Assembly (NCBI RefSeq): GCF_901538265.1
Contig: NZ_LR593886.1
Span: 3,989,738 to 4,053,737 of the forward strand
Source of the DNA: Gemmata massiliana
Lineage (GTDB): Bacteria > Planctomycetota > Planctomycetia > Gemmatales > Gemmataceae
DNA length: 64,000 nt
Direction: 5' to 3'
In this document: one piece after another, positions 1 through 64,000 of the stretch
Layout: each line of letters opens with the position of its first letter
Position numbering within the stretch: position 1 is the stretch's first letter
Program-made: the position numbers and the translations under genes
Notes under the pieces: model-generated
What the model saw: the letters and a program-made list of their open reading frames with translations, nothing else
Told to the model about the DNA's origin: nothing
Database searches by the model: none

Positions 1-1
1 G

Positions 2-103
2 TCGGGCCTCGGGCGCCAGCGCGAAGTTGCGCTGGTGTTCGATAGCGAGGCGCAAGCGCGAGCGTATCTGGAGGCGGCGCAGGCCGCAGCGAAGAAGTCC
101 TGA
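2..103 (+). CDS. C-terminal end of an unidentified protein
   Basis: An open frame enters from the left edge and stops at a TGA at 101-103, giving the last 33 residues. They include VALVFDSEAQARAYLEAA and a basic KKS end. The alanine-rich amphipathic composition and strong third-position GC fit a real coding end. The family cannot be named from this fragment. The next gene starts 65 bases downstream on the same strand, so the two may be co-transcribed. Confidence 0.5.
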   Translation, partial: SGLGRQREVALVFDSEAQARAYLEAAQAAAKKS

Positions 104-168
104 CCAATTACCAGTTGCGGCGCCGTTGTTTTGTGCGCTGCTTTTCACACCAGTTGGAGGCCCCTGCC

Positions 169-1005
169 GTGCTTCAGGTCATTGATCGTACCGTTCGCGT
201 TGCCGCCCCGGCCCCGAGCGCGCCCACGCTCCCGTATCGCGTCGAGATGCACCGGTACGGCCCGGGTGAGGGCGTGGCGCGCCCCACGAAGGTCTACACC
301 AACGGCGGAGGCGAACTGCTCACGCCGGATGAAATCGGCATGTGGGCGCGGTTGTGTTGGGTGAGGACTGAGATCGCGCGGCGCAAAGGTGAGGCAGTCG
401 CGGCCGAACACGATCCGGCGAATCCGCCACCGTTGCCGTATGAGGCCAAGCCGTTTCGATACGGTGCAGGTGCGGGAGTTGAAGTTCTCACGAAGACCCG
501 GCCAGGCGACTACTCCGGTGAAGGGCTCACACCCGATGAATGCGCGGCGTGGGCGTATTTGCAGGCGCTGGAGGAAGAGTTGGAGGCGCTCGTGCCACCC
601 GAGCCTTCCACCTCCAACACCGTGTTGGAGGCTGAGCCGGTCTCCAACGTCGGCATCCCTGTGCCGGAAGACGTGCTGGAGATCGTGGCTGATGTGGTCG
701 CGTCCGAAACGACCATCCCCGGTCGCGCAGTTCCTGGTGAAGAAGCGGTCGCGCCTGTCACCTCCAACGCGAGCACGACCTTAACAAAACGCGAACAGGC
801 TGAACGCGCGCTGTTGGAGTCACCGACGTTGAACAACTGCGCGATTGGCGAATTGATCGGTGCGTCTGACGAGCTCGTGCGACGGGTGCGAAAAGAGTTG
901 GAAGCCGCAGGTCGGCTTCAGCCAGTGGCCGTGCTAACCAAACGTGACGGCGCGAGTTACGTGATCGCGGACGCCGCAGTTGGAGTCGATCCCGCGACCG
1001 GCTGA
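169..1005 (+). CDS. Hypothetical protein with duplicated N-terminal unit and C-terminal winged-helix-like region
   Basis: Not recognised as a named family. The GTG at 169 is chosen because GGAGG lies at 156-160; an upstream TTG at 115 has no ribosome site. The protein has two related units, PYRVEMHRYGPGEGV...LTPDE and PYEAKPFRYGAGAGV...LTPDE, each ending in a short helical stretch. A Pro/Val/Glu-rich linker follows. The last ~70 residues (TKREQAERALLESP...IGASDELVRRVRKELEAAGRL) resemble a winged helix-turn-helix, which suggests DNA binding. A 21-base palindrome lies in the linker (611-631). The gene is upstream of a ParB-TOPRIM fusion, so a role in replicon maintenance or gene control is possible but only inferred. 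Confidence 0.7.
   Translation: MLQVIDRTVRVAAPAPSAPTLPYRVEMHRYGPGEGVARPTKVYTNGGGELLTPDEIGMWARLCWVRTEIARRKGEAVAAEHDPANPPPLPYEAKPFRYGAGAGVEVLTKTRPGDYSGEGLTPDECAAWAYLQALEEELEALVPPEPSTSNTVLEAEPVSNVGIPVPEDVLEIVADVVASETTIPGRAVPGEEAVAPVTSNASTTLTKREQAERALLESPTLNNCAIGELIGASDELVRRVRKELEAAGRLQPVAVLTKRDGASYVIADAAVGVDPATG
611..631. repeat. Perfect palindrome inside the linker of the first gene
   Basis: Arms CCTCCAACA and TGTTGGAGG flank a CCG centre. The palindrome lies within coding sequence and is one of several perfect palindromes inside genes in this window. Confidence 0.6.
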
Positions 1006-1115
1006 TGTTGAAGTGTTCGGCTCAGCCGGCGAAGACGTGTTCGCTGCGCGAGTGGAGTTGGAGAGGCTAAGTCCTGCTAGGTGCTGCTAAGCGCCATGTT
1101 GAGCCGTGTTAGGCG

Positions 1116-2669
1116 ATGTTGAGGTTTTGGCGCGAGTTGTTAACCGAGGTTAACCAGGTCTTTGGTCTACGCGATTGGCTTGAAGTCTCATCACCTTTCA
1201 GGGTGTTCCGACACATGGTAATTGCAGCCGTCCGGACGAGTCCGGAAGTGATCGAGCAGAGCGACGCCATCGAGTTCGTCCTGCTTGATTCCCTGAAGCC
1301 TGCCAAGATCAACGATGCGGTGTACAAGCCCATCTCTTTGGATGACCCGTCCATCGTTGCGTTAAGCAAGGACATCAGGAGCAAGGGCGTGCTTCAGCCC
1401 TTGGACGTCACTCTGGACGACGTGATCGTTTCTGGGCACCGACGTCGTGGCGCGAGTATCGTCGCAAAACTCAAAACGGTGCCCATCCGTCGCATCCACC
1501 TTCAATCCACGGACCCCCGGTTCGAGTCGTTCCTGGTCTCGTTCAACCAGCAGCGCGTCAAATCCATTCAGGAAACGATCCGCGAGGAGGTCATCCGGAC
1601 GAGTCCGGAAGCCGCCCACCTCGCGCTCTTGGCGAACCGCCGCACGGAGGTTCAAGCGTCCCTGAAAAAGGTTCAGGACGCGAAGCTCCGCGTTTTGAAG
1701 TCCGGTACGGCGAACAAGCGGTCCGTGATTTCCGAAGCGAAGCGCGCGATGCTCAATGCCGCGATTGCGGTCATCGAGCAATACAAGGAGTACTGGCCCC
1801 TCACGCTGCGGCAAATTCACTACCGACTACTGTCGCGTAACGTGCTCCGGAACACGAGAACCGAGCTCCCGTACACCAACACCCAGGAGTCCTACAAGGA
1901 TCTCTCCGATCTCCTCGGTCGCGCGCGTCTCAGTGCCGAGGTACCCTGGGAGAGTATGCACGACCCCACCCGCCCCCGAACGGCATGGGCGCATTGGGAG
2001 AACGCCGGCGAGTACATTCGCGAGCAGCTCGACCAGTTTCTGGCGAGTTACCGCCGCAACCGCCTTCAGAGTCAGCCGGCCTACGTCGAACTGGTCGTGG
2101 AAAAGATCACCGTCCAGGACATCGCGGAGCGCGCGGCCGGGCACTATCACGTGCCCGTCGGTGTCGGGCGGGGCTACGCCTCGATCACGTCCCTCGAGGA
2201 CACCGCATCGCGATTCGCCGACTCCGGCAAAGGGCACTTCATTCTCCTCATCGCGAGCGACCTCGATCCCGAAGGCGAAGACATCTGTTCCACCTGGCAG
2301 GCCCACCTTCGCGACGAGCACCATGTCGAGAATCTCACCGTGATTAAAGTCGGCGTCAATCCGGATCAGGTCGCGAAGTACAACCTCGCTCCTCTTCCGA
2401 TGAAAGAGGACTCCAGTCGGGCCGCGGGTTACGCGGCGACTCACGGCACCGACGTGTACGAGTTGGAATCTTTTGAGCCCGACGTCTTGCAGGCCATTAT
2501 TCGCGATGCCATCCGCGACGTTCTTGATCTCCGCCTCTTCGCTCAAGAGCAGCAAAAGGAAGCTGAAGACGCTCGATTCCTCATCGCCACACGGAACCAG
2601 GTTTGTGAGCTGCTGAGGGGCTTCCGGACGAGTCCGGACGACAGCGGCACTTACGATCCCGATGCGTAG
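1116..2669 (+). CDS. ParB-like nuclease domain fused to a TOPRIM-like domain
   Basis: Residues ~52-150 form a ParB/Spo0J N-terminal domain, with a core KDIRSKGVLQPLDV followed by SGHRRRG at 106-112. A helical linker follows. The C-terminal half reads LTLRQIHYRLL (229-239), VELVVEK (324-330) and LIASDLDPEGE (378-388). The acidic Glu plus a D-x-D pattern fits a TOPRIM fold as in topoisomerase VI A / Spo11-like proteins. Together these suggest a DNA-binding and possibly DNA-cleaving protein; the activity is inferred. The start is uncertain: ATG 1116 gives 517 residues, and ATG 1215 would still keep the ParB domain. Three identical 16-base palindromic repeats lie inside the gene in the same frame. 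Confidence 0.75.
   Translation: MLRFWRELLTEVNQVFGLRDWLEVSSPFRVFRHMVIAAVRTSPEVIEQSDAIEFVLLDSLKPAKINDAVYKPISLDDPSIVALSKDIRSKGVLQPLDVTLDDVIVSGHRRRGASIVAKLKTVPIRRIHLQSTDPRFESFLVSFNQQRVKSIQETIREEVIRTSPEAAHLALLANRRTEVQASLKKVQDAKLRVLKSGTANKRSVISEAKRAMLNAAIAVIEQYKEYWPLTLRQIHYRLLSRNVLRNTRTELPYTNTQESYKDLSDLLGRARLSAEVPWESMHDPTRPRTAWAHWENAGEYIREQLDQFLASYRRNRLQSQPAYVELVVEKITVQDIAERAAGHYHVPVGVGRGYASITSLEDTASRFADSGKGHFILLIASDLDPEGEDICSTWQAHLRDEHHVENLTVIKVGVNPDQVAKYNLAPLPMKEDSSRAAGYAATHGTDVYELESFEPDVLQAIIRDAIRDVLDLRLFAQEQQKEAEDARFLIATRNQVCELLRGFRTSPDDSGTYDPDA
1231..1246. repeat. 16-base repeat TCCGGACGAGTCCGGA, copy 1
   Basis: First of three exact copies inside the ParB-TOPRIM gene (others at 1594 and 2623). 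Two TCCGGA hexamers flank CGAG. The copies are 363 and 1029 bases apart, both multiples of three, so each encodes RTSP. Confidence 0.85.
1594..1609. repeat. 16-base repeat TCCGGACGAGTCCGGA, copy 2
   Basis: Exact match to copy 1, in the same reading frame (VIRTSPEA). It lies just after the ParB domain. Confidence 0.85.
2623..2638. repeat. 16-base repeat TCCGGACGAGTCCGGA, copy 3
   Basis: Exact match to copies 1 and 2, in the same reading frame (GFRTSPDD). It lies 12 codons before the end of the gene. Confidence 0.85.
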
Positions 2670-3443
2670 AAATATTGGCTACGACGAGTGGCATTCCGGC
2701 CCGTGGCGGCTGCGCCGGAAGACGAGAAAGAAAAGGGTTCTGTTGATGTGACCGTCTTCGAGGACTTCGAGGAGGCCTCAAGCGGTCGGCCGGAATTCCG
2801 GCCGACCCACCCGGAACGTTCAGGCCGCGGCGCACGAAAAAAGCCGGGCAGGATCACTCCCGCCCGGCAACCAGACCAGCTTTGGGTTCCGTCCATCCCT
2901 TCGGTAGCCTGGCGTGCGGTACTGTACCCACCCCTCGGATACGGTACCGTCGGCGTCGCGAATGATCGCGGTCGCCAACGGTATGTAGCGCGCCCGCCGG
3001 AGGTGAGCAAGGAAAAAAGCCACCCACCAACGCCCTCGCCCCTCGTCACCTTCGCGAATGAAGATGTCACATCAATTAATGCGCTACAGTTAGGCGATGT
3101 GTCGCCTGCATTTACCTGCGCGGACTGAGCGAGCCTCCGGCGGAGCTGCGAAAACATGGGTCTCGACTTCTCCAGACAACTCCAAAAGCTGAAAAACAAG
3201 TCGTGGGCAAGATGCCCACAACTGGAGCGGAGGACGGTTCGCGAGAAGGTTGTGAGCTGTTTAGCATTCCGTTCGAGCAAATCGCGCCTGCGAAACCCCT
3301 GGATCCCGGACCCGATAAAGGCCGGGCGCTTCAGTAAACAGGTCGAGTTCCTCTGTTACGAGGGCGCGATCATTTGATGAGGCGCTGAGAAGTGCCATTA
3401 TCGGTTTGAGCAGTCGCGTGCTCGAAAAAACGTAACCCTGGGG
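2670..3443. other. Gap without a confident gene
   Basis: Only weak open frames are present, without convincing ribosome sites or family motifs. A hairpin with a T-run on the minus strand (2837-2868) is the only clear structure. Around 3060-3100 the sequence becomes more AT-rich, which could hold a promoter, but none could be defined. Confidence 0.5.
2837..2868 (-). terminator. Rho-independent terminator reading leftward
   Basis: Arms GCCGGGC (2843-2849) and GCCCGGC (2862-2868) form a hairpin that on the minus strand is followed by six T residues (2842-2837). This is a classic intrinsic terminator for leftward transcription. No convincing protein gene is seen to its right, so it may end a short or non-coding transcript. 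It may instead act as a barrier against readthrough into the rightward gene ending at 2669. Confidence 0.7.
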
Positions 3444-3659
3444 TCACTGAACGGGCAGGTGCCCCTCATCCCAGACCTGGCGCACATCCTCGTCGGACAC
3501 TTCGGGCAACCCACTCGCCCGGATCTCGGCGGCGACCTGTTCGGGAGTCACGTTCCCACCGAGCCGTGCCCGGATCTCCAGAACGAGGCGCGGGAGTCCG
3601 GGATTCTCTTCGTTCGGGTTCGTTTCGACGGCGAACGCACGCGGATCTTCGGTAGACAT
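3444..3659 (-). CDS. Small conserved-looking hypothetical protein
   Basis: A 71-residue acidic protein with core [20 protein letters not shown] and a C-terminal [11 protein letters not shown]. No known domain was recognised; the helix-rich pattern suggests a small interaction or DNA-linked helical domain. The start at 3659 is chosen over upstream in-frame codons because GGGGGAG lies about 6 bases before this ATG. It stands alone, divergent from the DUF1328 gene. Confidence 0.65.
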
Positions 3660-3878
3660 GACCGACTCCCCCCACGGCTCCTGAAACAGAGAAAGCGGGG
3701 TGACGCGCGGCGGGCCGTCGCCCATTCAACCCGCTGCGGTCACCCCGCCGTGAGCGGAAATCAGCAAGCCGCGTGCCGCGGGCACGCACACGTTCATCAT
3801 GTTTCACGTCGTTGGCCCCGAACGTGCAATCAAACCACTGGTTCTATCCTGGGCACCTTACTGCGGGGGGAGGCGATC

Positions 3879-4049
3879 ATGTTCCGTTGGGCCATTCTGT
3901 TCTTCATCGTGGCGCTGATCTCGGCGTTCCTCGGGTTCGGTGGGATTGCCGGAGACGCCGCGTGGATCGGGCAGGTACTGTTGTTCGTGTTCCTGATCCT
4001 GACCGTGGTTTCGCTCGTCGCGGGACGGCGCGGGCCAAGTATTGAGTAG
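3879..4049 (+). CDS. DUF1328 family small membrane protein
   Basis: A 56-residue protein with two hydrophobic segments ([20 protein letters not shown] and [20 protein letters not shown]) ending in GRRGPSIE, the usual layout and length of DUF1328 (YtjA-like) inner-membrane proteins. A strong G-rich ribosome site (GGGGGGAGG, 3865-3873) precedes the ATG. It converges on a YsnF/AvaK-type stress gene. The same convergent pair is repeated, in broken form, at 44.8-45.9 kb. DUF1328 proteins are often found with stress-response genes; the biochemical role is unknown. Confidence 0.85.
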
Positions 4050-4081
4050 CGTGCTCGAACAACGATATGTGAGCAAATGAA

Positions 4082-4107
4082 AGCGGGCGGGGTTACTCCC
4101 GCCCGCT
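4082..4107 (-). terminator. Hairpin between convergent DUF1328 and YsnF genes
   Basis: Arms AGCGGGCGGG and CCCGCCCGCT are separated by 6 bases. On the minus strand the stem is followed by TTTCATTT, so it probably ends the ysnF-type transcript and may also stop the DUF1328 transcript. Confidence 0.65.
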
Positions 4108-4115
4108 CCGTTGGG

Positions 4116-5066
4116 TTACTTCTTACGGCTATTCTGGCGTACCTTGGCCTCGCCCTCGGACTCGACCACCAGTTCCTCTTCCCGAACGTCACCGGCTACG
4201 GTCTTGGTGTCGTGTACCTTACGCTTCCCGACACTTACTTCCTCCTTCAGCACCGCCTCCTTGGTCACGTGGACCCGCTCCTCCTTGGTCGGGATGCGGA
4301 TCTCCTCGGCCTCCAGTTCGGCCCCGCTGACGCGCTTACCACTCGCGGGCCGGCGCTCGATCACCACCTCTTCGCGCTCAACCGGAACGGTGATCTGCTT
4401 GTGTTCGGTGTGGACCTCCTTACGGACCTTCACCTCGCCCGCGCTCACCGTTTCTTTGTCCGCGCGGAGGTGCTCCTTCTTGAGTTGAATCACCCGTCCG
4501 TCTTCTGTTTGGAACGACCCCTCGGCAAGCGTATTCGCCCGGTCAGCGCGGACGGCCGCCCAGGCGTTGCGGTCGAACCCACTGTACCTGTGGAGCATGT
4601 TGCGGGCCTCGTCCAAGCGGTCGCCAGTCTCTACGGTCACAAGGTAGCGCCCGGCTTGAACTTCGTTCTGATAAAACTCCGCGTCCTCTTCGGGAACGCC
4701 CCAGCCAATCAGGGCGCCCGCGATGCCACCGGCCGCGGCCCCACCCGCGGCACTAATAAGGGCTGCTGCGAGTGGTCCGACCGCGAGGATCGGCCCGATC
4801 ACCGGGATTACCCCGAACGACACCGCGAGCGAGCCGAGGGCGAGAGCCCCGCCCCCGGCCACGGCACCGGCGACCGCCCCTTCCTCGGCGTAAGTGTTGT
4901 TGGCGGCCCCGGACTTGACCGTTTCGCCCTCGGCGTTGCGGTACACCATCCCGATTTCCGAATCCGTGAACCCGTGCGCCTTGAGCTCGGAAATCGCTTG
5001 CTCGGCACGGGCCTTGGTCTCGAATACGCCAACGGCGGTATTGTGCTTCTTCTTGCGAGTCGTCAT
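4116..5066 (-). CDS. YsnF/AvaK (DUF2382) stress-response protein with N-terminal general-stress (YflT-like) domain
   Basis: A 316-residue protein. The N-terminal ~45 residues (AVGVFETKARAEQAISELKAHGF) match the general-stress YflT-like fold. A glycine/alanine-rich hydrophobic region (65-125) could insert in or lie against a membrane. The C-terminal 130 residues carry the DUF2382 pattern of alternating charged strands (VREEVVIERRPASG, EEIRIPTKEERVHV, EEVSVGKRKVHD). Such proteins are linked to general, oxidative or desiccation stress. The ATG is followed by a lysine-rich start (MTTRKKKH). A decayed paralogue lies at 45.0-45.6 kb. Confidence 0.85.
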   Translation of the reverse strand: MTTRKKKHNTAVGVFETKARAEQAISELKAHGFTDSEIGMVYRNAEGETVKSGAANNTYAEEGAVAGAVAGGGALALGSLAVSFGVIPVIGPILAVGPLAAALISAAGGAAAGGIAGALIGWGVPEEDAEFYQNEVQAGRYLVTVETGDRLDEARNMLHRYSGFDRNAWAAVRADRANTLAEGSFQTEDGRVIQLKKEHLRADKETVSAGEVKVRKEVHTEHKQITVPVEREEVVIERRPASGKRVSGAELEAEEIRIPTKEERVHVTKEAVLKEEVSVGKRKVHDTKTVAGDVREEELVVESEGEAKVRQNSRKK

Positions 5067-5125
5067 CGCGTTGTTACCTCAAAGTACGGGCGATGCGGGT
5101 TCCGGCACGGAACCGAAGACGGTGA

Positions 5126-6664
5126 GTGAGGCAGCAATCCCCGCGCCACCGGCGGAGCCGAACGCGCCACGAATGCGACCGGATTTGTGGCAATACTAAG
5201 CCGGTTGGGGCCGGGCTCGCGGTCGAGGCCGAATGGCAGGTCACGTTCACGATCCCCACGTGCAACGACGCCGTGTTCAACGGCATCATGGAGTGGAACT
5301 TCGGGGCCAGCTACGCCATCGACCACGAAGGCGTTACCACGCGCACGATCCGCGGATATCTGGTGATCGCAAATAACCGGAACCGGCCCGGGGATCGCGC
5401 GGTTCCGCGCAGCGCCGATGCGTTCCGCGCCGCCATCACCCCCGGACTACTTCGCGGGTTCAAGCGCGAGTCCCAAGAGTTTACCCTCGCGCCGAACAAG
5501 TCGAAGCTCGAGTACGTGTTCGTGGACAAGGAAATCGGCACGAACGCGCCCGGGGACGGGATCCTCAGCGCCGAGGCTTCCGAGTCGATTTCCAGCGTCT
5601 CGGGCCAGGCGCCGCTGCTTCGCTGGACCAAGACATTTCGGGCCACGTACACGCTCCAGCCCGGGCGCGACGTCACCGCCGTGTGGGATGCGTTTTTTGA
5701 CACCATTAAAGATCGTCAGAAAGAGGCCCGGTCCCGGAACCCGGGCGTGTCCCTTATTCCCAAACACTTCTCCGCCGAAGACCCGTCCGTGTACGGGCCG
5801 CGTCAAAAAGTCTCCCTGTCGATGAGTTACGATGTGGCCGGCGTGTACCTCGCCGCGGCCCTGAGCGCGACCGGCCTCTGGAAACCGATCCCGAACTCGG
5901 ACTACCGGCTCTGGGCCAACTCTACGGCCACATCGTTCGGCCCGCGCGGTGCGGCCGGGCTCCGGTTCGACGTGGGTGACGACAAGCTCATCGACCTGTG
6001 CCGCGCCGAAACCCCGCCCCCGACACACGACCTGCGCGAAGGAAACGGGAACATCAACATCATCGGGCAGATCGGGGCCGCGATCGGGACCGGGGTCGCA
6101 CAGCAGTTCTTCACGCAATTGCAAAGTGCCCTGGCACCGACCAAAGCCTCGAGTTGGCTGCACTACGAGATCTATTCCCGGGTCGTGATCGACTCCGGGG
6201 CGATGGTCGTCAAGACGCTCCCCGATGAACCGCTCACGCGCGCCGAGTTGCGCACCGACACGTGGAACGTCGGGCAGATCGGGCGCCTACCGCTGGGCAC
6301 CAACAACGCACTACCGCAAGTCGCGAAGCCACCGGGCGGGAGCCTTCAGGCCGAATTCCCGGGGCCGAACGGGGTGGGCGACACCGGTATCCAGTACCGG
6401 ACCACGCCGACCGTGCACGTGTACCTCACGGGCCGCGCGGTCCGGTACGGGTTCGGCATCCCGCACCCGCAACTGGTGTCCGTGGACGGGCTCCCGGCCA
6501 CCCTGATCTCCACGGGCGCGCCGGGCGAAGGTTTTAATTCCGGGATCGTGGGGTACTCGCTGTACCCGGTGTTCGGCGCGAAGTGGAACCTGCACTACGT
6601 GGTGCCCGGGCTGAAGGCCGCGCCCGGCGCCCCGTACAACCCGCTCTGGGCGCCGATCGGGTGA
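5126..6664 (+). CDS. Orphan ORF, possibly a phage-structural-like protein lacking its N-terminus
   Basis: The frame is open for 512 codons, but the first ~25 residues (5126-5200) are basic and low-quality, and no ATG or ribosome site fits. From about AEWQVTFTIPTCND onward the composition is protein-like: beta-rich, with hydrophobic strands such as KLEYVFVDKEIG and KVSLSMSYDVAGVYLAAAL. The style resembles virion or tail-type proteins, but no family was recognised. Its 3' end overlaps the convergent ParB gene by 70 bases, which suggests a recombination join at both ends. The function is unassigned. Confidence 0.5.
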   Translation: MRQQSPRHRRSRTRHECDRICGNTKPVGAGLAVEAEWQVTFTIPTCNDAVFNGIMEWNFGASYAIDHEGVTTRTIRGYLVIANNRNRPGDRAVPRSADAFRAAITPGLLRGFKRESQEFTLAPNKSKLEYVFVDKEIGTNAPGDGILSAEASESISSVSGQAPLLRWTKTFRATYTLQPGRDVTAVWDAFFDTIKDRQKEARSRNPGVSLIPKHFSAEDPSVYGPRQKVSLSMSYDVAGVYLAAALSATGLWKPIPNSDYRLWANSTATSFGPRGAAGLRFDVGDDKLIDLCRAETPPPTHDLREGNGNINIIGQIGAAIGTGVAQQFFTQLQSALAPTKASSWLHYEIYSRVVIDSGAMVVKTLPDEPLTRAELRTDTWNVGQIGRLPLGTNNALPQVAKPPGGSLQAEFPGPNGVGDTGIQYRTTPTVHVYLTGRAVRYGFGIPHPQLVSVDGLPATLISTGAPGEGFNSGIVGYSLYPVFGAKWNLHYVVPGLKAAPGAPYNPLWAPIG

Positions 6665-7320
6665 TCGGCCGCCAGCTCCTTCAGGTGCCGGAACCGCTGC
6701 AACTGTTCATCAAACGCGGCCAGCACGAGCAGCGCGTCCGCCAGCGCGCGCAGGTCGTCGGCCCGACTCGTGGCTGGGGCCGGCGCGTCGGGCGTGTGGA
6801 TCACGAGCGGTGGAACTGGGGGTGGCGGAGGGCTGGTCGACTGTTTCTGTCGGCGTTTCAGCTCCTTGTACGCTGCGTCGATGCTCTCGGAATTCGCGAG
6901 GGCCGGAAGGTCACCGTACTTCTCCGGCTCCTTCTCGGCAGCCTCGGATACCTTCTTGCCCTTCTCGTAGGTTTTCCCGCTCATTCCGAGTGCTGAGCCG
7001 ACTTTGTCACGAGTGTCGCCAGTTGAACCATCCGGAAATTTTCCGGATGGTTCCGTGCCCCTTCCGGCTTTCTTGCGACGGTCGGAATTGGGCTTTTCCA
7101 ACTTCTCGATCCGCCGCCCGACTTCTACCAACTCGTCGAGAGCCCAGGGTTCGCGGCACGTGTTCTCATCGCGCTCGGTTTGGAGCGCCGCCACCGCGTC
7201 GTCGAGCGTGTCGAGGACGCGGCAAGGGATTTCTTTCCAACCCAACTTCTGTGCCGCCGTGAGCCGACGCGCACCCGCGATCAACTCAAAGCGGGTGTTC
7301 AGAACGATCGGGTGAAGCAA
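6595..7320 (-). pseudogene. ParB-like nuclease domain protein, 5' truncated
   Basis: The frame contains LLHPIVLN, ELIAGARRLTAAQKLGW and ENTCREPWALDELVEVGRRI, the second half of a ParB N-terminal domain. It continues into GDTRDKVGSALGMSGKTYEKGKKV, a helix-turn-helix-like region seen in phage and plasmid ParB proteins. The usual start of the ParB domain is missing. Just upstream, PKINRVDS in another frame joins to IRRLGLLHP as if about five bases were lost near 7335. The last ~20 residues overlap the opposing gene and look unnatural. A perfect 29-base palindrome (7025-7053) lies inside the reading frame. Probably a non-functional relic. Confidence 0.65.
7025..7053. repeat. Perfect 29-base palindrome inside the ParB relic
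   Basis: Arms GAACCATCCGGAAA (7025-7038) and TTTCCGGATGGTTC (7040-7053) flank a single T. The half-site ACCATCCGGA recurs in another perfect palindrome at 34602-34627. Confidence 0.85.
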
Positions 7321-7478
7321 GCCGAGCCGACGAATCGACCCGGTTAATCTTCGGCGTCATCGCGCACATCTCGCTCATTCGCAACTTCGTTGAGTATCGC
7401 GAGACAGGCTTCCGCTTCCCGGGTACAAATGCGGTTCGGTCAATCAGCCATCGCGGCAACGGAACGAAGTGTGCCACT

Positions 7479-8594
7479 CTACGGTAGGCACGCTTCCCGC
7501 AGCGCGGCTTTTTCGCGGATGAGCGCGAGCAGTTCCGGCAGGTACTCGCCAGCCGGTCGTACCGGCAGTTCCGCGGCGGGCACCACCGCCCGGAGCCGGG
7601 CGTCGTCGTACACCACGTCCATGTTCAGGAACGGCAGGTAGTGCCGGAGCGAGCGGAACACCCGCTTGCGCAGCGGTGTGTCTACCGCGGCCCGGTGCAG
7701 TGACGGGCGCCACCCGGCCGGTGGTACCAACCGCAGCGGGGTGCGGCGCCGGTTCACCCGGGCCACGATCCGCTCGAGTTCGCCGACCGTGACGCACCCG
7801 GTGGTCCCGGCGGACAGGTGGTAGCAGTCGTGTGTCCGGCGCGGGCATTCAAGCAGCCGTAAGGTGGCTTCGGCGACGAACCCGACGTCCACGAGATCGA
7901 GCCGGCTGTTCGGGTCGATGGGCAGCGCGCCGAACGCGCGCGTGAGCGGCGCGCACCACAGGATCTGTCGCGCGAACACCGGGTCCGGAAGGCCCGCGCT
8001 CAGTACGATCGTCGGGCGCAGGGTGAGCACCGGGAGCCCGCTGTCGCGCAACTCCTGTTCGCCGACGGCCTTCGAGTGCTTGTAGTCGTTGAAGTGCTCG
8101 TTGGCCGGGCGGCACCCGTCGTCCTCGCTCAGGCACCGGCCCGTTTCGCGCCCCACGTTCGAGGCGGTGCTCATGTACGCGATCAGCGGGGCGCGGCGGC
8201 ACCCGCGCGCGAACGCGATCAGCCGGCGCACCCCCGTGACGTTCGTGGTGGCCGTGTCGCGGTGGGCCGCGAACGACGTGTCGGCGGCGTTGTGAATGAT
8301 CACGTCGACCGACTCGGTGATCTCCGCCAGATTCGCCCCGGACAGCCCCCAGAACGGCTCCAGAATGTCGCCCGCGACCGCGTCCGCCGCACCGGCCGTT
8401 GCGGACAACTCCCCGCTGCGGTCGAGCCGCTCGCGGAGCCGCTCCGCGGGCGAGTCGCCGTCGCTCGGGCGGATGAGTGCCCAAACCCGTCCGCGGTGCC
8501 CGCGGGCGTGCAGCCTTCGGAGGATCTCCCCGCCGATCAGCCCGGTCACGCCGGTAATCAAGATGTTGCTGTACTTCGAGATATTCCGTCGCAT
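7479..8594 (-). CDS. NAD(P)-dependent extended SDR, thioester-reductase-like
   Basis: A 371-residue extended short-chain dehydrogenase. The N-terminus has the Rossmann motif TGVTGLIGGEILRRL; HNAADTSF and the catalytic YKHSK (Y-x3-K) follow. The order and length match the male-sterility / thioester reductase group (NAD_binding_4), which reduces acyl thioesters or acts on lipid-linked substrates. The C-terminal ~90 residues are substrate-domain-like and not diagnostic. It is divergent from the DUF6134/DUF6268 gene pair across a 311-base spacer, suggesting shared control. The substrate cannot be predicted. Confidence 0.8.
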   Translation of the reverse strand: MRRNISKYSNILITGVTGLIGGEILRRLHARGHRGRVWALIRPSDGDSPAERLRERLDRSGELSATAGAADAVAGDILEPFWGLSGANLAEITESVDVIIHNAADTSFAAHRDTATTNVTGVRRLIAFARGCRRAPLIAYMSTASNVGRETGRCLSEDDGCRPANEHFNDYKHSKAVGEQELRDSGLPVLTLRPTIVLSAGLPDPVFARQILWCAPLTRAFGALPIDPNSRLDLVDVGFVAEATLRLLECPRRTHDCYHLSAGTTGCVTVGELERIVARVNRRRTPLRLVPPAGWRPSLHRAAVDTPLRKRVFRSLRHYLPFLNMDVVYDDARLRAVVPAAELPVRPAGEYLPELLALIREKAALREACLP

Positions 8595-8905
8595 CCGTGC
8601 TGCCCCTATTGGCCCGTCGCGGGCAAGCGGGCCGTGCGTGTACCGTCAGCGCGCGGGCGCCCGGGTCGAACGACCGTCCGAGGGCACCGGCTTCGTTTCT
8701 GCAAGAACCTGGAACTCGATCCGCGCCGGGGGCATGGTACCGGGGCGATCAGCGATGAGAAAATCATTAACGGGATGGCGACTTCGGTGCAACACCAGTT
8801 TGCGGGCAGACGCGCGCGGACGCCCCTCGGGTTGATCTTGGCACACCGCGCGGCCCCGGGGTATCACGCCGGGGCCAAGCCAACACTGAGGAACTGGAGG
8901 GCCAA
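8595..8905. promoter_or_regulatory. Divergent intergenic region between SDR and DUF6134 genes
   Basis: 311 bases without a gene between divergent starts, so both promoters must lie here. No clear -35/-10 pair or operator was identified. GGAACTGGAGGG just before 8906 is the ribosome site for the rightward gene. Confidence 0.4.
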
Positions 8906-9625
8906 ATGATCGGTTGGAACGACGCAACGGTCGGTGTCGCGAGAGTAACGGCAGGTCAACTCACTCACGCCGCTCGTCGAACGGTAGTTGCCGCGACCCT
9001 GGTCGTAACGGCCCTGGTCGGAGCCCCGGCGGTCGCGAGAGCCGACGAGGTGCGCACGTTCGCGGTTTCCGTGGACGGCAAGCCCGGGGGCACCTACGCG
9101 ATCGCGACGGCGACCGCCGCGGACGGCACCGAGTCGGTTGCGGTCGCCGCCGCGATCAAGGTGAAGACGCTCGTCGGCACGTACCACTACGAGCTGAACA
9201 GCACCGAGGTGTGGAAGGGCGGGCGGCTCGTGTCGGTTACCGCCCGGGCCAACGACGACGGCAAGAAGCACGCGGTCGCGGCGGTCGCCACGGAGCGCGG
9301 GCTGAGGGCCACGGTCGGTAAGGAGACTAAGCTCGTCCCCGCCGACGCGATCACCTCGACCGGCGTCCGCGCCCCCGCCGGGGACAAGCCCCGTGAGGCC
9401 GTGGTGTTCGACGTGGAGGACGGGACGGAGACGGCCGCCAAGGTGGAACCGCTCGGCCCGTGCCGGGTGGCACTCAACGGGAAGACCGTCGAAGGCACCC
9501 GGTTCCGGGTCACCGGCAAAGACCTCGCCGCCGAGTGGTGGTTCGACGCGAACGGTCGGGTGATCCGTCAGGAGATGACATGGGACGGGCACAAAGTAGT
9601 GCTCGAGCTGACCGGTGTGAAGTGA
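8906..9625 (+). CDS. Secreted DUF6134-like protein
   Basis: A 239-residue protein with an N-terminal signal region (RRTVVAATLVVTALVGAPAVARA) followed by a beta-rich domain (EVRTFAVSVDGKPGGTY; TYHYELNSTEVWKGGRLVSV; GHKVVLELTGVK). The pattern resembles DUF6134, a family of exported proteins common in Planctomycetes, possibly of lipid-binding or transport type. GGAGG sits 7 bases before the ATG. The downstream barrel protein starts 29 bases later, so the two probably form an operon and act in the cell envelope. Confidence 0.7.
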   Translation: MIGWNDATVGVARVTAGQLTHAARRTVVAATLVVTALVGAPAVARADEVRTFAVSVDGKPGGTYAIATATAADGTESVAVAAAIKVKTLVGTYHYELNSTEVWKGGRLVSVTARANDDGKKHAVAAVATERGLRATVGKETKLVPADAITSTGVRAPAGDKPREAVVFDVEDGTETAAKVEPLGPCRVALNGKTVEGTRFRVTGKDLAAEWWFDANGRVIRQEMTWDGHKVVLELTGVK

Positions 9626-9654
9626 CCCGATCTTTCTTCTGATGGGACCGTCGC

Positions 9655-10689
9655 GTGTCACTTCGCCCCGTTCTTGCCCTCGCCAGCGCGCTCCTCGCGG
9701 CCGGACCGGCGGGCGCGCAGGTCGATCCGCCGGACCCGGCCCCTGACGCGCCGGGGGGCGGGATCTCGCCCGCCCTGCGCTCGACGCTCGACGCCTTGGG
9801 CGCGAGCGTGGGGGTGCCCGACGGGTTCGGGTACTCGTGGAGCCCGCGGGCGCCGGTCCGCGGGCAGCGCGCCTCGATGGGCCTGTCCAACTATCAGTTC
9901 GGGCTCACCCTACCGGTGCACAGTTCCGACGATGACCTCGTCTTCGCGGACGTGTCCGCCCGCGTACTCGATATCCGTACCGACGCGCTGCTGCCCACGG
10001 ACCGCGTGCGGTTCCCGCGCGCGCTGTGGGACGTTCAGGCCGGCGGCGGGTACGTGGGCCAGTTCGACGCCGACTGGAGCTGGGGGGCCACGCTGAACGT
10101 CGGTAGCGCGAGCGACCGCCCGTTCAACACCCTGGGCGAAATGACCCTTTCGGCACTCGCGTTCGTGCGCCGCGCCGACAGCGACCGCAACGGTAACGGC
10201 TGGCTGTTCTACGTGGTGAGCACCAGCAACGGGCAGCTCGGGCGCAACATCCCGGTGCCCGGGGCCGCTTACGAGTTCCACACGGACCGGTTGACCGCGG
10301 TGGTCGGGTTCCCCTTTATCTCGGTGGACTACCGGCCGACGCGTGCGTGGCAGTTCGAGTTCAACTACGGGGCCCTCACCGACGTGCTGGCCCGCGCGAG
10401 CTACTACCCCGCGGACCAGGTGCGCCTGTTCAGCGCGTTCGAATGGACGAACCAGGCGTGGTTCCGGGCCGGGCGCGCGGGCCAGCACCGGCAACTGTTC
10501 TACTACGAGAAGCGGATCGAGGCCGGGTTCGGGTGGCGGGTCCACCAGAACGTCGACTTCTCGCTCACCCCGGGGTTCGCGTTCGACCGACTGTTCGTCG
10601 AGAGCCGCGGGCTCGGGTTCCGGGGCCGGAACCGCACCGACCTGGCGCCCGCGCGGTTCCTGGCGCTGCAGTTCGAGCTGAAGTACTGA
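9655..10689 (+). CDS. DUF6268-like outer-membrane beta-barrel protein
   Basis: A 344-residue protein starting at GTG with a signal peptide (LRPVLALASALLAAGPAGAQ). The mature part is a series of amphipathic strands (FGLTLPVHSSDDDLVFADVSA; WDVQAGGGYVGQFDADWSWG; RFLALQFELKY), and it ends in Phe/Tyr-containing strands as outer-membrane barrels do. This matches the DUF6268 type of planctomycete outer-membrane protein. It directly follows the exported DUF6134-like gene and may receive or help move its ligand across the envelope; that is inference. Confidence 0.7.
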   Translation: MSLRPVLALASALLAAGPAGAQVDPPDPAPDAPGGGISPALRSTLDALGASVGVPDGFGYSWSPRAPVRGQRASMGLSNYQFGLTLPVHSSDDDLVFADVSARVLDIRTDALLPTDRVRFPRALWDVQAGGGYVGQFDADWSWGATLNVGSASDRPFNTLGEMTLSALAFVRRADSDRNGNGWLFYVVSTSNGQLGRNIPVPGAAYEFHTDRLTAVVGFPFISVDYRPTRAWQFEFNYGALTDVLARASYYPADQVRLFSAFEWTNQAWFRAGRAGQHRQLFYYEKRIEAGFGWRVHQNVDFSLTPGFAFDRLFVESRGLGFRGRNRTDLAPARFLALQFELKY

Positions 10690-10695
10690 GCCGGG

Positions 10696-11685
10696 TCACC
10701 CCGCGCGGTGGCACGCGCAGTCGCCCCAGCGGTACAGCCGCAGGTTGTGGAGCATGCGCTTCAGTTCGGCCCGGCCGCCGTTCCACACCACCTCCCACGG
10801 GGTCAACCCGAACACCGCCAGGCTGATCGACGGCTCGAGCGCCACGACCGCGTGCCAGGTTCCCCTGGGGATGAACAAGGCGTCGCCGGCCTCCACGCGG
10901 GCGTACAGACCGTTCACGCGCTCGAACGATGCCCACTCGGGTTGAGCGCCGGGCCGGGTGATGTCGATCGCGCTCAGCGTCGCGCCCCAATCGAACTTGC
11001 GCGACGGGCACATCAGGTGGGACTGCTCCGGGGTCACGAGGAGCACCTCCTTCGTGCCGCGCACCTGGCAGAACCAGTTGTCCGGGAAGTCGCAGTGCAA
11101 TCCGGTGACGGTGTTCGCCGGGCCGACGAACACGTACTCCCAGGTGAGCCGGCGCCCGGGCCACAGGTCGCGGATTGCGAAGTCGCGGCGCAGCCCCGGG
11201 AACTCGCGCAGGATCTCCCACTGCGACAGGTACACGCGGTCCGGAACGAAAGTGGCGAGGTGGTGCCAGTCGAGACGGAACCGGGCGTTCGGCCCCAGGT
11301 TCGCACGCCGGTCCGCGGGGAGAAGACCCGCGCCGGACAATCCGGCAATTGACTTCTCCGCCGTGCGGGCCAACTCGCGCAAGTACGGACCGACAGGCGC
11401 GTCGAACTGTTCGCGCGTGGCCCCTTGTTCGACGACCCCGGTGATGAACCGCGCGACCGCCTCGGTGCCGTCCGGCTTGCGCAGCCCCGCGAGGGACTCG
11501 AACGACCACCGCTCCCAGGCCGGCCACGCCCGCACCGCTCCCTTAACGAGCACCGGCCCGGAGCGGCGTCCGAACCCGCCCGCCCGCGCCAGGTCGTCCG
11601 CCCGGACCTCGGGAACGGCCCGGACCTCGGGGCCGCGAATGGGGCGGGTACTCGTAACACGAGGTTCGGCGGAGAGTACTTGCAC
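10696..11685 (-). CDS. Cupin-like / JmjC-type oxygenase
   Basis: A 329-residue protein with the cupin_8 (factor-inhibiting-HIF-like) layout. The metal motif LHCDFPDNWF supplies H-x-D, and the distal metal histidine is in FIPRGTWHAVV. Trp/Tyr residues around these fit a 2-oxoglutarate/Fe(II) hydroxylase fold. The start is GTG with GGAG seven bases upstream. It converges tail to tail with the barrel gene, only 6 bases away. The substrate (protein, peptide or small molecule) is unknown. Confidence 0.8.
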   Translation of the reverse strand: MQVLSAEPRVTSTRPIRGPEVRAVPEVRADDLARAGGFGRRSGPVLVKGAVRAWPAWERWSFESLAGLRKPDGTEAVARFITGVVEQGATREQFDAPVGPYLRELARTAEKSIAGLSGAGLLPADRRANLGPNARFRLDWHHLATFVPDRVYLSQWEILREFPGLRRDFAIRDLWPGRRLTWEYVFVGPANTVTGLHCDFPDNWFCQVRGTKEVLLVTPEQSHLMCPSRKFDWGATLSAIDITRPGAQPEWASFERVNGLYARVEAGDALFIPRGTWHAVVALEPSISLAVFGLTPWEVVWNGGRAELKRMLHNLRLYRWGDCACHRAG

Positions 11686-11973
11686 GCGAAAACTCCGAAG
11701 TGGTTAATTGTGCGCGGGATATGGTATTTGAGCAGCGAGACGGCTGCGACCACGAGGGGCGAGCCGGGCGCCGGTTCACATCCCGACCACCGGGCCACAA
11801 TCGGAGCCTCCCGTCGAACGGTTTGGGGGTTCTGATGGTGACCACTTCATATGTGATCGTGATGAGCGATACGAGGGCGCCAAACCACCACGAGAACTCG
11901 GCACAACCGGTTGCCCAGCGTAAAAGACGGTAATAGCTCAACGGCCCCGGATACGACAAGGCCAGAGCGAAAC

Positions 11974-12369
11974 TCATTCGTCCTCGGCGTCGTCACGGAC
12001 GTCGCGCAGGGCGTTGGTCACAACGCGCTGAACTTCGCCCTTGGTCGTGTACGGAATCAACAGGAGCAAGAGCCCGAGCAAGAACAGGAACACGACGCCC
12101 AAAACGAGTAGTACCCAGCACAGGGTCGACGGGCGCACCGCGTACTCCACGTCGACGATCCATTCGTCGTCCCGGCGCCCGCGGGACAGGCGCCCCGTGA
12201 CCTCGGTCACCGACATGGCCGATCCCAATCGCGGCCCCGTGACCTCGAACACCCCGCCCTTGTAGAACCGGACCCGCCCGAGGCGCGCGAGCGCGTGTTC
12301 GATGAGTACTTCCACCTCCGACCCGCGCATCCCTGTGCGGATACGGATCGTCTCCTCGCCTCTGAACAT
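11974..12369 (-). CDS. Hypothetical protein with one C-terminal membrane region
   Basis: A 131-residue protein. The N-terminal two thirds look soluble and beta/alpha (GSEVEVLIEHALARLGRVRFYKGG). A long hydrophobic stretch (STLCWVLLVLGVVFLFLLG, then LLLLIPY) follows, and a charged tail ends in DVRDDAEDE. Not a recognised family; probably a membrane-anchored cytoplasmic domain. A possible ATGA overlap links it to a doubtful leftward ORF. Confidence 0.65.
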   Translation of the reverse strand: MFRGEETIRIRTGMRGSEVEVLIEHALARLGRVRFYKGGVFEVTGPRLGSAMSVTEVTGRLSRGRRDDEWIVDVEYAVRPSTLCWVLLVLGVVFLFLLGLLLLLIPYTTKGEVQRVVTNALRDVRDDAEDE

Positions 12370-12607
12370 GGGCTTGCTCCGAACGTAGGGGTTGTAGGGG
12401 CGCGCCTATTAAAGCGCCCTCCCACACAGGGCGCAACCCCAGTCGCACGAAAATTTGCAGAATGCGTCGGAGCGCAGAATCGGTACGCGGAACGTGGACC
12501 GTTGAAGGGAACACCACCGCGAACCGGACCGGCAGCGCCGGAAAAGATGAACTCGGATTGGGTGAGAACGCGTGCCGCGGAAGATGACCTCCGCGGCACT
12601 TTGAACT

Positions 12608-12904
12608 TCACGCGGCTTGTTTCATCCCTCTCACCAACTGCAGAGCCTTGACCTCGAAGTCGGTCGGGTCCAATTCGGCGACTTGTGGATCGAGCTTCCG
12701 GTGCTCCAGAACCGTTCCTTCGTTCGCCGAATCCACGATCACCAGTGCGTCCCAAAGGCGAACGATGTCGGGCTCCTCACCCGGCCCTCGAATCGCCATT
12801 ATCGTTTGCGGCACGAAGCACACAGAAAAGACGCCGGGGCGCCCTCGAACGGGGGTCGGGCCGAAGATCTTAAAACCGCGCGCGAACACATCGTCCCTGA
12901 ACAT
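12608..12904 (-). CDS. Hypothetical protein, 98 residues
   Basis: A soluble-looking protein with alternating hydrophobic strands (VFSVCFVPQTIMAIRG; LWDALVIVDSANEGTV) and a C-terminal helix (DFEVKALQLVRGMK). The ATG at 12904 is preferred over an upstream GTG because GGAG lies 6 bases before it. No family recognised. It stands alone between membrane-protein and Gemmata-family genes. Confidence 0.55.
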   Translation of the reverse strand: MFRDDVFARGFKIFGPTPVRGRPGVFSVCFVPQTIMAIRGPGEEPDIVRLWDALVIVDSANEGTVLEHRKLDPQVAELDPTDFEVKALQLVRGMKQAA

Positions 12905-13132
12905 CACTGGCTCCACAAAGGGTCGCACCGTGAGAGTGCACTCGAACGTACTTCACCGTTCGTGAGTGGGGCTGGCACAGCGGGCCGGAATCAAAGGTCG
13001 ACAGCCGGCGGAACGGCTCAGACGCAACAGTCGCGCCAGCCCGACGTAAACGCGCATGCGCCTCAACCGTTGCGGGCGTCGTTCGCGCTTGCACCGGGCG
13101 CCGGATCGGTCATGCTGGTTCAGGGGTGACCG

Positions 13133-13768
13133 ATGGACGAAGCGCAATGGCTGAGCGCCGATGACAATCCCATTGCCATGCTGTGCACGCTCAAGGGCCG
13201 GGCGACCGGGCGGAAAGTTTTGCTCTACACGTGCGCGTGCCAGCGCATGTGGTGGCCCTTGATCGAAGACATGATCTCGCTCCAAGACATCGACACGGTC
13301 GAAGAACGTGCGGACAGCGAGGCGACCCGGAAGGAGTTGGACGAGACGGGGGTGCCTCTTGATTGGGGGACCGAGCGAGCGCTCCGGGACATGGGCGAGT
13401 ACATCGGGGAGTGGGCCCGGCTCGCCAGAAAAGAAGCCGCCCGGCGTGCGGTAGTGGCGGCTCCGGATCGGGAGTTCAATTCGAGAGCGGTTCAGATCCA
13501 GGCGAACGCGGCTCAAGCGGCGCTCTTACGTGACATCTTCGGGAACCCGTTCCGCCCGGTCACCTTCTCCCCTTCGTGGCGCACGTCCACCGCGGTCGCG
13601 CTGGCATCTCAGATGTACGAGTCCCGTGACTTCGGCGCGATGCCGATTCTGGCCGACGCACTTCAGGACGCCGGGTGCGACAGCACCGATGTGCTCGACC
13701 ACTGCCGCGGTCCCGGGCCGCACGTGCGCGGGTGCTGGGTCGTCGATTTGGTGCTGGGCAACGAGTAG
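13133..13768 (+). CDS. Gemmataceae paralogous family protein (IFGNPFRP / HCRGPGPHVRGCWVVDL)
   Basis: A 211-residue protein of a family that is highly repeated in Gemmata genomes. The N-terminus (MDEAQWLSADDNPIAMLCTL) and CACQRMWWPLIED start a helical segment. The C-terminus carries the hallmark LLRDIFGNPFRPVTFSPSWR, LPILADALQDAGC and GPGPHVRGCWVVDLVLG. Its function is unknown; it often lies near secreted or WD40-type genes. It appears intact and is the clearest lineage marker in the window. Confidence 0.85.
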   Translation: MDEAQWLSADDNPIAMLCTLKGRATGRKVLLYTCACQRMWWPLIEDMISLQDIDTVEERADSEATRKELDETGVPLDWGTERALRDMGEYIGEWARLARKEAARRAVVAAPDREFNSRAVQIQANAAQAALLRDIFGNPFRPVTFSPSWRTSTAVALASQMYESRDFGAMPILADALQDAGCDSTDVLDHCRGPGPHVRGCWVVDLVLGNE

Positions 13769-13866
13769 TGGTGTTGGGTACCCCGTCCGAAACCAGAATT
13801 CCGGTTTCGGGATGGAGCGCTTACGAAGCCGGCTGATACGATACTCCCCCACCCGGAGGACCACGG

Positions 13867-14583
13867 ATGTATCGCTCATTGTTGGCCTTAATCGCTCTGA
13901 TCGCGCTCCTCTCAAACGTTCCTGCCGCTCCGGTCCCGAACGACCCTGCCGGGGTTCGCAAACTGCTCGATGCGAAATGGGCCGAACTGGAAAAGGACGA
14001 GTTCGCGGCCTCTCGGGCGCTCCTGGCGCTCTCCGCTCGTCCGAAGGAGGCGATCCCGTTCCTGCGTGAGCAATTGAAGCCGTTGAAGCTCACTCAAGAC
14101 CAAGCAAAGCGGCTCCTCAAGGATCTCGGGAGTGACAAAGAAGAGGTTTGGAAAGGCGCGTTCCACGAAATGGAGTACCTGGACCCGCGACTGACCATCG
14201 GGCTCGTGGAGCTGATGGACCAGGTAACCGAAACCCCGGCCCGGCAACGATTGGTCGCAGTACTGACCGGTTACGAGATCAGCGCCGTGGCACTCTTGCT
14301 GGGGGAGAAGGGCATCACGCTGTCGGACATCGGCAAAGGCGAGGGGTACAACTTCCGGTCCGACCGCGGATCCTGGTGGGCCGAACACCGGGTCGAGCGA
14401 TTGAACATCGGCGGCAATCGCAAACGGAAATGGACCCAAACCGTCCGGGCGATCGCACTCCTGGAATTCTTCGGCACCCCGGACGCTGTAGCAATTCTGA
14501 AGAACCTCGCCACGGGCCACCCGGACGCGCAACCAACCAAGATGGCCAAAGAAGCACTGGACCGGCTCAAAGATAAACCGTGA
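13867..14583 (+). CDS. Secreted helical-repeat (HEAT-like) protein
   Basis: A 238-residue protein with a signal peptide (SLLALIALIALLSNVPAA) followed by helical pairs. The C-terminus RAIALLEFFGTPDAVAILKN...GHPDAQPTKMAKEAL is the signature found at the end of many planctomycete WD40/HEAT exported proteins. Probably a periplasmic interaction protein. It follows the Gemmata-family gene on the same strand with a 98-base gap. Confidence 0.7.
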   Translation: MYRSLLALIALIALLSNVPAAPVPNDPAGVRKLLDAKWAELEKDEFAASRALLALSARPKEAIPFLREQLKPLKLTQDQAKRLLKDLGSDKEEVWKGAFHEMEYLDPRLTIGLVELMDQVTETPARQRLVAVLTGYEISAVALLLGEKGITLSDIGKGEGYNFRSDRGSWWAEHRVERLNIGGNRKRKWTQTVRAIALLEFFGTPDAVAILKNLATGHPDAQPTKMAKEALDRLKDKP

Positions 14584-14652
14584 CGCCTCCGCAGGCGGCC
14601 AGAACCGGCTACCCGGAGAAACGTTCAATTGCCGCGTTGAGTGTAGGCGGAT

Positions 14653-16443
14653 CTATTTTTCGACCCGGTTCCGCACGATCCGCTTCCCGCCGGGCAGTTC
14701 GGCCGTGAGCGACACCACGGCCCCGTCCTTGTTCACCTGGAACGTGAACACCGCACCGGGGATCCCGCGCACCTCCCATGACGCCGGATCAGTTCGCGGC
14801 GCGAGTTCCACGTCCGCGCCCGCGGCCGGAACGCTCACCCGGAGCGTCCCGTCCTTGAGAACCACTTCGACGGTCCCGTCGGCTCCGTCCCCTTGGTACG
14901 TGCCCAGAAGTTTCTCGACCGCTTCTTTCTTTAACGGCGCCGGCAACTTGACCGGTGACGTCGTTAACTCGAACGTCACACCCGGCTGCTTCAGTTGCAT
15001 CGAGCTCACCTTGCCGTCGCGACCCTTCGCGAACCCGATCGAGATCTTGTCACTGGCGACGAACGCGCGCTGCCCGTCCTTGTCCGGGTCGCGCAGCTCG
15101 AACACGAGTTGGTCCGGGATGTCGACCGCCAACCGGCCGTTCTGGAAGACGACCCGGAACGGGGTGTTCTTGTAGTGCATGAAGTTCGCGTAGTAGGTGC
15201 CCAGGTACGGCTTCAACTCCTCCGGTACCGGGGCGCGGGGCCGGCCCGCCTGGAGCAGTTCGCGGTCGAGAACGGATTCCAAGCGGATCGTGGTCATCTG
15301 GCCCCGGGACTGGGTGAAGTAGCACACGATCAGGTCGCGCCCCGGGAACGCCCACGCGCACGTGCCGTCCGACCCGCTGTGCCCGAACGCCACCACGCGG
15401 GCCTGCTCCGGGGTGGTGCCCGTCGCGTGCAATACGGACATGTGCCCGTAGAACGCCTTGAGGTCGCTGAATCCCGTGAGGTGCGCGGCATCGGACCCGA
15501 GCATGGACATCACCGAGGTCGGGGTCAGCACGCGCGCGACCGCGTCCTTCGAGAGAACTCGCTTGTCACCCACCTTGCCCTCGTCGAGCCACATCGCCAG
15601 GAACCGGGCGTAATCCGCGGGCGTGGAATAGAGCGTCTGTGACCCCCAGGCGAACGGATACATGGGCGCCCCGTCCCCCTTCCGGGCGCGGGTCCAGTTG
15701 CCCGGGCGCCCCATGTACAGGCTCGCGATTCGCGCCCGGCGCGGGTCATCGCCCGCCGACGGGTAGAACGAATCCGACATGCCGAGCGGGCGCAAGATCC
15801 GCTCCGTCACGAACCGGTCGATGGTGACCCCGGCGACTTTCTCGACGACCGCGGCCGCGCAGTCGCTCCCGGCGTCGGAGTACCAGAACTTCTCACCCGG
15901 CTTGAACTGCGGACCCTTTTCTCCGACCGCCTTGGCTTGCGCTTGTAGGTCGGGGAACTGATCGATCTTGGCGCCGATGATCGTGAGGGGCAGCCCGCTG
16001 CGGTGGGTCAACAGGTGCCGGATCGTGATCGCACGCGACTTGTCGTTGTCGAATCCGGGTAGGTACTTCGCGACCGGGTCGTCGAGGCGCAGCTTCCCGT
16101 CGTCAACGAGCAACTGGACGGCCACCCCAGTGAGCGGCTTGGTCATAGACCGGATGTTGAAGATCGTGCCCCGCTCCATCGGGCGCTTGTCCTCCCGGTC
16201 CCGGTCGCCGTACACCTCGTGGAGCACCGTCTTGCGGTTCTTGATGATGAGCAACTCACCCCCGACAATGGTGCCGGCCTTCACGTACCCAGCAACCTCG
16301 TCGGCGACCGCACGCACGGCCTCCGTGGGTAACCCGACACTCTCGGGCTTGACGGGCGGGAACGGGGTCGGCTCTTGCGCCACTCCCGAACCGAGGGGGT
16401 AAAGAAGCGCCCCGAACAGGAGCCACCGGAACGCCTTCATGTT
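14653..16443 (-). CDS. Serine hydrolase, class C beta-lactamase / penicillin-binding-protein-like
   Basis: A ~596-residue exported protein (signal KAFRWLLFGALLYPLGSGVAQ). The catalytic domain has RSMTKP (S-x-x-K), YSDAGSD at the Y-x-N position (Asn replaced by Asp), and a HSGSDGT motif at the third active-site position. The C-terminal ~180 residues are a beta-rich domain (LGTYYANFMHYKNTPFRVV...; LGTYQGDGADGTVEVVLKDG) common in planctomycete esterase-like members. The ATG at 16443 has GGGGAG nine bases upstream; an earlier in-frame ATG lacks spacing. The likely role is esterase or peptidase rather than antibiotic resistance. Confidence 0.8.
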   Translation of the reverse strand, partial: NMKAFRWLLFGALLYPLGSGVAQEPTPFPPVKPESVGLPTEAVRAVADEVAGYVKAGTIVGGELLIIKNRKTVLHEVYGDRDREDKRPMERGTIFNIRSMTKPLTGVAVQLLVDDGKLRLDDPVAKYLPGFDNDKSRAITIRHLLTHRSGLPLTIIGAKIDQFPDLQAQAKAVGEKGPQFKPGEKFWYSDAGSDCAAAVVEKVAGVTIDRFVTERILRPLGMSDSFYPSAGDDPRRARIASLYMGRPGNWTRARKGDGAPMYPFAWGSQTLYSTPADYARFLAMWLDEGKVGDKRVLSKDAVARVLTPTSVMSMLGSDAAHLTGFSDLKAFYGHMSVLHATGTTPEQARVVAFGHSGSDGTCAWAFPGRDLIVCYFTQSRGQMTTIRLESVLDRELLQAGRPRAPVPEELKPYLGTYYANFMHYKNTPFRVVFQNGRLAVDIPDQLVFELRDPDKDGQRAFVASDKISIGFAKGRDGKVSSMQLKQPGVTFELTTSPVKLPAPLKKEAVEKLLGTYQGDGADGTVEVVLKDGTLRVSVPAAGADVELAPRTDPASWEVRGIPGAVFTFQVNKDGAVVSLTAELPGGKRIVRNRVEK

Positions 16444-16588
16444 CATCGTCTCCCCAAAATGGTCCGTCACCCACCGGGCGATTCGGGGCCGCGTGTCCGA
16501 TCCCCGCCTCGTGACTCGTACCGTCTGCTCCCACTCCCGAACACCTGCTGCGTCGGTCCCGGCGGACATCAGAGGATCGTCCCGAGGG

Positions 16589-16876
16589 CTACGGAACCGT
16601 GGGCGCTGGCGCCGGCGGTCCCGTTTTTCGCCGGCGCCAGCGGTGCACGATCACCGGTACGGAACCGAGTAGGGCGATCGAAACGAGGGCTTCGAGCCCG
16701 AAACCGATGAAGCACGCGGCGCCAAGTGCCGCGAAGATCAAGGGCGCCACTAACCGGACTAAAGGTCCCGGGGAACTGGGGTAGAACCGCGGCGCGAGCC
16801 GAGGGATGAGCCCGAGCCCGAAGATCGCAGCGAGCGCGACGAAGCACCAGCCGGACTGCACGAAGAACGTCTCCAT
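16589..16876 (-). CDS. Small hypothetical membrane protein
   Basis: A 95-residue protein with hydrophobic segments GWCFVALAAIFGLGLIP, LVAPLIFAALGAACFIGFG and LVSIALLGSVPVIV and a basic, proline-rich tail. Three membrane passes are likely. The ATG at 16876 follows GGGGGCGAG directly; longer upstream frames are not hydrophobic and are rejected. No family recognised. Confidence 0.65.
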   Translation of the reverse strand: METFFVQSGWCFVALAAIFGLGLIPRLAPRFYPSSPGPLVRLVAPLIFAALGAACFIGFGLEALVSIALLGSVPVIVHRWRRRKTGPPAPAPTVP

Positions 16877-17170
16877 CTCGCCCCCCAATTGATTGCGGCA
16901 ACGTGCGCCGTTCTCGGTTCGTGTGTACGCGACGGACCGTCCCACGCGGTTCCGCAGGAAAATCACATTCGAGAGACGGAACGGGCATCGCAGTTCCGAA
17001 AAGACGGCACGCCGCGAGAACCGTTTCAGCGAAATGGCTACGAGGGTTGGGGCAGTCGAGCGTCGCACATAGGCCCTTCGCCTTGACCTTCGCCCCGCCC
17101 GCGAACGTGCGGTACTTCATAGTCAATGGATTGTGCGCCAATTGGCAGGAAAGCTGTTACACCTCCGGTC

Positions 17171-17479
17171 TCATTCCAGGGGCAGGGACACCTTCACCTC
17201 GGACGGGTGCGACAGTTCGAGCGTGGTTCCGGTGACCGTGGCCCCGGCCAAACTGTAGATCATGAACCGCCCGTCCTTCACGAAGGTCACCACCCCCGCG
17301 TCCTTCATGATCTTGAGGTGGTGCGAGACGTTCACCATCTCGGTGCCGACCTCGGTCGCGAGTTGGGTCACGGTCTTCTCACCGGCCGCCAGCGTGCGAA
17401 TCAGGGCCAGGCGCGTGGGCTCGCCGAATGCCACGAACCACTCGGTTTGCGCGCTCGATTCTTTGGAAGGCTTCGGCAT
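17171..17479 (-). CDS. ArsR-family helix-turn-helix regulator
   Basis: A ~102-residue winged-helix protein. FGEPTRLALIRTLAAGEKTV starts the domain, TQLATEVGTEMVNVSHHLKIMK is the recognition helix, and VKDGRFMIYSLAG is the wing. No cysteine metal-binding motif is seen in the recognition helix, so the signal sensed is not obvious. Its product may control neighbouring genes. A strong inverted repeat (17522-17569) lies just upstream of its start. Confidence 0.8.
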   Translation of the reverse strand: MPKPSKESSAQTEWFVAFGEPTRLALIRTLAAGEKTVTQLATEVGTEMVNVSHHLKIMKDAGVVTFVKDGRFMIYSLAGATVTGTTLELSHPSEVKVSLPLE

Positions 17480-17521
17480 CGGATTCCTGCAGGTTTGCGG
17501 TCTCAATGTGTCGGTACGTTC

Positions 17522-17569
17522 GCTATCGGTTAACTCTAGCGCAACGTCGCGCTAGAGTTAACCGATAGC
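17522..17569. repeat. Perfect 21-base inverted repeat with 6-base loop
   Basis: The arms begin GCTATCGGTTAACTCTAGCG and are perfectly complementary around the loop AACGTC. The repeat covers the stop codon of the leftward gene 17536-17952 and the upstream region of the ArsR gene. It could be a terminator-type hairpin, an ArsR operator, or the end of the mobile block that begins here. Confidence 0.8.
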
Positions 17570-17952
17570 CACTCGCGCCCCGCGTCCGTGATCTCGACGC
17601 CGGACCAATGCGAGCGAGTTCCGGTCAAGCACGTCACCAAGCCGCGCTCACCAAGTCGCAAACACGAGCGGCTCAGCGTGGCCATCGTCTTGCTGTACAC
17701 CGCCTCCCCGATCGCTTGACGGGAGAAGTTTTGAGAGCCGAGGTCTTTGATCCCGCCGTCGTCTTCGGGGCCGATCGTTAGTGACGGGAAGCCCATCGCG
17801 CTCGGCAGAACTTCGCCGGCCTTATAGCGCCGAATGGGCCTCACCGGCTTCCACTTGAAGTACCCTTCCAAGATGTCCGCGTAGTACAGGCGCGGGTACT
17901 TCCCCGCTTCAGTGAGGATGTACCGCTGCAACGGCGAGAGCCCGCGACCCAT
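17536..17952 (-). CDS. Hypothetical protein with winged-helix-like C-terminus
   Basis: A 138-residue protein. The N-terminus (LSPLQRYILTEAGKYPRLYYADILEGYF) and C-terminus (LSRSCLRLGERGLVTC...VEITDAGREWL) look like a DNA-binding winged-helix layout. Similar proteins occur in planctomycete plasmid or phage-like regions, but no named family was recognised. It is the last gene of a leftward set starting at 18698. The inverted repeat spans its stop codon. Confidence 0.6.
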   Translation of the reverse strand: MGRGLSPLQRYILTEAGKYPRLYYADILEGYFKWKPVRPIRRYKAGEVLPSAMGFPSLTIGPEDDGGIKDLGSQNFSRQAIGEAVYSKTMATLSRSCLRLGERGLVTCLTGTRSHWSGVEITDAGREWLSVNSSATLR

Positions 17953-17994
17953 TACTTCTTCCCTTTCGGCTTCTTCGTGATTAGGAACAAACCC

Positions 17995-18450
17995 TCAGGC
18001 GGTGTGCCAGACCTCCATCGCACCTTGTAGGAAACCCATGACGTAATCTTTTCTGGTCGCGTCGTTAAAAAGGCCATGTCCTTGCCCGTCGGCAACCTCG
18101 GGATCGAGTTGCCCCTGGTCGTCAAAATCTTCCTCGAGAACCCCATAGGTCTCAGCAACACAGCCCTTACCGGCGATCCGAGCGAGTAGCCTCCACGCAT
18201 CGAGGGTTACTGGAAACGGCAACAGCTTAACAAAATCTGCCGCATCACCAGTGCCAGGCTCGCGGCCACCGCTCGCCTGAACAGCCGCAGCGAGCCGATC
18301 TAAAAAAACGCGGTTCTGAAGATCCGAGGCCCACTTCGTTCCTCGTTCGACTCCCATGTATCGCGGGAACAGGGCAATCTCATCCTCGAGGGTTTGCTTG
18401 AGCGCCTCAGTGTTGGCATTGCGAATCCGTTCATCTTCTTCAGGAGTCAT
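17995..18450 (-). CDS. Hypothetical protein of the mobile block
   Basis: A 151-residue acidic protein (MTPEEDERIRNANTEALKQT... MGFLQGAMEVWHTA), mostly helical and of unknown family. Its ATG overlaps the stop of the upstream gene (18447-18450, ATGA), which indicates translational coupling with the RHH-like gene. Confidence 0.6.
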   Translation of the reverse strand: MTPEEDERIRNANTEALKQTLEDEIALFPRYMGVERGTKWASDLQNRVFLDRLAAAVQASGGREPGTGDAADFVKLLPFPVTLDAWRLLARIAGKGCVAETYGVLEEDFDDQGQLDPEVADGQGHGLFNDATRKDYVMGFLQGAMEVWHTA

Positions 18451-18698
18451 TTCTTCCCCTTCGGCTTCTTCGGCGCCGGTTTCTCGGTTGCCGGTTCGGG
18501 TGGTGCAATCGGCGGGAGCGGCGGTGCCGTTGGTTTGAATGCGGGTGGCGGGTTGTCTAAATGACGCCCAAGCGCCATCTCAAGGTGCTCTCGTACTGAC
18601 TCTCCTCGCGATTTGCAGAACTCGCGGAACCGGTCGGCTAAATCGGCTGCGATTTCGTAGTTGAATTGCTTCGCGCCCTTTACATCTCGCCTAGCCAT
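18447..18698 (-). CDS. Ribbon-helix-helix-like small regulator
   Basis: An 83-residue protein. The basic start MARRDVKGAKQFNYEIAADL suggests a strand, and ADRFREFCKSRGESVREHLEMAL suggests a helix pair as in MetJ/Arc or CopG-type DNA-binding proteins. A proline-rich spacer and a KKPKGKK tail follow. It starts 60 bases from two TTCACTAGTGAA operators in the divergent promoter region, so self-regulation and control of the rightward genes is a good working idea. Confidence 0.55.
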   Translation of the reverse strand: MARRDVKGAKQFNYEIAADLADRFREFCKSRGESVREHLEMALGRHLDNPPPAFKPTAPPLPPIAPPEPATEKPAPKKPKGKK

Positions 18699-18758
18699 TT
18701 AGCACCCTCAAAGCCCCTCCGAATTTCCTACCCCACTATATCGGCCACCCCCGAATAG

Positions 18759-18819
18759 TTCACTAGTGAATTTCTATTGACAGTTCACTAGTGAATAACT
18801 AGATTCATTTCACGGTGAA
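18759..18819 (+). promoter_or_regulatory. Operator-promoter region with two TTCACTAGTGAA palindromes
   Basis: TTCACTAGTGAA occurs at 18759-18770 and 18784-18795 (25 bases start to start). A sigma-70-type promoter reads rightward: TTGACA at 18777-18782, 17-base spacer, TAGATT at 18800-18805. The second operator lies within the spacer, so a bound repressor would block polymerase. A related palindrome with a shorter centre (TTCACGGTGAA) is at 18809-18819. It lies between divergent operons. Confidence 0.75.
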
Positions 18820-18855
18820 CGGTTGGTAGCGGATACCACGAACGGGAGGGTTGCA

Positions 18856-19077
18856 ATGAGCCGGTTTAGCAAGCTGCGGGAACTGGTTACGCGGGCACGG
18901 AGCCTGGAAGCCGAGGCCCGGAGGATGGCGTCGAACAGCCCGGAGCGGGTCGAGCGGTTGATCGCGGCGGAGGAGCACCGGGCGCAGGCCGAATGGCTCG
19001 CCGATCGGATCGATGACGACGAGTACAACGCCCGGCTCGTTGAGTGCCTGGACGCGAGGGCGTTCCCGGTGACGTGA
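18856..19077 (+). CDS. Small helical hypothetical protein of the mobile block
   Basis: A 73-residue charged helical protein (SKLRELVTRARSLEAEARRM; ERVERLIAAEEHRAQAEWLA) with coiled-coil character. The ATG at 18856 has GGGAGGG upstream. It is the first gene downstream of the promoter at 18777-18805 and its operators. Function unknown. Confidence 0.6.
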   Translation: MSRFSKLRELVTRARSLEAEARRMASNSPERVERLIAAEEHRAQAEWLADRIDDDEYNARLVECLDARAFPVT

Positions 19078-19153
19078 AGAAACGACGCGGCCCGGCAGTG
19101 AGCACCACCTCCCAGCCGGGCCACTTCCCAACCACCATTACGAGGACCATTCG

Positions 19154-19402
19154 ATGGCTACGAAACGAAAGACAAAGGCGAAGAAGACCTTTACCGCGCT
19201 CGTCACCAAACGGGAAAGCGCGCCCCCGCGACGCGCGCTGATCAAGTGGGCCGAAGCGGTCGAACTGCTCAACGAGTTCGAGGACCAGATCTACGCGCGC
19301 ATCAACGACGACGTCTTCGAGGAGACCTGCGTCAGCGACTTACAGCACGCCATTATGAACCTCCGCTGCGAACTGTTCTCCGCCCAACCGCAAGAGTGGT
19401 AG
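19154..19402 (+). CDS. Small hypothetical protein of the mobile block
   Basis: An 82-residue protein with a lysine-rich N-terminus (MATKRKTKAKKTFTALV) and an acidic helical C-terminus (WAEAVELLNEFEDQIYARI). No family recognised. It lies in a rightward series of short genes with similar spacing, as in plasmid or phage early regions. Confidence 0.55.
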   Translation: MATKRKTKAKKTFTALVTKRESAPPRRALIKWAEAVELLNEFEDQIYARINDDVFEETCVSDLQHAIMNLRCELFSAQPQEW

Positions 19403-19475
19403 GCCTGTCCGCCCCAGATTCATTCCCGCTCGGCGTTGGGCGGGTTCCATTTCACTGATTATGAGGGTACTTCAG

Positions 19476-19874
19476 ATGAGCACACTCCCCTGGAACGCTT
19501 ACGACTACATGGGGCGCACCAAGTTCAACCGGGACCTGTTGGAGTTGGTGAAACTGGCCCAACAACTCCGCGAACGTGTCGCGGCGTTCGTGGAGTACGA
19601 CACGGAATCCGTGACCGAAGACCTGATCGCGCTCGGTATACCGCCCGAAATACTCAACTCGCGCACCACCAAGGCCTTGCTCAACAACGTCGAGGATGTC
19701 GCCCGCGACATCGGTGGGTTCACCTGGGCGCTCGACATGTTCAAGCACAACACGGACATGGACGCGATCCCGATGACCGAGAGTGAACTCGCCGAACCCG
19801 TCCCGGGTGCCACCGGAGAAGCGGGCGACAACGCGGCCCCGTGCGCCGTAGTGGGCGGAAAGGCGGGTGCATGA
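19476..19874 (+). CDS. Hypothetical protein of the mobile block
   Basis: A 132-residue protein. NAYDYMGRTKFNRDLLELVK and LRERVAAFVEYDTESVTED suggest helices, and the tail is acidic and low in complexity. The ATG at 19476 follows GAGGG. Its stop overlaps the next start (ATGA at 19871-19874), so the two are probably made together. Residues such as DIGGFTWALDMFKHN resemble GFEWACRAFLATL in the next gene, hinting at an ancient duplication. Confidence 0.55.
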   Translation: MSTLPWNAYDYMGRTKFNRDLLELVKLAQQLRERVAAFVEYDTESVTEDLIALGIPPEILNSRTTKALLNNVEDVARDIGGFTWALDMFKHNTDMDAIPMTESELAEPVPGATGEAGDNAAPCAVVGGKAGA

Positions 19875-20257
19875 TGGCACGGGTACATACGGACCTGGAG
19901 GTGGCCCGGCTGCTCCTACACCGGAAGCGGTACGTGATCGTTGGGGAGTCGAACTTCACCCGCGACGCGGTCCGGATCCAGGAGACCCTGCGGCACCTGA
20001 TCCGGCTCCTGCGGGCGTTCCAGCCGTACAACGCGCAGGTGATCCGGGATGCGTGGGACGCGGCTCGGCTGCCCCCGGTAGCGAGCGACGACTACGACGC
20101 CAAGACGTACCTCGATGCGGCAGACGAGCTCCCGCGTGAGGCCGCCGGGTTCGAGTGGGCGTGCCGCGCGTTCCTTGCGACACTCGACACCGAGGTACTC
20201 GACAACGGAAGGCGCCGAACCCGAAGGAGGAGCCGAGCCGACCGAAGTAATCGGTAA
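19871..20257 (+). CDS. Hypothetical protein of the mobile block, paralogue-like partner
   Basis: A ~128-residue protein (MMARVHTDLEVARLLLHRKR...) starting in the stop codon of the preceding gene. Its middle (AVRIQETLRHLIRLLRAFQP; EAAGFEWACRAFLATL) parallels the upstream protein. The C-terminus is arginine-rich (RRRTRRRSRADRSNR) and may bind nucleic acid or be an artefact of a lost stop. No family recognised. Confidence 0.5.
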   Translation: MMARVHTDLEVARLLLHRKRYVIVGESNFTRDAVRIQETLRHLIRLLRAFQPYNAQVIRDAWDAARLPPVASDDYDAKTYLDAADELPREAAGFEWACRAFLATLDTEVLDNGRRRTRRRSRADRSNR

Positions 20258-20264
20258 ACCGTCT

Positions 20265-20309
20265 GGCGCGCCAGGGGTAGGCACCAACCACCCGAACCCC
20301 TGGCGCGCC
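20265..20309. terminator. Inverted repeat after the small-gene operon
   Basis: Arms GGCGCGCCAGGGGT and ACCCCTGGCGCGCC (14 bases, perfect) surround a 17-base loop. There is no T-run, so it may be a terminator-like structure, a transcript stabiliser or a protein site. It lies between the short genes and the P63C gene. Confidence 0.55.
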
Positions 20310-20390
20310 GTCCCATTGTGGTTGGGCGCCGCGCCGCATTTCTTCGCGCAAGTCCCAGCCACCGCCGGCCGTGTACGCACCGAGGCGGTT

Positions 20391-20996
20391 ATGAAGACCT
20401 TCCGTGTCAAAGGCAGCGAGTTGCCCAAGGCGACGCACATGGGTGAACTGCCCATCCTGAACCTCAGCATCCCGTGCGCGGTTCTGGATGACGGTAAAAG
20501 GGTGCTCAGCGATCAAGGTTTAAGGCGGGCGCTGGGGTACGCAAGCAAGCGACCAGAAGCAAAAATCACCGGGGAAAATAACTCCCCCAAAATGCCCGTT
20601 TTCGTAGCCTCAAACAACCTGAAACCCTTCATTTCCAAGGAGTTTCAATACTCCCCCATTTTGTACGAGTCGGTGAAGGGGAATGCCGTCACCGGATTCG
20701 ACGCAAATGTGCTTCCAGACATCTGCCAGATCTATTTGGCTGCGCGCCGCGCCGGTAAGCTCCACAAGTCCCAGGAGCGCATCGCCGAAACCTGTGAGAT
20801 CATCCTCGGCGCTCTGGCGAAGACCGGGATCACCGCCTTGATCGACGAAGCGACCGGCTACCAGGCCGATCGCGGGCGCGACGCGCTCCAGCGGCTCTTC
20901 AACCGCTACCTGCGCGAGAGCTTCGCAGCGTGGTCGATGACGTTCTACCCGGACTTCTACCAGCGACTGTTCGCGCTGCGCGGGTGGGCGTTGTGA
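20391..20996 (+). CDS. P63C domain protein, apparently C-terminally truncated
   Basis: A 201-residue protein. LNLSIPCAVLDDGKRVLSDQ, FQYSPILYESVKGNAVTGFD and LPDICQIYLAARRAGKLHKSQ match the P63C family found in phages, plasmids and islands. The family normally continues past the FYxxxFxLRGW motif with another ~70 residues. Here it ends at FYQRLFALRGWAL, so the tail is lost. The function of P63C proteins is not established. Confidence 0.7.
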   Translation: MKTFRVKGSELPKATHMGELPILNLSIPCAVLDDGKRVLSDQGLRRALGYASKRPEAKITGENNSPKMPVFVASNNLKPFISKEFQYSPILYESVKGNAVTGFDANVLPDICQIYLAARRAGKLHKSQERIAETCEIILGALAKTGITALIDEATGYQADRGRDALQRLFNRYLRESFAAWSMTFYPDFYQRLFALRGWAL

Positions 20997-21011
20997 GTTG
21001 GTGTGTCGAAC

Positions 21012-21245
21012 CTACTGTTCCGGCTTTTGCTCCGGCTTCTTCTTCACTTCGGCAAGCTCCAGGGCCAGAGCCGTCTTCGCCCACGAGTCGCGTTCCGCCT
21101 TCAGCGCCGCCAGCCGCTTCGCGGAGTCGGCGAGCTTCTTCCTCAGTTCCGGTGGGAGTTTCTTCTTCGCTAGTTTCGCTTCCAGTTCCGCGACCCGCTT
21201 CTCGACTTCCGCGACCGGTGGCCTCGAGTCGTCACCCGTGCTCAT
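21012..21245 (-). CDS. Short coiled-coil protein
   Basis: A 77-residue protein with continuous heptad-like charge (AEVEKRVAELEAKLAKKKL; LKAERDSWAKTALALELAEV) and a KKPEQKPEQ tail. It converges on the truncated P63C gene, 15 bases apart, and probably lies at a rearrangement border. Function unknown. Confidence 0.6.
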   Translation of the reverse strand: MSTGDDSRPPVAEVEKRVAELEAKLAKKKLPPELRKKLADSAKRLAALKAERDSWAKTALALELAEVKKKPEQKPEQ

Positions 21246-21591
21246 AGGGATGGTCCTCGTGTTCCTGGGCTAGATGATCCCTGGAGTATGCGCGCGACCG
21301 TGAATTTGGTCAAGAAATGCGCTCATATGCCATTGCCAGACTCGGTCGAGCGGGACTCACCAGTGCGTTGCTCCTGCCAGAGTTGAACGGAACAGCCTGA
21401 AGACCGTAAGCACGAGATCCGTGCAGTCCGGAATCATGCGCACATGCGGTAAATCACAAAAAGATGCGCAGGAAACAACAAATTCGGTGGCTGAGGCAGA
21501 AGCCTTGCGAGAAAGCGGAGCGCTCTTGAGGTTAACTCGAGCCGCGGTACCGGCGCCGCGCATCCCGAATCTGTTGACCAAGGAGCCCGAG
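21246..21591. other. Gap upstream of the tyrosine recombinase
   Basis: About 346 bases. An open frame extends the recombinase upstream to about 21421, but it lacks family features. The recombinase promoter presumably lies here; no operator or att core could be defined. Confidence 0.4.
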
Positions 21592-22803
21592 ATGGGTCGC
21601 GTATTTCAGCCCCAGTATTGGAAGAACATGCCCGATGGCTCGCGCGCCAAAGTGAAAACGAAGGCGTGGTACGCTGAGTGGCAGGTCGCGGGCGAGACCA
21701 AGCGTAAGAAGATCGGCCCGCGGGCAATTGCCAATGCCGCACTCGCAAAATTCGAGGACTCGGAGGCCCGGCGGCGCGCGGGGCTCCCGGATCTCAATGC
21801 CGAAGCGCGATTGCTCGCGGCGCCTCTTGCGGATCTCGCGACGGAATACCTCGAGGTGCTCGCGGCGCGCGACACATGCGACGAGTACCGTAAGACAACT
21901 AGCGCTCAGATCACGCGCATGCTGTCCGAATGCAGGTGGCGAGTCTGGACCGATATCGAGCCGAACGGATTCGTTCGCTTTTTGGGGCGACTCCGGGACA
22001 CACCGCGGGTGAAAAAAGCCACGGGCGCGGCCAAGGGGAAACGCGCCCCTCGCGCGACAGACAAGGTGCTCGCCGACGGGTGCGGTCCGGCGACTCTCAA
22101 CAGTTACATGAGAGCCGCGAAGGCGTTCGCGCGGTGGCTCGCAGATCGGTTCCATACCACATCACCGCTGCGCACGTTGAAGCCGTACCCCGAGGCTGTG
22201 GACGTGAGGCGCTCGAACCGCATCCTCACCGACGACGAATTGGGCAAACTCCTCATCGCGACTGGGGCCGCAACCCGAAAAGGTACGGCCACGGTTTGGG
22301 GCAAAGATCGGGCGATGCTGTACCGCATTGCGGCGTATTCCGGGTTACGTGCCGGCGAATTATCCGTCCTCACGCCCCTCCACTTCACCCTCGATGCCGA
22401 GCCGCCCGTGATTACAGTTCAGGCCGCGGACGCGAAGAACAAGCGCACGGAACCCATTCCGCTTCCACAACATGTGGTCGAACTGCTGCGCCCGTGGCTC
22501 GCCGGGCGCGGGCCGAAAGAGAAGTTGTTTCCCGGCAATTGGGCACAGTGCCGCAAACAGTGCCAGTGGCTCGCCGCGGACCTCAAGCGCGCCGGCGTGG
22601 ACGCGACCAACGACAAGGGGCAGCCCGTGACGTTCCATTCACTCAAGCGCCGGTTCGTAGTGCGGCTCATCCAAGCGGGCGCGAAGATCCATGAAGTGCG
22701 CCGAATGGCTCGTCACGCCGACATTTCCACCACGTTAAAGCACTATGCGGAAGATAATCTGAAGGAACTCGGAGCACTGGCAAACCGGCTTGCACTGGTT
22801 TAA
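21592..22803 (+). CDS. Tyrosine recombinase / integrase
   Basis: A 403-residue site-specific recombinase. The N-terminal part (MGRVFQPQYWKNMPDGSRAK) is an arm-binding-like domain, followed by a SAM-like core-binding domain. The catalytic domain has Arg in YSGLRAGE (~251), His and Arg in FHSLKRR (~349-352), His in ARHADIS (~374) and Tyr in LKHYAE (~385). The set R-H-R-H-Y is complete. AGGAG is 8 bases before the ATG. It lies at the end of the small-gene block and is its likely mobility gene. Confidence 0.85.
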   Translation: MGRVFQPQYWKNMPDGSRAKVKTKAWYAEWQVAGETKRKKIGPRAIANAALAKFEDSEARRRAGLPDLNAEARLLAAPLADLATEYLEVLAARDTCDEYRKTTSAQITRMLSECRWRVWTDIEPNGFVRFLGRLRDTPRVKKATGAAKGKRAPRATDKVLADGCGPATLNSYMRAAKAFARWLADRFHTTSPLRTLKPYPEAVDVRRSNRILTDDELGKLLIATGAATRKGTATVWGKDRAMLYRIAAYSGLRAGELSVLTPLHFTLDAEPPVITVQAADAKNKRTEPIPLPQHVVELLRPWLAGRGPKEKLFPGNWAQCRKQCQWLAADLKRAGVDATNDKGQPVTFHSLKRRFVVRLIQAGAKIHEVRRMARHADISTTLKHYAEDNLKELGALANRLALV

Positions 22804-22866
22804 TACTGAGCAACGAAAGTAGGGACATAAGCCGTGGCCGGGTGATCTCAACCGCACCCCGAACAT

Positions 22867-23712
22867 TCACCCGCCCACGGCACTCTTCCGCAGCGCGTGA
22901 TTCTTGACCCGGAGCCGCTCGCACACCTTGCACCGGTACTCGCGCCCGTCGGGCAGGTCCGAGCGCCGGCAGAACTCGTCCAGGGGCTTGTTCTCCTCAC
23001 ACTTCACGCACACCTTCTTGCGCACCTTGTCGGCCAACTGGAGCACCACGGCCTCGATCGTTGCGCCCGTCGCGACCCGGCGCCTCCCGTCCCCGTCGAT
23101 GAACGCGCCCGTGTAGCACTTGTCCTCGTTTTCGGCGTCCGGGAACCCAGACAGGTGGACGGTGCCGTCGGCCCCGATCAGGTCGCGCAGGATGAACCAG
23201 TTCTCCTCCGCTGATACTTCACCCGCGTCGACCGACTTGTTCTGGGGCTTCTCGTCCACGGTCGCGAGTTTCAGGGGCGCGTTGAGCGCCGTATCGCGCT
23301 GGGCCGTGAGCCACTCCTGGACGCCGGCCGCGGTCACCTCTTCGCCGTCCTGGGCCTGGAGCACCGCGTACTCACGGATCGACTGCGGCACGCCCGGTTC
23401 GGCGAGCTGGTACAGCGCGGTCGGCGTGAAGTTCAGGATCGTGGAATCGGACAGGTGCCCGAACACGTTGCCGACCGCGACCAGGCGTTGTGCAGTCCGG
23501 GACGAGAGTTGGGCCTCGGCCACGAGCCACGGTTTCCACCGGTCGCGCCCGAGCCGTTTGCGCGCGTCGGCCAGGAGCCGCCCGCTCGCGAGTACCTGGG
23601 ACACCGTGTGCCGGAGCTTGGTGCGCAGGTCCGCGGCCACGCCCCGGAGCCACTGCCGGTCCGCGTCCGTCAGGCGGTCGTAAATCGTGGCCCCCGCGGC
23701 CGTTGCCCCCAT
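22867..23712 (-). CDS. DUF3102-like protein with C-terminal Cys-x2-Cys zinc motif
   Basis: A ~281-residue protein. The N-terminal half (LTDADRQWLRGVAADLRTKL...ASGRLLADARKRLGRDRW... LSSRTAQRLVAVG) matches the helical DUF3102 / phage-type regulator pattern. The C-terminus has CVKCEENKPLDEFCRR and YRCKVCERLRVKNHALRK, two Cys-x2-Cys pairs that suggest a zinc ribbon or HNH-like finger. It is divergent from a type IIG restriction-modification gene across an AT-rich gap of about 120-180 bases, and could control it. That is inference; it may also belong to the upstream mobile block. Confidence 0.65.
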   Translation of the reverse strand: MGATAAGATIYDRLTDADRQWLRGVAADLRTKLRHTVSQVLASGRLLADARKRLGRDRWKPWLVAEAQLSSRTAQRLVAVGNVFGHLSDSTILNFTPTALYQLAEPGVPQSIREYAVLQAQDGEEVTAAGVQEWLTAQRDTALNAPLKLATVDEKPQNKSVDAGEVSAEENWFILRDLIGADGTVHLSGFPDAENEDKCYTGAFIDGDGRRRVATGATIEAVVLQLADKVRKKVCVKCEENKPLDEFCRRSDLPDGREYRCKVCERLRVKNHALRKSAVGG

Positions 23713-23833
23713 CTGATGCGCCCCGTGCGGATGTCGAACACTTGCGCGTTCAGTGTAGCGCCTGTCACAAGCTAGCGCGAGAGCGGGGAGCGTGTTGAAT
23801 GTGTAGGTCCAGGGTGCACGCGCACAGGACGAT

Positions 23834-26800
23834 GTGCAATTTGCAATGTCAATATGTTCAGATAAATTCCTAAATTTTCTCCTTTCAATACCTATGATCG
23901 ACACTTATGATCCATATCCCCTAAACGAAACATTCGGCACGGTCGCCACGACTCTAAATGAGCCGCCCACCGTGCCACGCACACCAAAACACGTCACGCG
24001 TACTACGTCCCGGACCGTTTCAACAACAGGCGATCTGTACTCGCCTTTGCACAACAGTGGAGCGTTCTCCGGGCACTGGCTCGAGAACCGATTAGAACTG
24101 GAACCCGAGTGGCGGGAGTCCGAAACCGATGTCGTCGCCGCTTTCGGTGCGATCGAACAATTGTGGGAACGGCAGCGCGATCTCGTGGCGAAGTACGGTA
24201 ACGAGCAGAGCCTCGAGCACGCGTTCATCCAACCCGTCATGGCCGCCCTGGGTTGGAAGCTCGTCTACCAGACCCACCTCCAACAGCGGGAACCGGATTA
24301 CGCACTGCTTCTCAACGACCTCCATCACCGCAATGCGGTCCACGCCGGTCACATGACCGACGAGTTCTGGCGGTCGGCCGCGCTCGTTGCCGATGCCAAA
24401 AGGTGGGACCTTTCCCTGGACAAGAAGTTCGGGAGCGGGGCGAAGCGGGAATACCCGCCTGAACAAATCGAGTGGTACTTGGACCGCAGTCGGAAACCGT
24501 TTGGGATCCTCACGAACGGGCGGTTGTGGCGTCTGATCCCGCGCGAGCTCGGTTCGCACCAGCGCCGCTTCCAGACCTACTACCAAGTGGACCTCGTAGC
24601 GATTCTCGAAGGATACGCCCAAGGAATGAAACTCGAGGCGCTCGATGATTTTCGACGCTTCTTCTTGCTGTTTGGCCCGGTCGGGTTCGCGGAACGGGAG
24701 GGCCGCAAGCCATTGATCCAAAGAGCAGTCGAGGGCAGTTCCGAGTACCGGATCGGGGTCAGCGAAGGGCTAAAGGACCGGGCATTCGAGGCCCTGCGCC
24801 TCTGCATCGAAGGATTCCTCGCGTGGAAGGGTAACGAACTAGATAGAGCGAAGAACGCCCGAGAATCTGATTTCGAGATCAGCGAGTCCAAACTCTGGGA
24901 TGACGTACACGACCTTTTCGACTTGATCGACTCGGGCGGCCCGCGCTATGGCGTTGCGGCTTATAACGGTGGGCTGTTTGATCCGACCGTGCATCAGTTC
25001 CTAGACGAGAAGAAGTTATCCGATTGGCACTTGGCCCGGGTCGTCGACTGTCTAGGCCGGGCAGTCGACCCGGAGCACGTCGAGCGCGGAGTGTTCCGGG
25101 TCGATTATCGCGACCTGGCCCTCCAGCACTTGGGAGGCATTTACGAAGGATTGCTTGAATTGCACCCCGCGGTCGCGACTGAGAAGATGGTCGTCTGCAG
25201 CCGGCGTAACAAGGGCGTACTCGAGGAGCAGTGCGTGCCCGCTGGAGCGCCGGTACCTGCGGGTTTTACGAGATCGAGGACCGAATACGAACCACGCTCG
25301 ATTTACCTGATCAAAGACAAGGGCGAGCGTCGCGCGTTCGGGAGTTACTACACCCCGGATCACATCGTCGATCATATCGTGCGCCAGACCATCGCACCGC
25401 TTTGTGAGGGCATTACCGAGAAGATCAGGCGGGAAATCGAAGCCGAGGAGAAGGGCGCGGCCAAGCCGGAGAAATTGAGAACCCTGAACGCGGACTTCCC
25501 GAATCGGGCCCTCGCGCTACGAATCGTTGACCCCGCAATGGGCTCGGGCCACTTTTTACTTTCCGCGTGCCAACACCTCGCTGAGCAGATCGCGACCAAC
25601 CCGTTTACGCCGGCCGATCCAGAAGGCATAAGTGGCAACGACTCGCTGTCGTATTGGAAGCGCCAGGTCGTAGAGCACTGTATTTTCGGTGTGGACACGA
25701 ATCCGTTGGCTGTTGATTTGGCAAAATTGGCGCTTTGGCTCGAAACTGTCGTGCGCGATCGGCCGCTCAGTTTCCTGGATCACCACCTCAAATGTGGCGA
25801 CAGTCTCTTGGGAGCGCGCCTGCACCGTCTGAGCGCACTGCACGATATTGAGGGGTTGGTCGCGATCCCTTTTGAGTCGAAATTTGAACGGAAACTCCCA
25901 GGCCTTCTGGAGCCACTCACCGAGATCCGTCGTTTACCTTCTGACTCAGTGAAACAGGTAAAGCGGAAACTCGCCCTCTTGGGGGCTTACCGGGATGTGG
26001 TCGAACCGTTCTGGGACTTGGCGCAACTATGGTGCGCCGACGCATCGGGCGATCATGTAGACTCGGATCATTATCTTGACGTGATTAAGAATCTGGACAA
26101 ACCGTCGAAATTGAAGGGACTCGCCACACGGGACTGGTACTCGCGACCCGTAAGTTTCGCTACCTCCTTGAATTGTTTTCACTGGGATCTGGCGTTTCCC
26201 GAGGTCTTTTGCAAAACGAGTAACTCACGCTCCGACGTCGGTTTTGATGCCGTCATTGGTAACCCGCCCTATGAGGTGCTCTCGGAGAAAGAGTCCGGGA
26301 TGGACACCGGACATCTCAAGACGTTTGTCGAGAATGAACCGACCTACACGCCCGCCCGCCGCGGCAAACAAAACCTCTACAAATTGTTCATCTGTCGGAG
26401 CCTCGACCTCCTACGCGATAAGGGCCGGTTCGGGTTCATAGTGCCGATGGCGGTACTCGGGGACGATCAAGCTGCGGATATACGACGCTATTTGATCCAG
26501 CGCGGGCAGTTCACGGCCGTCGATGCCTTCCCACAAAAGGACAACCCCAAGAAGCGAGTGTTTGTTGATGCCAAACTTTCGACGGGTGTGTTCAGCTATG
26601 TAAAGGTCGCTCAGAAAGTCAGCTACGACATGTTTCCGTCCCGGCTCTGGAGTGCCAACGTTCTGACGGAAAAACCTCTTGGCGAGCTGACCCTGTCTAC
26701 TGCTGATTTATTGCTCTACGATCCGGCCAACTGCACGATCGTCAGCTGCGCACAAGCGGACTGGGATTTGGCCGTACGGATTATGAAATCGGGTCGAATG

Positions 26801-27616
26801 ACTCGATTACGGGAGTTGACCGAGTTCTTTCAGGGAGAGGTGAACGAAACGAATGAGCGCGCTAACGGAACTTTAACGCCGGCGGGCAACGGTAAACTCG
26901 TCACGCGCGGCGCGAGTATTTGCCTTTATGTCCCGCGCCTCGCATCTCAAGGAGAGGATTTGTACCTCGACACGGAAAAGTTCACTGCAGGCAAAGGGAA
27001 AGAAACAAAAGCGTTTCATCACAAATACCGACGGATCGGGTGGCAAGAAAGCAGCCCTCAGAACAATTTCCGGCGCGTTATTGCTGCACTGATACCAGTC
27101 GGGGAATTCTGCAACCACAAGGTCAATTATTGCTCTGAACATACTTCAAAATTGCCGCTAGAGTTCGTGTTAGCACTACTCAACAGTACATTATCAGATT
27201 GGTATTTTCGTTTAGGCAGCACTAACGCTTCCGTCAGCCACTACCAAGTCTCCAACCTACCGTGCCCGATCTTTCGGGGCGAATCCACAGCTCGCGAGAG
27301 TGAGATCGGGCAACAGGTACTTCGCCATCTGACTGTTGGCCGATGCCCGCATGCACTGGCGCTACTCTCGCCATTACTTGAGACAGCGCCCTTCAGCCCC
27401 ATACTGCAAGATGCAGTGGTAGTCGCGGCACGCAGGATAATCGAATTGGAGAGCAAACGGGGAGAGATCAGCCGGACCGATCGCTCAGAACTCGGTAGCG
27501 ACGCCCAGCACTTTCAGGACTTTATCGACGCGCTGTTGTTCGGGATGGCTGGACTCACCGCGGAAGAGGTGGTTGGCCTCAAGGATCGATACGCGGAGTT
27601 GAAACTCGTGAAATGA
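23834..27616 (+). CDS. Type IIG restriction-modification enzyme (Eco57I-type N6-adenine methylase with nuclease)
   Basis: A ~1260-residue single-chain enzyme. The N-terminal nuclease has EPDYALLLND (~153) and LVADAKRWD (~184), a PD...D-x-K arrangement. The methylase has motif I DPAMGSGHF (~565) and motif IV VIGNPPYE (~807), typical of N6-adenine methylases. The C-terminus has LNSTLSDWYFRLGSTN and VSNLPCPIF, the TaqI-like target-recognition domain. It would methylate and cut at one DNA sequence. ATG 23834 or 23894 may be the start; neither has a clear ribosome site. The first ~100 bases are AT-rich, a sign of transfer. The reading frame is unbroken, so it is probably active. Confidence 0.85.
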   Translation: MQFAMSICSDKFLNFLLSIPMIDTYDPYPLNETFGTVATTLNEPPTVPRTPKHVTRTTSRTVSTTGDLYSPLHNSGAFSGHWLENRLELEPEWRESETDVVAAFGAIEQLWERQRDLVAKYGNEQSLEHAFIQPVMAALGWKLVYQTHLQQREPDYALLLNDLHHRNAVHAGHMTDEFWRSAALVADAKRWDLSLDKKFGSGAKREYPPEQIEWYLDRSRKPFGILTNGRLWRLIPRELGSHQRRFQTYYQVDLVAILEGYAQGMKLEALDDFRRFFLLFGPVGFAEREGRKPLIQRAVEGSSEYRIGVSEGLKDRAFEALRLCIEGFLAWKGNELDRAKNARESDFEISESKLWDDVHDLFDLIDSGGPRYGVAAYNGGLFDPTVHQFLDEKKLSDWHLARVVDCLGRAVDPEHVERGVFRVDYRDLALQHLGGIYEGLLELHPAVATEKMVVCSRRNKGVLEEQCVPAGAPVPAGFTRSRTEYEPRSIYLIKDKGERRAFGSYYTPDHIVDHIVRQTIAPLCEGITEKIRREIEAEEKGAAKPEKLRTLNADFPNRALALRIVDPAMGSGHFLLSACQHLAEQIATNPFTPADPEGISGNDSLSYWKRQVVEHCIFGVDTNPLAVDLAKLALWLETVVRDRPLSFLDHHLKCGDSLLGARLHRLSALHDIEGLVAIPFESKFERKLPGLLEPLTEIRRLPSDSVKQVKRKLALLGAYRDVVEPFWDLAQLWCADASGDHVDSDHYLDVIKNLDKPSKLKGLATRDWYSRPVSFATSLNCFHWDLAFPEVFCKTSNSRSDVGFDAVIGNPPYEVLSEKESGMDTGHLKTFVENEPTYTPARRGKQNLYKLFICRSLDLLRDKGRFGFIVPMAVLGDDQAADIRRYLIQRGQFTAVDAFPQKDNPKKRVFVDAKLSTGVFSYVKVAQKVSYDMFPSRLWSANVLTEKPLGELTLSTADLLLYDPANCTIVSCAQADWDLAVRIMKSGRMTRLRELTEFFQGEVNETNERANGTLTPAGNGKLVTRGASICLYVPRLASQGEDLYLDTEKFTAGKGKETKAFHHKYRRIGWQESSPQNNFRRVIAALIPVGEFCNHKVNYCSEHTSKLPLEFVLALLNSTLSDWYFRLGSTNASVSHYQVSNLPCPIFRGESTARESEIGQQVLRHLTVGRCPHALALLSPLLETAPFSPILQDAVVVAARRIIELESKRGEISRTDRSELGSDAQHFQDFIDALLFGMAGLTAEEVVGLKDRYAELKLVK

Positions 27617-27712
27617 GCGAACCTCCGCCCGGTGTGTCCGATGGGGCCGCCGGGCGTTTGGCGTTTGTGATCGCTACCAAGGTACGCGCTGCTGGAGTGA
27701 CTAAACCTCTAG

Positions 27713-29179
27713 CACTACTCCGTTACATCTGGAGCGGGTGCGACCGCCGTGAGCGACAGTAGGCGCAATCTGGTTTGGCCACCGGTCGGAGCAACTGCTG
27801 TAACGCTCGGCGAATGCCCGGCAGTGTCAGCGGCGGCTCGGGCTCCCCTTTTTTCGCGGGCTCGGCCCGTCGGCCGCCCGCTCCCGTTCGACGCGAGCAC
27901 GCTCCCGCTCCAAGAGCAGGAACCCGTAAGCCAGCATAACCATCGCGGCGTGGTGGTGGAACCCGCGCCACGAGCGCCCCTCGAAGTGGTCCAGACCCAA
28001 CTCCTCCTTCATCTGCTGGTACCCCTGTTCCACATGCCACCGGCTCTTCCACAGGCGGACGGCCCGCAGGCGGCTCGTCCCCGTCGGCAGGTTCGAGAAG
28101 GCGTACTTGACGCCGTCGGCCTGCTCCTCGATTAGCAACCACACCGGGTCGGAACCGGCGCACGCACCCCGCTTCCACCCGAACCCGGGCCATACCCGCA
28201 CCCAGGCGAACCGGCCCGACATCCGCCCCTTCGTCCCCACGCGCCAAGTCACCCGCCGGAGCGGGGTGCGGGCGGCCACGTCTCGCAACCGGACCGGGCG
28301 GGGCGAGTCTGGCCGCAACTGGGGGTTGGACTGCGGCCGCCCGCCGGCTGGTCCGACCCTGCCGCGTCCCGCCGGTCGATCCCAGACCGGCGGGGTGGTG
28401 AACACAACGGCCTCGTCCGTCACCCCGACGATGTAGTGTAGCCCGCGATCGGCCAGGGCTTGACGGAAGTCCCCGGACACACCGTACCCGGCGTCGGCCA
28501 GGACCACACGGCCCGGCAACCCCTCGCCCCGAACCCGGTCCAACAGGTCCAGCGCGATTTGCCCCTTCGTGCGCTCCCGGCGGTGCTCTTGCGGCACCCC
28601 GGCCCGCTTCAGGCGGCCGGCGTCGGCCACCCACGACTCGGGAAGGAACAGCCGCAAGGCGAGTGGGTAGTGCCCCATCGGGGCGGCGTAGTGGATCGAG
28701 ACCGCGGCCTGGCAATTGGCCTTCTTCCCGAGCGCCCCGCAGTATTGCCTTTGCACCCCGACCGAGTGCCGCCCTTGCTTCGGGAACGTGGTGTCGTCGA
28801 TCACGAACACCGCGTCGGGGTGGGCGAACGTGGCGCCCACTTGGGCGCGGTAGCGGCGCAGGACGGCCTCGTGGTCCCACGGGCTCTGGCTCACGAACTG
28901 CTGGAGCGCCTGTTCGGGGTCCGTGCTGGTCAGCCCGGCGGGCAGCGGTACCCGGTGGGACAGGGGTTCGATGCTTTTCCGATCGCCGTCGGTGAGCAGC
29001 CCGTGCAGGTATACCCCGGCCCACCGTGCGGGCTTGGCCTGGGGAAAGTCGGGGGCAAATAGGGCCGCGTACTCGCGCAGGCGCTCGAGAACGGCCGCGT
29101 CGAGGTTCGGGGTGTATGTCTTCATGACCAGTTAGAGACCCGAACCCGACCGCCGGTGCGGGCTTCTAACGGAGTAGTG
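27713..29179 (-). mobile_element. IS701-like insertion sequence, complete
   Basis: The inverted ends are CACTACTCCGTTA (27713-27725) and TAACGGAGTAGTG (29167-29179), each flanked by CTAG (27709-27712 and 29180-29183), a 4-base target duplication. The length is 1467 bases with one intact transposase gene. Insertion occurred in the last codons of the leftward gene 29166-29531. Confidence 0.9.
27827..29125 (-). CDS. IS701-like DDE transposase
   Basis: A 432-residue transposase. The catalytic Asp is in VIDDTTFPKQG, the second in RVVLADAGYG, and the Glu in WHVEQGYQQMKEELGLDHF, giving the DDE order with the IS701/IS4-type C-terminal YREK-like region. The ATG at 29125 is 54 bases from the right end. 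The frame is intact and the element is flanked by a target duplication, so it may still be mobile. Confidence 0.9.
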   Translation of the reverse strand: MKTYTPNLDAAVLERLREYAALFAPDFPQAKPARWAGVYLHGLLTDGDRKSIEPLSHRVPLPAGLTSTDPEQALQQFVSQSPWDHEAVLRRYRAQVGATFAHPDAVFVIDDTTFPKQGRHSVGVQRQYCGALGKKANCQAAVSIHYAAPMGHYPLALRLFLPESWVADAGRLKRAGVPQEHRRERTKGQIALDLLDRVRGEGLPGRVVLADAGYGVSGDFRQALADRGLHYIVGVTDEAVVFTTPPVWDRPAGRGRVGPAGGRPQSNPQLRPDSPRPVRLRDVAARTPLRRVTWRVGTKGRMSGRFAWVRVWPGFGWKRGACAGSDPVWLLIEEQADGVKYAFSNLPTGTSRLRAVRLWKSRWHVEQGYQQMKEELGLDHFEGRSWRGFHHHAAMVMLAYGFLLLERERARVERERAADGPSPRKKGSPSRR

Positions 29180-29531
29180 CTAGAGCCTGTATCACATCAC
29201 CGATTAGCACCAGAGAAGGGCTCTCCGGAGAGGTGTAAACGAGGAGTTGGCTGTATCCAAGGCCTCGAAACGACCGCAATTCGTTTAAGATTTCAGCAGT
29301 TGCAAAGGGATATGGAAATGACGGTTCCGCGGCACTAGTCAGTTGCCTCGCGAGCTTTTCCGACTCACTTTGAACTAAGAAAACGGGCACAACCAACTCA
29401 GACCCAATTCTCTGAACGGAAGTCGTCTGCACGTCAGATGCTTTCCATGAGTCGGGATGCTTGTTCAGCAGCCACACCCTGGGCGCTGAGCGAAGCTGTT
29501 CAATGACATCGGAGCTCGAGTTTGGGCTCAT
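29166..29531 (-). CDS. Hypothetical protein whose 3' end was replaced by the IS701 insertion
   Basis: A 121-residue protein (MSPNSSSDVIEQLRSAPRVW... LVVPVFLVQSESEKLARQL... LVLIGDVIQALALLR). The last residues ALLR come from the IS end. Joining the sequence across the insertion (CTAG then GAGGTTTAG) gives an original end IQALEV. So the IS changed only a few C-terminal residues and supplied a new stop. The family is unknown; the start is the ATG at 29531. Confidence 0.55.
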   Translation of the reverse strand: MSPNSSSDVIEQLRSAPRVWLLNKHPDSWKASDVQTTSVQRIGSELVVPVFLVQSESEKLARQLTSAAEPSFPYPFATAEILNELRSFRGLGYSQLLVYTSPESPSLVLIGDVIQALALLR

Positions 29532-29691
29532 GGTGTCCTCGTTTCGGTTACCGCACTTATACCGCAGGTTCTGCTGTACTACCGCAAATCCAAGGTGATT
29601 CTCGCATTCCATGTATCGCCTTGCAATGACGGCTGAAGGTGGTAAAGTGCTTGAATTGCAGGCGTTCGCGACTCTGGCCAGAGGATTTCGG

Positions 29692-29738
29692 AGCGACTGA
29701 AAATCGCTAGATCCCCGGTTCAACCCCGGGACTGCCCA
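29692..29738 (+). tRNA. 3' part of a tRNA-Phe (GAA) gene, attachment-site-like remnant
   Basis: An anticodon stem AGCGA/TCGCT holds the loop CTGAAAA (anticodon GAA). A 5-base variable region and a T-arm CCCGG-TTCAACC-CCGGG follow, then acceptor strand ACTGCCC and discriminator A. The matching 5' acceptor (GGGCAGT) and D-arm are absent upstream, so this is only the 3' part. Integrases commonly target tRNA 3' ends, and an integrase relic starts 113 bases downstream. This is probably an att site copy. Confidence 0.7.
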
Positions 29739-29850
29739 CTAGATCGAAGTCCTGTCAGCCGAAGCAGTTACGCTTACCTCGCGGTGTTCGCGGGCGCGGC
29801 CGAAGACATCAGGAAATGGCGTGGTATTACGCCAAAACTCCCGGTGACTC

Positions 29851-31032
29851 ATGCCACGTCCGAAAAAGCCCACAATTTCCTACCTCCACCACAAACCCAC
29901 GAACCAAGCTTACGTTCGCATTCCCGGTGGGAACGGCGGGCATAAAGTTGTTTACCTGGGTGTGTGCGGTTCCGCCGATTCCCAAATCGAGTATGCTCGA
30001 ATCGTTTCCGGATTCGCAGCAACTCCAAGTCCCAAAACTGCCGTTCTCCTTGCAAGCGATTCCCCAGCCGACGTGACCGTGAATGAAATCTTGCTCGCTT
30101 TTCTTCAGTACGCCGAGCAGCACTATCGACGCGGCGATGGAACCCAAACCGACGAGGTCAAACAGTTCAAACAAACGTTCCGGGTGGTCCGGGAACGTTT
30201 CGGGGTTACACCCGCGAGGGAATTCGGTCCCCGGTCGTTAAAAAATGTTCGGCAGGCGATGATTGAGGTGGGTTGGAGCCGCAAACTCGTTAACCAGCGC
30301 GTCGGGCGCGTGAAGCGGGTATTCAAGTGGGCCGCGTCCGAGGAACTGCTCCCGGTCGCCGTGTTCCAGTCGCTCGCAACGGTGACCGGGTTGCAAGCGG
30401 GTCGGACCGAGGCCGAAGAATGCGATCCCGTGAAGCCGGTTGCGGATTCGGCCGTCGATGCAACTCTTTCCCAACTGAACCGCCACGTTGCGGGATTGGT
30501 TATGTTCCAGCGCCGGACCGGTTGCCGCCCCGGTGAAGCATGCCGTGTGCGGAGCTGCGATCTCGACATGACGCAAACCGTTTGGGTGTACTGCCCGCCG
30601 CAACACAAGACCGCGCATCGAGACGGCGGGTTCGCTCTTCCGGACAATCCACGAGAACTTCCTCAAGCTGACCAGACACTACTTCGAAAACTCCTTGCGG
30701 GCATCTGGTTCGGCGATTTGTGCATGCGGTTCGACCCAAATGGACCGCTCCCACCGTGCGTTACACCGAGTTTAGAAAGATTGGAGGTAGTACGTCAGGG
30801 GCGGAAGTTAGCCGGTTCCCCTGCGGCACGGAACTGTTCTGGATACTCTTGTGCGAAAATTCCGGCTCAAGATTTTGGAATAAATACTGACATTATAAGA
30901 TCGTTTTTATCTCGTTTTTCCTTAGGTAATCCGGACTGCCGAAATCCCGTGGAAAGTGGAAGAGGCGAGGCGAAGTACACGTATCGCCGCGAGATGGTAA
31001 TCCCGGCCTTAAAGAGACATTTCAAACTGTAA
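29851..31032 (+). pseudogene. Planctomycete-type tyrosine integrase, C-terminal catalytic part lost
   Basis: The N-terminal half is typical: MPRPKKPTISYLHHKPTNQA, a core-binding domain (LVNQRVGRVKRVFKWAASEE), and the catalytic Arg in RRTGCRPGEACRVRSCDLDM followed by PQHKTAHRDGG. After about residue 260 the family pattern stops. No H-x-x-R, His/Trp or Tyr motif follows, and base composition becomes AT-rich from ~30780. Recombination activity is not expected. It lies next to the tRNA-Phe 3' fragment. Confidence 0.75.
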
Positions 31033-31188
31033 TCCTAAATGAAATTCGTCGAGATTTTCTCCATCGAATAGCTGTAATTTTCTGTAATTTGCGTCTCTAG
31101 CCTTGAAATCGATTGTAATTCCAGACGGAAAGCCCTTCGCGCGTAGTTCAATCACCCGCGTCCCTTTACACCCGACGCGAGGTGCTAC

Positions 31189-31503
31189 ATGTCTGTTGAT
31201 TCCGACCTACTCACGTTGCCGGAGATCTGTGCTCGAATCCGAGGCGCTCGAGGGGTACGTCATCTTCACTCGGCGACGCTCACTCGCTGGATTCTGACGG
31301 GATCTCGTGCGATTGATGGTAGTCGTGTAAAACTTGCGGCGACGCGCTGTGGTTCCCGCTGGTTGGTGCGTCTCGTCGATCTCGACATCTTCTTCGACGC
31401 GCTCGCTTCGAAAGAGCCTGTTTCATCAACTCCGCGCCCTCCCGCGCAACGCAACCGGGCTTCCGATGCTGCGAAGATCGAGCTAGCGCGTCGCGGAGCG
31501 TAA
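31189..31503 (+). CDS. DUF1580-like / excisionase-type helix-turn-helix protein
   Basis: A 104-residue protein. LLTLPEICARIRGARGVRHLHSATLTRWILTG resembles the helix-turn-helix of excisionase/AlpA and DUF1580 proteins, followed by KLAATRCGSRWLVRLVDLD as the strand wing. DUF1580 proteins are numerous in Planctomycetes, typically just downstream of an integrase. Position and motif support a role in directionality or regulation of the element. Confidence 0.65.
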   Translation: MSVDSDLLTLPEICARIRGARGVRHLHSATLTRWILTGSRAIDGSRVKLAATRCGSRWLVRLVDLDIFFDALASKEPVSSTPRPPAQRNRASDAAKIELARRGA

Positions 31504-31576
31504 CACGGACTTGCTCCCACCAACACAATCGGCTTAGGACACACCTCAAAAGCGCCCGGGCCGATCGGAGATAACT

Positions 31577-32824
31577 ATGAGTTTCATCGTAACTCGCGAA
31601 AAAAGAAGTCACAAGGCCGACAGTATTCGATCCGCGGCCGCGGATCTGCGCGCGGCCGGCTACTCGTTGTGTCGAATCAATCCCAACGAGAAGCGACCGA
31701 CCTATGAGGAGTGGCCCACTCGCTCACTCGAACCCAAGGAGTTCGGACCGGACGATCTGTTGGGCATCATCTGCGGCCCCCTCTCGGACGCCGGGCGACC
31801 GGGGCACGCGCTGGTCGTCGTCGACTTGGACCAACCGGACGCGATGAACCTTGCGACCGAATTTCTGCCCCCGACCGAGCGGATCGTCGGGCGGCGGTCC
31901 AAACCCCGGGCGCACTGGTACTACTTGGTACCGCTCACATCGATACCGGAATGGGCCAAGAGTCCCGCCGAACAGGGTGCCACGGCGGCAAAAGATCGGA
32001 CCGGGCACCCGGGACCGTTCAAGAAACAGTTCCGCCACCGGGAAACGAACGTGGGCGTGATCGATTTCGTCGGCACCGGGGGGCAGGTGGTGGCCCCGCA
32101 CTCACTGCACCCGTCCGGCGAGATCCGTGAATGGAGTGATGAGCCCCCGGGCGAACCGGCCGTCGTCGAGTTTCCGGCTCTCTGGGCGGCAGTGTGTAAA
32201 CTGGCTGCTGCGTGCGGCTGCGAGATTCCCAAGATCGCTCACGCTTCCGTACTCCCACCAACTCCGCGCCCGGAATCTGTTGAGCAGGCGATCGCTTATT
32301 TGGGAAATATGTCCCCCGCTGTTTCTGGGAGCGGGGGGCACGGACAATTGTTCGCCGCCGCGCGGGCGGTTGTGTGGGGCTTTGAGCTGGGGCCGGAGGT
32401 CGGGTTCGATGTTCTTCGAACCCACTACAACCCACGTTGCTCACCACCCTGGTCCGATAGCGAACTGCGCCACAAGTGCGAAGAGGCCAACCGGATCTCA
32501 TTCGATCGGCCGCGTGGGGACTTGAACGACTCAGGGGAACCGTCCGCATCGAACTCCGATGCCGGCGCGCCCGAGGTGTGTCTCGCGATCAAACCAGACG
32601 GCAAGCGGATGCACAAAGTGACGGTGACGGCAAACGGGGTACCCGTCACCGTGGATACGGTCAATCTCGGCACCGCGACCGGGCGCAAGCGGGTGCTGGA
32701 TGCCGTGGTCGAAAAGATCCCTGGGGCCAATCGGAAGGATCTCGAGGCCGAACTGGTTCGGGCGGCGACCGGAACCGATCCCGGGGCCCCGCCGCGCCCG
32801 TCGAGCACCCGGAAGTGGACGTGA
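31577..32824 (+). CDS. Bifunctional primase-polymerase (Prim-Pol)
   Basis: A 415-residue protein. The N-terminal domain (AADLRAAGYSLCRINPNEKR; VVVDLDQPDAMN with the D-x-D; RSKPRAHWYY; FVGTGGQVVAPHSLHPSGE) matches the prim-pol domain of replication proteins from plasmids, phages and satellites. The C-terminal region (SGSGGHGQLFAAARAVV... CSPPWSDSELRHKCEEAN) matches a PriCT-type linker that precedes helicases. It would synthesise primers for replication of the element. A broken helicase gene follows, overlapping by the sequence GTGA at 32821-32824. Confidence 0.8.
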   Translation: MSFIVTREKRSHKADSIRSAAADLRAAGYSLCRINPNEKRPTYEEWPTRSLEPKEFGPDDLLGIICGPLSDAGRPGHALVVVDLDQPDAMNLATEFLPPTERIVGRRSKPRAHWYYLVPLTSIPEWAKSPAEQGATAAKDRTGHPGPFKKQFRHRETNVGVIDFVGTGGQVVAPHSLHPSGEIREWSDEPPGEPAVVEFPALWAAVCKLAAACGCEIPKIAHASVLPPTPRPESVEQAIAYLGNMSPAVSGSGGHGQLFAAARAVVWGFELGPEVGFDVLRTHYNPRCSPPWSDSELRHKCEEANRISFDRPRGDLNDSGEPSASNSDAGAPEVCLAIKPDGKRMHKVTVTANGVPVTVDTVNLGTATGRKRVLDAVVEKIPGANRKDLEAELVRAATGTDPGAPPRPSSTRKWT

Positions 32825-33360
32825 GCCGCGTGGTGCGCCCCGAACTGTTCCACACTCCTGACGCGTCCGCGCTCACGGTCGCGGTGTTGAGCGCGCCCGG
32901 GGGGGGAAACCGATCCCCCGATGGCGCACGTACCTCCGGTGGTCCGACGGGCGCCGCGAACATCGCAACGCGCTCGAATGCGTGCCCCTTCCGGACGGCG
33001 CGACACTGTACGTGTCCCCCGACCCGGGAGAGCCAACCGGATCAGACCCGCCCGCATGGTCGACCCGGTCCCGCACGGCCTGATGCACCGGCGCCCCGGC
33101 CCCCGAACCCGGGCCGTGTTCGAGCGGGTCCGGGATCAGTTCGACCGGTACCTGGACTTTCCCCCGTCGGTCGCGGAAGGAGCACGAGCAACGGTCGCGT
33201 TGTGGACGCTGCTCAGTTACGCGTATCCGGTCTGGAACGCGGTCCCGTACTTGTTCATCGGGGCCCGATGGCGTCCGGCAAGGGCCGGGTTCTGGACGTC
33301 CTACAGCGCCTCGTGTTCCGGCCCCTGTCGTCCGCGAACATGACGGGCCCGGTATCGTTT
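32821..33360 (+). pseudogene. Replicative-helicase-like protein, frameshifted and truncated
   Basis: GTG 32821 starts VSRVVRPELFHTPDASALTV in frame 1. From ~32905, in another frame, comes RWRTYLRWSDGRREHRNALE; then FERVRDQFDRYLDFPPSVAE and WNAVPYLFIG in a third. The P-loop-like GPMASGKGRVLDVLQRLV is back in the first. At least three frame changes are needed, two at G-runs (32898-32908 and 33260-33266). The protein stops after LSSANMTGP, where it runs into the 3' end of the inverted Dnd methyltransferase gene. It is the expected helicase partner of the prim-pol. Confidence 0.7.
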
Positions 33361-34814
33361 CACTCTCTTCAGCTCGCACCAGCCGATGCTTTTTAAGGGC
33401 GAGCTTTCTGTCTGCGAGCCTTTTTGCCCACGCATCCCGTGTCCCAATCCCGCGTGGGTCGTCCAGCAGCCCGTTCTTTTCTTCTTTCTCCGTCCGCCGT
33501 GCGAACTTCTCACGCAGTTCGTGTCCCGCGTGCAGGAAGGGTTCCTTGCGGTGTAGGATCGGCGGGTTGGCGCTGTTCGCGTAGTCGAAGCAGTCGCTCT
33601 GCCTGTTTCGCAGGTTCAGCTTCACGCAGCGGTACAGCGCTGGATGCGGGTCGTCTTCGAAGTCGGGGTAGATGAGGTACGAGATTTTGCCGGTGTGCCG
33701 GTGGATCTTGATGATGTTCGCACCTTCGACTTCACCCAAATACGAGCGGCCACACCCCTCGTAAATCCGCAACACAGGTTCGAGGTGATCGAGCGATTCC
33801 CAGTGGACATACAGATCATCGGGGAGCAGTTTTCCGATCTTCGAACGCTTGCACGCCTCGTCGATAGCATTCGCATCGCCGGCACGGAACAGGATCGCGT
33901 CCGCTTCGGCGCAGGCCTTCGTATAGGTACCGAAAAATGCCTTCGTGTCGCGCTGGAGCGATAAGGGGAGCTGTGACAGGATCGGGCGCTTGCCGAACCG
34001 TGAGAGGGCGAGGTAGACCAACACATCCTCGCGTCGGCGCTGGGCTATCGCCTCCCATCCCTCTTCGCCGGTGATCCGCAGAGTCGCCTTGTATGCGCGC
34101 TTCAGGGAGCCGAATTTCTCGATGGTAGCTGCGGCATCGGGGAACTCGCTCGGGTCAGGAATGCGGCCGAGAGCGGCGATGACCTCCGTCACCGGCTCGA
34201 GGGCCAGCCGCATTTCTTCCAGCCGTAGCTCGGTGATGCGTCGCCGCGGCACGATTTCGCGCCGACGGAACCGGTTGGCGAGAAGCTGTTGCCGACGAGT
34301 CTCGTCCATAAACAGGTAATAGGTGCCGATCCCTGCCGGAATGGGTTCGACTTGGAGCACGCTTTCGAGGTAGGCCTTTAGTTCACTCTGCTCGAAGAAC
34401 CGCTGGAACGTGCCCACGGAGGTGAGCACGCCGTCCCCGAACTCAACCGACTCTTTGCCTCTCCCGCCGACCAGTACCTGCGCGGACACCGCCAGAACCG
34501 TGCAGCACAACGCCCATGCGTTTCTGGTCGTCTCCGCGCGCTCTTCGACATCCTCAATGACGTTAATCACGTAACCGAGGTTAACGACCATCGGCTTCCT
34601 GCCGCACACCATCCGGATGGTGTGCGGGGGCCCATCCGTTACAGACGAACCATCCAGCAGTCAGCAGTTCCAGATCTTCGCCGCGCCCGCACCCGTAATC
34701 GAAGAACGACGTACCTTCTGCGAGCAACCCGTCCCGCATCAGGCACTTCACCGGGCGGGAATAATCGCCGCGTCGAATCGCCGTTTTGTGGCGGTGGATG
34801 ACCGTGGTTTCCAT
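33360..34814 (-). pseudogene. Dnd phosphorothioation-associated putative methyltransferase, frameshifted
   Basis: The N-terminus (METTVIHRHKTAIRRGDYSR, FFDYGCGRGEDLELL) and the remainder (NLGYVINVIEDVEERAETTR; AVSAQVLVGGRGKESVEFGD; KAFFGTYTKACAEADAILF; DLYVHWESLDHLEPVLRIYEG; NPPILHRKEPFL) match the TIGR04096 family found beside dnd genes. One extra base near 34588 (GATGGTC where GATGTC is expected) breaks the frame 15 bases from a 26-base palindrome. The C-terminus is cut off by the helicase fragment. It is divergent from dndC. Confidence 0.8.
34602..34627. repeat. Perfect 26-base palindrome inside the Dnd methyltransferase
   Basis: Arms CCGCACACCATCC and GGATGGTGTGCGG meet without a spacer. 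The half-site ACCATCCGGA is shared with the palindrome at 7025-7053. The methyltransferase frame breaks about 15 bases away. Confidence 0.85.
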
Positions 34815-35133
34815 CGTGTCCCCAACCCTCGATTGAGGGCGTTCACGCAGAAGACTGGGCGAGCACCAGGCGCCACGCATCGGCGAGTTGTCGAGGGGGC
34901 CGCGCAGTTCAGCGCCGCGTTAAAGTGCTACTTTACCAATAACAAATTCTGCTGCCCACGTTGCCCATAATCTTCGTTTTCGCGCGTCGCTGCGGGAAAC
35001 AGGGTAAAGCAGGAAGACTCGGACGCGATGCGGCCGGTCGTTCGCGACGGTTGGGATGGGGGAACGCCCGCTTCGCTAGCCGATCTAATCGGAAAACTCG
35101 GAACGTTTGACCTCGGACGTGAGTAGGGTCGGC
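34815..35133. promoter_or_regulatory. Divergent control region between methyltransferase and dndC
   Basis: 319 bases between divergent starts. TAAAGTGCTACTTTA (34921-34935) is a 6-base-arm palindrome in a locally AT-rich patch and could be an operator. Dnd operons are often autoregulated, but no regulator gene (dndB) is present here. Confidence 0.4.
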
Positions 35134-36512
35134 ATGGTTGAGCAGCATTCGATCACTGAAGGAACCCTCGACCGGCTGCGCGCCGCCCAGGCCGACATCC
35201 GTGAAGAGTATCTCGCAGACAACACAGACCCGTGGATCATCGGCTTTTCCGGCAGTAAGGACCGCACACTCGTTACCCAGCTCGTCTTCGAGATGTTGCT
35301 CGACATCGCCCCGAGCGACCGCAAGCGCCCCATTCACGTACTCTGCAACGATACGCTCGTCGAGTCTCCGGTGCTGATGGCTTACGTCGACCGCATGCTC
35401 GACCGCCTCCAAACAGCCGCCGACAACCTTCACCTGCCGATCAAGGGTCGTGAAGACGGCCCCCGAACCCGACCAGACCTTTGGGTCACCTCATTGGCCG
35501 GGGCTATCCGGCACCGACCCGGATGTTCCGGTGGTGTACCGATCGGATGAAAATCGCCCCGACCTTCAAATTACATCAAAACCCAGATCAGCGAGAACGG
35601 TGAAGTTGTTCTGCTTCTAGGGGTGCGTCGTGCCGAATCGGCCAACCGCGCGATGACGATTAGCCGCCACCGCAACGTAGCTATTGGCACTCGGCTTAAT
35701 CCCCACGATGATATGAAGGGCTGCATGGTCTTTCGGCCCATCATGGAGATGACCACCGATGACGTGTGGCAGCTTCTGCTCCAGCGCACACCGCCGTGGG
35801 GCGGAAGCCATCGTGAGCTGGTCACACTATACCGGAACGCCCGAGGCGGCGAATGCCCTCTTGTGATCGACAAGTCTGCCGCCCCGTCCTGCGGGACTTC
35901 GTCCTCGCGGTTCGGTTGCTGGACATGCACCGTGATCGAAAAAGACCGTAGCATGGAGGCGATGATCGACGCAGGGAACGAGCATCTCGAACCCCTGATG
36001 GAGTTCCGGGACTGGCTGGCGGTTTTCAGGAATGAGCGATCAAAGCGTATGGTCGAACGGCGAGACGGTCGTATTGCGCTAATGGGCGATGGTGTCACGA
36101 CGGTGGCCGGTCCTTTTACTGTGGAAGCCCGGCAGGAAATTCTCGATAAACTGCTGGAAACGCAGGCGTCGGTTCAGATGCCGCTGATCAGTAACGACGA
36201 GATTTCTCGGATCAAAGCGATTTGGGCGGACGATGCCGTTGCTGAGGCAAAGCGGCACCTGAAGCAACGTGAACAACTGCGAGCGAGGGAGCAGGCACGA
36301 ACGGGATACCGCTGTTCGAGCAGGGCAACGCCCGGGACGCGCTGAAGAAGAAATGCCACGAGGCCAAGATTCCCATCAAACTGCTCGAAGACCTCGTTGA
36401 AGCCGAAATCGAGCAGATCGGCAAACTGAGGAAGCGAGGCCTGCGGGGGCGGTTCGACCAACTGCTCGATCCGAACGCCGGTGCGGAAGGCTCGGAAGGA
36501 CAAGGGGAGTGA
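35134..36512 (+). pseudogene. dndC: DndC-like DNA sulfur-modification protein, frameshifted
   Basis: Fragments in several frames give a near-complete DndC: TEGTLDRLRAAQADIREEYL, FSGSKDRTLVTQLVFEML, RGYPAPTRMFRWCTDRMK, GEVVLLLGVRRAESANRA, ECPLVIDKSAAPSCG, SRFGCWTCTVIEKDRSMEA and ALKKKCHEAKIPIKLLEDLV. The PP-loop normally reads SGGKDST; here it is SGSKDRT. At least four frame changes occur (about 35450-35490, 35500-35520, 35565 and 36300). DndC is a PAPS-reductase-like enzyme that activates DNA for sulfur incorporation. With an altered ATP loop and broken frames, it is surely inactive. Confidence 0.85.
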
Positions 36513-36513
36513 C

Positions 36514-37060
36514 ATGTTTCTTCGCTCAATCCAGCTCCGCGATTGGAAGACCTACGCCAACGGCCAGTTCGACTTCCCTGTACCGACCGCAAAGAAGAAC
36601 GTCATCCTAATCGGTGCAAAGAACGGGTACGGCAAGACAAGTCTGCTGGAAGCGATCATCCTCGGCCTTTACGGTCGCGACGGGATGCATGCCCTCGCGC
36701 GCCGTCTCATCGGGATCGGACGAAGACAAGTCCTACGACGAGTTCATGGAGCGGGCGCTCCACGGTCAGGCGCTATCGCAGGGACGTACCTCGATCGCCA
36801 TCACCATCGTGCTCGAAGACGCGATCGAGCGGCTCAAGATCGTCCGCCGTTGGCACTTCACCGGGAGCGGAAAACACCGTCGGACGGACGAGGAAGTCAA
36901 CCTCTTCACGGGCAAGGACGAGGAGCCGGTCAAAGTGCCGGGGCTTCGTCCCTCACGGGAAGAGCGCGACGACTACCGCAGCGTCATCGCCCGGCAGTTC
37001 ATCCCGTTCCACCTGACCGAATTCTTCCTGGTCGATGGCGAGCGAGTTCAGCAGTTCGCT
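36514..37060 (+). pseudogene. dndD: DndD-like SMC/ATPase, frameshifted and truncated
   Basis: The N-terminus MFLRSIQLRDWKTYANGQFD with Walker A GAKNGYGKTSLLEA identifies a DndD/RecN-SMC-type ATPase. The frame changes near 36715 and continues with DEDKSYDEFMERALHGQ, RQFIPFHLTEFFLVDGERVQ. It ends at QQFA (~37060), where the sequence joins an inverted glycoside-hydrolase fragment. Only ~185 of the usual ~650+ residues remain. GGGGAG precedes the ATG, 2 bases after the dndC stop. Confidence 0.85.
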
Positions 37061-37835
37061 TCGGGCGCCGCGTCGTTCGAGTTGATGAGGCCGGGAATGT
37101 ACCCTTCCGGGCCAGTTCCTCGGCCCTCGGGCGCGGGACCAGCGCGGTGCCCCCCGGCCCCTCCGCGGGCGGGAGCAAGGACCAGTCGTCCTGCGGCACC
37201 TCGACCATTGTGTACGTGCCGGGGTAGTCCCTGTACCCGCGCAGTGCTAGGTGGAAGTCCGGCCCCAACCCGGTGTGCAGCGGAACGAGGTCGCCGGCGA
37301 TCCCGGCTTTGTGCTGCGGCCACGGCGACCAGCTTCGCGTACTCCTCCGCGGTGCCGAGTGCCGGGTCCAGGTCGAGTGAGACGTGGTCGAACCACCTGT
37401 CCGTGGTCGGAGTGTACTCGGTCCCCTGGACGCCCCTGGCCCGCTCGACCGGACCGGTGTGGAGCAGGTCGACGCCGAGATCCCGGAGAGCGCCCCACAG
37501 TTCGGGCGCGCCCCAGGTCGCGACGACCGACTTCCCCGGCGCGGTCACCACCGAACCGGGTAATCGAGCAACCAAACGGAGGCGTATCGGACCGCCCCGA
37601 CCGCGCGAGGCGTACCGTATGTGTGCCCCTACTGCACGGGCCGACCGGACACGGCGGTCGATGCGTCCCGAGCCTGAGCGAGCATCGACCGCTTTTCGAG
37701 CCAGCGGATCTCGGCGGAAACCGCGGCGGGTTTCGGGGGCGCGTTCTCGACCGGCGGCGCGAGCAAAAGGACCGCGAGTAGCAATGCGGTCGCGGGCAGG
37801 AGGGCGACCGCGGCACCGGGTCGGTAACGAGTCAT
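37060..37835 (-). pseudogene. GH13 (trehalose-synthase/amylase-like) N-terminal fragment
   Basis: The minus strand starts MTRYRPGAAVALLPATALLL (signal peptide). After frame changes it gives SVVATWGAPELWGALRDLGV, VDLLHTGPVERARGVQGTEY, FHLALRGYRDYPGTYTMVEV and YIPGLINSNDAAPEA. This is the start of a planctomycete family of secreted alpha-amylase / trehalose-synthase-like proteins. Frames change near 37640, 37315 and 37100. It is cut at ~37060 against dndD. The rest of the gene (probably >700 residues) is not in the window. Confidence 0.6.
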
Positions 37836-38046
37836 GAGGGTTGCTCCGGGCACCGCTGGGATGAAGTGCGTCCCGACCGGCCACTATGGAGCAACCGGCG
37901 CGCCGCGCGTTACGACCGGCTACCACATAGGCGCGTTGAAAGAGTCCTGATAGGTTCTTCACTAAACACCGAGTCGCGGGGTTGACCGGGACCGTATCCG
38001 GTGGAGCTTCCGGTTTGGTTTGCCCCGCGCGCTCGAGTGAGCGAGT

Positions 38047-38304
38047 AGCACTGCCGAACTGGTCGAGGGCGTGAGCCAGAAGGTGCTCACCAAGACGGTG
38101 CGGCAGATGGAGGCCGACGGGCTCGTCACACGCAAGGTCCACCCGGTGATTCCCCCGCACGTCGATTACGCACGCACCCCGCTCGGAAGGGGCCTGGGCG
38201 AGGCGTTCTGCGGTGTGTGGAAATGGGCTGAAAAGAACCACGCGAAGGTCGAAGCCGCACGGAAGGTGTTCAGCAAGAAGCGCCAGGTAAAGGAACGCGC
38301 GTGA
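38047..38304 (+). pseudogene. HxlR-family regulator, N-terminally truncated
   Basis: The frame gives AELVEGVSQKVLTKTVRQME, ADGLVTRKVHPVIPPHVDYA and RTPLGRGLGEAF, the second half of an HxlR winged-helix protein. The first ~45 residues (entry helix) are missing. No start or ribosome site is found before GVSQK. Its TGA overlaps the ATG of the methyltransferase gene that follows, so the regulator probably once led that operon. Confidence 0.65.
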
Positions 38305-38918
38305 TGAGTTGGTCACCGGATCAGTACGGCAAGTTCGAGGACGAGCGGAACCGCCCGATCCGCGACCTGCTCGCCCAAATCCCGAACGGTGTGTCGGGCG
38401 CTGCCGATCTGGGCTGCGGACCGGGCAACTCGACGGAACTGCTGATCCGGCGATTCCCGGACGCCACGGTCGTCGGGGTGGACAGCTCGGAAGACATGAT
38501 CCGGGCGGCAAAGCAACGCCTGCCGAACGTCCGCTTCGAACTCGGAGACCTCGCCGCCTGGCCGGAACAACCTTTCGACCTAGTCTTCGCCAACGCGGCC
38601 ATCCAGTGGGTACCGGACCACACGAAGCTCCTCTCGTTCCTGTTCGGGAAGGTCGCACCGGGTGGACGTCTCGCAGTGCAGATCCCCGACAACCTCGATG
38701 AGCCGGCACACCGCATCATGCGGGACGTCGCAGCGGAAGGCCCGTGGGCGGAAAAGCTGCGGAACGCGGCAAGCGCAAGAGCGGCCCGACACACACCGGA
38801 GTGGTACTACCGCGAACTGCGGACACTCGGCGCGAACGTGAACGTGTGGCGTACGACGTACTACCACCCGCTCAAGGACGCGAGTGCGCTGACGGAGTGG
38901 TTCAAGGGCACCGGCCTT
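38304..38918 (+). pseudogene. tam: trans-aconitate 2-methyltransferase-like gene, 5' part (interrupted by IS256)
   Basis: MSWSPDQYGKFEDERNRPIR and the SAM motif GAADLGCGPGNSTELLIRRF, then LVFANAAIQWVPDHT, match the trans-aconitate 2-methyltransferase (Tam) family. The frame is intact up to TEWFKGTGL at 38918, where a deleted IS256 element begins. The remaining part is at 40033-40195. Tam methylates trans-aconitate to prevent aconitase inhibition. ATG 38304 overlaps the HxlR stop (TGATG). Confidence 0.8.
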
Positions 38919-40032
38919 GGGCTGGTCCTGAATCTTGTGTCAGGGGGATGGGTTGGCTATTACCCAGTCCTCGTACCTGACGGAGATTCCCACAATGGAT
39001 GCGATCCTCAAGAGCCAAGCCGAGCACCTGGCCCGCGAGATGGGGACCCGGGTCACCACTCTGGACGACCTCAACGGTCTGATGCGGGCCATGATGACGA
39101 CCGCGCGGGAGCGCATGCTCAACACCGAGATGGACGTCCACCTCGGACGACGGACCGAGACGACGGTCACCGACAACCCAACGCCCGACGCACCGACAAC
39201 CAACGCGACCGAACGTGTCTCCGCGGCTCCCAAGAGCCGTCGCAACGGGCATTCGCAGAAGACCGTCAGCGGCGATCTGGGCGACCTCCAACTGCGCACC
39301 CCGCGGGACCGCAACGGCACCTTCGAGCCGCAACTGGTCGCCACGGGGCCGCGCCGGCTCGACGGGTTCGATGAGAAGATCCTGGCCCTCTACGCCAAGG
39401 GCCTGACGACCCGCGACATCCAGGACATCGTGAAGGATCTGTACGGCGTGGAGGTGTCACCGGCGCGGGTCTCGGAGATCACCACCGACCTCGATGCCGA
39501 GGTCACCGCGTGGCGCACCCGGCGGCTCGAAGGGGTGTGGCCGATCGTGTACCTGGACGGCATCGTGGTCCACGTGCGGGGCGAGAACGGGCGCGTTTCG
39601 CCGCACACGATGTACGTCGCGATCGGCGTGAACCTCCAGGGCCGCAAGGAGCTCTTGGGCCTGTGGCTGAGCGAGGCCGAGGGCCCCAAGTTCTGGCTGT
39701 CGTGCCTGACGGACCTGAAGAGCCGCGGGGTGAGCGACATGTTCGTGGTGTGCGTCGACGGGCTCTCGGGGCTCCCCGAAGCGATCCGCGCGGCGTTCCC
39801 GCGGACGAAGGTGCAGCTGTGCATCGTGCACCGGGTGCGGGCGGCGCGGAAGTACGTGACCGATTCGGACAGCCGTGAAGTCGCGGCCGACCTGGACCAT
39901 GCCGATCGTGGGGTGGAAGGCGGCGCGGAACCACTTCGCCATCGTGTTCGAGGGCCGCATGCCTACGCGGCCCCCGAACTGACCTGCAACCGATGTGCCC
40001 GACCTACCTGACACAAGAATCTTTACAAGCCC
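38919..40032 (+). mobile_element. IS256-family element, internally deleted, inside tam
   Basis: The ends are imperfect inverted repeats sharing TCTTGTGTCAGG (starts GGGCTGG and GGGCTTG). Both sides carry CCGGCCTT (38911-38918 and 40033-40040), an 8-base target duplication typical of IS256. The element is 1114 bases, shorter than the usual ~1.3-1.5 kb because the central-to-distal transposase region is deleted. Confidence 0.85.
38995..40011 (+). pseudogene. IS256-family transposase, C-terminal part deleted
   Basis: DLNGLMRAMMTTARERMLNT, WPIVYLDGIVVHVRGENGRV (first catalytic Asp) and MFVVCVDGLSGLPEAIRAAF (second Asp) are present. After [15 protein letters not shown] the frame breaks. The true end [20 protein letters not shown]...MPT appears in another frame (to 39982), so a segment including the catalytic Glu and NAIESVN-type region is gone. 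It cannot encode active transposase. Confidence 0.85.
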
Positions 40033-40195
40033 CCGGCCTTCGCCCGTTCCTGCTGCCACTGGATGATTCAGAACGAGCAGGGTTTCTCGCCCGCTACACG
40101 AAGGCTCTCGAAGTGGCGTACCCGGCATTCCCCGACGGAACCGTGCTGTTGCCGTTCCCGAGACTGTTCTTTGTGGCAATGCGGCCGACCGGTTG
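40033..40195 (+). pseudogene. tam: trans-aconitate 2-methyltransferase-like gene, 3' part
   Basis: After the target duplication CCGGCCTT the frame resumes as [39 protein letters not shown] and [10 protein letters not shown], then a stop. Removing the IS and one CCGGCCTT copy restores a continuous protein ([12 protein letters not shown]). Confidence 0.8.
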
Positions 40196-40205
40196 AATGG
40201 CGGCT

Positions 40206-41057
40206 TCACGGCTGAACCAGAACCACCCGGAACCCGATGTGGTCGTACCCCCGTTCCGGCTCGAACCGCAGCCGGAGCGCCGACCGCAGGTACTTGCCCT
40301 CGTCGGTCCAGGCCCCACCGCGACGAACCCGTGACACGGACCCATTCCGGTTCATCGGGGTCGTCTCCTTCGCGTCGTACAGGTCGGGGTCTTTTCCCCC
40401 CGGAAGCTTGACGTGATACCAGTCCCGGCACCACTCGAAGGTGTTCCCGTGCATGTCGTGCAGTCCCCAAGCATTCGCCGGGTAGCTGCCGACCTTCACG
40501 GCCTTCCCGAGTGACGGGCCTTCCTCGGCACCGTTGTACGGCACGTTCTTGAAGTTCGCCTGTTTGGTGCTGAGCTTGTTGCCGAACGACGTAGCGGTCG
40601 TCGTTCCGGCACGGCACGCGTACTCCCACTGGGCTTCTGTCGGGAGCCGGAACGCCCAGCCCTTTGGCAGCGTCCCGTCCTTTTTGCCGGTCTCGGTGAG
40701 CTTCGCACAGAATTCCTCGGCTCGGGCAAAGTTCACGTCGCCAACGGGCAGGTCGTCGTTTTCAGGCAGCTCCTCAGTCGCTTTACCTGGCAACTTACCC
40801 ACCACCTTCTTCCACTGGCCCTGCGTCGTCTCGTACTTCGCCGTCCAAAAGCCCCTGGTCAGCGTCACCTCGACCTGCTTCTCATCCCCCCGGTGGTCAG
40901 GCTCCTTCTCGGGGCTGCCCATCACGAACTTCCCCGGCGGGCACCAGCACAGCTTGATGCCGGCGACCTCCTTCTCGGTGCCCGCCTTCGGCTCGTCGGC
41001 CTGAAGGCACGAGCGGAACACCAGTACGGCGAGGAAGCAAACGTGGAAGCGGGTCAT
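40206..41057 (-). CDS. SUMF1 / formylglycine-generating-enzyme-like protein
   Basis: A 283-residue protein with a signal-like start (MTRFHVCFLAVLVFRSCLQA). The SUMF1 domain shows FVMGSPEKEPDHRGDEKQVE, RGFWTAKYETTQGQWKKVVG, FRLPTEAQWEYACRAGT, AWGLHDMHGNTFEWCRDWY and VRRGGAWTDEGKYLRSALR. Planctomycetes carry many such proteins; most are not true formylglycine-generating enzymes. Probably periplasmic; substrate unknown. The gene appears intact. Confidence 0.85.
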   Translation of the reverse strand: MTRFHVCFLAVLVFRSCLQADEPKAGTEKEVAGIKLCWCPPGKFVMGSPEKEPDHRGDEKQVEVTLTRGFWTAKYETTQGQWKKVVGKLPGKATEELPENDDLPVGDVNFARAEEFCAKLTETGKKDGTLPKGWAFRLPTEAQWEYACRAGTTTATSFGNKLSTKQANFKNVPYNGAEEGPSLGKAVKVGSYPANAWGLHDMHGNTFEWCRDWYHVKLPGGKDPDLYDAKETTPMNRNGSVSRVRRGGAWTDEGKYLRSALRLRFEPERGYDHIGFRVVLVQP

Positions 41058-41128
41058 GGCCGGGTCTCCGGGAGTGGACGTTCCGTCGATATTACCCGAT
41101 CGGTCGCTTCAGGAACTCCAATAACGGC

Positions 41129-41458
41129 CTAGCGACCGCGTCGAGAACGGCCAATCGTCGACCACCAGTAGAGGCGGCGGAGCGCCACCTCGAACTTCCC
41201 GAGCCACACGTCCCAGATGCCGGGGGCGGTCGGGTCATCCTTCATCGACAGGCCGAAGTGGATACCTGCCTGCGGTAAGTCCCCTCGGGATACTGAGCGG
41301 GCAGAGCGAAGCTGTCACGCACCACTCACGGCCAGTCGTCGTCCTCGGGCACGGTAGCCAGGGCGTCGCGGTTGAGGTCGTGGGTCCAATGGAGCCGCAT
41401 CGCCGATCTGCCAACTGGCCCCGACGATTTTTCCGGAGATAATCGCCTCGTGTCCCAT
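41129..41458 (-). pseudogene. Degenerate planctomycete hypothetical (MGHEAIISGKIVG family)
   Basis: MGHEAIISGKIVGASWQIGD starts at 41458 after GGAGG. Following frame changes give THDLNRDALATVPEDDDWP, VRDSFALPAQYPEGTYRRQV and HFGLSMKDDPTAPGIWDVWL then GKFEVALRRLYWWSTIGRSR. The pieces read in order as one ~110-residue family seen in Gemmata-type genomes. At least two frame changes make it non-functional; the function of the family is unknown. Confidence 0.6.
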
Positions 41459-41499
41459 ATCTGCCCTCCGTACCGCTCTTCTGTGGGGTCGGCCAGCCG

Positions 41500-42591
41500 T
41501 TACGGGTGCCACTTTTCGAACGCCTTACCGTTGAACTTGTACGCCCCGGCCTCGTGCGTACCGAGCCACAGGTCGCCTCGGTTGTCTTTGTAAACAGCGA
41601 ACAGCGTGGTCTCCTTCTCCCCGTCTTTGACCGGATACCGAGTTGCTTTCTCTCCGTCATGCCGCCACACGCCCGCACCGTAGGTCGCCATCCACAACAC
41701 CCCCCCTCGCGTCTTCGACGACGGACATGAAGTAAACGCGATCGCTCCCATCCGGGGCCTTCAACTCGATCCCCTTCTCCCGCTTGTACTTCACCATACC
41801 CTTCTCCGGTTCGGGAGCGTCCTTCGCGTCGATGCCGAAGCGATACCGGGTGTTACAGATCCAGAAGGTGCCGGTCTTGTCCTCGAGAACCGAGCGGATG
41901 CCAAACGAGCCGCCATTTTCGACGTTCGTTAAGTGATCCTCGTACAGCCAGTGAAAAGACTCGCCGTCGAACCGAGCCGCGCCGGCGTTTGCGGTGCCGA
42001 TCCACAGGTTGCCTTTGCGGTCCTTCACGATGGTGTAAGCGTCGTAAGGGCTCGATCTCGCATTCGGGAACTTGGACCGCGGGAATCGTTCGAGTCACTC
42101 GTCGCCGATCTTCGTCTTCGGCAGCGCCAGACGGTGCAACGAATGGCCGTCGTACCGGAAGACCACGTCGAAATCCTGCGGCCCCACGAACCACAGATCG
42201 TCCGATCGGAGTTCCATTCCTTCGGGTCCGCCTTTTCCGAAGCGGCCAGGGTCGTGAACGCCCGCCCGTCGAACCGGCTGATACCCTCGTAGGTGGCGAA
42301 GTAGACGTTCCCCGACTTGTCTTCCTGCACGCCCCGGATTTGATTGCTGACCAAGCCGTCCTTCGTCGTGAAATTGACCAGTGACTTCCCGTCGTAGCGG
42401 TACGCGCCCCGGTCGTTGCTCCCGAACCAGTAGGTGTCGTTCTTCGCCTGCATGACGTACATCACGCTCTTGCCCAGTTCCGTGACGACCTCGCCCTTCG
42501 CGCCCTTCTCCGCCGGTTGCTTGTCCTGTCCGCTCGCGCAAGCAGAGAGAAGTGACAGGGCCGCCAAGGCGTGATGGAATCGGGTGAACAT
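41500..42591 (-). pseudogene. Lipoprotein with sensor-type beta-propeller repeats, frameshifted
   Basis: Starts MFTRFHHALAALSLLSACAS (lipobox LSAC). Propeller blades in several frames follow: YVMQAKNDTYWFGSNDRGAY, GVQEDKSGNVYFATYEGISR, DDLWFVGPQDFDVVFRYDG, KDRKGNLWIGTANAGAARFD, EDKTGTFWICNTRYRFG, LWMATYGAGVWRHDGEKATR and DNRGDLWLGTHEAGAYKFNG. This matches the two-component-regulator propeller repeats, here without kinase. At least three frame changes exist (near 42180, 42030 and 41700). Confidence 0.7.
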
Positions 42592-42904
42592 GTCCGCTCT
42601 CTGCTCCGCGAACTTCGGGGTAGTTCCTTTACGAGAGTGTGGGCGCGGAGGTTCAGATTCTCCGTCGAACCGAGAAAAGGGACGGCGCTGCCATCTGCCT
42701 TACGCTCCGCGCTAGAGGCAACCGCGATCGCGGGAGCACGCTCCCACACTTCCCGGAGCCGAAAAATTGGCGCCGCGCTCCTGGACTGGTTGGTGTTCGG
42801 CCGCGCCCTTGCTACTGCGGTGGAAGGACTCGCCCGCTTCAGGGTAAATTACCGTGCTTCGCGGACGGTCGGTCCACATCCCACTCACAAAAAGTGCTAA
42901 CCGT
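42592..42904. other. Gap upstream of the DUF899 gene
   Basis: About 313 bases between divergent starts. No convincing ORF is present. Both promoters should lie here, but no element could be defined. Confidence 0.4.
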
Positions 42905-43612
42905 ATGAAGCCCGGATTTCCCGAAGTCGTCGACCAGGCGACCTGGCAGAAGCACCTCGACGCCATCACGGTCAAGGAGAAGGCGGTCACAAAAACCCTC
43001 GACGCTTTGGCCGCCGAACGCCGCCGGCTGCCGATGGTCCGCATCGACACCCCGTACACGTTCGACTCCCCGAAGGGCCGGGTGACTCTACTCGACCTGT
43101 TCGAGGGCCGAACACAACTCATCGTGTACCACTTTATGTTCGCCCCGTCCGTTGGCGGCTGGCCCACGGCGGGGTGCGTCGGGTGCTCGCTCCAGATCGA
43201 CCAGATCGGGCACCTCGCCCACCTACACGCCCGGGACACCTCCTTCACCGCCGTCTCCCTCGCGCCCCTGGAGAATATCGAGATGTACAAGAAGCGAATG
43301 GGGTGGGCCGTTCCCTGGGTGTCGTCGGCCAACAACACCTTCAATAAGGACTTCGGGTTAACTACCGATAAGGGCGAGGATCACGGACTAAGTGTGTTCA
43401 TCCGGGACGGAGACGCGATGTACCGCACGTACTTCACCCACGCCCGTGGCACCGAATCCATCGGGACCGTGTGGTCGTTGCTCGACGTGACCCCGCTCGG
43501 GCGCCAGGAGAAGTGGCAGGACACCCCGGAAGGACGGCTGCAGGGCGAGCCGTACACGTGGTGGCGTCGGCACGACGAGTATGGCAAGGCTCCGGGCTGC
43601 GGGTGCTCGTGA
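42905..43612 (+). CDS. DUF899 (thioredoxin-fold) protein
   Basis: A 235-residue protein. PEVVDQATWQKHLDAITVKE, RRRLPMVRIDTPYTFDSPKG, LIVYHFMFAPSV, GCVGCSLQIDQIGHL and SVFIRDGDAMYRTYFTHARG match DUF899, a thioredoxin-like family linked to small-molecule or stress metabolism. The CVGC pair fits a redox motif. ATG 42905 is chosen because the extension upstream does not match the family. Intact. Confidence 0.85.
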   Translation: MKPGFPEVVDQATWQKHLDAITVKEKAVTKTLDALAAERRRLPMVRIDTPYTFDSPKGRVTLLDLFEGRTQLIVYHFMFAPSVGGWPTAGCVGCSLQIDQIGHLAHLHARDTSFTAVSLAPLENIEMYKKRMGWAVPWVSSANNTFNKDFGLTTDKGEDHGLSVFIRDGDAMYRTYFTHARGTESIGTVWSLLDVTPLGRQEKWQDTPEGRLQGEPYTWWRRHDEYGKAPGCGCS

Positions 43613-43684
43613 CCGTTCAAGCCGCGCTACCCAGTCTGCCGATACTTCGTGATCCTCTATCTCGAAGTTCGCGGAGTTGGCTGG

Positions 43685-43882
43685 ATGACCCCGTTTGAGC
43701 GCCCCGACCGCTGTTGCCCGAAGTGCTCGCACAAAGGTTACATGTTCCGGGCGAGGAAGAGCGTCGAGGTTCCAGAGGGGAAGTTCGTCGAGACGAAATA
43801 CCGGTGCCGGTCCTGTTCGCACGAATGGCGGGAGCGCATCCCGGCCCCGCCCGAGTCCAAGGGAGCCGAAGACGCGGCGTGA
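43685..43882 (+). CDS. Small zinc-ribbon protein
   Basis: A 65-residue protein with CCPKCSHKGYMFRARKSV and YRCRSCSHEWRERI, two Cys-x2-Cys knuckles as in zinc ribbons of TFIIS type. It may bind zinc and act as an adaptor or in nucleic-acid contact. It is followed 13 bases later by the AlkD-like gene, so both are likely one operon. Confidence 0.7.
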   Translation: MTPFERPDRCCPKCSHKGYMFRARKSVEVPEGKFVETKYRCRSCSHEWRERIPAPPESKGAEDAA

Positions 43883-43895
43883 GCGAGGTTTTGCC

Positions 43896-44612
43896 GTGCC
43901 AAAGAAGCCGACCGCCAAGATACCGAAGAGCGCCAAGACCGCCCCGACGCTGGAACAGGCCCTTGACCAATTGAAGTCGCTGGGTAACGAGGCGACGCGG
44001 AAGCACAACACCAAGTGGGGTGCCGGGGATAACCAATTCGGCGTCAAACACGGCGACATCCGGGCACTGGCGAAGACGATCGGCTCCTCCCCCGAATTGG
44101 CCACGGCCCTGTGGGAGACCGGGAACGTCGACGCCCAGCTCCTTGCAATCCTCCTGTTCAACCCGAAGGTGCCATCGGCCGACGAGGTGGACCGGTTGGT
44201 GCGGTCCGTCAGCTTCGCGCACGTCGCGGACTGGCTCCACTCCAATGTCGTCAAGCCGCACCCCGATAAGGACGCGCTTCGCCAGAAGTGGATGGCCGAC
44301 GACAACCGGTGGGCGGCCCGCGCCGGGTGGCAACTGACGGCCGGTCGAGTCGCTAAAGACCCCGATGGACTCGACCTTGCCGCGTTACTGAACCGTATCG
44401 AGTCCGAGATGGGGATTGCCGATCCCGTCGTGCAGTGGACGATGAACGCCGCCCTCGCAGAAATCGGCATCCACTTCCCCGAGCACCGCGAGCGGGCCAT
44501 CACCGTCGGCGAGAAGCTAGGCGTCTTTCGGGATTACCCGTGCTCGAAGGGCTGCACCTCTCCCTTTGCCCCGATCTGGATCAACGAGATGGTGACACGG
44601 CGGGGTGACTGA
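43896..44612 (+). CDS. DNA alkylation repair (AlkD-like HEAT) protein
   Basis: A ~238-residue helical-repeat protein starting at GTG 43896 after GAGCGAGG. LDQLKSLGNEATRKHNTKWG and NQFGVKHGDIRALAKTIGSS start the domain. LWETGNVDAQLLAILLFNPK, VADWLHSNVVKPHPDKDAL and WAARAGWQLTAGRVAKDPD are HEAT-like helices as in AlkC/AlkD. ALAEIGIHFPEHRERAITVG ends the fold. It probably recognises alkylated bases; whether it has glycosylase activity is not clear. Confidence 0.8.
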   Translation: MPKKPTAKIPKSAKTAPTLEQALDQLKSLGNEATRKHNTKWGAGDNQFGVKHGDIRALAKTIGSSPELATALWETGNVDAQLLAILLFNPKVPSADEVDRLVRSVSFAHVADWLHSNVVKPHPDKDALRQKWMADDNRWAARAGWQLTAGRVAKDPDGLDLAALLNRIESEMGIADPVVQWTMNAALAEIGIHFPEHRERAITVGEKLGVFRDYPCSKGCTSPFAPIWINEMVTRRGD

Positions 44613-44810
44613 TTAATGTCGGATTTCGCCCGTTCGAGGGCTCGTCGTGCGCGTCAGTACGGCCAACAGAAAGGCCGCGAACCCGGTGCTGAACTCACCA
44701 AAGAACGATGGCCCGGAGTGCCTCGAACCCGCGTGACGTTCTATTGGCCCTGAAAGTGCAACGCCTTGAGCGGTTCTGTTCGAAATCACTTTTCCACGGG
44801 CGAGGTGATC

Positions 44811-44980
44811 ATGTTACGCATGGCCATCCTGTTCTTTATCGTGGCGATTATCGCAGCCGTGTTCGGGTTCGGGGAATCGCCGCCGAGTCCGAGGGGATCG
44901 CGCGGATCCTGCTGGTTGTGTTCCTGATCCTGGCCTTGGCTTCGCTAATTTTTGGGCATCGGGGACCGGGCATTGAGTAG
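44811..44980 (+). pseudogene. DUF1328 protein, second copy, frameshifted
   Basis: [20 protein letters not shown] is followed, after one missing G near 44872, by GIAAESEGIARILLVVFLIL and ALASLIFGHRGPGIE. The deletion is in a run of G. It is the paralogue of the gene at 3879-4049, and like it converges on a YsnF-type gene. Confidence 0.8.
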
Positions 44981-45043
44981 CGCAGGTGACGACTTTGATG
45001 GGCAACGAAAACGGGCGCGGATCTCCCCGCCCGCTCCGTTTAA

Positions 45044-45919
45044 TTACTTCTTCCCGTTCTTGCTACTCTGACGCACCTTTGCACCGCCCTCGGACTCGAC
45101 CACCAGCTCTTCTTCTTGCACATCACCCGTCACCGTCTCGGTATCGTGAACCTTGCGCTTGCCCACGCTCACTTCTTCTTTCAGCACGGTTTCTTTGGTC
45201 ACGTGGACCCGCTCTTCTTTCGTCGGGATACGGATCTCTTCCGCTTTTATCTTAGCGTTTCCGACTCGCTTGTCGCTCGCTGGCCGACGCTCGACCACGA
45301 CCTCCTCACGCTCGGCCGGGACCGTGATCTGCTTGTGCTCGGTGTCGACCTACTTGCGGACCTTCACCTCGCCCTTGTTGACGGTCTCCTTCTCGGTCTT
45401 GAGGTGCTCTTTCTTGAGCTGAATCACCTGCCCGTCTTCGGTCCGGAACGACCCTTCGGCAAAGCTGTTCGCCCGGTCCGCACGAACAGCCGCCCAGGCG
45501 CTGCGATCGAACCCGCTGTGCCGGCGCAGGACGTTGCGCGCCTCGTCCAGTTTCGCGAGGTCCGCGCTCCGGAAGTCGAAGCACACATCGTGGCCGCCGG
45601 TCATGTAGATCGCGTCGTATCGGGACACGTCGGCGTCCGCGACCTTCATCGTGTCCTTCGGCCGATCCATGAACGCCCGGTCTTTGTACCGCTTGTGGAC
45701 CGGACCGACGAGGCCGACGGCGTGGCCAAGCTCCTGGAGCATCAGGCTCTCCGGGTCGATCGGGACGTACCCGCTCTTCGGGCTGGCGATGTCGCACTAG
45801 AACCCGGACGGTTCGACGGTGTCCAGGAAGTGCGTCAGTTCGCCGAGCCATAGCCCGGTGCGGTATCCGACCTTCTCGTACTCGCCGATGTTCGTGGCGA
45901 TGGTGAGGATGCGCGCCAT
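45044..45919 (-). pseudogene. Chimera of a DJ-1/PfpI-type N-terminal part and a YsnF/AvaK C-terminal part, with stop codons
   Basis: The minus strand starts MARILTIATNIGEYEKVGYR (45919), TGLWLGELTHFLDTVEPSGF, then a TAG, then CDIASPKSGYVPIDPESLML and YDAIYMTGGHDVCFDF. This is the start of a DJ-1/PfpI (glutamine-amidotransferase-like) protein. At ~45575 it fuses to LDEARNVLRRHSGFDRSAWA, the YsnF paralogue (continuing EEIRIPTKEERVHVTKETVL). A second TAG interrupts it near 45350 (KVRK-stop-VDTEHKQ; the intact copy has GAG). The join and two stops show decay after recombination. Confidence 0.75.
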
Positions 45920-45931
45920 AACGTACTCCGG

Positions 45932-46573
45932 TTAGCCGAGGCCGACACCCCAGCGGACAGCCACCTCGAACGTGCTCGGCGGGAGCAGTCCGTGGGCCAA
46001 GTTCGTCGCCCGTGGCTGCAGGCCAACCGGGTACCGGGGCGACGGCCACTCATCCTTCACAACCTTTAGGATGGTTTCGGCGACCCGCTTCGGGCCCATG
46101 CCACCGCGGATGCCTTTGACGGATAGGTCGTCGGCCTTTTTCCGGCGCTCGGCGTACGAGGGCCGCGACCCCGCCGGACGAACTCACGTTGATGACCGTC
46201 CCCGCCTTCCGCTCGCGCATTAAAGGCAGGACGGCGTTGGTCACCCGCATGATGCCGAAGAAGTTGATCTGGAACAGCCCCATCCCCTCTTCGGGCGTGA
46301 TCTCCTCAGTCGCCCCGATGATGCCGTGCCGGCGTTGTTATGCAACACGTCGATCCGCCCGCCGGTCCTCTTTGTGACCGCCTTCACGCACGCGGCGACC
46401 GACTCGTCGGATGTGACGTCAAGTTGCAGCAGCTTGAACCCGTTGCCCGACTTCCCGACCGGATCACGGCTGGTGCCGAACCCGCGGTAGCCCTTGGAGG
46501 CGAGGACTTCGGCCGTGGCCTTCCCGATGCCCGAGGTGGCGCCGCTGACCAGCACAACTTTCCGTTCGCCCAT
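45932..46573 (-). pseudogene. Short-chain dehydrogenase, frameshifted
   Basis: MGERKVVLVSGATSGIGKAT (Rossmann motif), AEVLASKGYRGFGTSRDPVG, KLLQLDVTSDESVAACVKAV and IDVLHNNAG lead to a frame break near 46330. It continues as MGLFQINFFGIMRVTNAVLP, GTVINVSSSGGV and, after a deletion, SAERRKKADDLSVKGIRGGM through VAETILKVVKDEWPSPRYPV. The catalytic Ser-Tyr-Lys region is missing or disrupted. It precedes the PfpI chimera by 13 bases. Confidence 0.7.
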
Positions 46574-46774
46574 CCCCGTCTCCCGAAACGAAAGCCCCCG
46601 GCATTGGCCGGGGCCACGTCTGCCAGTCGATGTATGCAAACGACGTAAAAGCCCACTATTCAGTTTGCAAACGGCGCGCCTTGCGCGGGTCGGGATCGCT
46701 CGAAGCCTCAAACACCGGCACTGGTTTTGCTGATCTTGTCAGGATTGTTTGCCCGCGCACACAGGAAGTCGATC

Positions 46775-47800
46775 ATGCAACGACGCGAGTTCATTGGTGC
46801 GGTTACCGCCGCCGCAGCCGTACTGACCGCCAAAGGGGATGAGCCCAAAGACAAGCACCCGAAGGAGACCCGGCGCGGGGACATGCTGTACCGGCAGCTC
46901 GGGAGCACCAAGGAGGACGTGTCGGCCGTCGGGTTGGGCGGGCACCACATCGGCCGCCAGAAGGACGAGAAAGACTCGATCGCCATCATCCGGGCCGCGA
47001 TCGGCGCGGGCATCACGTTCATGGACAACTGCTGGGACTACCACGACGGCGGGTCCGAGATCCGGATGGGCAAGGCCCTGAAGGACGGGTACCGCAAGAA
47101 AGTGTTCCTGATGACCAAGATCGACGGCCGGACCAAGAAGGCGGCCGCCGACCAGATCAACGAGTCACTCAAGCGGCTGCAGACGGACGTGATTGACCTA
47201 GTCCAGCACCACGAGATCATCCGCATGGAGGACCCCAACCGCATCTTCGTCGCTGGCGGCGCGCAGGAGGCGGTGGAGGCGGCGAAGAAGGCCGGGAAGA
47301 TCCGGTACATCGGGTTCACCGGGCACAAGGATCCGCTCGTCCACCTGCGGATGCTGGAGGTGGCGAAGGAGCACGGGTTCAAGTTCGACACCGCGCAGAT
47401 GCCCCTCAACGTGCTCGACGCGCACTTCCGCAGCTTCGAGAAGCAGGTCGTACCTGTACTTCTGAAAGAAGGCGTTGGCGTTTTGGGGATGAAGGCGCTG
47501 GGCGACGGGCTGGTGCTCAAGAGCAAGACCGCGACCCCAGTCGAGTGCCTCCAGTACGCCCTGAGCCTGCCGACCTCGGTGGTCATCACCGGCATCGACA
47601 GTATGGCGATCCTCAAACAGGCACTGGACGTGGCGAAGACCTTCAAACCGCTGACGAAGAAGGAAACAACGGACCTGCTCGCCAAGACGAAACAGGCGGC
47701 GATGAAGGGCGAGTTCGAGCGGTTCAAGACGACCAACGCGTTCGACGGGACGGCGAAGAACCCGAGCTGGCTGGGCGAACACGACAAGGGACCGGGGTAG
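46775..47800 (+). CDS. Aldo/keto reductase with Tat-like signal
   Basis: A ~341-residue protein starting MQRREFIGAVTAAAAVLTA, a twin-Arg-like export signal. The reductase domain has LYRQLGSTKEDVSAVGLGGH, FMDNCWDYHDGGSEIRMGKA (Asp and Tyr), FLMTKIDG (Lys) and VQHHEII (His), the usual catalytic set. It likely uses NADPH on aldehydes, acting in the periplasm if exported. Intact, with upstream GTG/ATG alternatives rejected because the Tat motif should be near the start. Confidence 0.85.
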   Translation: MQRREFIGAVTAAAAVLTAKGDEPKDKHPKETRRGDMLYRQLGSTKEDVSAVGLGGHHIGRQKDEKDSIAIIRAAIGAGITFMDNCWDYHDGGSEIRMGKALKDGYRKKVFLMTKIDGRTKKAAADQINESLKRLQTDVIDLVQHHEIIRMEDPNRIFVAGGAQEAVEAAKKAGKIRYIGFTGHKDPLVHLRMLEVAKEHGFKFDTAQMPLNVLDAHFRSFEKQVVPVLLKEGVGVLGMKALGDGLVLKSKTATPVECLQYALSLPTSVVITGIDSMAILKQALDVAKTFKPLTKKETTDLLAKTKQAAMKGEFERFKTTNAFDGTAKNPSWLGEHDKGPG

Positions 47801-47835
47801 CGGATCGCGTCCTTCTGAATCACTTCTGGCCGATG

Positions 47836-48240
47836 TTACGCAGCCCGCCCGGGGGCAGAACCACCTTCGAGAGCGGGCCGGACCAATTGCTCAATCGCCG
47901 GGCGGTATTCCGGCTTCACCACTCTCGCCAGAGCAGTGAAGAACTCCTGCCAAGCATAGCCCTTCTTCCTGCGGCGCGGCTTTACGGCACGGAGGCCGTG
48001 TTCGAGCTCGTACTTCCAGCCGAGCTGCACGAGTTGCTTGAGTCGCTGGCGTCCGGCCTTCAGCCCGTGTTCCTGCTCGTACACGCGACCGAGCGCCGCG
48101 AGCTGGTGAACCCGTTTCCCGCCGAGGCGGCCCGCGGCAGAGCGCGCCGGATCGACCAGATGCGATGTGTGTTCTGGAGTCGGTTCGGCACGGGCGGCTT
48201 CCGGCTGTGTGGCGTTGTCGGGGGGTGAGAGGCAGCTCAA
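47836..48240 (-). CDS. Hypothetical basic helical protein
   Basis: A 134-residue protein with repeated QLAALGRVYEQEHGLKAGRQ / QLVQLGWKYELEHGLRAVKP units and a YAWQEFFTALARVVKPEYRP helix. The duplicated unit and basic charge suggest nucleic-acid or protein interaction. The family is not named. It converges on the aldo/keto reductase gene. Confidence 0.5.
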   Translation of the reverse strand: MSCLSPPDNATQPEAARAEPTPEHTSHLVDPARSAAGRLGGKRVHQLAALGRVYEQEHGLKAGRQRLKQLVQLGWKYELEHGLRAVKPRRRKKGYAWQEFFTALARVVKPEYRPAIEQLVRPALEGGSAPGRAA

Positions 48241-48409
48241 AATCGTTCACGGTTCGTCTCCAAAGCGAGCGCACCTGGGCACACAAATTAGAGACTTTCG
48301 GCGGCAAATGGGTGCTGAAGCGGCGCGAAATATTGACGCCGCAAAATGTTGCCCCAAAACAGCTTGTATCACTGGGCCGAGCAGACTTGAGGTCGCCCCT
48401 TCACCGGGA

Positions 48410-48827
48410 TCAGCTCCATGTCGTCTGCTCCGAGTTCCCGTCCGTCGTGGGCGTGGAACCCAGCGGTTTGACCGGCTTTTTGTCTCGCTTGTCCACCAGC
48501 ACGTAGGGATTATCGCCCCCGCACCCCTCGCCCCACTGCCGGATCGCCATCAATACCAGAAACAAGCCCCGCCCCTTCTCGGTCAGCGCGTAGTCCTGAT
48601 ATGTGCTCCCCTCGACCGGAAACTGCTCGAGTATCCCCAGCGCGACAAGCTTCCGCAGCCGCACGGTCAGGATGTTCTTGGCCACCCCCGAGGCTCTTCT
48701 CGAATTCCCCGAATCGTCGGTCGCCGGCCAGCGCCTGCCGCACGATGAGCACCGACCACGCGTCTCCGATCGCCTCCAGGGACCGGGCCAGCGGGCATTC
48801 GTTGTTCTCTAAACTCTTTCGCTTCAT
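48410..48827 (-). pseudogene. HxlR-family regulator, frameshifted by one extra G
   Basis: MKRKSLENNECPLARSLEAI (with the conserved Cys at residue 11) and GDAWSVLIVRQALAGDRRFG are followed, after one extra G in a run near 48688, by AKNILTVRLRKLVALGILEQ and STYQDYALTEKGRGLFLVLM. The layout is that of HxlR-family thiol- or aldehyde-sensing regulators. It faces an intact SDR gene across two matched operators. If the extra G is a sequence error, the regulator is intact. Confidence 0.8.
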
Positions 48828-48863
48828 GACCTTTACCCCGTTGCAGGAGAATTTTGGGATTCG

Positions 48864-48917
48864 GTTGCAAGGAGCAACTGCCACCCATTGTATACCTCGC
48901 CAGTTGCGAACTGCAAC
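48864..48917. promoter_or_regulatory. Paired operators GTTGC-N5-GCAAC between HxlR and SDR genes
   Basis: Two copies, at 48864-48878 and 48903-48917, 39 bases apart. They lie in the divergent gap between the HxlR regulator and the SDR gene. A possible promoter for the SDR (TTGCAA at 48865-48870, 18-base spacer, TGTATA at 48889-48894) overlaps the first. They are good candidates for the HxlR binding sites. Confidence 0.65.
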
Positions 48918-48938
48918 TGATCCAAATAGGAGTCGGTC

Positions 48939-49688
48939 ATGGCGAAGAAACTTGCGGGCAAAGTGGCGGTGGTGACGGGCGCCTCAAAGGGCATTGGGGC
49001 CGAGATCGCCCGCCACCTCGCTGCCGAAGAGGCCTTGGTGGTTGTCAACTACGCCTCCAGCAAGGAAGGCGCCGACAAGGTGGTGGCCGACATCACCGCG
49101 AAGGGCGGCAAGGCCGTGGCTGTGAAAGGTGACGTGTCGAAGAAGGCCGACGCGGAAGCCATCATCGACGCTGCGGTCAAGAACTACGGCCGGCTCGACG
49201 TGTTAGTGAACAACTCCGGGGTGTACGAGTTCGCCCCGATCGAGCAGATCACCGAGGAGCACTTCCACCGCCAGTTCAACATCAACGTCCTCGGGCTCCT
49301 GCTCATCACTCAAGCAGCCGCCAAGCACCTGAAAGAAGGCGGTAGCGTCATCAACATCGGGTCCGGGGTCAGCCGCGTCACCCCGCCGAACACGGCCGTG
49401 TATACCGCGACCAAGGGGGCAGTGGACGCCATCACCGGGGTGCTGGCCAAGGAACTCGGGCCGAAGAAGATCCGTGTGAACTCGATCAACCCGGGTCTGG
49501 TCGATACCGAAGGGGTGCGGACGCTGGGTGTGATCGGTTCGGAGATGGAAGCCGGGTTCGTCGCCCAGACCCCGCTCGGCCGCGCCGGTCGGCCCGGGGA
49601 CATCGCCTCCGTCGCCGTGTTCCTCGCTTCGGACGACGCCGGGTGGCTGACCGGTGAGACCCTCTTGGCCGCTGGCGGCATGCGGTAA
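48939..49688 (+). CDS. Short-chain dehydrogenase/reductase (glucose 1-dehydrogenase-like)
   Basis: A 249-residue classical SDR. TGASKGIG (NAD-binding), NNSG, and the catalytic Ser with YTATK (Y-x3-K) are present, plus VNSINPGLVDTEGV and LASDDAGWLTGETLLAAGGM at the C-terminus. It acts on an unknown alcohol/ketone. AGGAG lies 7 bases before the ATG. The gene is intact and probably under control of the divergent HxlR protein. Confidence 0.9.
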   Translation: MAKKLAGKVAVVTGASKGIGAEIARHLAAEEALVVVNYASSKEGADKVVADITAKGGKAVAVKGDVSKKADAEAIIDAAVKNYGRLDVLVNNSGVYEFAPIEQITEEHFHRQFNINVLGLLLITQAAAKHLKEGGSVINIGSGVSRVTPPNTAVYTATKGAVDAITGVLAKELGPKKIRVNSINPGLVDTEGVRTLGVIGSEMEAGFVAQTPLGRAGRPGDIASVAVFLASDDAGWLTGETLLAAGGMR

Positions 49689-49721
49689 CCCCACAGAACT
49701 CGAACCATCTCCGGCCGTTCT

Positions 49722-50481
49722 GTGGCCGATTCTTTTAGGGGCGTTCCAAGGGCAGGCAAGCTCGCGGTGGTCAGCGGTGGTAACAGCGGCATGGGGCTGG
49801 CGACGGCCAAGTTGTTCGTCAAAGAAGGGACCTACGTGTACATCACCGGCCGCCGGAAGGCCGAGCTGGATGCGGCAGCAAAGGAGATCGGGAAGAACGT
49901 CACCGGGGTACAAGGTGATGTAGCCAAGCTTACCGACATCGACTGGCTTTACCAGGTGGTGAAAGAGAAACACGGGAAGGTGGACATTGTGTTCGCCAAC
50001 GCCGGGGTCGGGGAGTTGGTGCCGATCACCGACGTCACCGAGGCCCATTTCGACAAACTCTTCAACATCAACGTGAAGGGGCTCTTCTTCACCGTCCAGA
50101 AGGCGCTGCCCCTGATGCCGGACGGCGGGTCGGTCATCCTGAGCGGCTCAATCGCCGGTTACACGGGGTCGCCCGCGTTCAGTGTGTACAGCGCCACCAA
50201 GGCTGCGGTTCGCGAGGACCTGGACCGCTGACCTGAAGGACCGCAAGATCCGGGTCAACACCCTCAGCCCCGGTCCGATCGACACGCCGATCTTCGAGAC
50301 CGTCGTAACTGAGAAAGACCAGGTGGAGCAGCTCAAGGCGGGATTCGCCGCCCAGGTGCCGCTCGGTCGCATGGGTAAGTCCGAGGAGATCGCCACCGTC
50401 GCTCTGTTCCTGGTATCGGACGACAGCAGCTTCGTGACCGGGATCGATCTGTCCGTGGACGGTGGGATGGCCCAGGTGTAG
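49722..50481 (+). pseudogene. Second short-chain dehydrogenase, disrupted by an ~8-base deletion
   Basis: [39 protein letters not shown] and [20 protein letters not shown] form the N-terminal two thirds (GTG start at 49722). Near 50207 the frame breaks (AAVRE-D) and continues as [40 protein letters not shown] and FLVSDDSSFVTGIDLSVDGG. Loss of about eight bases between two TTCGC copies explains the break. It follows the intact SDR by 33 bases and may be its tandem partner. Confidence 0.75.
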
Positions 50482-50532
50482 GTGACGCACAAAGAAGCCC
50501 CGGTCCGCCCGAAGGCGAACTGGGGCGTAAGG

Positions 50533-50680
50533 CTATTCGGTCCAACCGTACCGATACGTCGCGCAGGTCGTGCCCTTCTTCTTCCCCTCGGGAGTTTCGG
50601 TGGCGCGCACTTTCTCTAGCACGGTTAACGGCAGTGACAGCTTCCGGAACGGGTGATCGAGGAAGACCAGCTCTGCCTCC
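50533..50680 (-). pseudogene. C-terminal remnant of an unidentified gene
   Basis: The minus strand reads AELVFLDHPFRKLSLPLTVL, EKVRATETPEGKKKGTTCAT and YRYGWTE, then a TAG. The codon use and composition look coding, but no start is found; the upstream sequence belongs to an HxlR remnant on the other strand. Family unknown. Confidence 0.4.
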
Positions 50681-50704
50681 CGTGTCTTCGTCCACGTCCG
50701 TCTG

Positions 50705-50954
50705 CACCTAAAAGGGCCGAAGCGGTTCGGCGAGTTGAAGCGGCTGCTGGGCTCGACCTCGACGAAGACGCTGACCGAGCGGTTGCGGCTATTGGAGAGC
50801 GAGGGGTGGATCCACCGGCATTACGAGCCGGCCGTCCCGCCGCAGGTGACGTATTCGCTCACGGAAAAGGTGATGGAGCGACGGGGTACTCAAGGAACTG
50901 GTGGTGATTGCTGACCACTGATACGGGAAGAAGGGGAAGAAACCGAAGGGCTGA
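50705..50954 (+). pseudogene. HxlR-family regulator remnant with frameshift and nonsense codon
   Basis: HLKGPKRFGELKRLLGSTST, KTLTERLRLLESEGWIHRHY and EPAVPPQVTYSLTEK match the middle of an HxlR protein. After a frame change, GVLKELVVIADH is followed by TGA and then YGKKGKKPKG; the TGA stands where Trp is expected. The N-terminus is missing. Confidence 0.65.
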
Positions 50955-51020
50955 GGATCGGATTCGACGTTTGCGTGAAAGCCTGTGGCACTGGTGAAGT
51001 AAAACCCCGTGAAAGCACAG

Positions 51021-51402
51021 TCAACGACGTGCCGCGGTGTCATGACGAAGTGAATGGGCGGTGTGACTACGCCGGCAGCACCGCCCGCGGATGGGGATTC
51101 TTACTTCGCAGCGGCTGCGCCGCCGCTTGCGTGTTGCTGCCGCCTTTTTTGCCGACGCGGAGCGTTGCGCCGGGGTTCGAGCGGCAGCAGCTTTCCCGCC
51201 GATCTTCCTGCCCCGCTTGGCCGAGACCTTCGTGTCCGGCACCCCGCGACCGCTGCCCGACTTGTTCCCGCCGCCGTCTTCTTTGTTCACCGTCGTCCAG
51301 GCGATTTCCTCCGGCACGCCTCGACTCTGCATAGCCCTCGGCGATATGCTCGGCCTTCCGCTTCTGCTTGTCCGTGTATTTGCTCTTATCGCCGCGTGGC
51401 AT
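51021..51402 (-). pseudogene. Plasmid-stabilisation-like basic protein, frameshifted
   Basis: MPRGDKSKYTDKQKRKAEHI AEGYAES breaks near 51330. It continues in another frame as GVPEEIAWTTVNKEDGGGNK, SGSGRGVPDTKVSAKRGRK and ARTPAQRSASAKKAAATRKR. This matches a common small basic family annotated as plasmid stabilisation protein. Two missing bases explain the break, and the C-terminus appears to read past its normal stop. Confidence 0.65.
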
Positions 51403-51507
51403 GACGGCCTCCGGGTACGTTGTGCGAGGGGCGAGTTTCGGATACGAAGCAATGGGAATGCCAACCGACCGGGCGACTTTTCCGACATGCCACTTGGGTG
51501 AGGTGTT

Positions 51508-51670
51508 ATGGCGACGGATGCGGGAGAACCGGTACCGAAGATCAGCCGCGGAGATGTGTTCTGGGTCGCGCCGGATGGGTGGGCGGATCGGAACGTTGTC
51601 CGCCGAGCGCGTGGAGCAGATCCTGGCCGGGTTGCGGTTCCTGCAGGCGACCTACTTCGGCGGAAGTTGA
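51508..51670 (+). pseudogene. MazF/PemK-like toxin remnant with internal deletion
   Basis: MATDAGEPVPKISRGDVFWV APD gives the start of a MazF-type protein. After a short join the frame switches to GRIGTLSAERVEQILAGLRF LQATYFGGS, the usual C-terminus of the planctomycete version. The central RNase core is missing. No antitoxin gene was seen beside it. Confidence 0.5.
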
Positions 51671-51769
51671 ACCGGGAGGAACTCTCGACGGGCGGCGAAT
51701 ACCTTGCTTCGAGGACCCGGGCAGGTTCTAATCATTCTCGAACGGTACACACCCTCTCCGGAACATCCT

Positions 51770-52450
51770 ATGCGCACGCCAACGACGTTCAGTTTGGCCG
51801 CGACGATGCTCTTCGTCTTTGCCGCCCCATGCCGCAGTGAAGACGTGATCTTCGAGGACGCGTTCAAGGACGGGCCTTCTAAGAAGTGGGAGCCGGTTGG
51901 CCTCGATAAGAAGGACTATCGGGTGAAGGACGGCGGGCTCGAGATGCGGGTCCAGAACGGCCCGGCGAAGAAGGGCATGCCGGTGCTGAAGGTGATTCTG
52001 CCGTTCAAGACGACGGACACGGTGATCGTCTCAGTGAAGGTGACTCCCCTCGACGAGTTCACCGCGGACGGGGAGTTCGCCGGGGTAGACCTGTGGACCG
52101 ACGGCAGCCCGGAGTTCGCGGCGAAGAAGGAGCGGGTCAAAGGCAAGCTCGTGTTCGCGCCGGGCAAGTACGTGTTCAAGGGGAAGAAAGGCGAGGAGGG
52201 CGATGTCGAGAAGTACGAGGTCAAGTACACGGAGGTGACGAAGGACGCCGGGGATCTGCGGATCACCGTCGACCGGGGGACGGCGTTCTTCTCGGTCGGC
52301 CCGTCGCCCAAGGGCGAGTACACGGGCTTCTTCCACTCCGCGCTTCAGAGGGACGTGAAGGAGTGCGGGTTCTGTCTCACCGCGGCGGGGGCACCGGAGA
52401 AGGCGAATCACTGGGTTCGGTTCACGGATTTCAAGGTTGTCAAACCCTGA
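51770..52450 (+). CDS. Secreted beta-rich hypothetical protein
   Basis: A 226-residue protein starting MRTPTTFSLAATMLFVFAAP (signal peptide), then FEDAFKDGPSKKWEPVGLDK, YRVKDGGLEMRVQNGPAKKG and SVKVTPLDEFTADGEFAGVD, a jelly-roll / concanavalin-like pattern seen in planctomycete exported proteins with sugar- or glycan-like ligands. No catalytic motif is clear. A terminator hairpin follows 24 bases after the stop. Confidence 0.7.
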   Translation: MRTPTTFSLAATMLFVFAAPCRSEDVIFEDAFKDGPSKKWEPVGLDKKDYRVKDGGLEMRVQNGPAKKGMPVLKVILPFKTTDTVIVSVKVTPLDEFTADGEFAGVDLWTDGSPEFAAKKERVKGKLVFAPGKYVFKGKKGEEGDVEKYEVKYTEVTKDAGDLRITVDRGTAFFSVGPSPKGEYTGFFHSALQRDVKECGFCLTAAGAPEKANHWVRFTDFKVVKP

Positions 52451-52473
52451 GTGACCGAAGCCAGAAACAACAA

Positions 52474-52507
52474 AAGCCCCCGGCACGCTTAGCGCAACCG
52501 GGGGCTT
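52474..52507. terminator. Intrinsic terminator after the secreted protein gene
   Basis: Arms AAGCCCCCGG (52474-52483) and CCGGGGGCTT (52498-52507) form a hairpin with a downstream CACCTTTT on the plus strand and TTTTG on the other. It probably serves both convergent genes. Confidence 0.75.
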
Positions 52508-52555
52508 CACCTTTTCGTTGACAATGAGCGGCGCCGCATCGGCGGAAGCGCTGAG

Positions 52556-52750
52556 TCACGCCACCAGCGCCCGCTCCCACGCCCGAGCTACGATCGCCTT
52601 CTCGGGGGCCTGCTCGGCGGACATTTCCGCCTTCACACGGCGGGCGAGCTTCAGGACGTAGGCCATGTCGCGGAGCATCTTTTCGGCGGCGGCGACTTCC
52701 ATCGCGGCGGCGACCGGGGAGACTTCGGTGGTGTTGGTAATCGGGGTCAT
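52556..52750 (-). CDS. Short helical hypothetical protein
   Basis: A 64-residue protein (MTPITNTTEVSPVAAAMEVA; LARRVKAEMSAEQAPEKAIV). Entirely helical by composition; no known family. An upstream in-frame extension to 52825 looks non-coding. Confidence 0.45.
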   Translation of the reverse strand: MTPITNTTEVSPVAAAMEVAAAEKMLRDMAYVLKLARRVKAEMSAEQAPEKAIVARAWERALVA

Positions 52751-53254
52751 TGTTGGCTTTCTTACCAGTGAGTTTCCTTCGATGAGATGCCACAATGCAC
52801 CGGCCGTGCCGGAACCCCGAAGCAATTTGCCGGAATCGTTCCGCGCCCAGTGACTTCAAGGGTTTACGGCGTTTCGATTTCGTTGTGATCCCGGGCGCTA
52901 GTGCGGCGCGATCGCTGTAACCATTGCGACTTTACGGAAAGTGTACATTCTGGGATTGGCAGAGCTACAACTCTCGCGGAACCGGAAACGTTGCGCCCAG
53001 AAACGACAACAGCCCCGGCCCGCCGAAGTGGAACCGGGGCTTGTTACTCACTGACTTTTACTTCACGAACCGTCTGGCGATGCGGCCCGAGGATTTCGCT
53101 CTGTAGTGACGAGCACAAAGTCACGCCGACGAGATTCCTGGGGGAAGGTGACAGAACCATCTCGCGCCTCGATGAAGCGCCTTCAGCGCCAAAGCACACA
53201 TATTCCGGGCTCAAAGATCGGATCTGGCCGGACGCAGTCTCCCGGCAATAACCC
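52751..53254. other. Gap with a terminator but no clear gene
   Basis: About 500 bases. The hairpin at 53011-53041 is the only structure seen. Several open frames overlap but none has a good start or family features. Confidence 0.4.
53011..53041. terminator. Terminator-like hairpin
   Basis: Arms AGCCCCGG (53011-53018) and CCGGGGCT (53034-53041) are followed by TGTTACT on the plus strand. The purpose is unclear because no gene ends directly before it. Confidence 0.5.
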
Positions 53255-53599
53255 TCAGCCCTCGGATACCCGATTTGTACCCGTCGAAGCGTCGCGAGCA
53301 GTTCGGTTAGCATCCGGCGCGGTAGCGCGGACGATCGCAATCAACACCGCGACTAAACCGAATACCAGCGTGACGAGCCCCAACTCCGCGTACAGGGCCT
53401 CGCGATACTGCCACTGTCGGGGCACTCCCGAGCTTCCCGGCGGTGGAAAATCTAACGGCCACGCTAACCAGCGGGCGAAAGAACGCAGCAACAACCCCGC
53501 TGTCGCCGTTAGCCCGCCGACGATGACCAGGAGGCTTAACCAAGGTCTATTGACGATTGCGGGTTTGGGGCCGACTTGCTGATTGCTCACTTCCGTCAT
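53255..53599 (-). CDS. Small hypothetical membrane protein
   Basis: A 114-residue protein (MTEVSNQQVGPKPAIVNRPW) with two hydrophobic segments (LSLLVIVGGLTATAGLLL and LVTLVFGLVAVLIAIV) and a polar tail. Two membrane passes are likely. Family unknown; isolated gene. Confidence 0.55.
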   Translation of the reverse strand: MTEVSNQQVGPKPAIVNRPWLSLLVIVGGLTATAGLLLRSFARWLAWPLDFPPPGSSGVPRQWQYREALYAELGLVTLVFGLVAVLIAIVRATAPDANRTARDASTGTNRVSEG

Positions 53600-53964
53600 C
53601 TATTCCGCTCCCCCAGTGGCAAAAGGGCGCCGACAAAACCTCAGTCAAGAGACGAGGCCATAGCCAACGGCGAGAAAGCGATTGCCGCGGTCAAAGCCGT
53701 CGCGTCCAAGGCGGAACTCGTTGTTGTGAACGAATGATTTCCTTCGTCACGGACACGTATTCCGACTTACGCCGGCGCAGAATTTCGCAAGAAGGTGTCA
53801 TACCGCGCGTTCCTGGGGGGAGAGTAACGGACCTGACTCGCTTTGATGGTGTTTCCCGCTGCTCACCACGCTTTCGTGGCAGCGAGTTGGTATCCTGGCC
53901 GGTGAGCTTTGTGTTCGTTCGACACACTCTGCCGAAATGATGTCTTAAGAAGAGGCGCAGAAGA
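53600..53964. other. Gap with a possible C-terminal gene remnant
   Basis: About 365 bases. A frame ending at 53737 gives DEAIANGEKAIAAVKAVASK AELVVVNE, which looks like a genuine protein end but has no start. Otherwise no feature was found. Confidence 0.35.
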
Positions 53965-54051
53965 ATGCGGTGCGCGAATTGCCTATTGGCCGTAATCGCA
54001 GTTGCGGCCTTGGCTACCGGTTGTCACAAGCGTGTCCGTGAAGTGCGCCCC
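53965..54051 (+). pseudogene. Lipoprotein signal peptide truncated by IS3
   Basis: MRCANCLLAVIAVAALATGC HKRVR: a lipobox LATGC ends a lipoprotein signal. Within 7 codons the sequence enters the left end of an IS3 element (54039), and a stop follows at 54051. The rest of the gene is not found on the other side of the element. Confidence 0.55.
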
Positions 54052-54077
54052 TGAAGTGAGACCAGCCGGGGCCGCTC

Positions 54078-54920
54078 CTATTGTATCGCTGACGCGCCTC
54101 TCCGGTCGGCTCGCCACTGCTGCTCGTACTCAGCCGGGGTCAGATACCCGAGGGCGGAGTGGATCCGCTTCCGGTTGTACACGGCATCCAGGAACCGGCC
54201 GAGTTGCCGACGCGCGTCGGCGTAGTCCTGGTACTCCGTCAGCGCGACTTCTTCCTCCTTGATGGTCCGCATCAGCCGCTCGGCGTACCCGTTCTCCTCC
54301 GGGGCGCCCACCGCCGCCATGCTGATCGCGGCTCCGACCGCCGTCAGTCGCCCGACGTAGGCGGCCGCCGCGTACTGCACCCCCTGGTCCGAATGGTGGA
54401 TCCCAGGCCGGCTCCGCCGCACCGCCCGGCCCAGCGCCGCAAGGGTCCGCCCCTGGTCGAGCGAGCGACCCAGTTCCCAGCCCCGGATCACGCGCGTGAA
54501 CACGTCCATGAGGACGGCCGGGTACACGAACTCGGCCCGCACCCGGATGTAGGTGATGTCGGCCACCCACACCTGATCCGGGCGGGTCACGGTCAGGTCG
54601 CCCACGAGGTTCGGGTACCGGGGGAACATGTGGTTGCTGTCGGTGGTCCGCACCCGCCGGGGCGCGGGCTCTGCGGTCAACCCCAACGCCCGCATCACCC
54701 GCCGGACCCGCTTGCCGTTGATCGCCCACCCGTCCCGGCAGAGCATGGCCGTCACCCGCCGGTAGCCGTAGGTCGCCCACGCCCCCGCCACCCGCTCGAC
54801 CGCTGCTCGGAGTTTCTCCTCGTCGTCGGCTACGGTCGGGGTGCGGTAGAGTCCCGCCCGCGGGCAGTCGAACACCCGGCACAGCCAGCGGACCGGGTAC
54901 TCGCCGGCCAGGTGGGTCAC
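54078..54920 (-). CDS. IS3 transposase OrfB (DDE integrase core)
   Basis: A 280-residue integrase-core protein starting at GTG 54920. HTH-like RVRRVMRALGLTAEPAPRRV, the catalytic Asp in WVADITYIRVRAEFVYPAVL, the second Asp in HHSDQGVQYAAAAY and the Glu in PEENGYAERLMRTIKEEE are present. Its start overlaps the OrfA stop as GTGA. Possibly still active. Confidence 0.85.
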   Translation of the reverse strand: MTHLAGEYPVRWLCRVFDCPRAGLYRTPTVADDEEKLRAAVERVAGAWATYGYRRVTAMLCRDGWAINGKRVRRVMRALGLTAEPAPRRVRTTDSNHMFPRYPNLVGDLTVTRPDQVWVADITYIRVRAEFVYPAVLMDVFTRVIRGWELGRSLDQGRTLAALGRAVRRSRPGIHHSDQGVQYAAAAYVGRLTAVGAAISMAAVGAPEENGYAERLMRTIKEEEVALTEYQDYADARRQLGRFLDAVYNRKRIHSALGYLTPAEYEQQWRADRRGASAIQ

Positions 54921-55249
54921 GACCTGCCGCCGTTGGGCGTGGCTCTACCCGGCCACGTCGAGGCTTTTTTAAGGGCGGCCAGCTCCAGCGCCTGTTGCCC
55001 GACCAACCGCTCCAAATCGGCCACCCGCGCGGCGTCGGCGGAGCGCTGCTCGTCGGCCTGGAAGAGGACCGGCAGGCGCTGGAGGAAGGTCGCCTTCCAG
55101 AGGGCGAAGAGGCTCGGGCTGATCTGGTGCTTGCGGCACACCTCGGTCGGCGAGGTGGTGCCGGTGAGGACATCAAGGACGACTTTCGCCTTGAATTCGG
55201 GGGTGAAGGGCGTCGGGAGCGGCGAGCCATCGAAGTTGCTCCGAAGGGA
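54917..55249 (-). CDS. IS3 transposase OrfA (helix-turn-helix)
   Basis: The frame from 55249 reads TPFTPEFKAKVVLDVLTGTT, SPTEVCRKHQISPSLFALWK and LERLVGQQALELAALKKAST, the usual OrfA layout of an HTH plus leucine-zipper-type helix. No ATG start is found in this frame before TPEFK; the ATG at ~55235 is in another frame. So the start is doubtful and OrfA may need an unusual start or a frameshift. Confidence 0.7.
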   Translation of the reverse strand, partial: SLRSNFDGSPLPTPFTPEFKAKVVLDVLTGTTSPTEVCRKHQISPSLFALWKATFLQRLPVLFQADEQRSADAARVADLERLVGQQALELAALKKASTWPGRATPNGGRS

Positions 55250-55294
55250 CTAGCGGGTATTATCCCCGTGGTCTCACTTCGGGGGCGCACTTCA

Positions 55295-56236
55295 ACTGGT
55301 GCCAAAAGCACCGATCCGTGCGCACCTACGAGTGGTCGAAGGGGCATATTCAGGCGTTCTGTGATTACCTGAAGAATCCCCTTACGATGTCGACCGCGGA
55401 CCTGCGACCGTTTCATATCGTCGAATGGGTGGACGGAAAAAGTACCTGGGGTGCGAACCAAAAACGCGGTGCTATTGTCGCGGTAACACGGCCAGTTCAA
55501 CTGGGCAGCGAAACTCGGGTACATTCCCGCAAGCCCCGTTCGAGCCGTCGAAAAGCCGACCGCCACAAAACGTGATAGTAACGTCACCCCAGCGGATTTC
55601 GACAAGCTCCTGACATTCGTCAAGGACGAGCAGTTTCGGGATCTTTTATTGTTTGCATTCGAAGTTGGGTGCCGTCCGCAAGAGGCTCGTCGAATCGAGG
55701 CCCGACACGTCAAACTCGAACAGTTCCGGATCGAGATCCCCACCAGAAGCAAAGGGCAAAAAGCGCTGGCGCGTGGTGTACCTGTCCGACCGAGCACTGG
55801 AGATCGTAGCACGGCTTGTTGCGCTTCGCCCCACCGGCCCACTGTTTCTGAACATCGACGGTGAACCGTGGAAGGCGCAGGCTATCGTGTGCCGGTTCCA
55901 GCGGCTCCTGGTGAAGATGAGCGGCGCGGAGGAGAAATTGCCGAGACTTCCCCGCTTTAACCATCGAAAATATTTCGATCCTGTCGAGTGTAAAGCGGCA
56001 AAAACGACCCACCAGCGAAAGCTCGTGGACCTACGAAAAAAGCGTGCAGCACTAGCTCGGCAAAACAAGCAGTGGTGCGCGATGTACGACCTGCGTCACT
56101 TGTTCGCGACGCGAAAGCTTAAAGAAGGCCATGACCCGATTACGGTAGCGACCCTGCTCGGACACAAGGACACAAAGTATGCTGGCTCGGCACTACCAAT
56201 AACTGACCAAGGAGTTCGATCACTTGCGAAAGGCGG
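55295..56236 (+). pseudogene. Planctomycete-type tyrosine integrase, frameshifted and 5' truncated
   Basis: Starting after the IS3 end: VRTYEWSKGHIQAFCDYLKN, DLRPFHIVEWVDGKSTWGAN, then in other frames LLLFAFEVGCRPQEARRIEA (Arg motif), KGKKRWRVVYLSDRALEIVA and YDLRHLFATRKLKEGHDPIT VATLLGHKD (H-x-x-R and His). The C-terminal Tyr part reads MLARHYQ in a shifted frame. At least four frame changes and loss of the first ~70 residues show it is dead. It ends at the TTAA used by the next IS. Confidence 0.75.
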
Positions 56237-56315
56237 TTAACTGTTCTTTCCGCAACATTCTGTATCTGAGGGGTTGACCGGCGAGGTGTAGACGGGTGCC
56301 GGCCCGTCCGGGACG

Positions 56316-57181
56316 ATGGCGTTACCACACGTCCACCGACCCCGGACGGACTCGGCCATGCCATCATCGCATCCGCTTCCGACCTCGTGCCACTGGTTTT
56401 CCAGACGGGCCTCCGCCCTCGACCCGCGGTCGGCCCCGCGCCTGGCCGGGCTGCTCGTCGGGGCGATCCTGGCCCGCGGGCGGCGGACCGTCACCAGTTG
56501 GATCCGGGCGGGCGGGCTGTCACCAGTTGGATCCGGGCGGGCGGGCTGTCGGACGCGTTCCGGCCGTGCGACACCACGGTCTCGGGCGCCGGGAAGCGGA
56601 CGGACCTCATCGCCGCCCACCGGGCCCACGGCGTCGTCAAGCCGCTCGTGACCGGCGCCACCCGGCTCGTGTTCGCCCTGGATGACGCGCCGACCGAGCG
56701 GTACGGGCCGCACGTCCAGGGGGCCGGGGCCCACCACAACCCGTGCCCCGGGCCGGCCAACGGCCCGTTCGTGTACGGGCACGTGTGGGTCGTCCTCGGC
56801 CTTCTCGCCGCCCACCCGACGTGGGGCGCGATCGCCCTCCCGCTGCTGGCCCGGCTGTACGTCCGACAGAAGAACCTCGTCGTCGGGGCGGGTCAGCAAC
56901 AGGTCCGGTTCGTGTGGGCCAACGTCGGGTCGTTCCACCTGTGCCTGTGGGCGTTCACGATGACCGAGGCGTGGGCGTGGTGTCGGGGTGAGAAGGCGTT
57001 GGTGGGCCACCGGTTGGCCTCCCCGTGGGACGACGAGCCGCGGCGACCGAGCCACGCGGACAAGCGGCGGGCGTGGCGACGAGAGTTGCCGGGGGATGAA
57101 ATCCGGGCGGCTCTACACCCCGGGGCGAGCGAGCGGGAAATCCGGGCGGCCGCCGAACGCCTGCTCAACTTGGCCGCCTGA
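56316..57181 (+). pseudogene. Transposase relic of the deleted IS
   Basis: LAGLLVGAILARGRRTVTSW then, after a 29-base duplication that shifts the frame, DAFRPCDTTVSGAGKRTDLI, LVFALDDAPTERYGPHVQGA and FVYGHVWVVLGLLAAHPTWG. It jumps from LLARLYVRQKNL to VRFVWANVGSFHLCLWAFTM and ends with REIRAAAERLLNLAA. The middle of the DDE domain (second Asp region) is missing. Inactive. Confidence 0.75.
56490..56547 (+). repeat. 29-base tandem duplication in the transposase relic
   Basis: GTCACCAGTTGGATCCGGGC plus nine more bases is repeated exactly twice (56490-56518 and 56519-56547). As 29 is not a multiple of three, it shifts the reading frame. Confidence 0.9.
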
Positions 57182-57205
57182 CACAGAATGTCACGGAAAG
57201 AACAG

Positions 57206-57529
57206 TTAATGGTAGTTGAGGTAAATTTTGAGTCGCCGATGCCGGAGCCGTTGTTGGCTCCGGCATTATAATTAGCGACATTTCGAACATCACAGGTTGG
57301 TAAAGCAGTTGCTCATCTACACGTTCTAAAATACGGAGCCGTTCATTCTTCTCGGACTTGAGAGCAGTGTGGAATTGCTCTTGCCGAGACGAACCAGTCT
57401 TCCCAAATACCGCGACGTTCTGACACAAGCTGTGATCGCACCTTATGCCGCTTCCACCGCGGTCCGATACCTCCCGTAGCCCGGCTATTCACTCGTTGCG
57501 CGCCCGACAGTGGGGCACGGAGGTTCGTT
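57206..57529. other. Gap after the deleted IS, with one terminator-like hairpin
   Basis: About 324 bases. The hairpin at 57239-57266 is present; the rest holds the upstream region of the porin gene. No other feature was found. Confidence 0.4.
57239..57266. terminator. Intrinsic-terminator-like hairpin
   Basis: Arms ATGCCGGAGCC and GGCTCCGGCAT flank GTTGTT, followed by TATAATTAG. It may end readthrough from the upstream mobile elements. Confidence 0.65.
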
Positions 57530-58957
57530 ATGCGCGCCGACTTCCGGCAGGTCGTGATTGCATTTGTGGGGCTGTTGTTCTCCGGCGCGTTCGCGATCGG
57601 ACAGTATCTCCCGACGGTAACACCCATTCCGAACTCAGTGCCGGTTCAGGAGTCGCAGGCGCCGGCGCAGGGCACAACGGCGCCTGCGACTCCTGAACCG
57701 GCGGGAAACGTGGCCGCCGAGCCTGCCCCTCCGACGAACCCGTATGCCGGCGACCTCTTCTCCCGGGCGCGGCTGACCGGGGATTGGTGGGGGGCACGCT
57801 CGGCGTTAGCCAACCGCGGGCTCACCTTCGACCTATTCGCCACGCAGTTTTATCAAGGGGTTGCGGCCGGGGGAAACGAGCGCTCGTGGGAGTACGGGGG
57901 GAAGCTCGATTACCTGTTCAACGTGGACGGACAGAAGCTCGGGCTGTGGAAGGGGTTCTTCCTGAACATGCACACGGAAACCCGGTACGGCACCGACGTC
58001 AACGGGATCGACGGGCTCATCGCGCCCAGCAACATCGCGATGAACTTCCCCGACTCGACAACGAGTATCACCTCGATCACCGGGCTGAAGCTCACACAAG
58101 CTCTCAGCGAGAACTTCGCGATTTACGCGGGCAAGATCAACACGCTCGACGAGTACCCGCTGCGCTACAGCCCGGGCCTGGGGACTAACAAGCCGGGCCT
58201 CGAAGGGTTCCAGAACACCTCGCTCGTGTTCAACCCGATCGTGGCCCGGACGATCCCGTATGCCGCCGCCGGGGTCGGGTTCGCGGTGCTCAAGGATCTC
58301 GAACCCGTGTTCACGTTTACGGTGTTCGACCCGGAGGAGCGGGCGACCAGCGGGCTGCAAAACCTGTACGACCGCGGGGTCGTCCTGGTGCCCGATCTGG
58401 TGCTGCGCACGAAGTTCCTGGACCGGCCCGGTTCGTATAACTTCGGGGGGACGTACAGCACCGCGAAGTACCGCTCGTTCGACCCGGCCGCGTACCTGAA
58501 CATCCCGTTCCTGCGGTCCCTGGTGGCGCGCAACCCGGTCACCCCGCTCGAAACGGGTTCGTGGTCCGTGTACGCCAACTTCTACCAATCGATTTGGGTG
58601 GACGAGTTGGACGAGAAGCGGAACTGGGGGCTGTTCGGGCAGTTCGGGATCTCGGACGGTAACCCGAACCCGGTCCGGTTCGTGGCCAACGGGGGGATCG
58701 GCGGGCGCAGCATGATCCCCGGGCGCAAGTTGGACACGTTCGGGGTCGGGTACTACTACCTGGGGCTGAGCGACAACTTCAAGGCCCTCGCCCGCCCGTT
58801 CGCCCCGCAGCGGGACGAGCACGGGGTGGAACTGTTCTATAACTACGCGATCACCCCGTGGTGCCGGTTGACCTACGACTTCCAGGTCGCCACCCCGAGC
58901 ACGATCAACGTGAACACCACGATCACGACCGGGCTGCGGCTCCAGATCCTGTTCTGA
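57530..58957 (+). CDS. OprB-type carbohydrate porin
   Basis: A 475-residue protein. Signal peptide VVIAFVGLLFSGAFAIG; a Pro/Ala-rich linker (35-70); then LTGDWWGARSALANRGLTFD LFATQFYQG, GKLDYLFNVDGQKLGLWKGF, GINTLDEYPL-like segments and a C-terminal barrel ending in LRLQILF. This is the carbohydrate-selective porin B (OprB) layout. It sits in the outer membrane and allows sugar uptake. A 25-base inverted repeat lies in the linker coding region. Intact. Confidence 0.85.
   Translation: MRADFRQVVIAFVGLLFSGAFAIGQYLPTVTPIPNSVPVQESQAPAQGTTAPATPEPAGNVAAEPAPPTNPYAGDLFSRARLTGDWWGARSALANRGLTFDLFATQFYQGVAAGGNERSWEYGGKLDYLFNVDGQKLGLWKGFFLNMHTETRYGTDVNGIDGLIAPSNIAMNFPDSTTSITSITGLKLTQALSENFAIYAGKINTLDEYPLRYSPGLGTNKPGLEGFQNTSLVFNPIVARTIPYAAAGVGFAVLKDLEPVFTFTVFDPEERATSGLQNLYDRGVVLVPDLVLRTKFLDRPGSYNFGGTYSTAKYRSFDPAAYLNIPFLRSLVARNPVTPLETGSWSVYANFYQSIWVDELDEKRNWGLFGQFGISDGNPNPVRFVANGGIGGRSMIPGRKLDTFGVGYYYLGLSDNFKALARPFAPQRDEHGVELFYNYAITPWCRLTYDFQVATPSTINVNTTITTGLRLQILF
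57640..57702. repeat. Perfect 25-base inverted repeat in the porin linker
   Basis: Arms begin GCCGGTTCAGGAGTCGCAGG (57640-57664) and the complement lies at 57678-57702, with 13 bases between. It encodes the Pro/Ala/Gln-rich linker and would form a strong hairpin in the mRNA near the start. Confidence 0.9.
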
Positions 58958-59136
58958 GAGTGCTGGCGCCCGGTGGTGCGATCGTCGATCACCTCCCCGG
59001 ATGATGCGGTGGTGACGAGTTTGCCGCCGGATTGCGTGGGCCAAATTACTCGACATCGGGTAGCTGCTGAACCGTGCCACTCGTCAGCCCCAAAGGTTCG
59101 GCGGGATCTTTTCGGTGACGTCAGCCTCCGAAGTTG

Positions 59137-60135
59137 CTAGCCCAGGATGCGCCGCACGTTTCCGGAATAGACCTTCGCTAAAACGTCGCCCGGAAGGTCC
59201 AGCCCGTGTAGCGTGGGACGAGGCCCTTCCCCTTCACCCGGAGCGTAATCCGGATCGTGAATAGGGCTCGGCCCCGTCCACGCGCTTTCCCACAAGGTGC
59301 GCTGGCACCAGTACCGGCTGACGTAGTGCTCGCGGACGTGCGCGTGCCCGGTGACCAGATCGGACCCGAACAGGAACCGATCCGGGTACCGGCACACGAG
59401 CGAACGAATGGCATCGCGGTGGCCCGAAACCTCGCGCACCTGCCACTTCGTCGCGCTGGTGTCGAAATGGAGTTGGGGGAACTCCTCGAGCAACCGCTCG
59501 AGATGATCGGGGTGCTCCGGGTCGCCGCCCATGTGCGCGCCGATCCACGTCAGATCCGGGAACAGCTCGATCATCTTGCGGAGCGGTGGGTACTGATCGG
59601 CCTTCGTGCCGAATTTCGTCACGTCCTGGTACGTGTGCGTCCACCAAGCGTCGGGATCACCGACGTGGACCATGACGACGCGAATACCGGCCGCGCGAGC
59701 GCGCCTCAGTGCCTCGATCCGCCACGGCGCATCGAGCACCAAGCCGCGGTCCCGGCCGCGCGGCGCCGCCCAGAGCTTGACGATCGCGATCCCGGCCTGG
59801 AGGAACTGGTCCAGCGTCCGGTATGCGGCGTCGTCGGGTTCGTCCGGCTTCTTTGAAATCATCCCGTTGAAGGCAATGGCCGCTCCCAGGCGCTCGCGGA
59901 GCGGCACGATGTCCTGCGGCGGGCACATGCTGTACGTCCGCCCGATCCCGAACTCGGCGGCCGTCGCGAGCATCAACTCCGCCGCGTTCGGTACCCTTTC
60001 GGCCGTCTCGTCCGACCGGGTCATCATGACGTGAGCGTGAATGTCAATAATGGGCGGACCGGAATACCCGAGGTGTTCCCGACGGCCGAAGTCCTGTCCG
60101 GTCGCGTTGAAGTCAGGGAGCGGATTGTTGCTCAT
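59137..60135 (-). CDS. Amidohydrolase family protein
   Basis: A ~332-residue TIM-barrel hydrolase. Metal motif PIIDIHAHVM (D-x-H-x-H), then VMVHVGD, IGAHMGGD and FGSDLVTGHAH supply the other His and Asp ligands. The layout resembles amidohydrolase_2 (decarboxylase/hydrolase) enzymes. ATG 60135 is used; a further upstream start has no ribosome site. The substrate is unknown. Intact. Confidence 0.8.
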   Translation of the reverse strand: MSNNPLPDFNATGQDFGRREHLGYSGPPIIDIHAHVMMTRSDETAERVPNAAELMLATAAEFGIGRTYSMCPPQDIVPLRERLGAAIAFNGMISKKPDEPDDAAYRTLDQFLQAGIAIVKLWAAPRGRDRGLVLDAPWRIEALRRARAAGIRVVMVHVGDPDAWWTHTYQDVTKFGTKADQYPPLRKMIELFPDLTWIGAHMGGDPEHPDHLERLLEEFPQLHFDTSATKWQVREVSGHRDAIRSLVCRYPDRFLFGSDLVTGHAHVREHYVSRYWCQRTLWESAWTGPSPIHDPDYAPGEGEGPRPTLHGLDLPGDVLAKVYSGNVRRILG

Positions 60136-60182
60136 CGCAGTTCCCGTGAATAGCGGGGCGTACAACTGATTTTACGCCCCGG

Positions 60183-60422
60183 TCACGAAACCTCGTCCTC
60201 CTTCAACGCCTCAAGTAGCGCCCGGAACTCCTCGGCGCACTCCGGGCACAAATCGAGGTGCTCGGCCGCCTTCTGAAGCGGCTCCGGGACCGGCTGGCGG
60301 CTGGCAACGAGTTCGGCGTAACCCGGCGCGTACCCGAGCCAATCGTCGCAGCCGATCTCGTCCGGGCGCGTCAGCAACACGAACTTGGCGAGCTCGCGAA
60401 GCTCATCCGGGGACAGGCTCAT
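60183..60422 (-). CDS. Small zinc-finger protein, possibly an anti-sigma-like partner
   Basis: A 79-residue protein ending in AAEHLDLCPECAEEFRALLE, a H-x3-C-x2-C motif as in zf-HC2 anti-sigma factors. GGAGG lies 7 bases before its ATG. It follows the sigma factor gene by 32 bases on the same strand, so it may bind and control that sigma factor. No membrane segment is present. Confidence 0.65.
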   Translation of the reverse strand: MSLSPDELRELAKFVLLTRPDEIGCDDWLGYAPGYAELVASRQPVPEPLQKAAEHLDLCPECAEEFRALLEALKEDEVS

Positions 60423-60454
60423 GTGATTTCCTCCGCTGGGTTCGACACTTGAGA

Positions 60455-61059
60455 CTACAAGTCGAACGCTTCCCTTACCTCGTCCCCGTCGATTCCCGCC
60501 GCTTCGAGGCCGCGCTTCAGGTTCTGCCGGGCGTCGTGGGTCAGTTTGTACAGCGCGTTCCGCGTCAGCCCCATCTGGGCGGCGATCTCGGCCTGCGGCA
60601 TCCCTTTGAACTCGGCCACCAGCGCCTGTCGCTGCCGATCGGTCAGTCCGGTCTCGATCACCCGGTGCATCTCGGCGAGTACCATCTGTCGCGCATCCGT
60701 TGACAGGGCATCGTCCGGCGGGGCGGCCGGGGTTCGCGTGGGAACGTCCTCAACCAGCCGATCGAGAGACACGTCCCGCCACCGCGCCCGGCGCAGTTCG
60801 GTGAACGCCACCCGCACCGCGATGGTGACGGCCCAAGTGGTGAACCGGCTGTCGCCGCGAAACGTGGCAAGGCCGCCGAGAACCTTCACGGCCCTTCCTG
60901 CGTCATGTCCTCAATGAACCCGTCGTCCGCGGCGGCTCGCCCGGCCAGCGCACGACGAAGGCCACGGCGCAGCACCTCCCGCAGCTCGGCAACGGCCGCT
61001 TCGTCGGTGATCGTTCCACCGAGCGACAGCAGCCAGTCCTCGTTGGTCCGCTCGGTCAC
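60455..61059 (-). pseudogene. ECF-like sigma factor, frameshifted
   Basis: An N-terminal part (ERTNEDWLLSLGG to DGFIEDMTQEGP, ending 60886) and a C-terminal part (VKVLGGLATFRGDSRFTTWA, VTIAVRVAFTELRRARWRDV, GLTDRQRQALVAEFKGMPQA EIAAQMGLTRNALYKLTHDA) lie in different frames. The junction GGGCCGTG at 60886-60893 needs one more G to give continuous sequence. Region 2 and region 4 of an ECF-type factor are both present. If the missing G is an error, the gene is intact. Confidence 0.8.
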
Positions 61060-61185
61060 CAGTCGCACTCCGAGAAAAATTGGCGCCGCCAGGGTAAGAC
61101 CGGTCGCGGTCGCGGCATCTGACGGGGCGAAGCGGGGTGACGGAGGTCGCCGCCCTGCGACAAGAACCCTCAGAAGGAGACTACC

Positions 61186-61701
61186 ATGACCGCTCTCACC
61201 CCGAACACGTCCTCGACTTTCACCGCCCGGCTCGACCACGTCCTGAACAGCTTCGGTGCCAAGGCCGACGCTCTCGGAGGGCACGCGCTCCGCTACGGTC
61301 TGGTCTTGATCCTGGTGTGGATCGGCGGGATGAAATTTACCGCTTACGAGGCCGAAGGCATCCGCCCGTTCGTCGAGAACAGCCCGTTCTTCGCCTGGAC
61401 GTACCCGGTGTTCGGCGTCCGGGGCATGTCGAGTATCCTCGGGGTTACCGAGATCCTGGTCGGGCTGTTAATCGCGGCCCGCCCGTGGCTCCCTCGCGTG
61501 TCCGCCGTCGGCAGCCTGCTCGCCGTCGGGATGTTCCTGAGCACCTTGAGTTTCCTCGTGACCACGCCGGGCACGTTCGTCAAAGACCTCGGCGGGTTCC
61601 CGGCCATCAGCGTGCTCGGCCAGTTCCTCATCAAGGATGTCGCGCTGCTCGCGGTCTCGATCTGGTCGTTCGGCGAGGCGGCACGTGCGGCTCGCCAGTA
61701 A
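61186..61701 (+). CDS. DUF417 family membrane protein (RclC/YkgB-like)
   Basis: A 171-residue protein with four hydrophobic segments (LRYGLVLILVWIGGMKFTAY, SSILGVTEILVGLLIAARPW, SAVGSLLAVGMFLSTLSFLV, LIKDVALLAVSIWSFG). GGMKFTAYEAEGIRPFVENS PF matches DUF417, including RclC linked to reactive chlorine stress. AAGGAG lies 7 bases before the ATG. It is divergent from the sigma-factor gene, which suggests control by it. Confidence 0.85.
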   Translation: MTALTPNTSSTFTARLDHVLNSFGAKADALGGHALRYGLVLILVWIGGMKFTAYEAEGIRPFVENSPFFAWTYPVFGVRGMSSILGVTEILVGLLIAARPWLPRVSAVGSLLAVGMFLSTLSFLVTTPGTFVKDLGGFPAISVLGQFLIKDVALLAVSIWSFGEAARAARQ

Positions 61702-61808
61702 ACGGTCGAAGCCGGTTGAACTCCGTCATTGTAGCCGAGGGCAAAACTCTCGGTTTAACCACCGCGATCCGACCTGCCGTGATGCCAAGTCTGGTTAATG
61801 CGTAACCG

Positions 61809-62473
61809 TCACGCAGCAACGGCCCAGTGGAACCCAACGGCTCCGCCGACAACCGCCGGGTGGTCGGTGAGCCGCGGGCACCGGGTCGTCAGCACCTCGG
61901 TCAACGTCGGGAGCGTGTCGAACACCCGGTTCGCCAAGCCCTCGCGGACCAGGGGCCACAGTGGTTCGGCCGGTTGCCACTCCGGGGGTGCATGGGGGTA
62001 AGAAGTGGAGCACCACGTTCGCCGGCACCGCCCGCGCCTGGGCCTTGCGTCACCCAGCGTTATCGACCCGCACCACCAGCACCTTCTCGCCCTTTGGGTC
62101 CGCGTGGGGCGCGAACGGGGCCAGGGCCTCGGACATGCGCTCGGCCTTCACACGGGGGCAACAATACCCCGAACGTGTGGCCCGTTTTGGGGCGCACGAA
62201 CCCGTACACGTACACCCACCGGTAACGGGTCCGACCGCACGACCGGGGGCGCCGGCCCTTGAGCGCCCACGCTCGCCGGGTGATCGGCTTGAGCCCCAAC
62301 CGGGCCTCATCCTGGGTCCACACCTCGACCACTTTCTTCGGATGGGTTTTTCGCAACCGCCTCAGTCGCGCGCAAGTTTTTTTCCAACGCCTGCGGGTTG
62401 GCGGGTCGGCGGCCCCGGGATGGCAGGGGCGGGGTACTTGGAGCGTGAATCCGAGGTCCACGAGCCACGTCAT
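61809..62473 (-). pseudogene. IS630-family transposase remnant
   Basis: The minus strand shows VDLGFTLQVPRPCHPGAADP, VVEVWTQDEARLGLKPITRR (catalytic Asp), RWVYVYGFVRPKTGHTFGVL and, after frame changes, EKVLVVRVDNAG, VVLHFLPPCTP, WQPAEPLWPLVREGLANRVF. The N-terminal helix-turn-helix part is absent. It joins directly to a WD40 gene at ~62474. No inverted ends were identified. Confidence 0.75.
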
Positions 62474-63950
62474 CGCTCGCGTCCCCGTGAGCAACGTGTC
62501 CGCGGACTTGCCGGCCGCATCAAACAGGCACACCTTCCCCCCGCTGGTCGCGACCGCGGTGGTCTTGCCGTCGGGGGCGAACGTGACCCCGACCGCGGTC
62601 TCGTTCTCGAGTTTGACGGACCAAATCTCCTTTGCGGTACCCGTTTCGAAAACGACGAGTTGGTTCGTGTTCGCGGTACCGACGGCGAGCCTCGCGCCGT
62701 CCGGGCTGAACCGGACGGCGGGGTCGGCGTTGCGAACCTGGACCCGGCCCGGTAGCACCGTCTGGGCGAGCACGGCGCCGGTCGCGCCATCGATTTGCCA
62801 CACGTCACCGGTCATCTGTGGGCTCTGCCCTGCGGCCACGATCTTGCCCCGGGGGCGAACGCGACGCGGTTGAACCCGCCCTCCTTCCGCCGCACGATGA
62901 AAAGGCGCTTCCCAGTCGCCCCGTCCCACACGCACACCGTGCCGTCGGACCCGGTGGAGGCGATCCGCGCCCCGTCGGCCGAGAAGCAGATGTCGTACAC
63001 CCACCCGCCGTGCCGCAGGTGGGGCGAACCGAGTCTCGCGACCGCGCCCGCGGGGAGCGGAACCTGGTCGCCCTCTCGTGCCGTCGCGGGGAGCGGCATT
63101 GTGTCCGCGTGCCGCGTGAGTGCCGGGGGCGTTCGGGCCGGTTCGTTTGCCGTGAGCACCAAGCCGACCGTGCAGACAACTGACAGCCCTACCGCGAGCG
63201 CGACGCGCAGGTTCGCAGAAACAACGGCAGGGGTCGCACGCGCGGCTAGCGCTCGCACGGTCGGGGAGAGGGCGGCGGGGCGCGCGGCCCGTACCATCGC
63301 GGCCCGCGCCGATTCTGGCAGCGCGACCGCGGCTCCCGCGCTCGCCGGCACCACCCCGCGGGCCGTGAGCCAGGCGCGGAGCCGTTGCCGGGCGCGCGTG
63401 AGGCGCGACTCGACCGTCCCGACCGGGCACCCTAATTCCGCGGCGGCCTCGGCGTTGGTCCGGCCCTCGAGTTCGCACAGCACAAACGGCAGCCGGAGCT
63501 TGTCCGGGAGCCGGTTCAGCCCGGAATCGAGCAGCGCGCGGACCTCGCGCGCGCACGCCTCGCGGAACGGCCCCGGTCGGCGGTCGGGCGCATCGGGGTG
63601 AGCGGCCGACAACCGGTGCGCGGACCGGCGCGCGGCACTCAGATCGAACGCGGCGCGCACCGCGACGCGGTGGAGCCAGGCGGCGAGGGCGGGCCGGACC
63701 CGGAGCCGGGCGGCGTGCTCGGCGAGGGCAACGAACGCGGCTTGGCACGCATCCTCGGCGGCGGCGCGGTCGGGATCGAGTACCCGCCGGCACGCGCCCC
63801 ACACCATCGCCCCGTGGCGCCACACGAGCAACTCGAACGCGGCCTGATCGCCGGACCGGACGAACGGTCGAGCAGGTCGGTGTCAGCAACAATATCGGGA
63901 CTGGGGGTGATCCTGCGGACGAGCGCAGCAAGGGGGGGAGTGGCCGACAT
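62474..63950 (-). pseudogene. Sigma-70/WD40 fusion protein, frameshifted and truncated
   Basis: MSATPPLAALVRRITPSPDI starts the protein at 63950. A missing base near 63862 shifts to FVRSGDQAAFELLVWRHGAM VW. An ECF-type sigma domain (LPDKLRLPFVLCELEGRTNA EAAAELGCPVGTVESRL) is followed by a membrane segment (VALAVGLSVVCTVGLVLTA) and WD40 repeats (YDICFSADGARIASTGSDGT VCVWDGATGKRL). Near 62857 another one-base G loss shifts frame again into VGTANTNQLVVFETGTAKEI W. It is cut by the IS630 remnant. Such sigma-WD40 fusions are typical of Gemmataceae. Confidence 0.75.
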
Positions 63951-64000
63951 GGGTGCCTCCGGTTGGGATCATTTTTCCGCAAAGAAAGACGCCCGGCGAC

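What the first reader, a model, noticed from the sequence alone, without database searches (positions are those of the whole stretch)
33360..37060. Decayed Dnd phosphorothioation locus with divergent methyltransferase
The Dnd-associated methyltransferase family lies divergent from dndC-dndD. All three genes are broken: one-base insertion in the methyltransferase, at least four frame changes in dndC, one frame change and truncation in dndD. The dndC ATP loop reads SGSKDRT instead of SGGKDST. dndB and dndE are absent. A phosphorothioation system was apparently acquired and then lost, next to a still-intact type IIG enzyme.
Basis: partly seen in the sequence, partly recalled or inferred. Interest (0 to 1): 0.75.

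Follow-up and report, generated by a model that had tools for sequence, protein, structure and literature searches.

The report
Scar of a DNA-sulfur defence operon
The sequence holds the broken remains of genes that probably once put sulfur into this bacterium's DNA as a defence against invaders, and a second broken set lies nearby, so this is a real but fairly ordinary case of a defence system gained and then lost.

Summary
Family models place the pieces as PT-associated methyltransferase (TIGR04096), DndC and DndD. Frame-aware alignment to intact relatives shows one frameshift in the methyltransferase, three clustered, compensating indels in dndC and one in dndD, which keeps only ~184 of ~692 residues. 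The DndC ATP loop is SGSKDRT; intact relatives have SGGKDST. (2) The operon is the known dndC - small protein - dndD - dndE::HerA variant; no canonical dndB was found near six relatives' copies, though two carry a DGQHR relative of DndB. (3) The genome has a second, different dndB-dndC remnant ~39 kb away and a third, methyltransferase scar. No complete system was found, but the dndE and SspC genome searches were inconclusive. Some relatives carry broken copies. Open rpoB and type IIG frames argue against poor assembly. Real, ordinary, modestly interesting as repeated PT loss.

The parts
33344..34814 (-). Pseudogene of the PT-associated putative methyltransferase (TIGR04096); one frameshift near 34589; its own stop is not recognisable and the frame runs on to 32873
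   Evidence: 354/485 identical to L024
34815..35133 (.). Divergent intergenic region between methyltransferase and dndC; starts inferred
35134..36299 (+). dndC pseudogene: three indels (near 35446, 35486, 35565; net zero), in-frame stop at 35548, one extra codon near 35683, altered PP-loop, own stop codon lost
   Evidence: 309/384 identical to L043 DndC
36300..36512 (+). Remnant of the small gene between dndC and dndD (Sp-DndD type); start codon lost by the same substitution that removes the dndC stop
   Evidence: 50/69 identical to L043; 124.9 bits to a model of four relatives. The window piece itself gives no Pfam or NCBIfam match
36514..37063 (+). dndD remnant: first ~184 of ~692 residues, one frameshift near 36697, broken off at ~37063
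37064..38300 (.). Right flank: unrelated to dnd, no second copy in the genome; in 19 genomes of the genus only short matches, longest 212 bases at 74%
31577..32824 (+). Prim-Pol domain protein of a probable integrated element, left flank
   Evidence: PF09250, 43.2 bits
29851..31032 (+). Probable decayed tyrosine-recombinase ORF, judged by eye; no Pfam match

Best explanation
This is a dead PT locus. Shown: an operon of the type dndC - small protein - dndD lay here beside a divergent PT-associated methyltransferase; the dndE::HerA gene that follows in relatives is missing, as are the last three quarters of dndD (break at ~37063); the methyltransferase, dndC and dndD carry indels, the dndC-stop/small-gene-start overlap is gone, and the DndC ATP loop is changed. 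From established knowledge of the family: when intact, a cysteine desulfurase would pass sulfur to DndC (PP-loop, iron-sulfur protein), DndD (ABC ATPase) with DndE would scan DNA for target sites, and sulfur would be put into the backbone to mark self DNA; the fused HerA translocase probably coupled this to handling of invading DNA (inference). Inferred: no PT modification is made from this locus today. A second, different dndB-dndC remnant ~39 kb away and a short methyltransferase scar elsewhere suggest that this lineage gained and lost PT modules more than once.
For: Family assignments. Relatives of the same operon in planctomycete MAGs and an Archangium MAG and on Burkholderia and Aureimonas plasmids. 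Frameshifts: 3 in window dndC, 1 in the methyltransferase, 1 in dndD, while 12 of 13 comparisons among copies taken as intact need none (the exception, L066, needs one and was not traced). Unique residues where the other copies agree: dndC 22/284 against 5/267, 8/270, 10/272, 10/272 (the last two are themselves broken copies); methyltransferase 50/358, 22 of them BLOSUM-negative, against 13/321, 19/327, 6/314 with 3 each. Second locus with 3 frameshifts in dndB and 4 frameshifts plus 2 stops in dndC. DndD only in the window apart from a 22.4-bit hit; no DndH, with a control that rang. Assembly controls: rpoB open over 1324 aa, type IIG open over 1260 aa.
Against: dndD shows no excess of unique changes (8/133 against 13/138, 6/131, 7/132). 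The excess in dndC and methyltransferase could partly reflect a longer branch; four-fold sites are near saturation (0.5-0.75). The three dndC indels sum to zero and lie in or beside short homopolymers, where long-read errors occur; the dndD indel lies in a GC repeat. Absence of dndE rests on local tblastn; the genome-wide PF08870 and SspC searches had silent controls. Only two genes (rpoB, type IIG) were used as assembly controls.
Confidence: 0.9

Rival explanations
1. The frameshifts are sequencing or assembly errors and the genes are intact in the organism.
For: The frame-breaking indels are one or two bases, the three in dndC compensate each other, and four of the five lie in or beside short repeats.
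Against: rpoB and the 1260-aa type IIG ORF are open in the same assembly; completeness is 98.86%. Errors of this kind would not explain the dndD break and the missing dndE::HerA, the altered PP-loop, the lost stop/start, or a second locus missing the start of dndB and the end of dndC.
Confidence: 0.05
2. Part of the locus still works, for example the large C-terminal methyltransferase piece translated from its own ATG at 34612, or a truncated DndC or DndD acting as a decoy.
For: The C-terminal piece stays open and collinear to residue 490 of 493.
Against: It lacks the FFDYGCGRGEDLELL segment, which lies in the separated N-terminal piece; the gene shows the largest excess of unique changes (50/358); DndC has an altered ATP loop and a stop.
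Confidence: 0.04
3. The ATPase remnant is PbeC (CxC clade) of a Pbe system rather than DndD.
For: PADLOC scores the two pieces higher as PbeC PDLC02736 (101.4 and 81.7 bits) than as DndD PDLC02668 (47.0 and 29.0 bits).
Against: Four relatives (L043, L044, L046, L027) and L067 have no C-x-C; L044 exceeds the DndD cut-off (291.4 over 245.85). The next gene is a DndE-HerA fusion, whereas Pbe is described with an HKD nuclease-helicase and a separate DndE (PMC10853773 passages).
Confidence: 0.05

Closest known systems
dndC - small protein - dndD - FtsK/HerA operon on Burkholderia glumae and Aureimonas plasmids
   Same: Same gene order; small gene overlapping the end of dndC
   Different: Annotated as whole genes there; in the window each of the three operon genes present is broken and the FtsK/HerA gene is missing. 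Aureimonas also has a divergent DGQHR gene
DndE-HerA/FtsK fusion systems beside a DndD-related ABC ATPase (PMC10853773, passages read)
   Same: L043 carries DndE fused to a HerA ATPase directly after dndD; L044 and L046 encode homologues of it
   Different: The words 'pseudogene' and 'planctomycet' do not occur in that paper's held main text
PT-associated methyltransferase TIGR04096 divergent from sspBCD (L024, L025, L026; Trichormus plasmid)
   Same: Methyltransferases 71-74% identical over the main piece (L024, L025, L026), divergent arrangement
   Different: In the window the divergent partner is dndC; no ssp remnant in the window, L008 or L009
Canonical dndBCDE (G063, L050)
   Same: Best available model for the second remnant, dndB-dndC at L008
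   Different: The second remnant is 45% (dndB, 138/308) and 64% (dndC, 240/377) identical, broken, and lacks dndD and dndE

Membership tests
DndC (TIGR03183) | Profile score over curated cut-off | tested here: met
   303.5 bits over 290.4 when read across the lesions; single pieces are below (83.1, 198.1)
DndC (TIGR03183) | PP-loop SGGKDS motif (motif recalled; seen in relatives) | tested here: not met
   SGSKDRT in the window, SGGKDST in L043 and L044
DndC (TIGR03183) | Open reading frame | tested here: not met
   Three indels and an in-frame stop at 35548
DndD (TIGR03185) | Profile score over curated cut-off | tested here: not met
   43.4 and 27.6 bits against 245.85; only ~184 N-terminal residues remain. 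Relative L044 scores 291.4
PbeC / CxC-clade ATPase | C-x-C zinc hook in the coiled coil | tested here: inconclusive
   The window remnant lacks the coiled coil; relatives L043, L044, L046, L027 and L067 have no C-x-C
TIGR04096 PT-associated methyltransferase | Profile score over curated cut-off | tested here: met
   446.8 bits over 150 for the main piece
TIGR04096 PT-associated methyltransferase | Single open frame | tested here: not met
   One frameshift near 34589; L025, L026, L027 copies need none
Sp-DndD (PF20306) | Profile score over gathering cut-off | tested here: not met
   No match for the window piece; relative L044 17.3 bits, below 27.2
Functional Dnd modification system | dndC, dndD and dndE present and intact in the genome | tested here: not met
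   Only broken dndC at two loci and a truncated dndD; the dndE genome search is inconclusive, its control was silent
Functional Dnd modification system | Phosphorothioate in genomic DNA | not testable with these tools
   Needs mass spectrometry or iodine cleavage

The most novel reading that the evidence does not exclude
PT defence modules of different lineages repeatedly enter this bacterial family and are repeatedly destroyed: this genome alone carries a dndC-dndD scar, a different dndB-dndC scar and a third methyltransferase scar, and other family members carry broken copies too. PT modification would then be actively costly in these cells, and the scars would give a natural series for measuring that cost and its cause.
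Probability: 0.3. Interest if true: 0.5.

Novelty: new member of a known kind. Interest (0 to 1): 0.3.

Why it matters
PT systems are patchily distributed, and a 2021 study (PMC8569181, abstract and passages read) argued that their negative effects limit horizontal spread. Scars of two different PT loci in one genome, with broken copies in some relatives, point to loss after gain rather than failure to arrive. They also warn annotation against calling this strain PT-positive: dndC scores above its family cut-off when read across the lesions.

Tried and rejected
Considered a Pbe system because PADLOC's best hits are PbeC; rejected on the missing C-x-C hook in relatives. Considered a conserved programmed frameshift at the end of dndC, because the relatives with that stretch all change frame there; rejected when L043 and L044 showed an ATG, and L046 a TTG, overlapping the dndC stop (L047 has an ATG just after it), and NCBI annotates a separate small protein on two plasmids. 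Looked for the missing part of dndD and for dndE in the window, L008 and L009: nothing credible. Looked for another copy or an empty site of the right flank: one copy only, short matches in the genus. No tRNA in the window to mark an island end. SspC in the own genome: none, control silent, inconclusive. DndE likewise. Literature: Gemmata with phosphorothioat gave 2 papers with one or two mentions of each term, seen as listing only; dndC, Planctomycetes and phosphorothioate modification together gave none; only the held open-access library was searched.

The identity of the second remnant was also corrected.

Not done: the weak DndC match in G018 (33.6 bits) was not examined; the L066 frameshift was not traced; no tree was built; no structure was predicted.
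Full report
What is there. The window is G000:C1:3989738-4053737 of a 10.1-Mb single-contig genome, 98.86% complete. These scores are far beyond chance.

Relatives. A scan of genome contigs with the main dndC piece returned 7 loci, 5 of them 64-84% identical. L043, L044 and L046 (an Archangium MAG) carry an open dndC of 388-389 codons, a small gene, an open dndD of 688-693 codons and a gene of 510-518 codons. In L043 that last gene matches Pfam DndE (37.5 bits) at its start and HerA domains after it. The same order, dndC - 'DNA modification system-associated small protein' - dndD - 'DNA translocase FtsK', is annotated on plasmids of Burkholderia glumae and Aureimonas. A DndE-HerA fusion beside a DndD-related ATPase is described in PMC10853773 (passages read). 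So the operon type is known.

dndB in this operon type. tblastn with two canonical DndB proteins found none in the held DNA of L043, L044, L046, L047, L067 and L068; L044 is cut 386 bases before dndC. A DGQHR protein, a DndB relative (TIGR04172, 437.0 bits, just under its cut-off of 450), lies divergent from dndC in Aureimonas, and a relative of it follows the operon in L046.

How the window copy is broken. I aligned relatives' proteins to the window DNA allowing frameshifts. dndC: 309/384 residues identical to L043, three indels near 35446, 35486 and 35565 that sum to zero, one extra codon near 35683, and an in-frame stop at 35548. The ATP loop reads SGSKDRT; L043 and L044 read SGGKDST. dndD: one indel near 36697, 141/182 identical to L043, ending at ~37063 after ~184 of ~692 residues. 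Methyltransferase: one indel near 34589, 354/485 identical to L024, homology to residue 490 of 493. Nothing credible of DndE::HerA was found in the window, L008 or L009. As control, of 18 comparisons, 13 were among copies taken as intact: 12 needed no frameshift and L066 needed one, not traced.

A correction. The last, near 36300, is not a lesion of that kind. In L043 and L044 the small gene's ATG overlaps the dndC stop, in L047 it starts just after, and in L046 a TTG overlaps it. In the window one substitution removes both the dndC stop and the small gene's start. The L044 small protein matches Pfam Sp-DndD weakly (17.3 bits, cut-off 27.2) and the tail of full-length DndC weakly (PRK06850 positions 408-460, E 0.0073; the Burkholderia one TIGR03183 383-444, E 0.0053). 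It may be a detached DndC tail; this is a lead only.

DndD or PbeC. PADLOC prefers PbeC for both pieces (101.4 and 81.7 bits against 47.0 and 29.0 for DndD). PbeC is the CxC-clade ATPase, named for its C-x-C zinc hook (PMC10853773). None of four relatives tested has a C-x-C, nor has the Burkholderia one, and L044 passes the DndD cut-off (291.4 over 245.85). I call it DndD; the window piece itself lacks the coiled coil.

Methyltransferase partner. In L024, L025 and L026 the methyltransferase is divergent from an sspB homologue followed by sspC and sspD homologues (profile scores for L024 SspB 332.4, L024 SspC 1108.7 and L025 SspD 382.5 bits). The Trichormus plasmid has the same layout with a DUF4007 protein. 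In L027 the methyltransferase follows dndD and a DndE-HerA gene. So it keeps company with more than one PT module, and its pairing with this dndC may be local. No ssp remnant lies in the window, L008 or L009.

The rest of the genome. A second remnant lies ~39 kb beyond the first dndC: dndB at L008:12694-13642 (138/308 identical to G063 DndB, first ~105 residues not found, 3 frameshifts, the last near the weakly aligned end) and dndC at L008:13656-14792 (240/377 identical, 4 frameshifts, 2 stops, last ~90 residues not found) with SGGKDST kept; no dndD or dndE follows. Its dndC pieces match the window's at only 33-45%, so it is a different lineage, not a duplicate. A methyltransferase fragment near C1:5632500 aligns 50/93 with 3 frameshifts. 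DndD is found only in the window apart from a 22.4-bit hit; DndH gives no match, with a control that rang. SspC and DndE searches found nothing but their controls were silent.

Decay or error. rpoB is one open frame of 1324 aa and the type IIG ORF is 1260 aa. The window dndC has 22 unique residues at 284 positions where the four other copies agree, against 5/267, 8/270, 10/272 and 10/272 for those copies, two of which are themselves broken; the methyltransferase has 50/358 against 13/321, 19/327 and 6/314; dndD does not stand out (8/133 against 13/138, 6/131, 7/132). Four-fold sites are near saturation, so branch length cannot be separated from relaxed selection. The dndC indels lie in or beside short homopolymers, which leaves room for some sequencing error.

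How common. TIGR04096 matches in 8 of 95 genomes of the family: 4 with one open copy over the cut-off, the own genome, and 3 with fragments, one of them very weak. DndC matches in 10 of 95: 5 with one open copy over the cut-off; the own genome, broken twice; G004 with 2 frameshifts in dndC, a stop in dndD and 1 frameshift in the fusion gene; G075 with 1 frameshift and an end at residue 377 of 388; G011 with only the C-terminal part; G018 not examined (L047 and L045 give the same alignments as the G004 and G075 loci). Many of these genomes are fragmented, so some breaks may be assembly faults. Across 392 genomes of the phylum, 9, own included, match a model of this dndC at E 1e-40 or better.

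Setting. To the left lie a DDE transposase, a probable integrase remnant and a Prim-Pol gene, suggesting an integrated element; to the right an unrelated stretch with no second copy, then a SAM-methyltransferase ORF that appears interrupted by a Mutator-type transposase. dnd operons on genomic islands are reported (PMC4373003, seen as title and start of abstract).

Verdict. The locus is a real PT scar, correctly seen, with one miscounted frame change and a wider story of repeated loss. Known kind of system, known kind of decay. Interest 0.3.

Noticed in passing
L008:12694-14792 (G000:C1:4062693-4064791): Second dndB-dndC remnant of a different lineage, with seven frameshifts and two stops in the alignment, about 39 kb from the first.
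   Followed up: yes
L015:1501-1783 (G000:C1 near 5632500): Third scar: ~95-residue fragment of a PT-associated methyltransferase with three frameshifts.
   Followed up: partly
L043:10674-10887, L044:1550-1765, window 36300-36512: The small protein between dndC and dndD weakly resembles the C-terminal tail of full-length DndC; it may be a detached DndC tail.
   Followed up: partly
L024:3751-10692, L025:4931-11889, L026:9269-16241: The PT-associated methyltransferase sits divergent from sspBCD homologues in three relatives, pointing to a link with Ssp as well as Dnd systems; its role is unknown.
   Followed up: partly
L046:15128-16114: A DGQHR (DndB-like) protein follows the dndC-small-dndD-dndE::HerA operon in the Archangium MAG.
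   Followed up: no
window 38301-40045: Mutator-family transposase (38935-40011) with imperfect terminal repeats (38906-38944 and 40007-40045) appears to interrupt a SAM-methyltransferase ORF.
   Followed up: no
window 23834-27616: Open 1260-aa protein scoring as DISARM DrmMI (254.7 bits) and as type IIG restriction enzyme-methyltransferase (142.5 bits).
   Followed up: no
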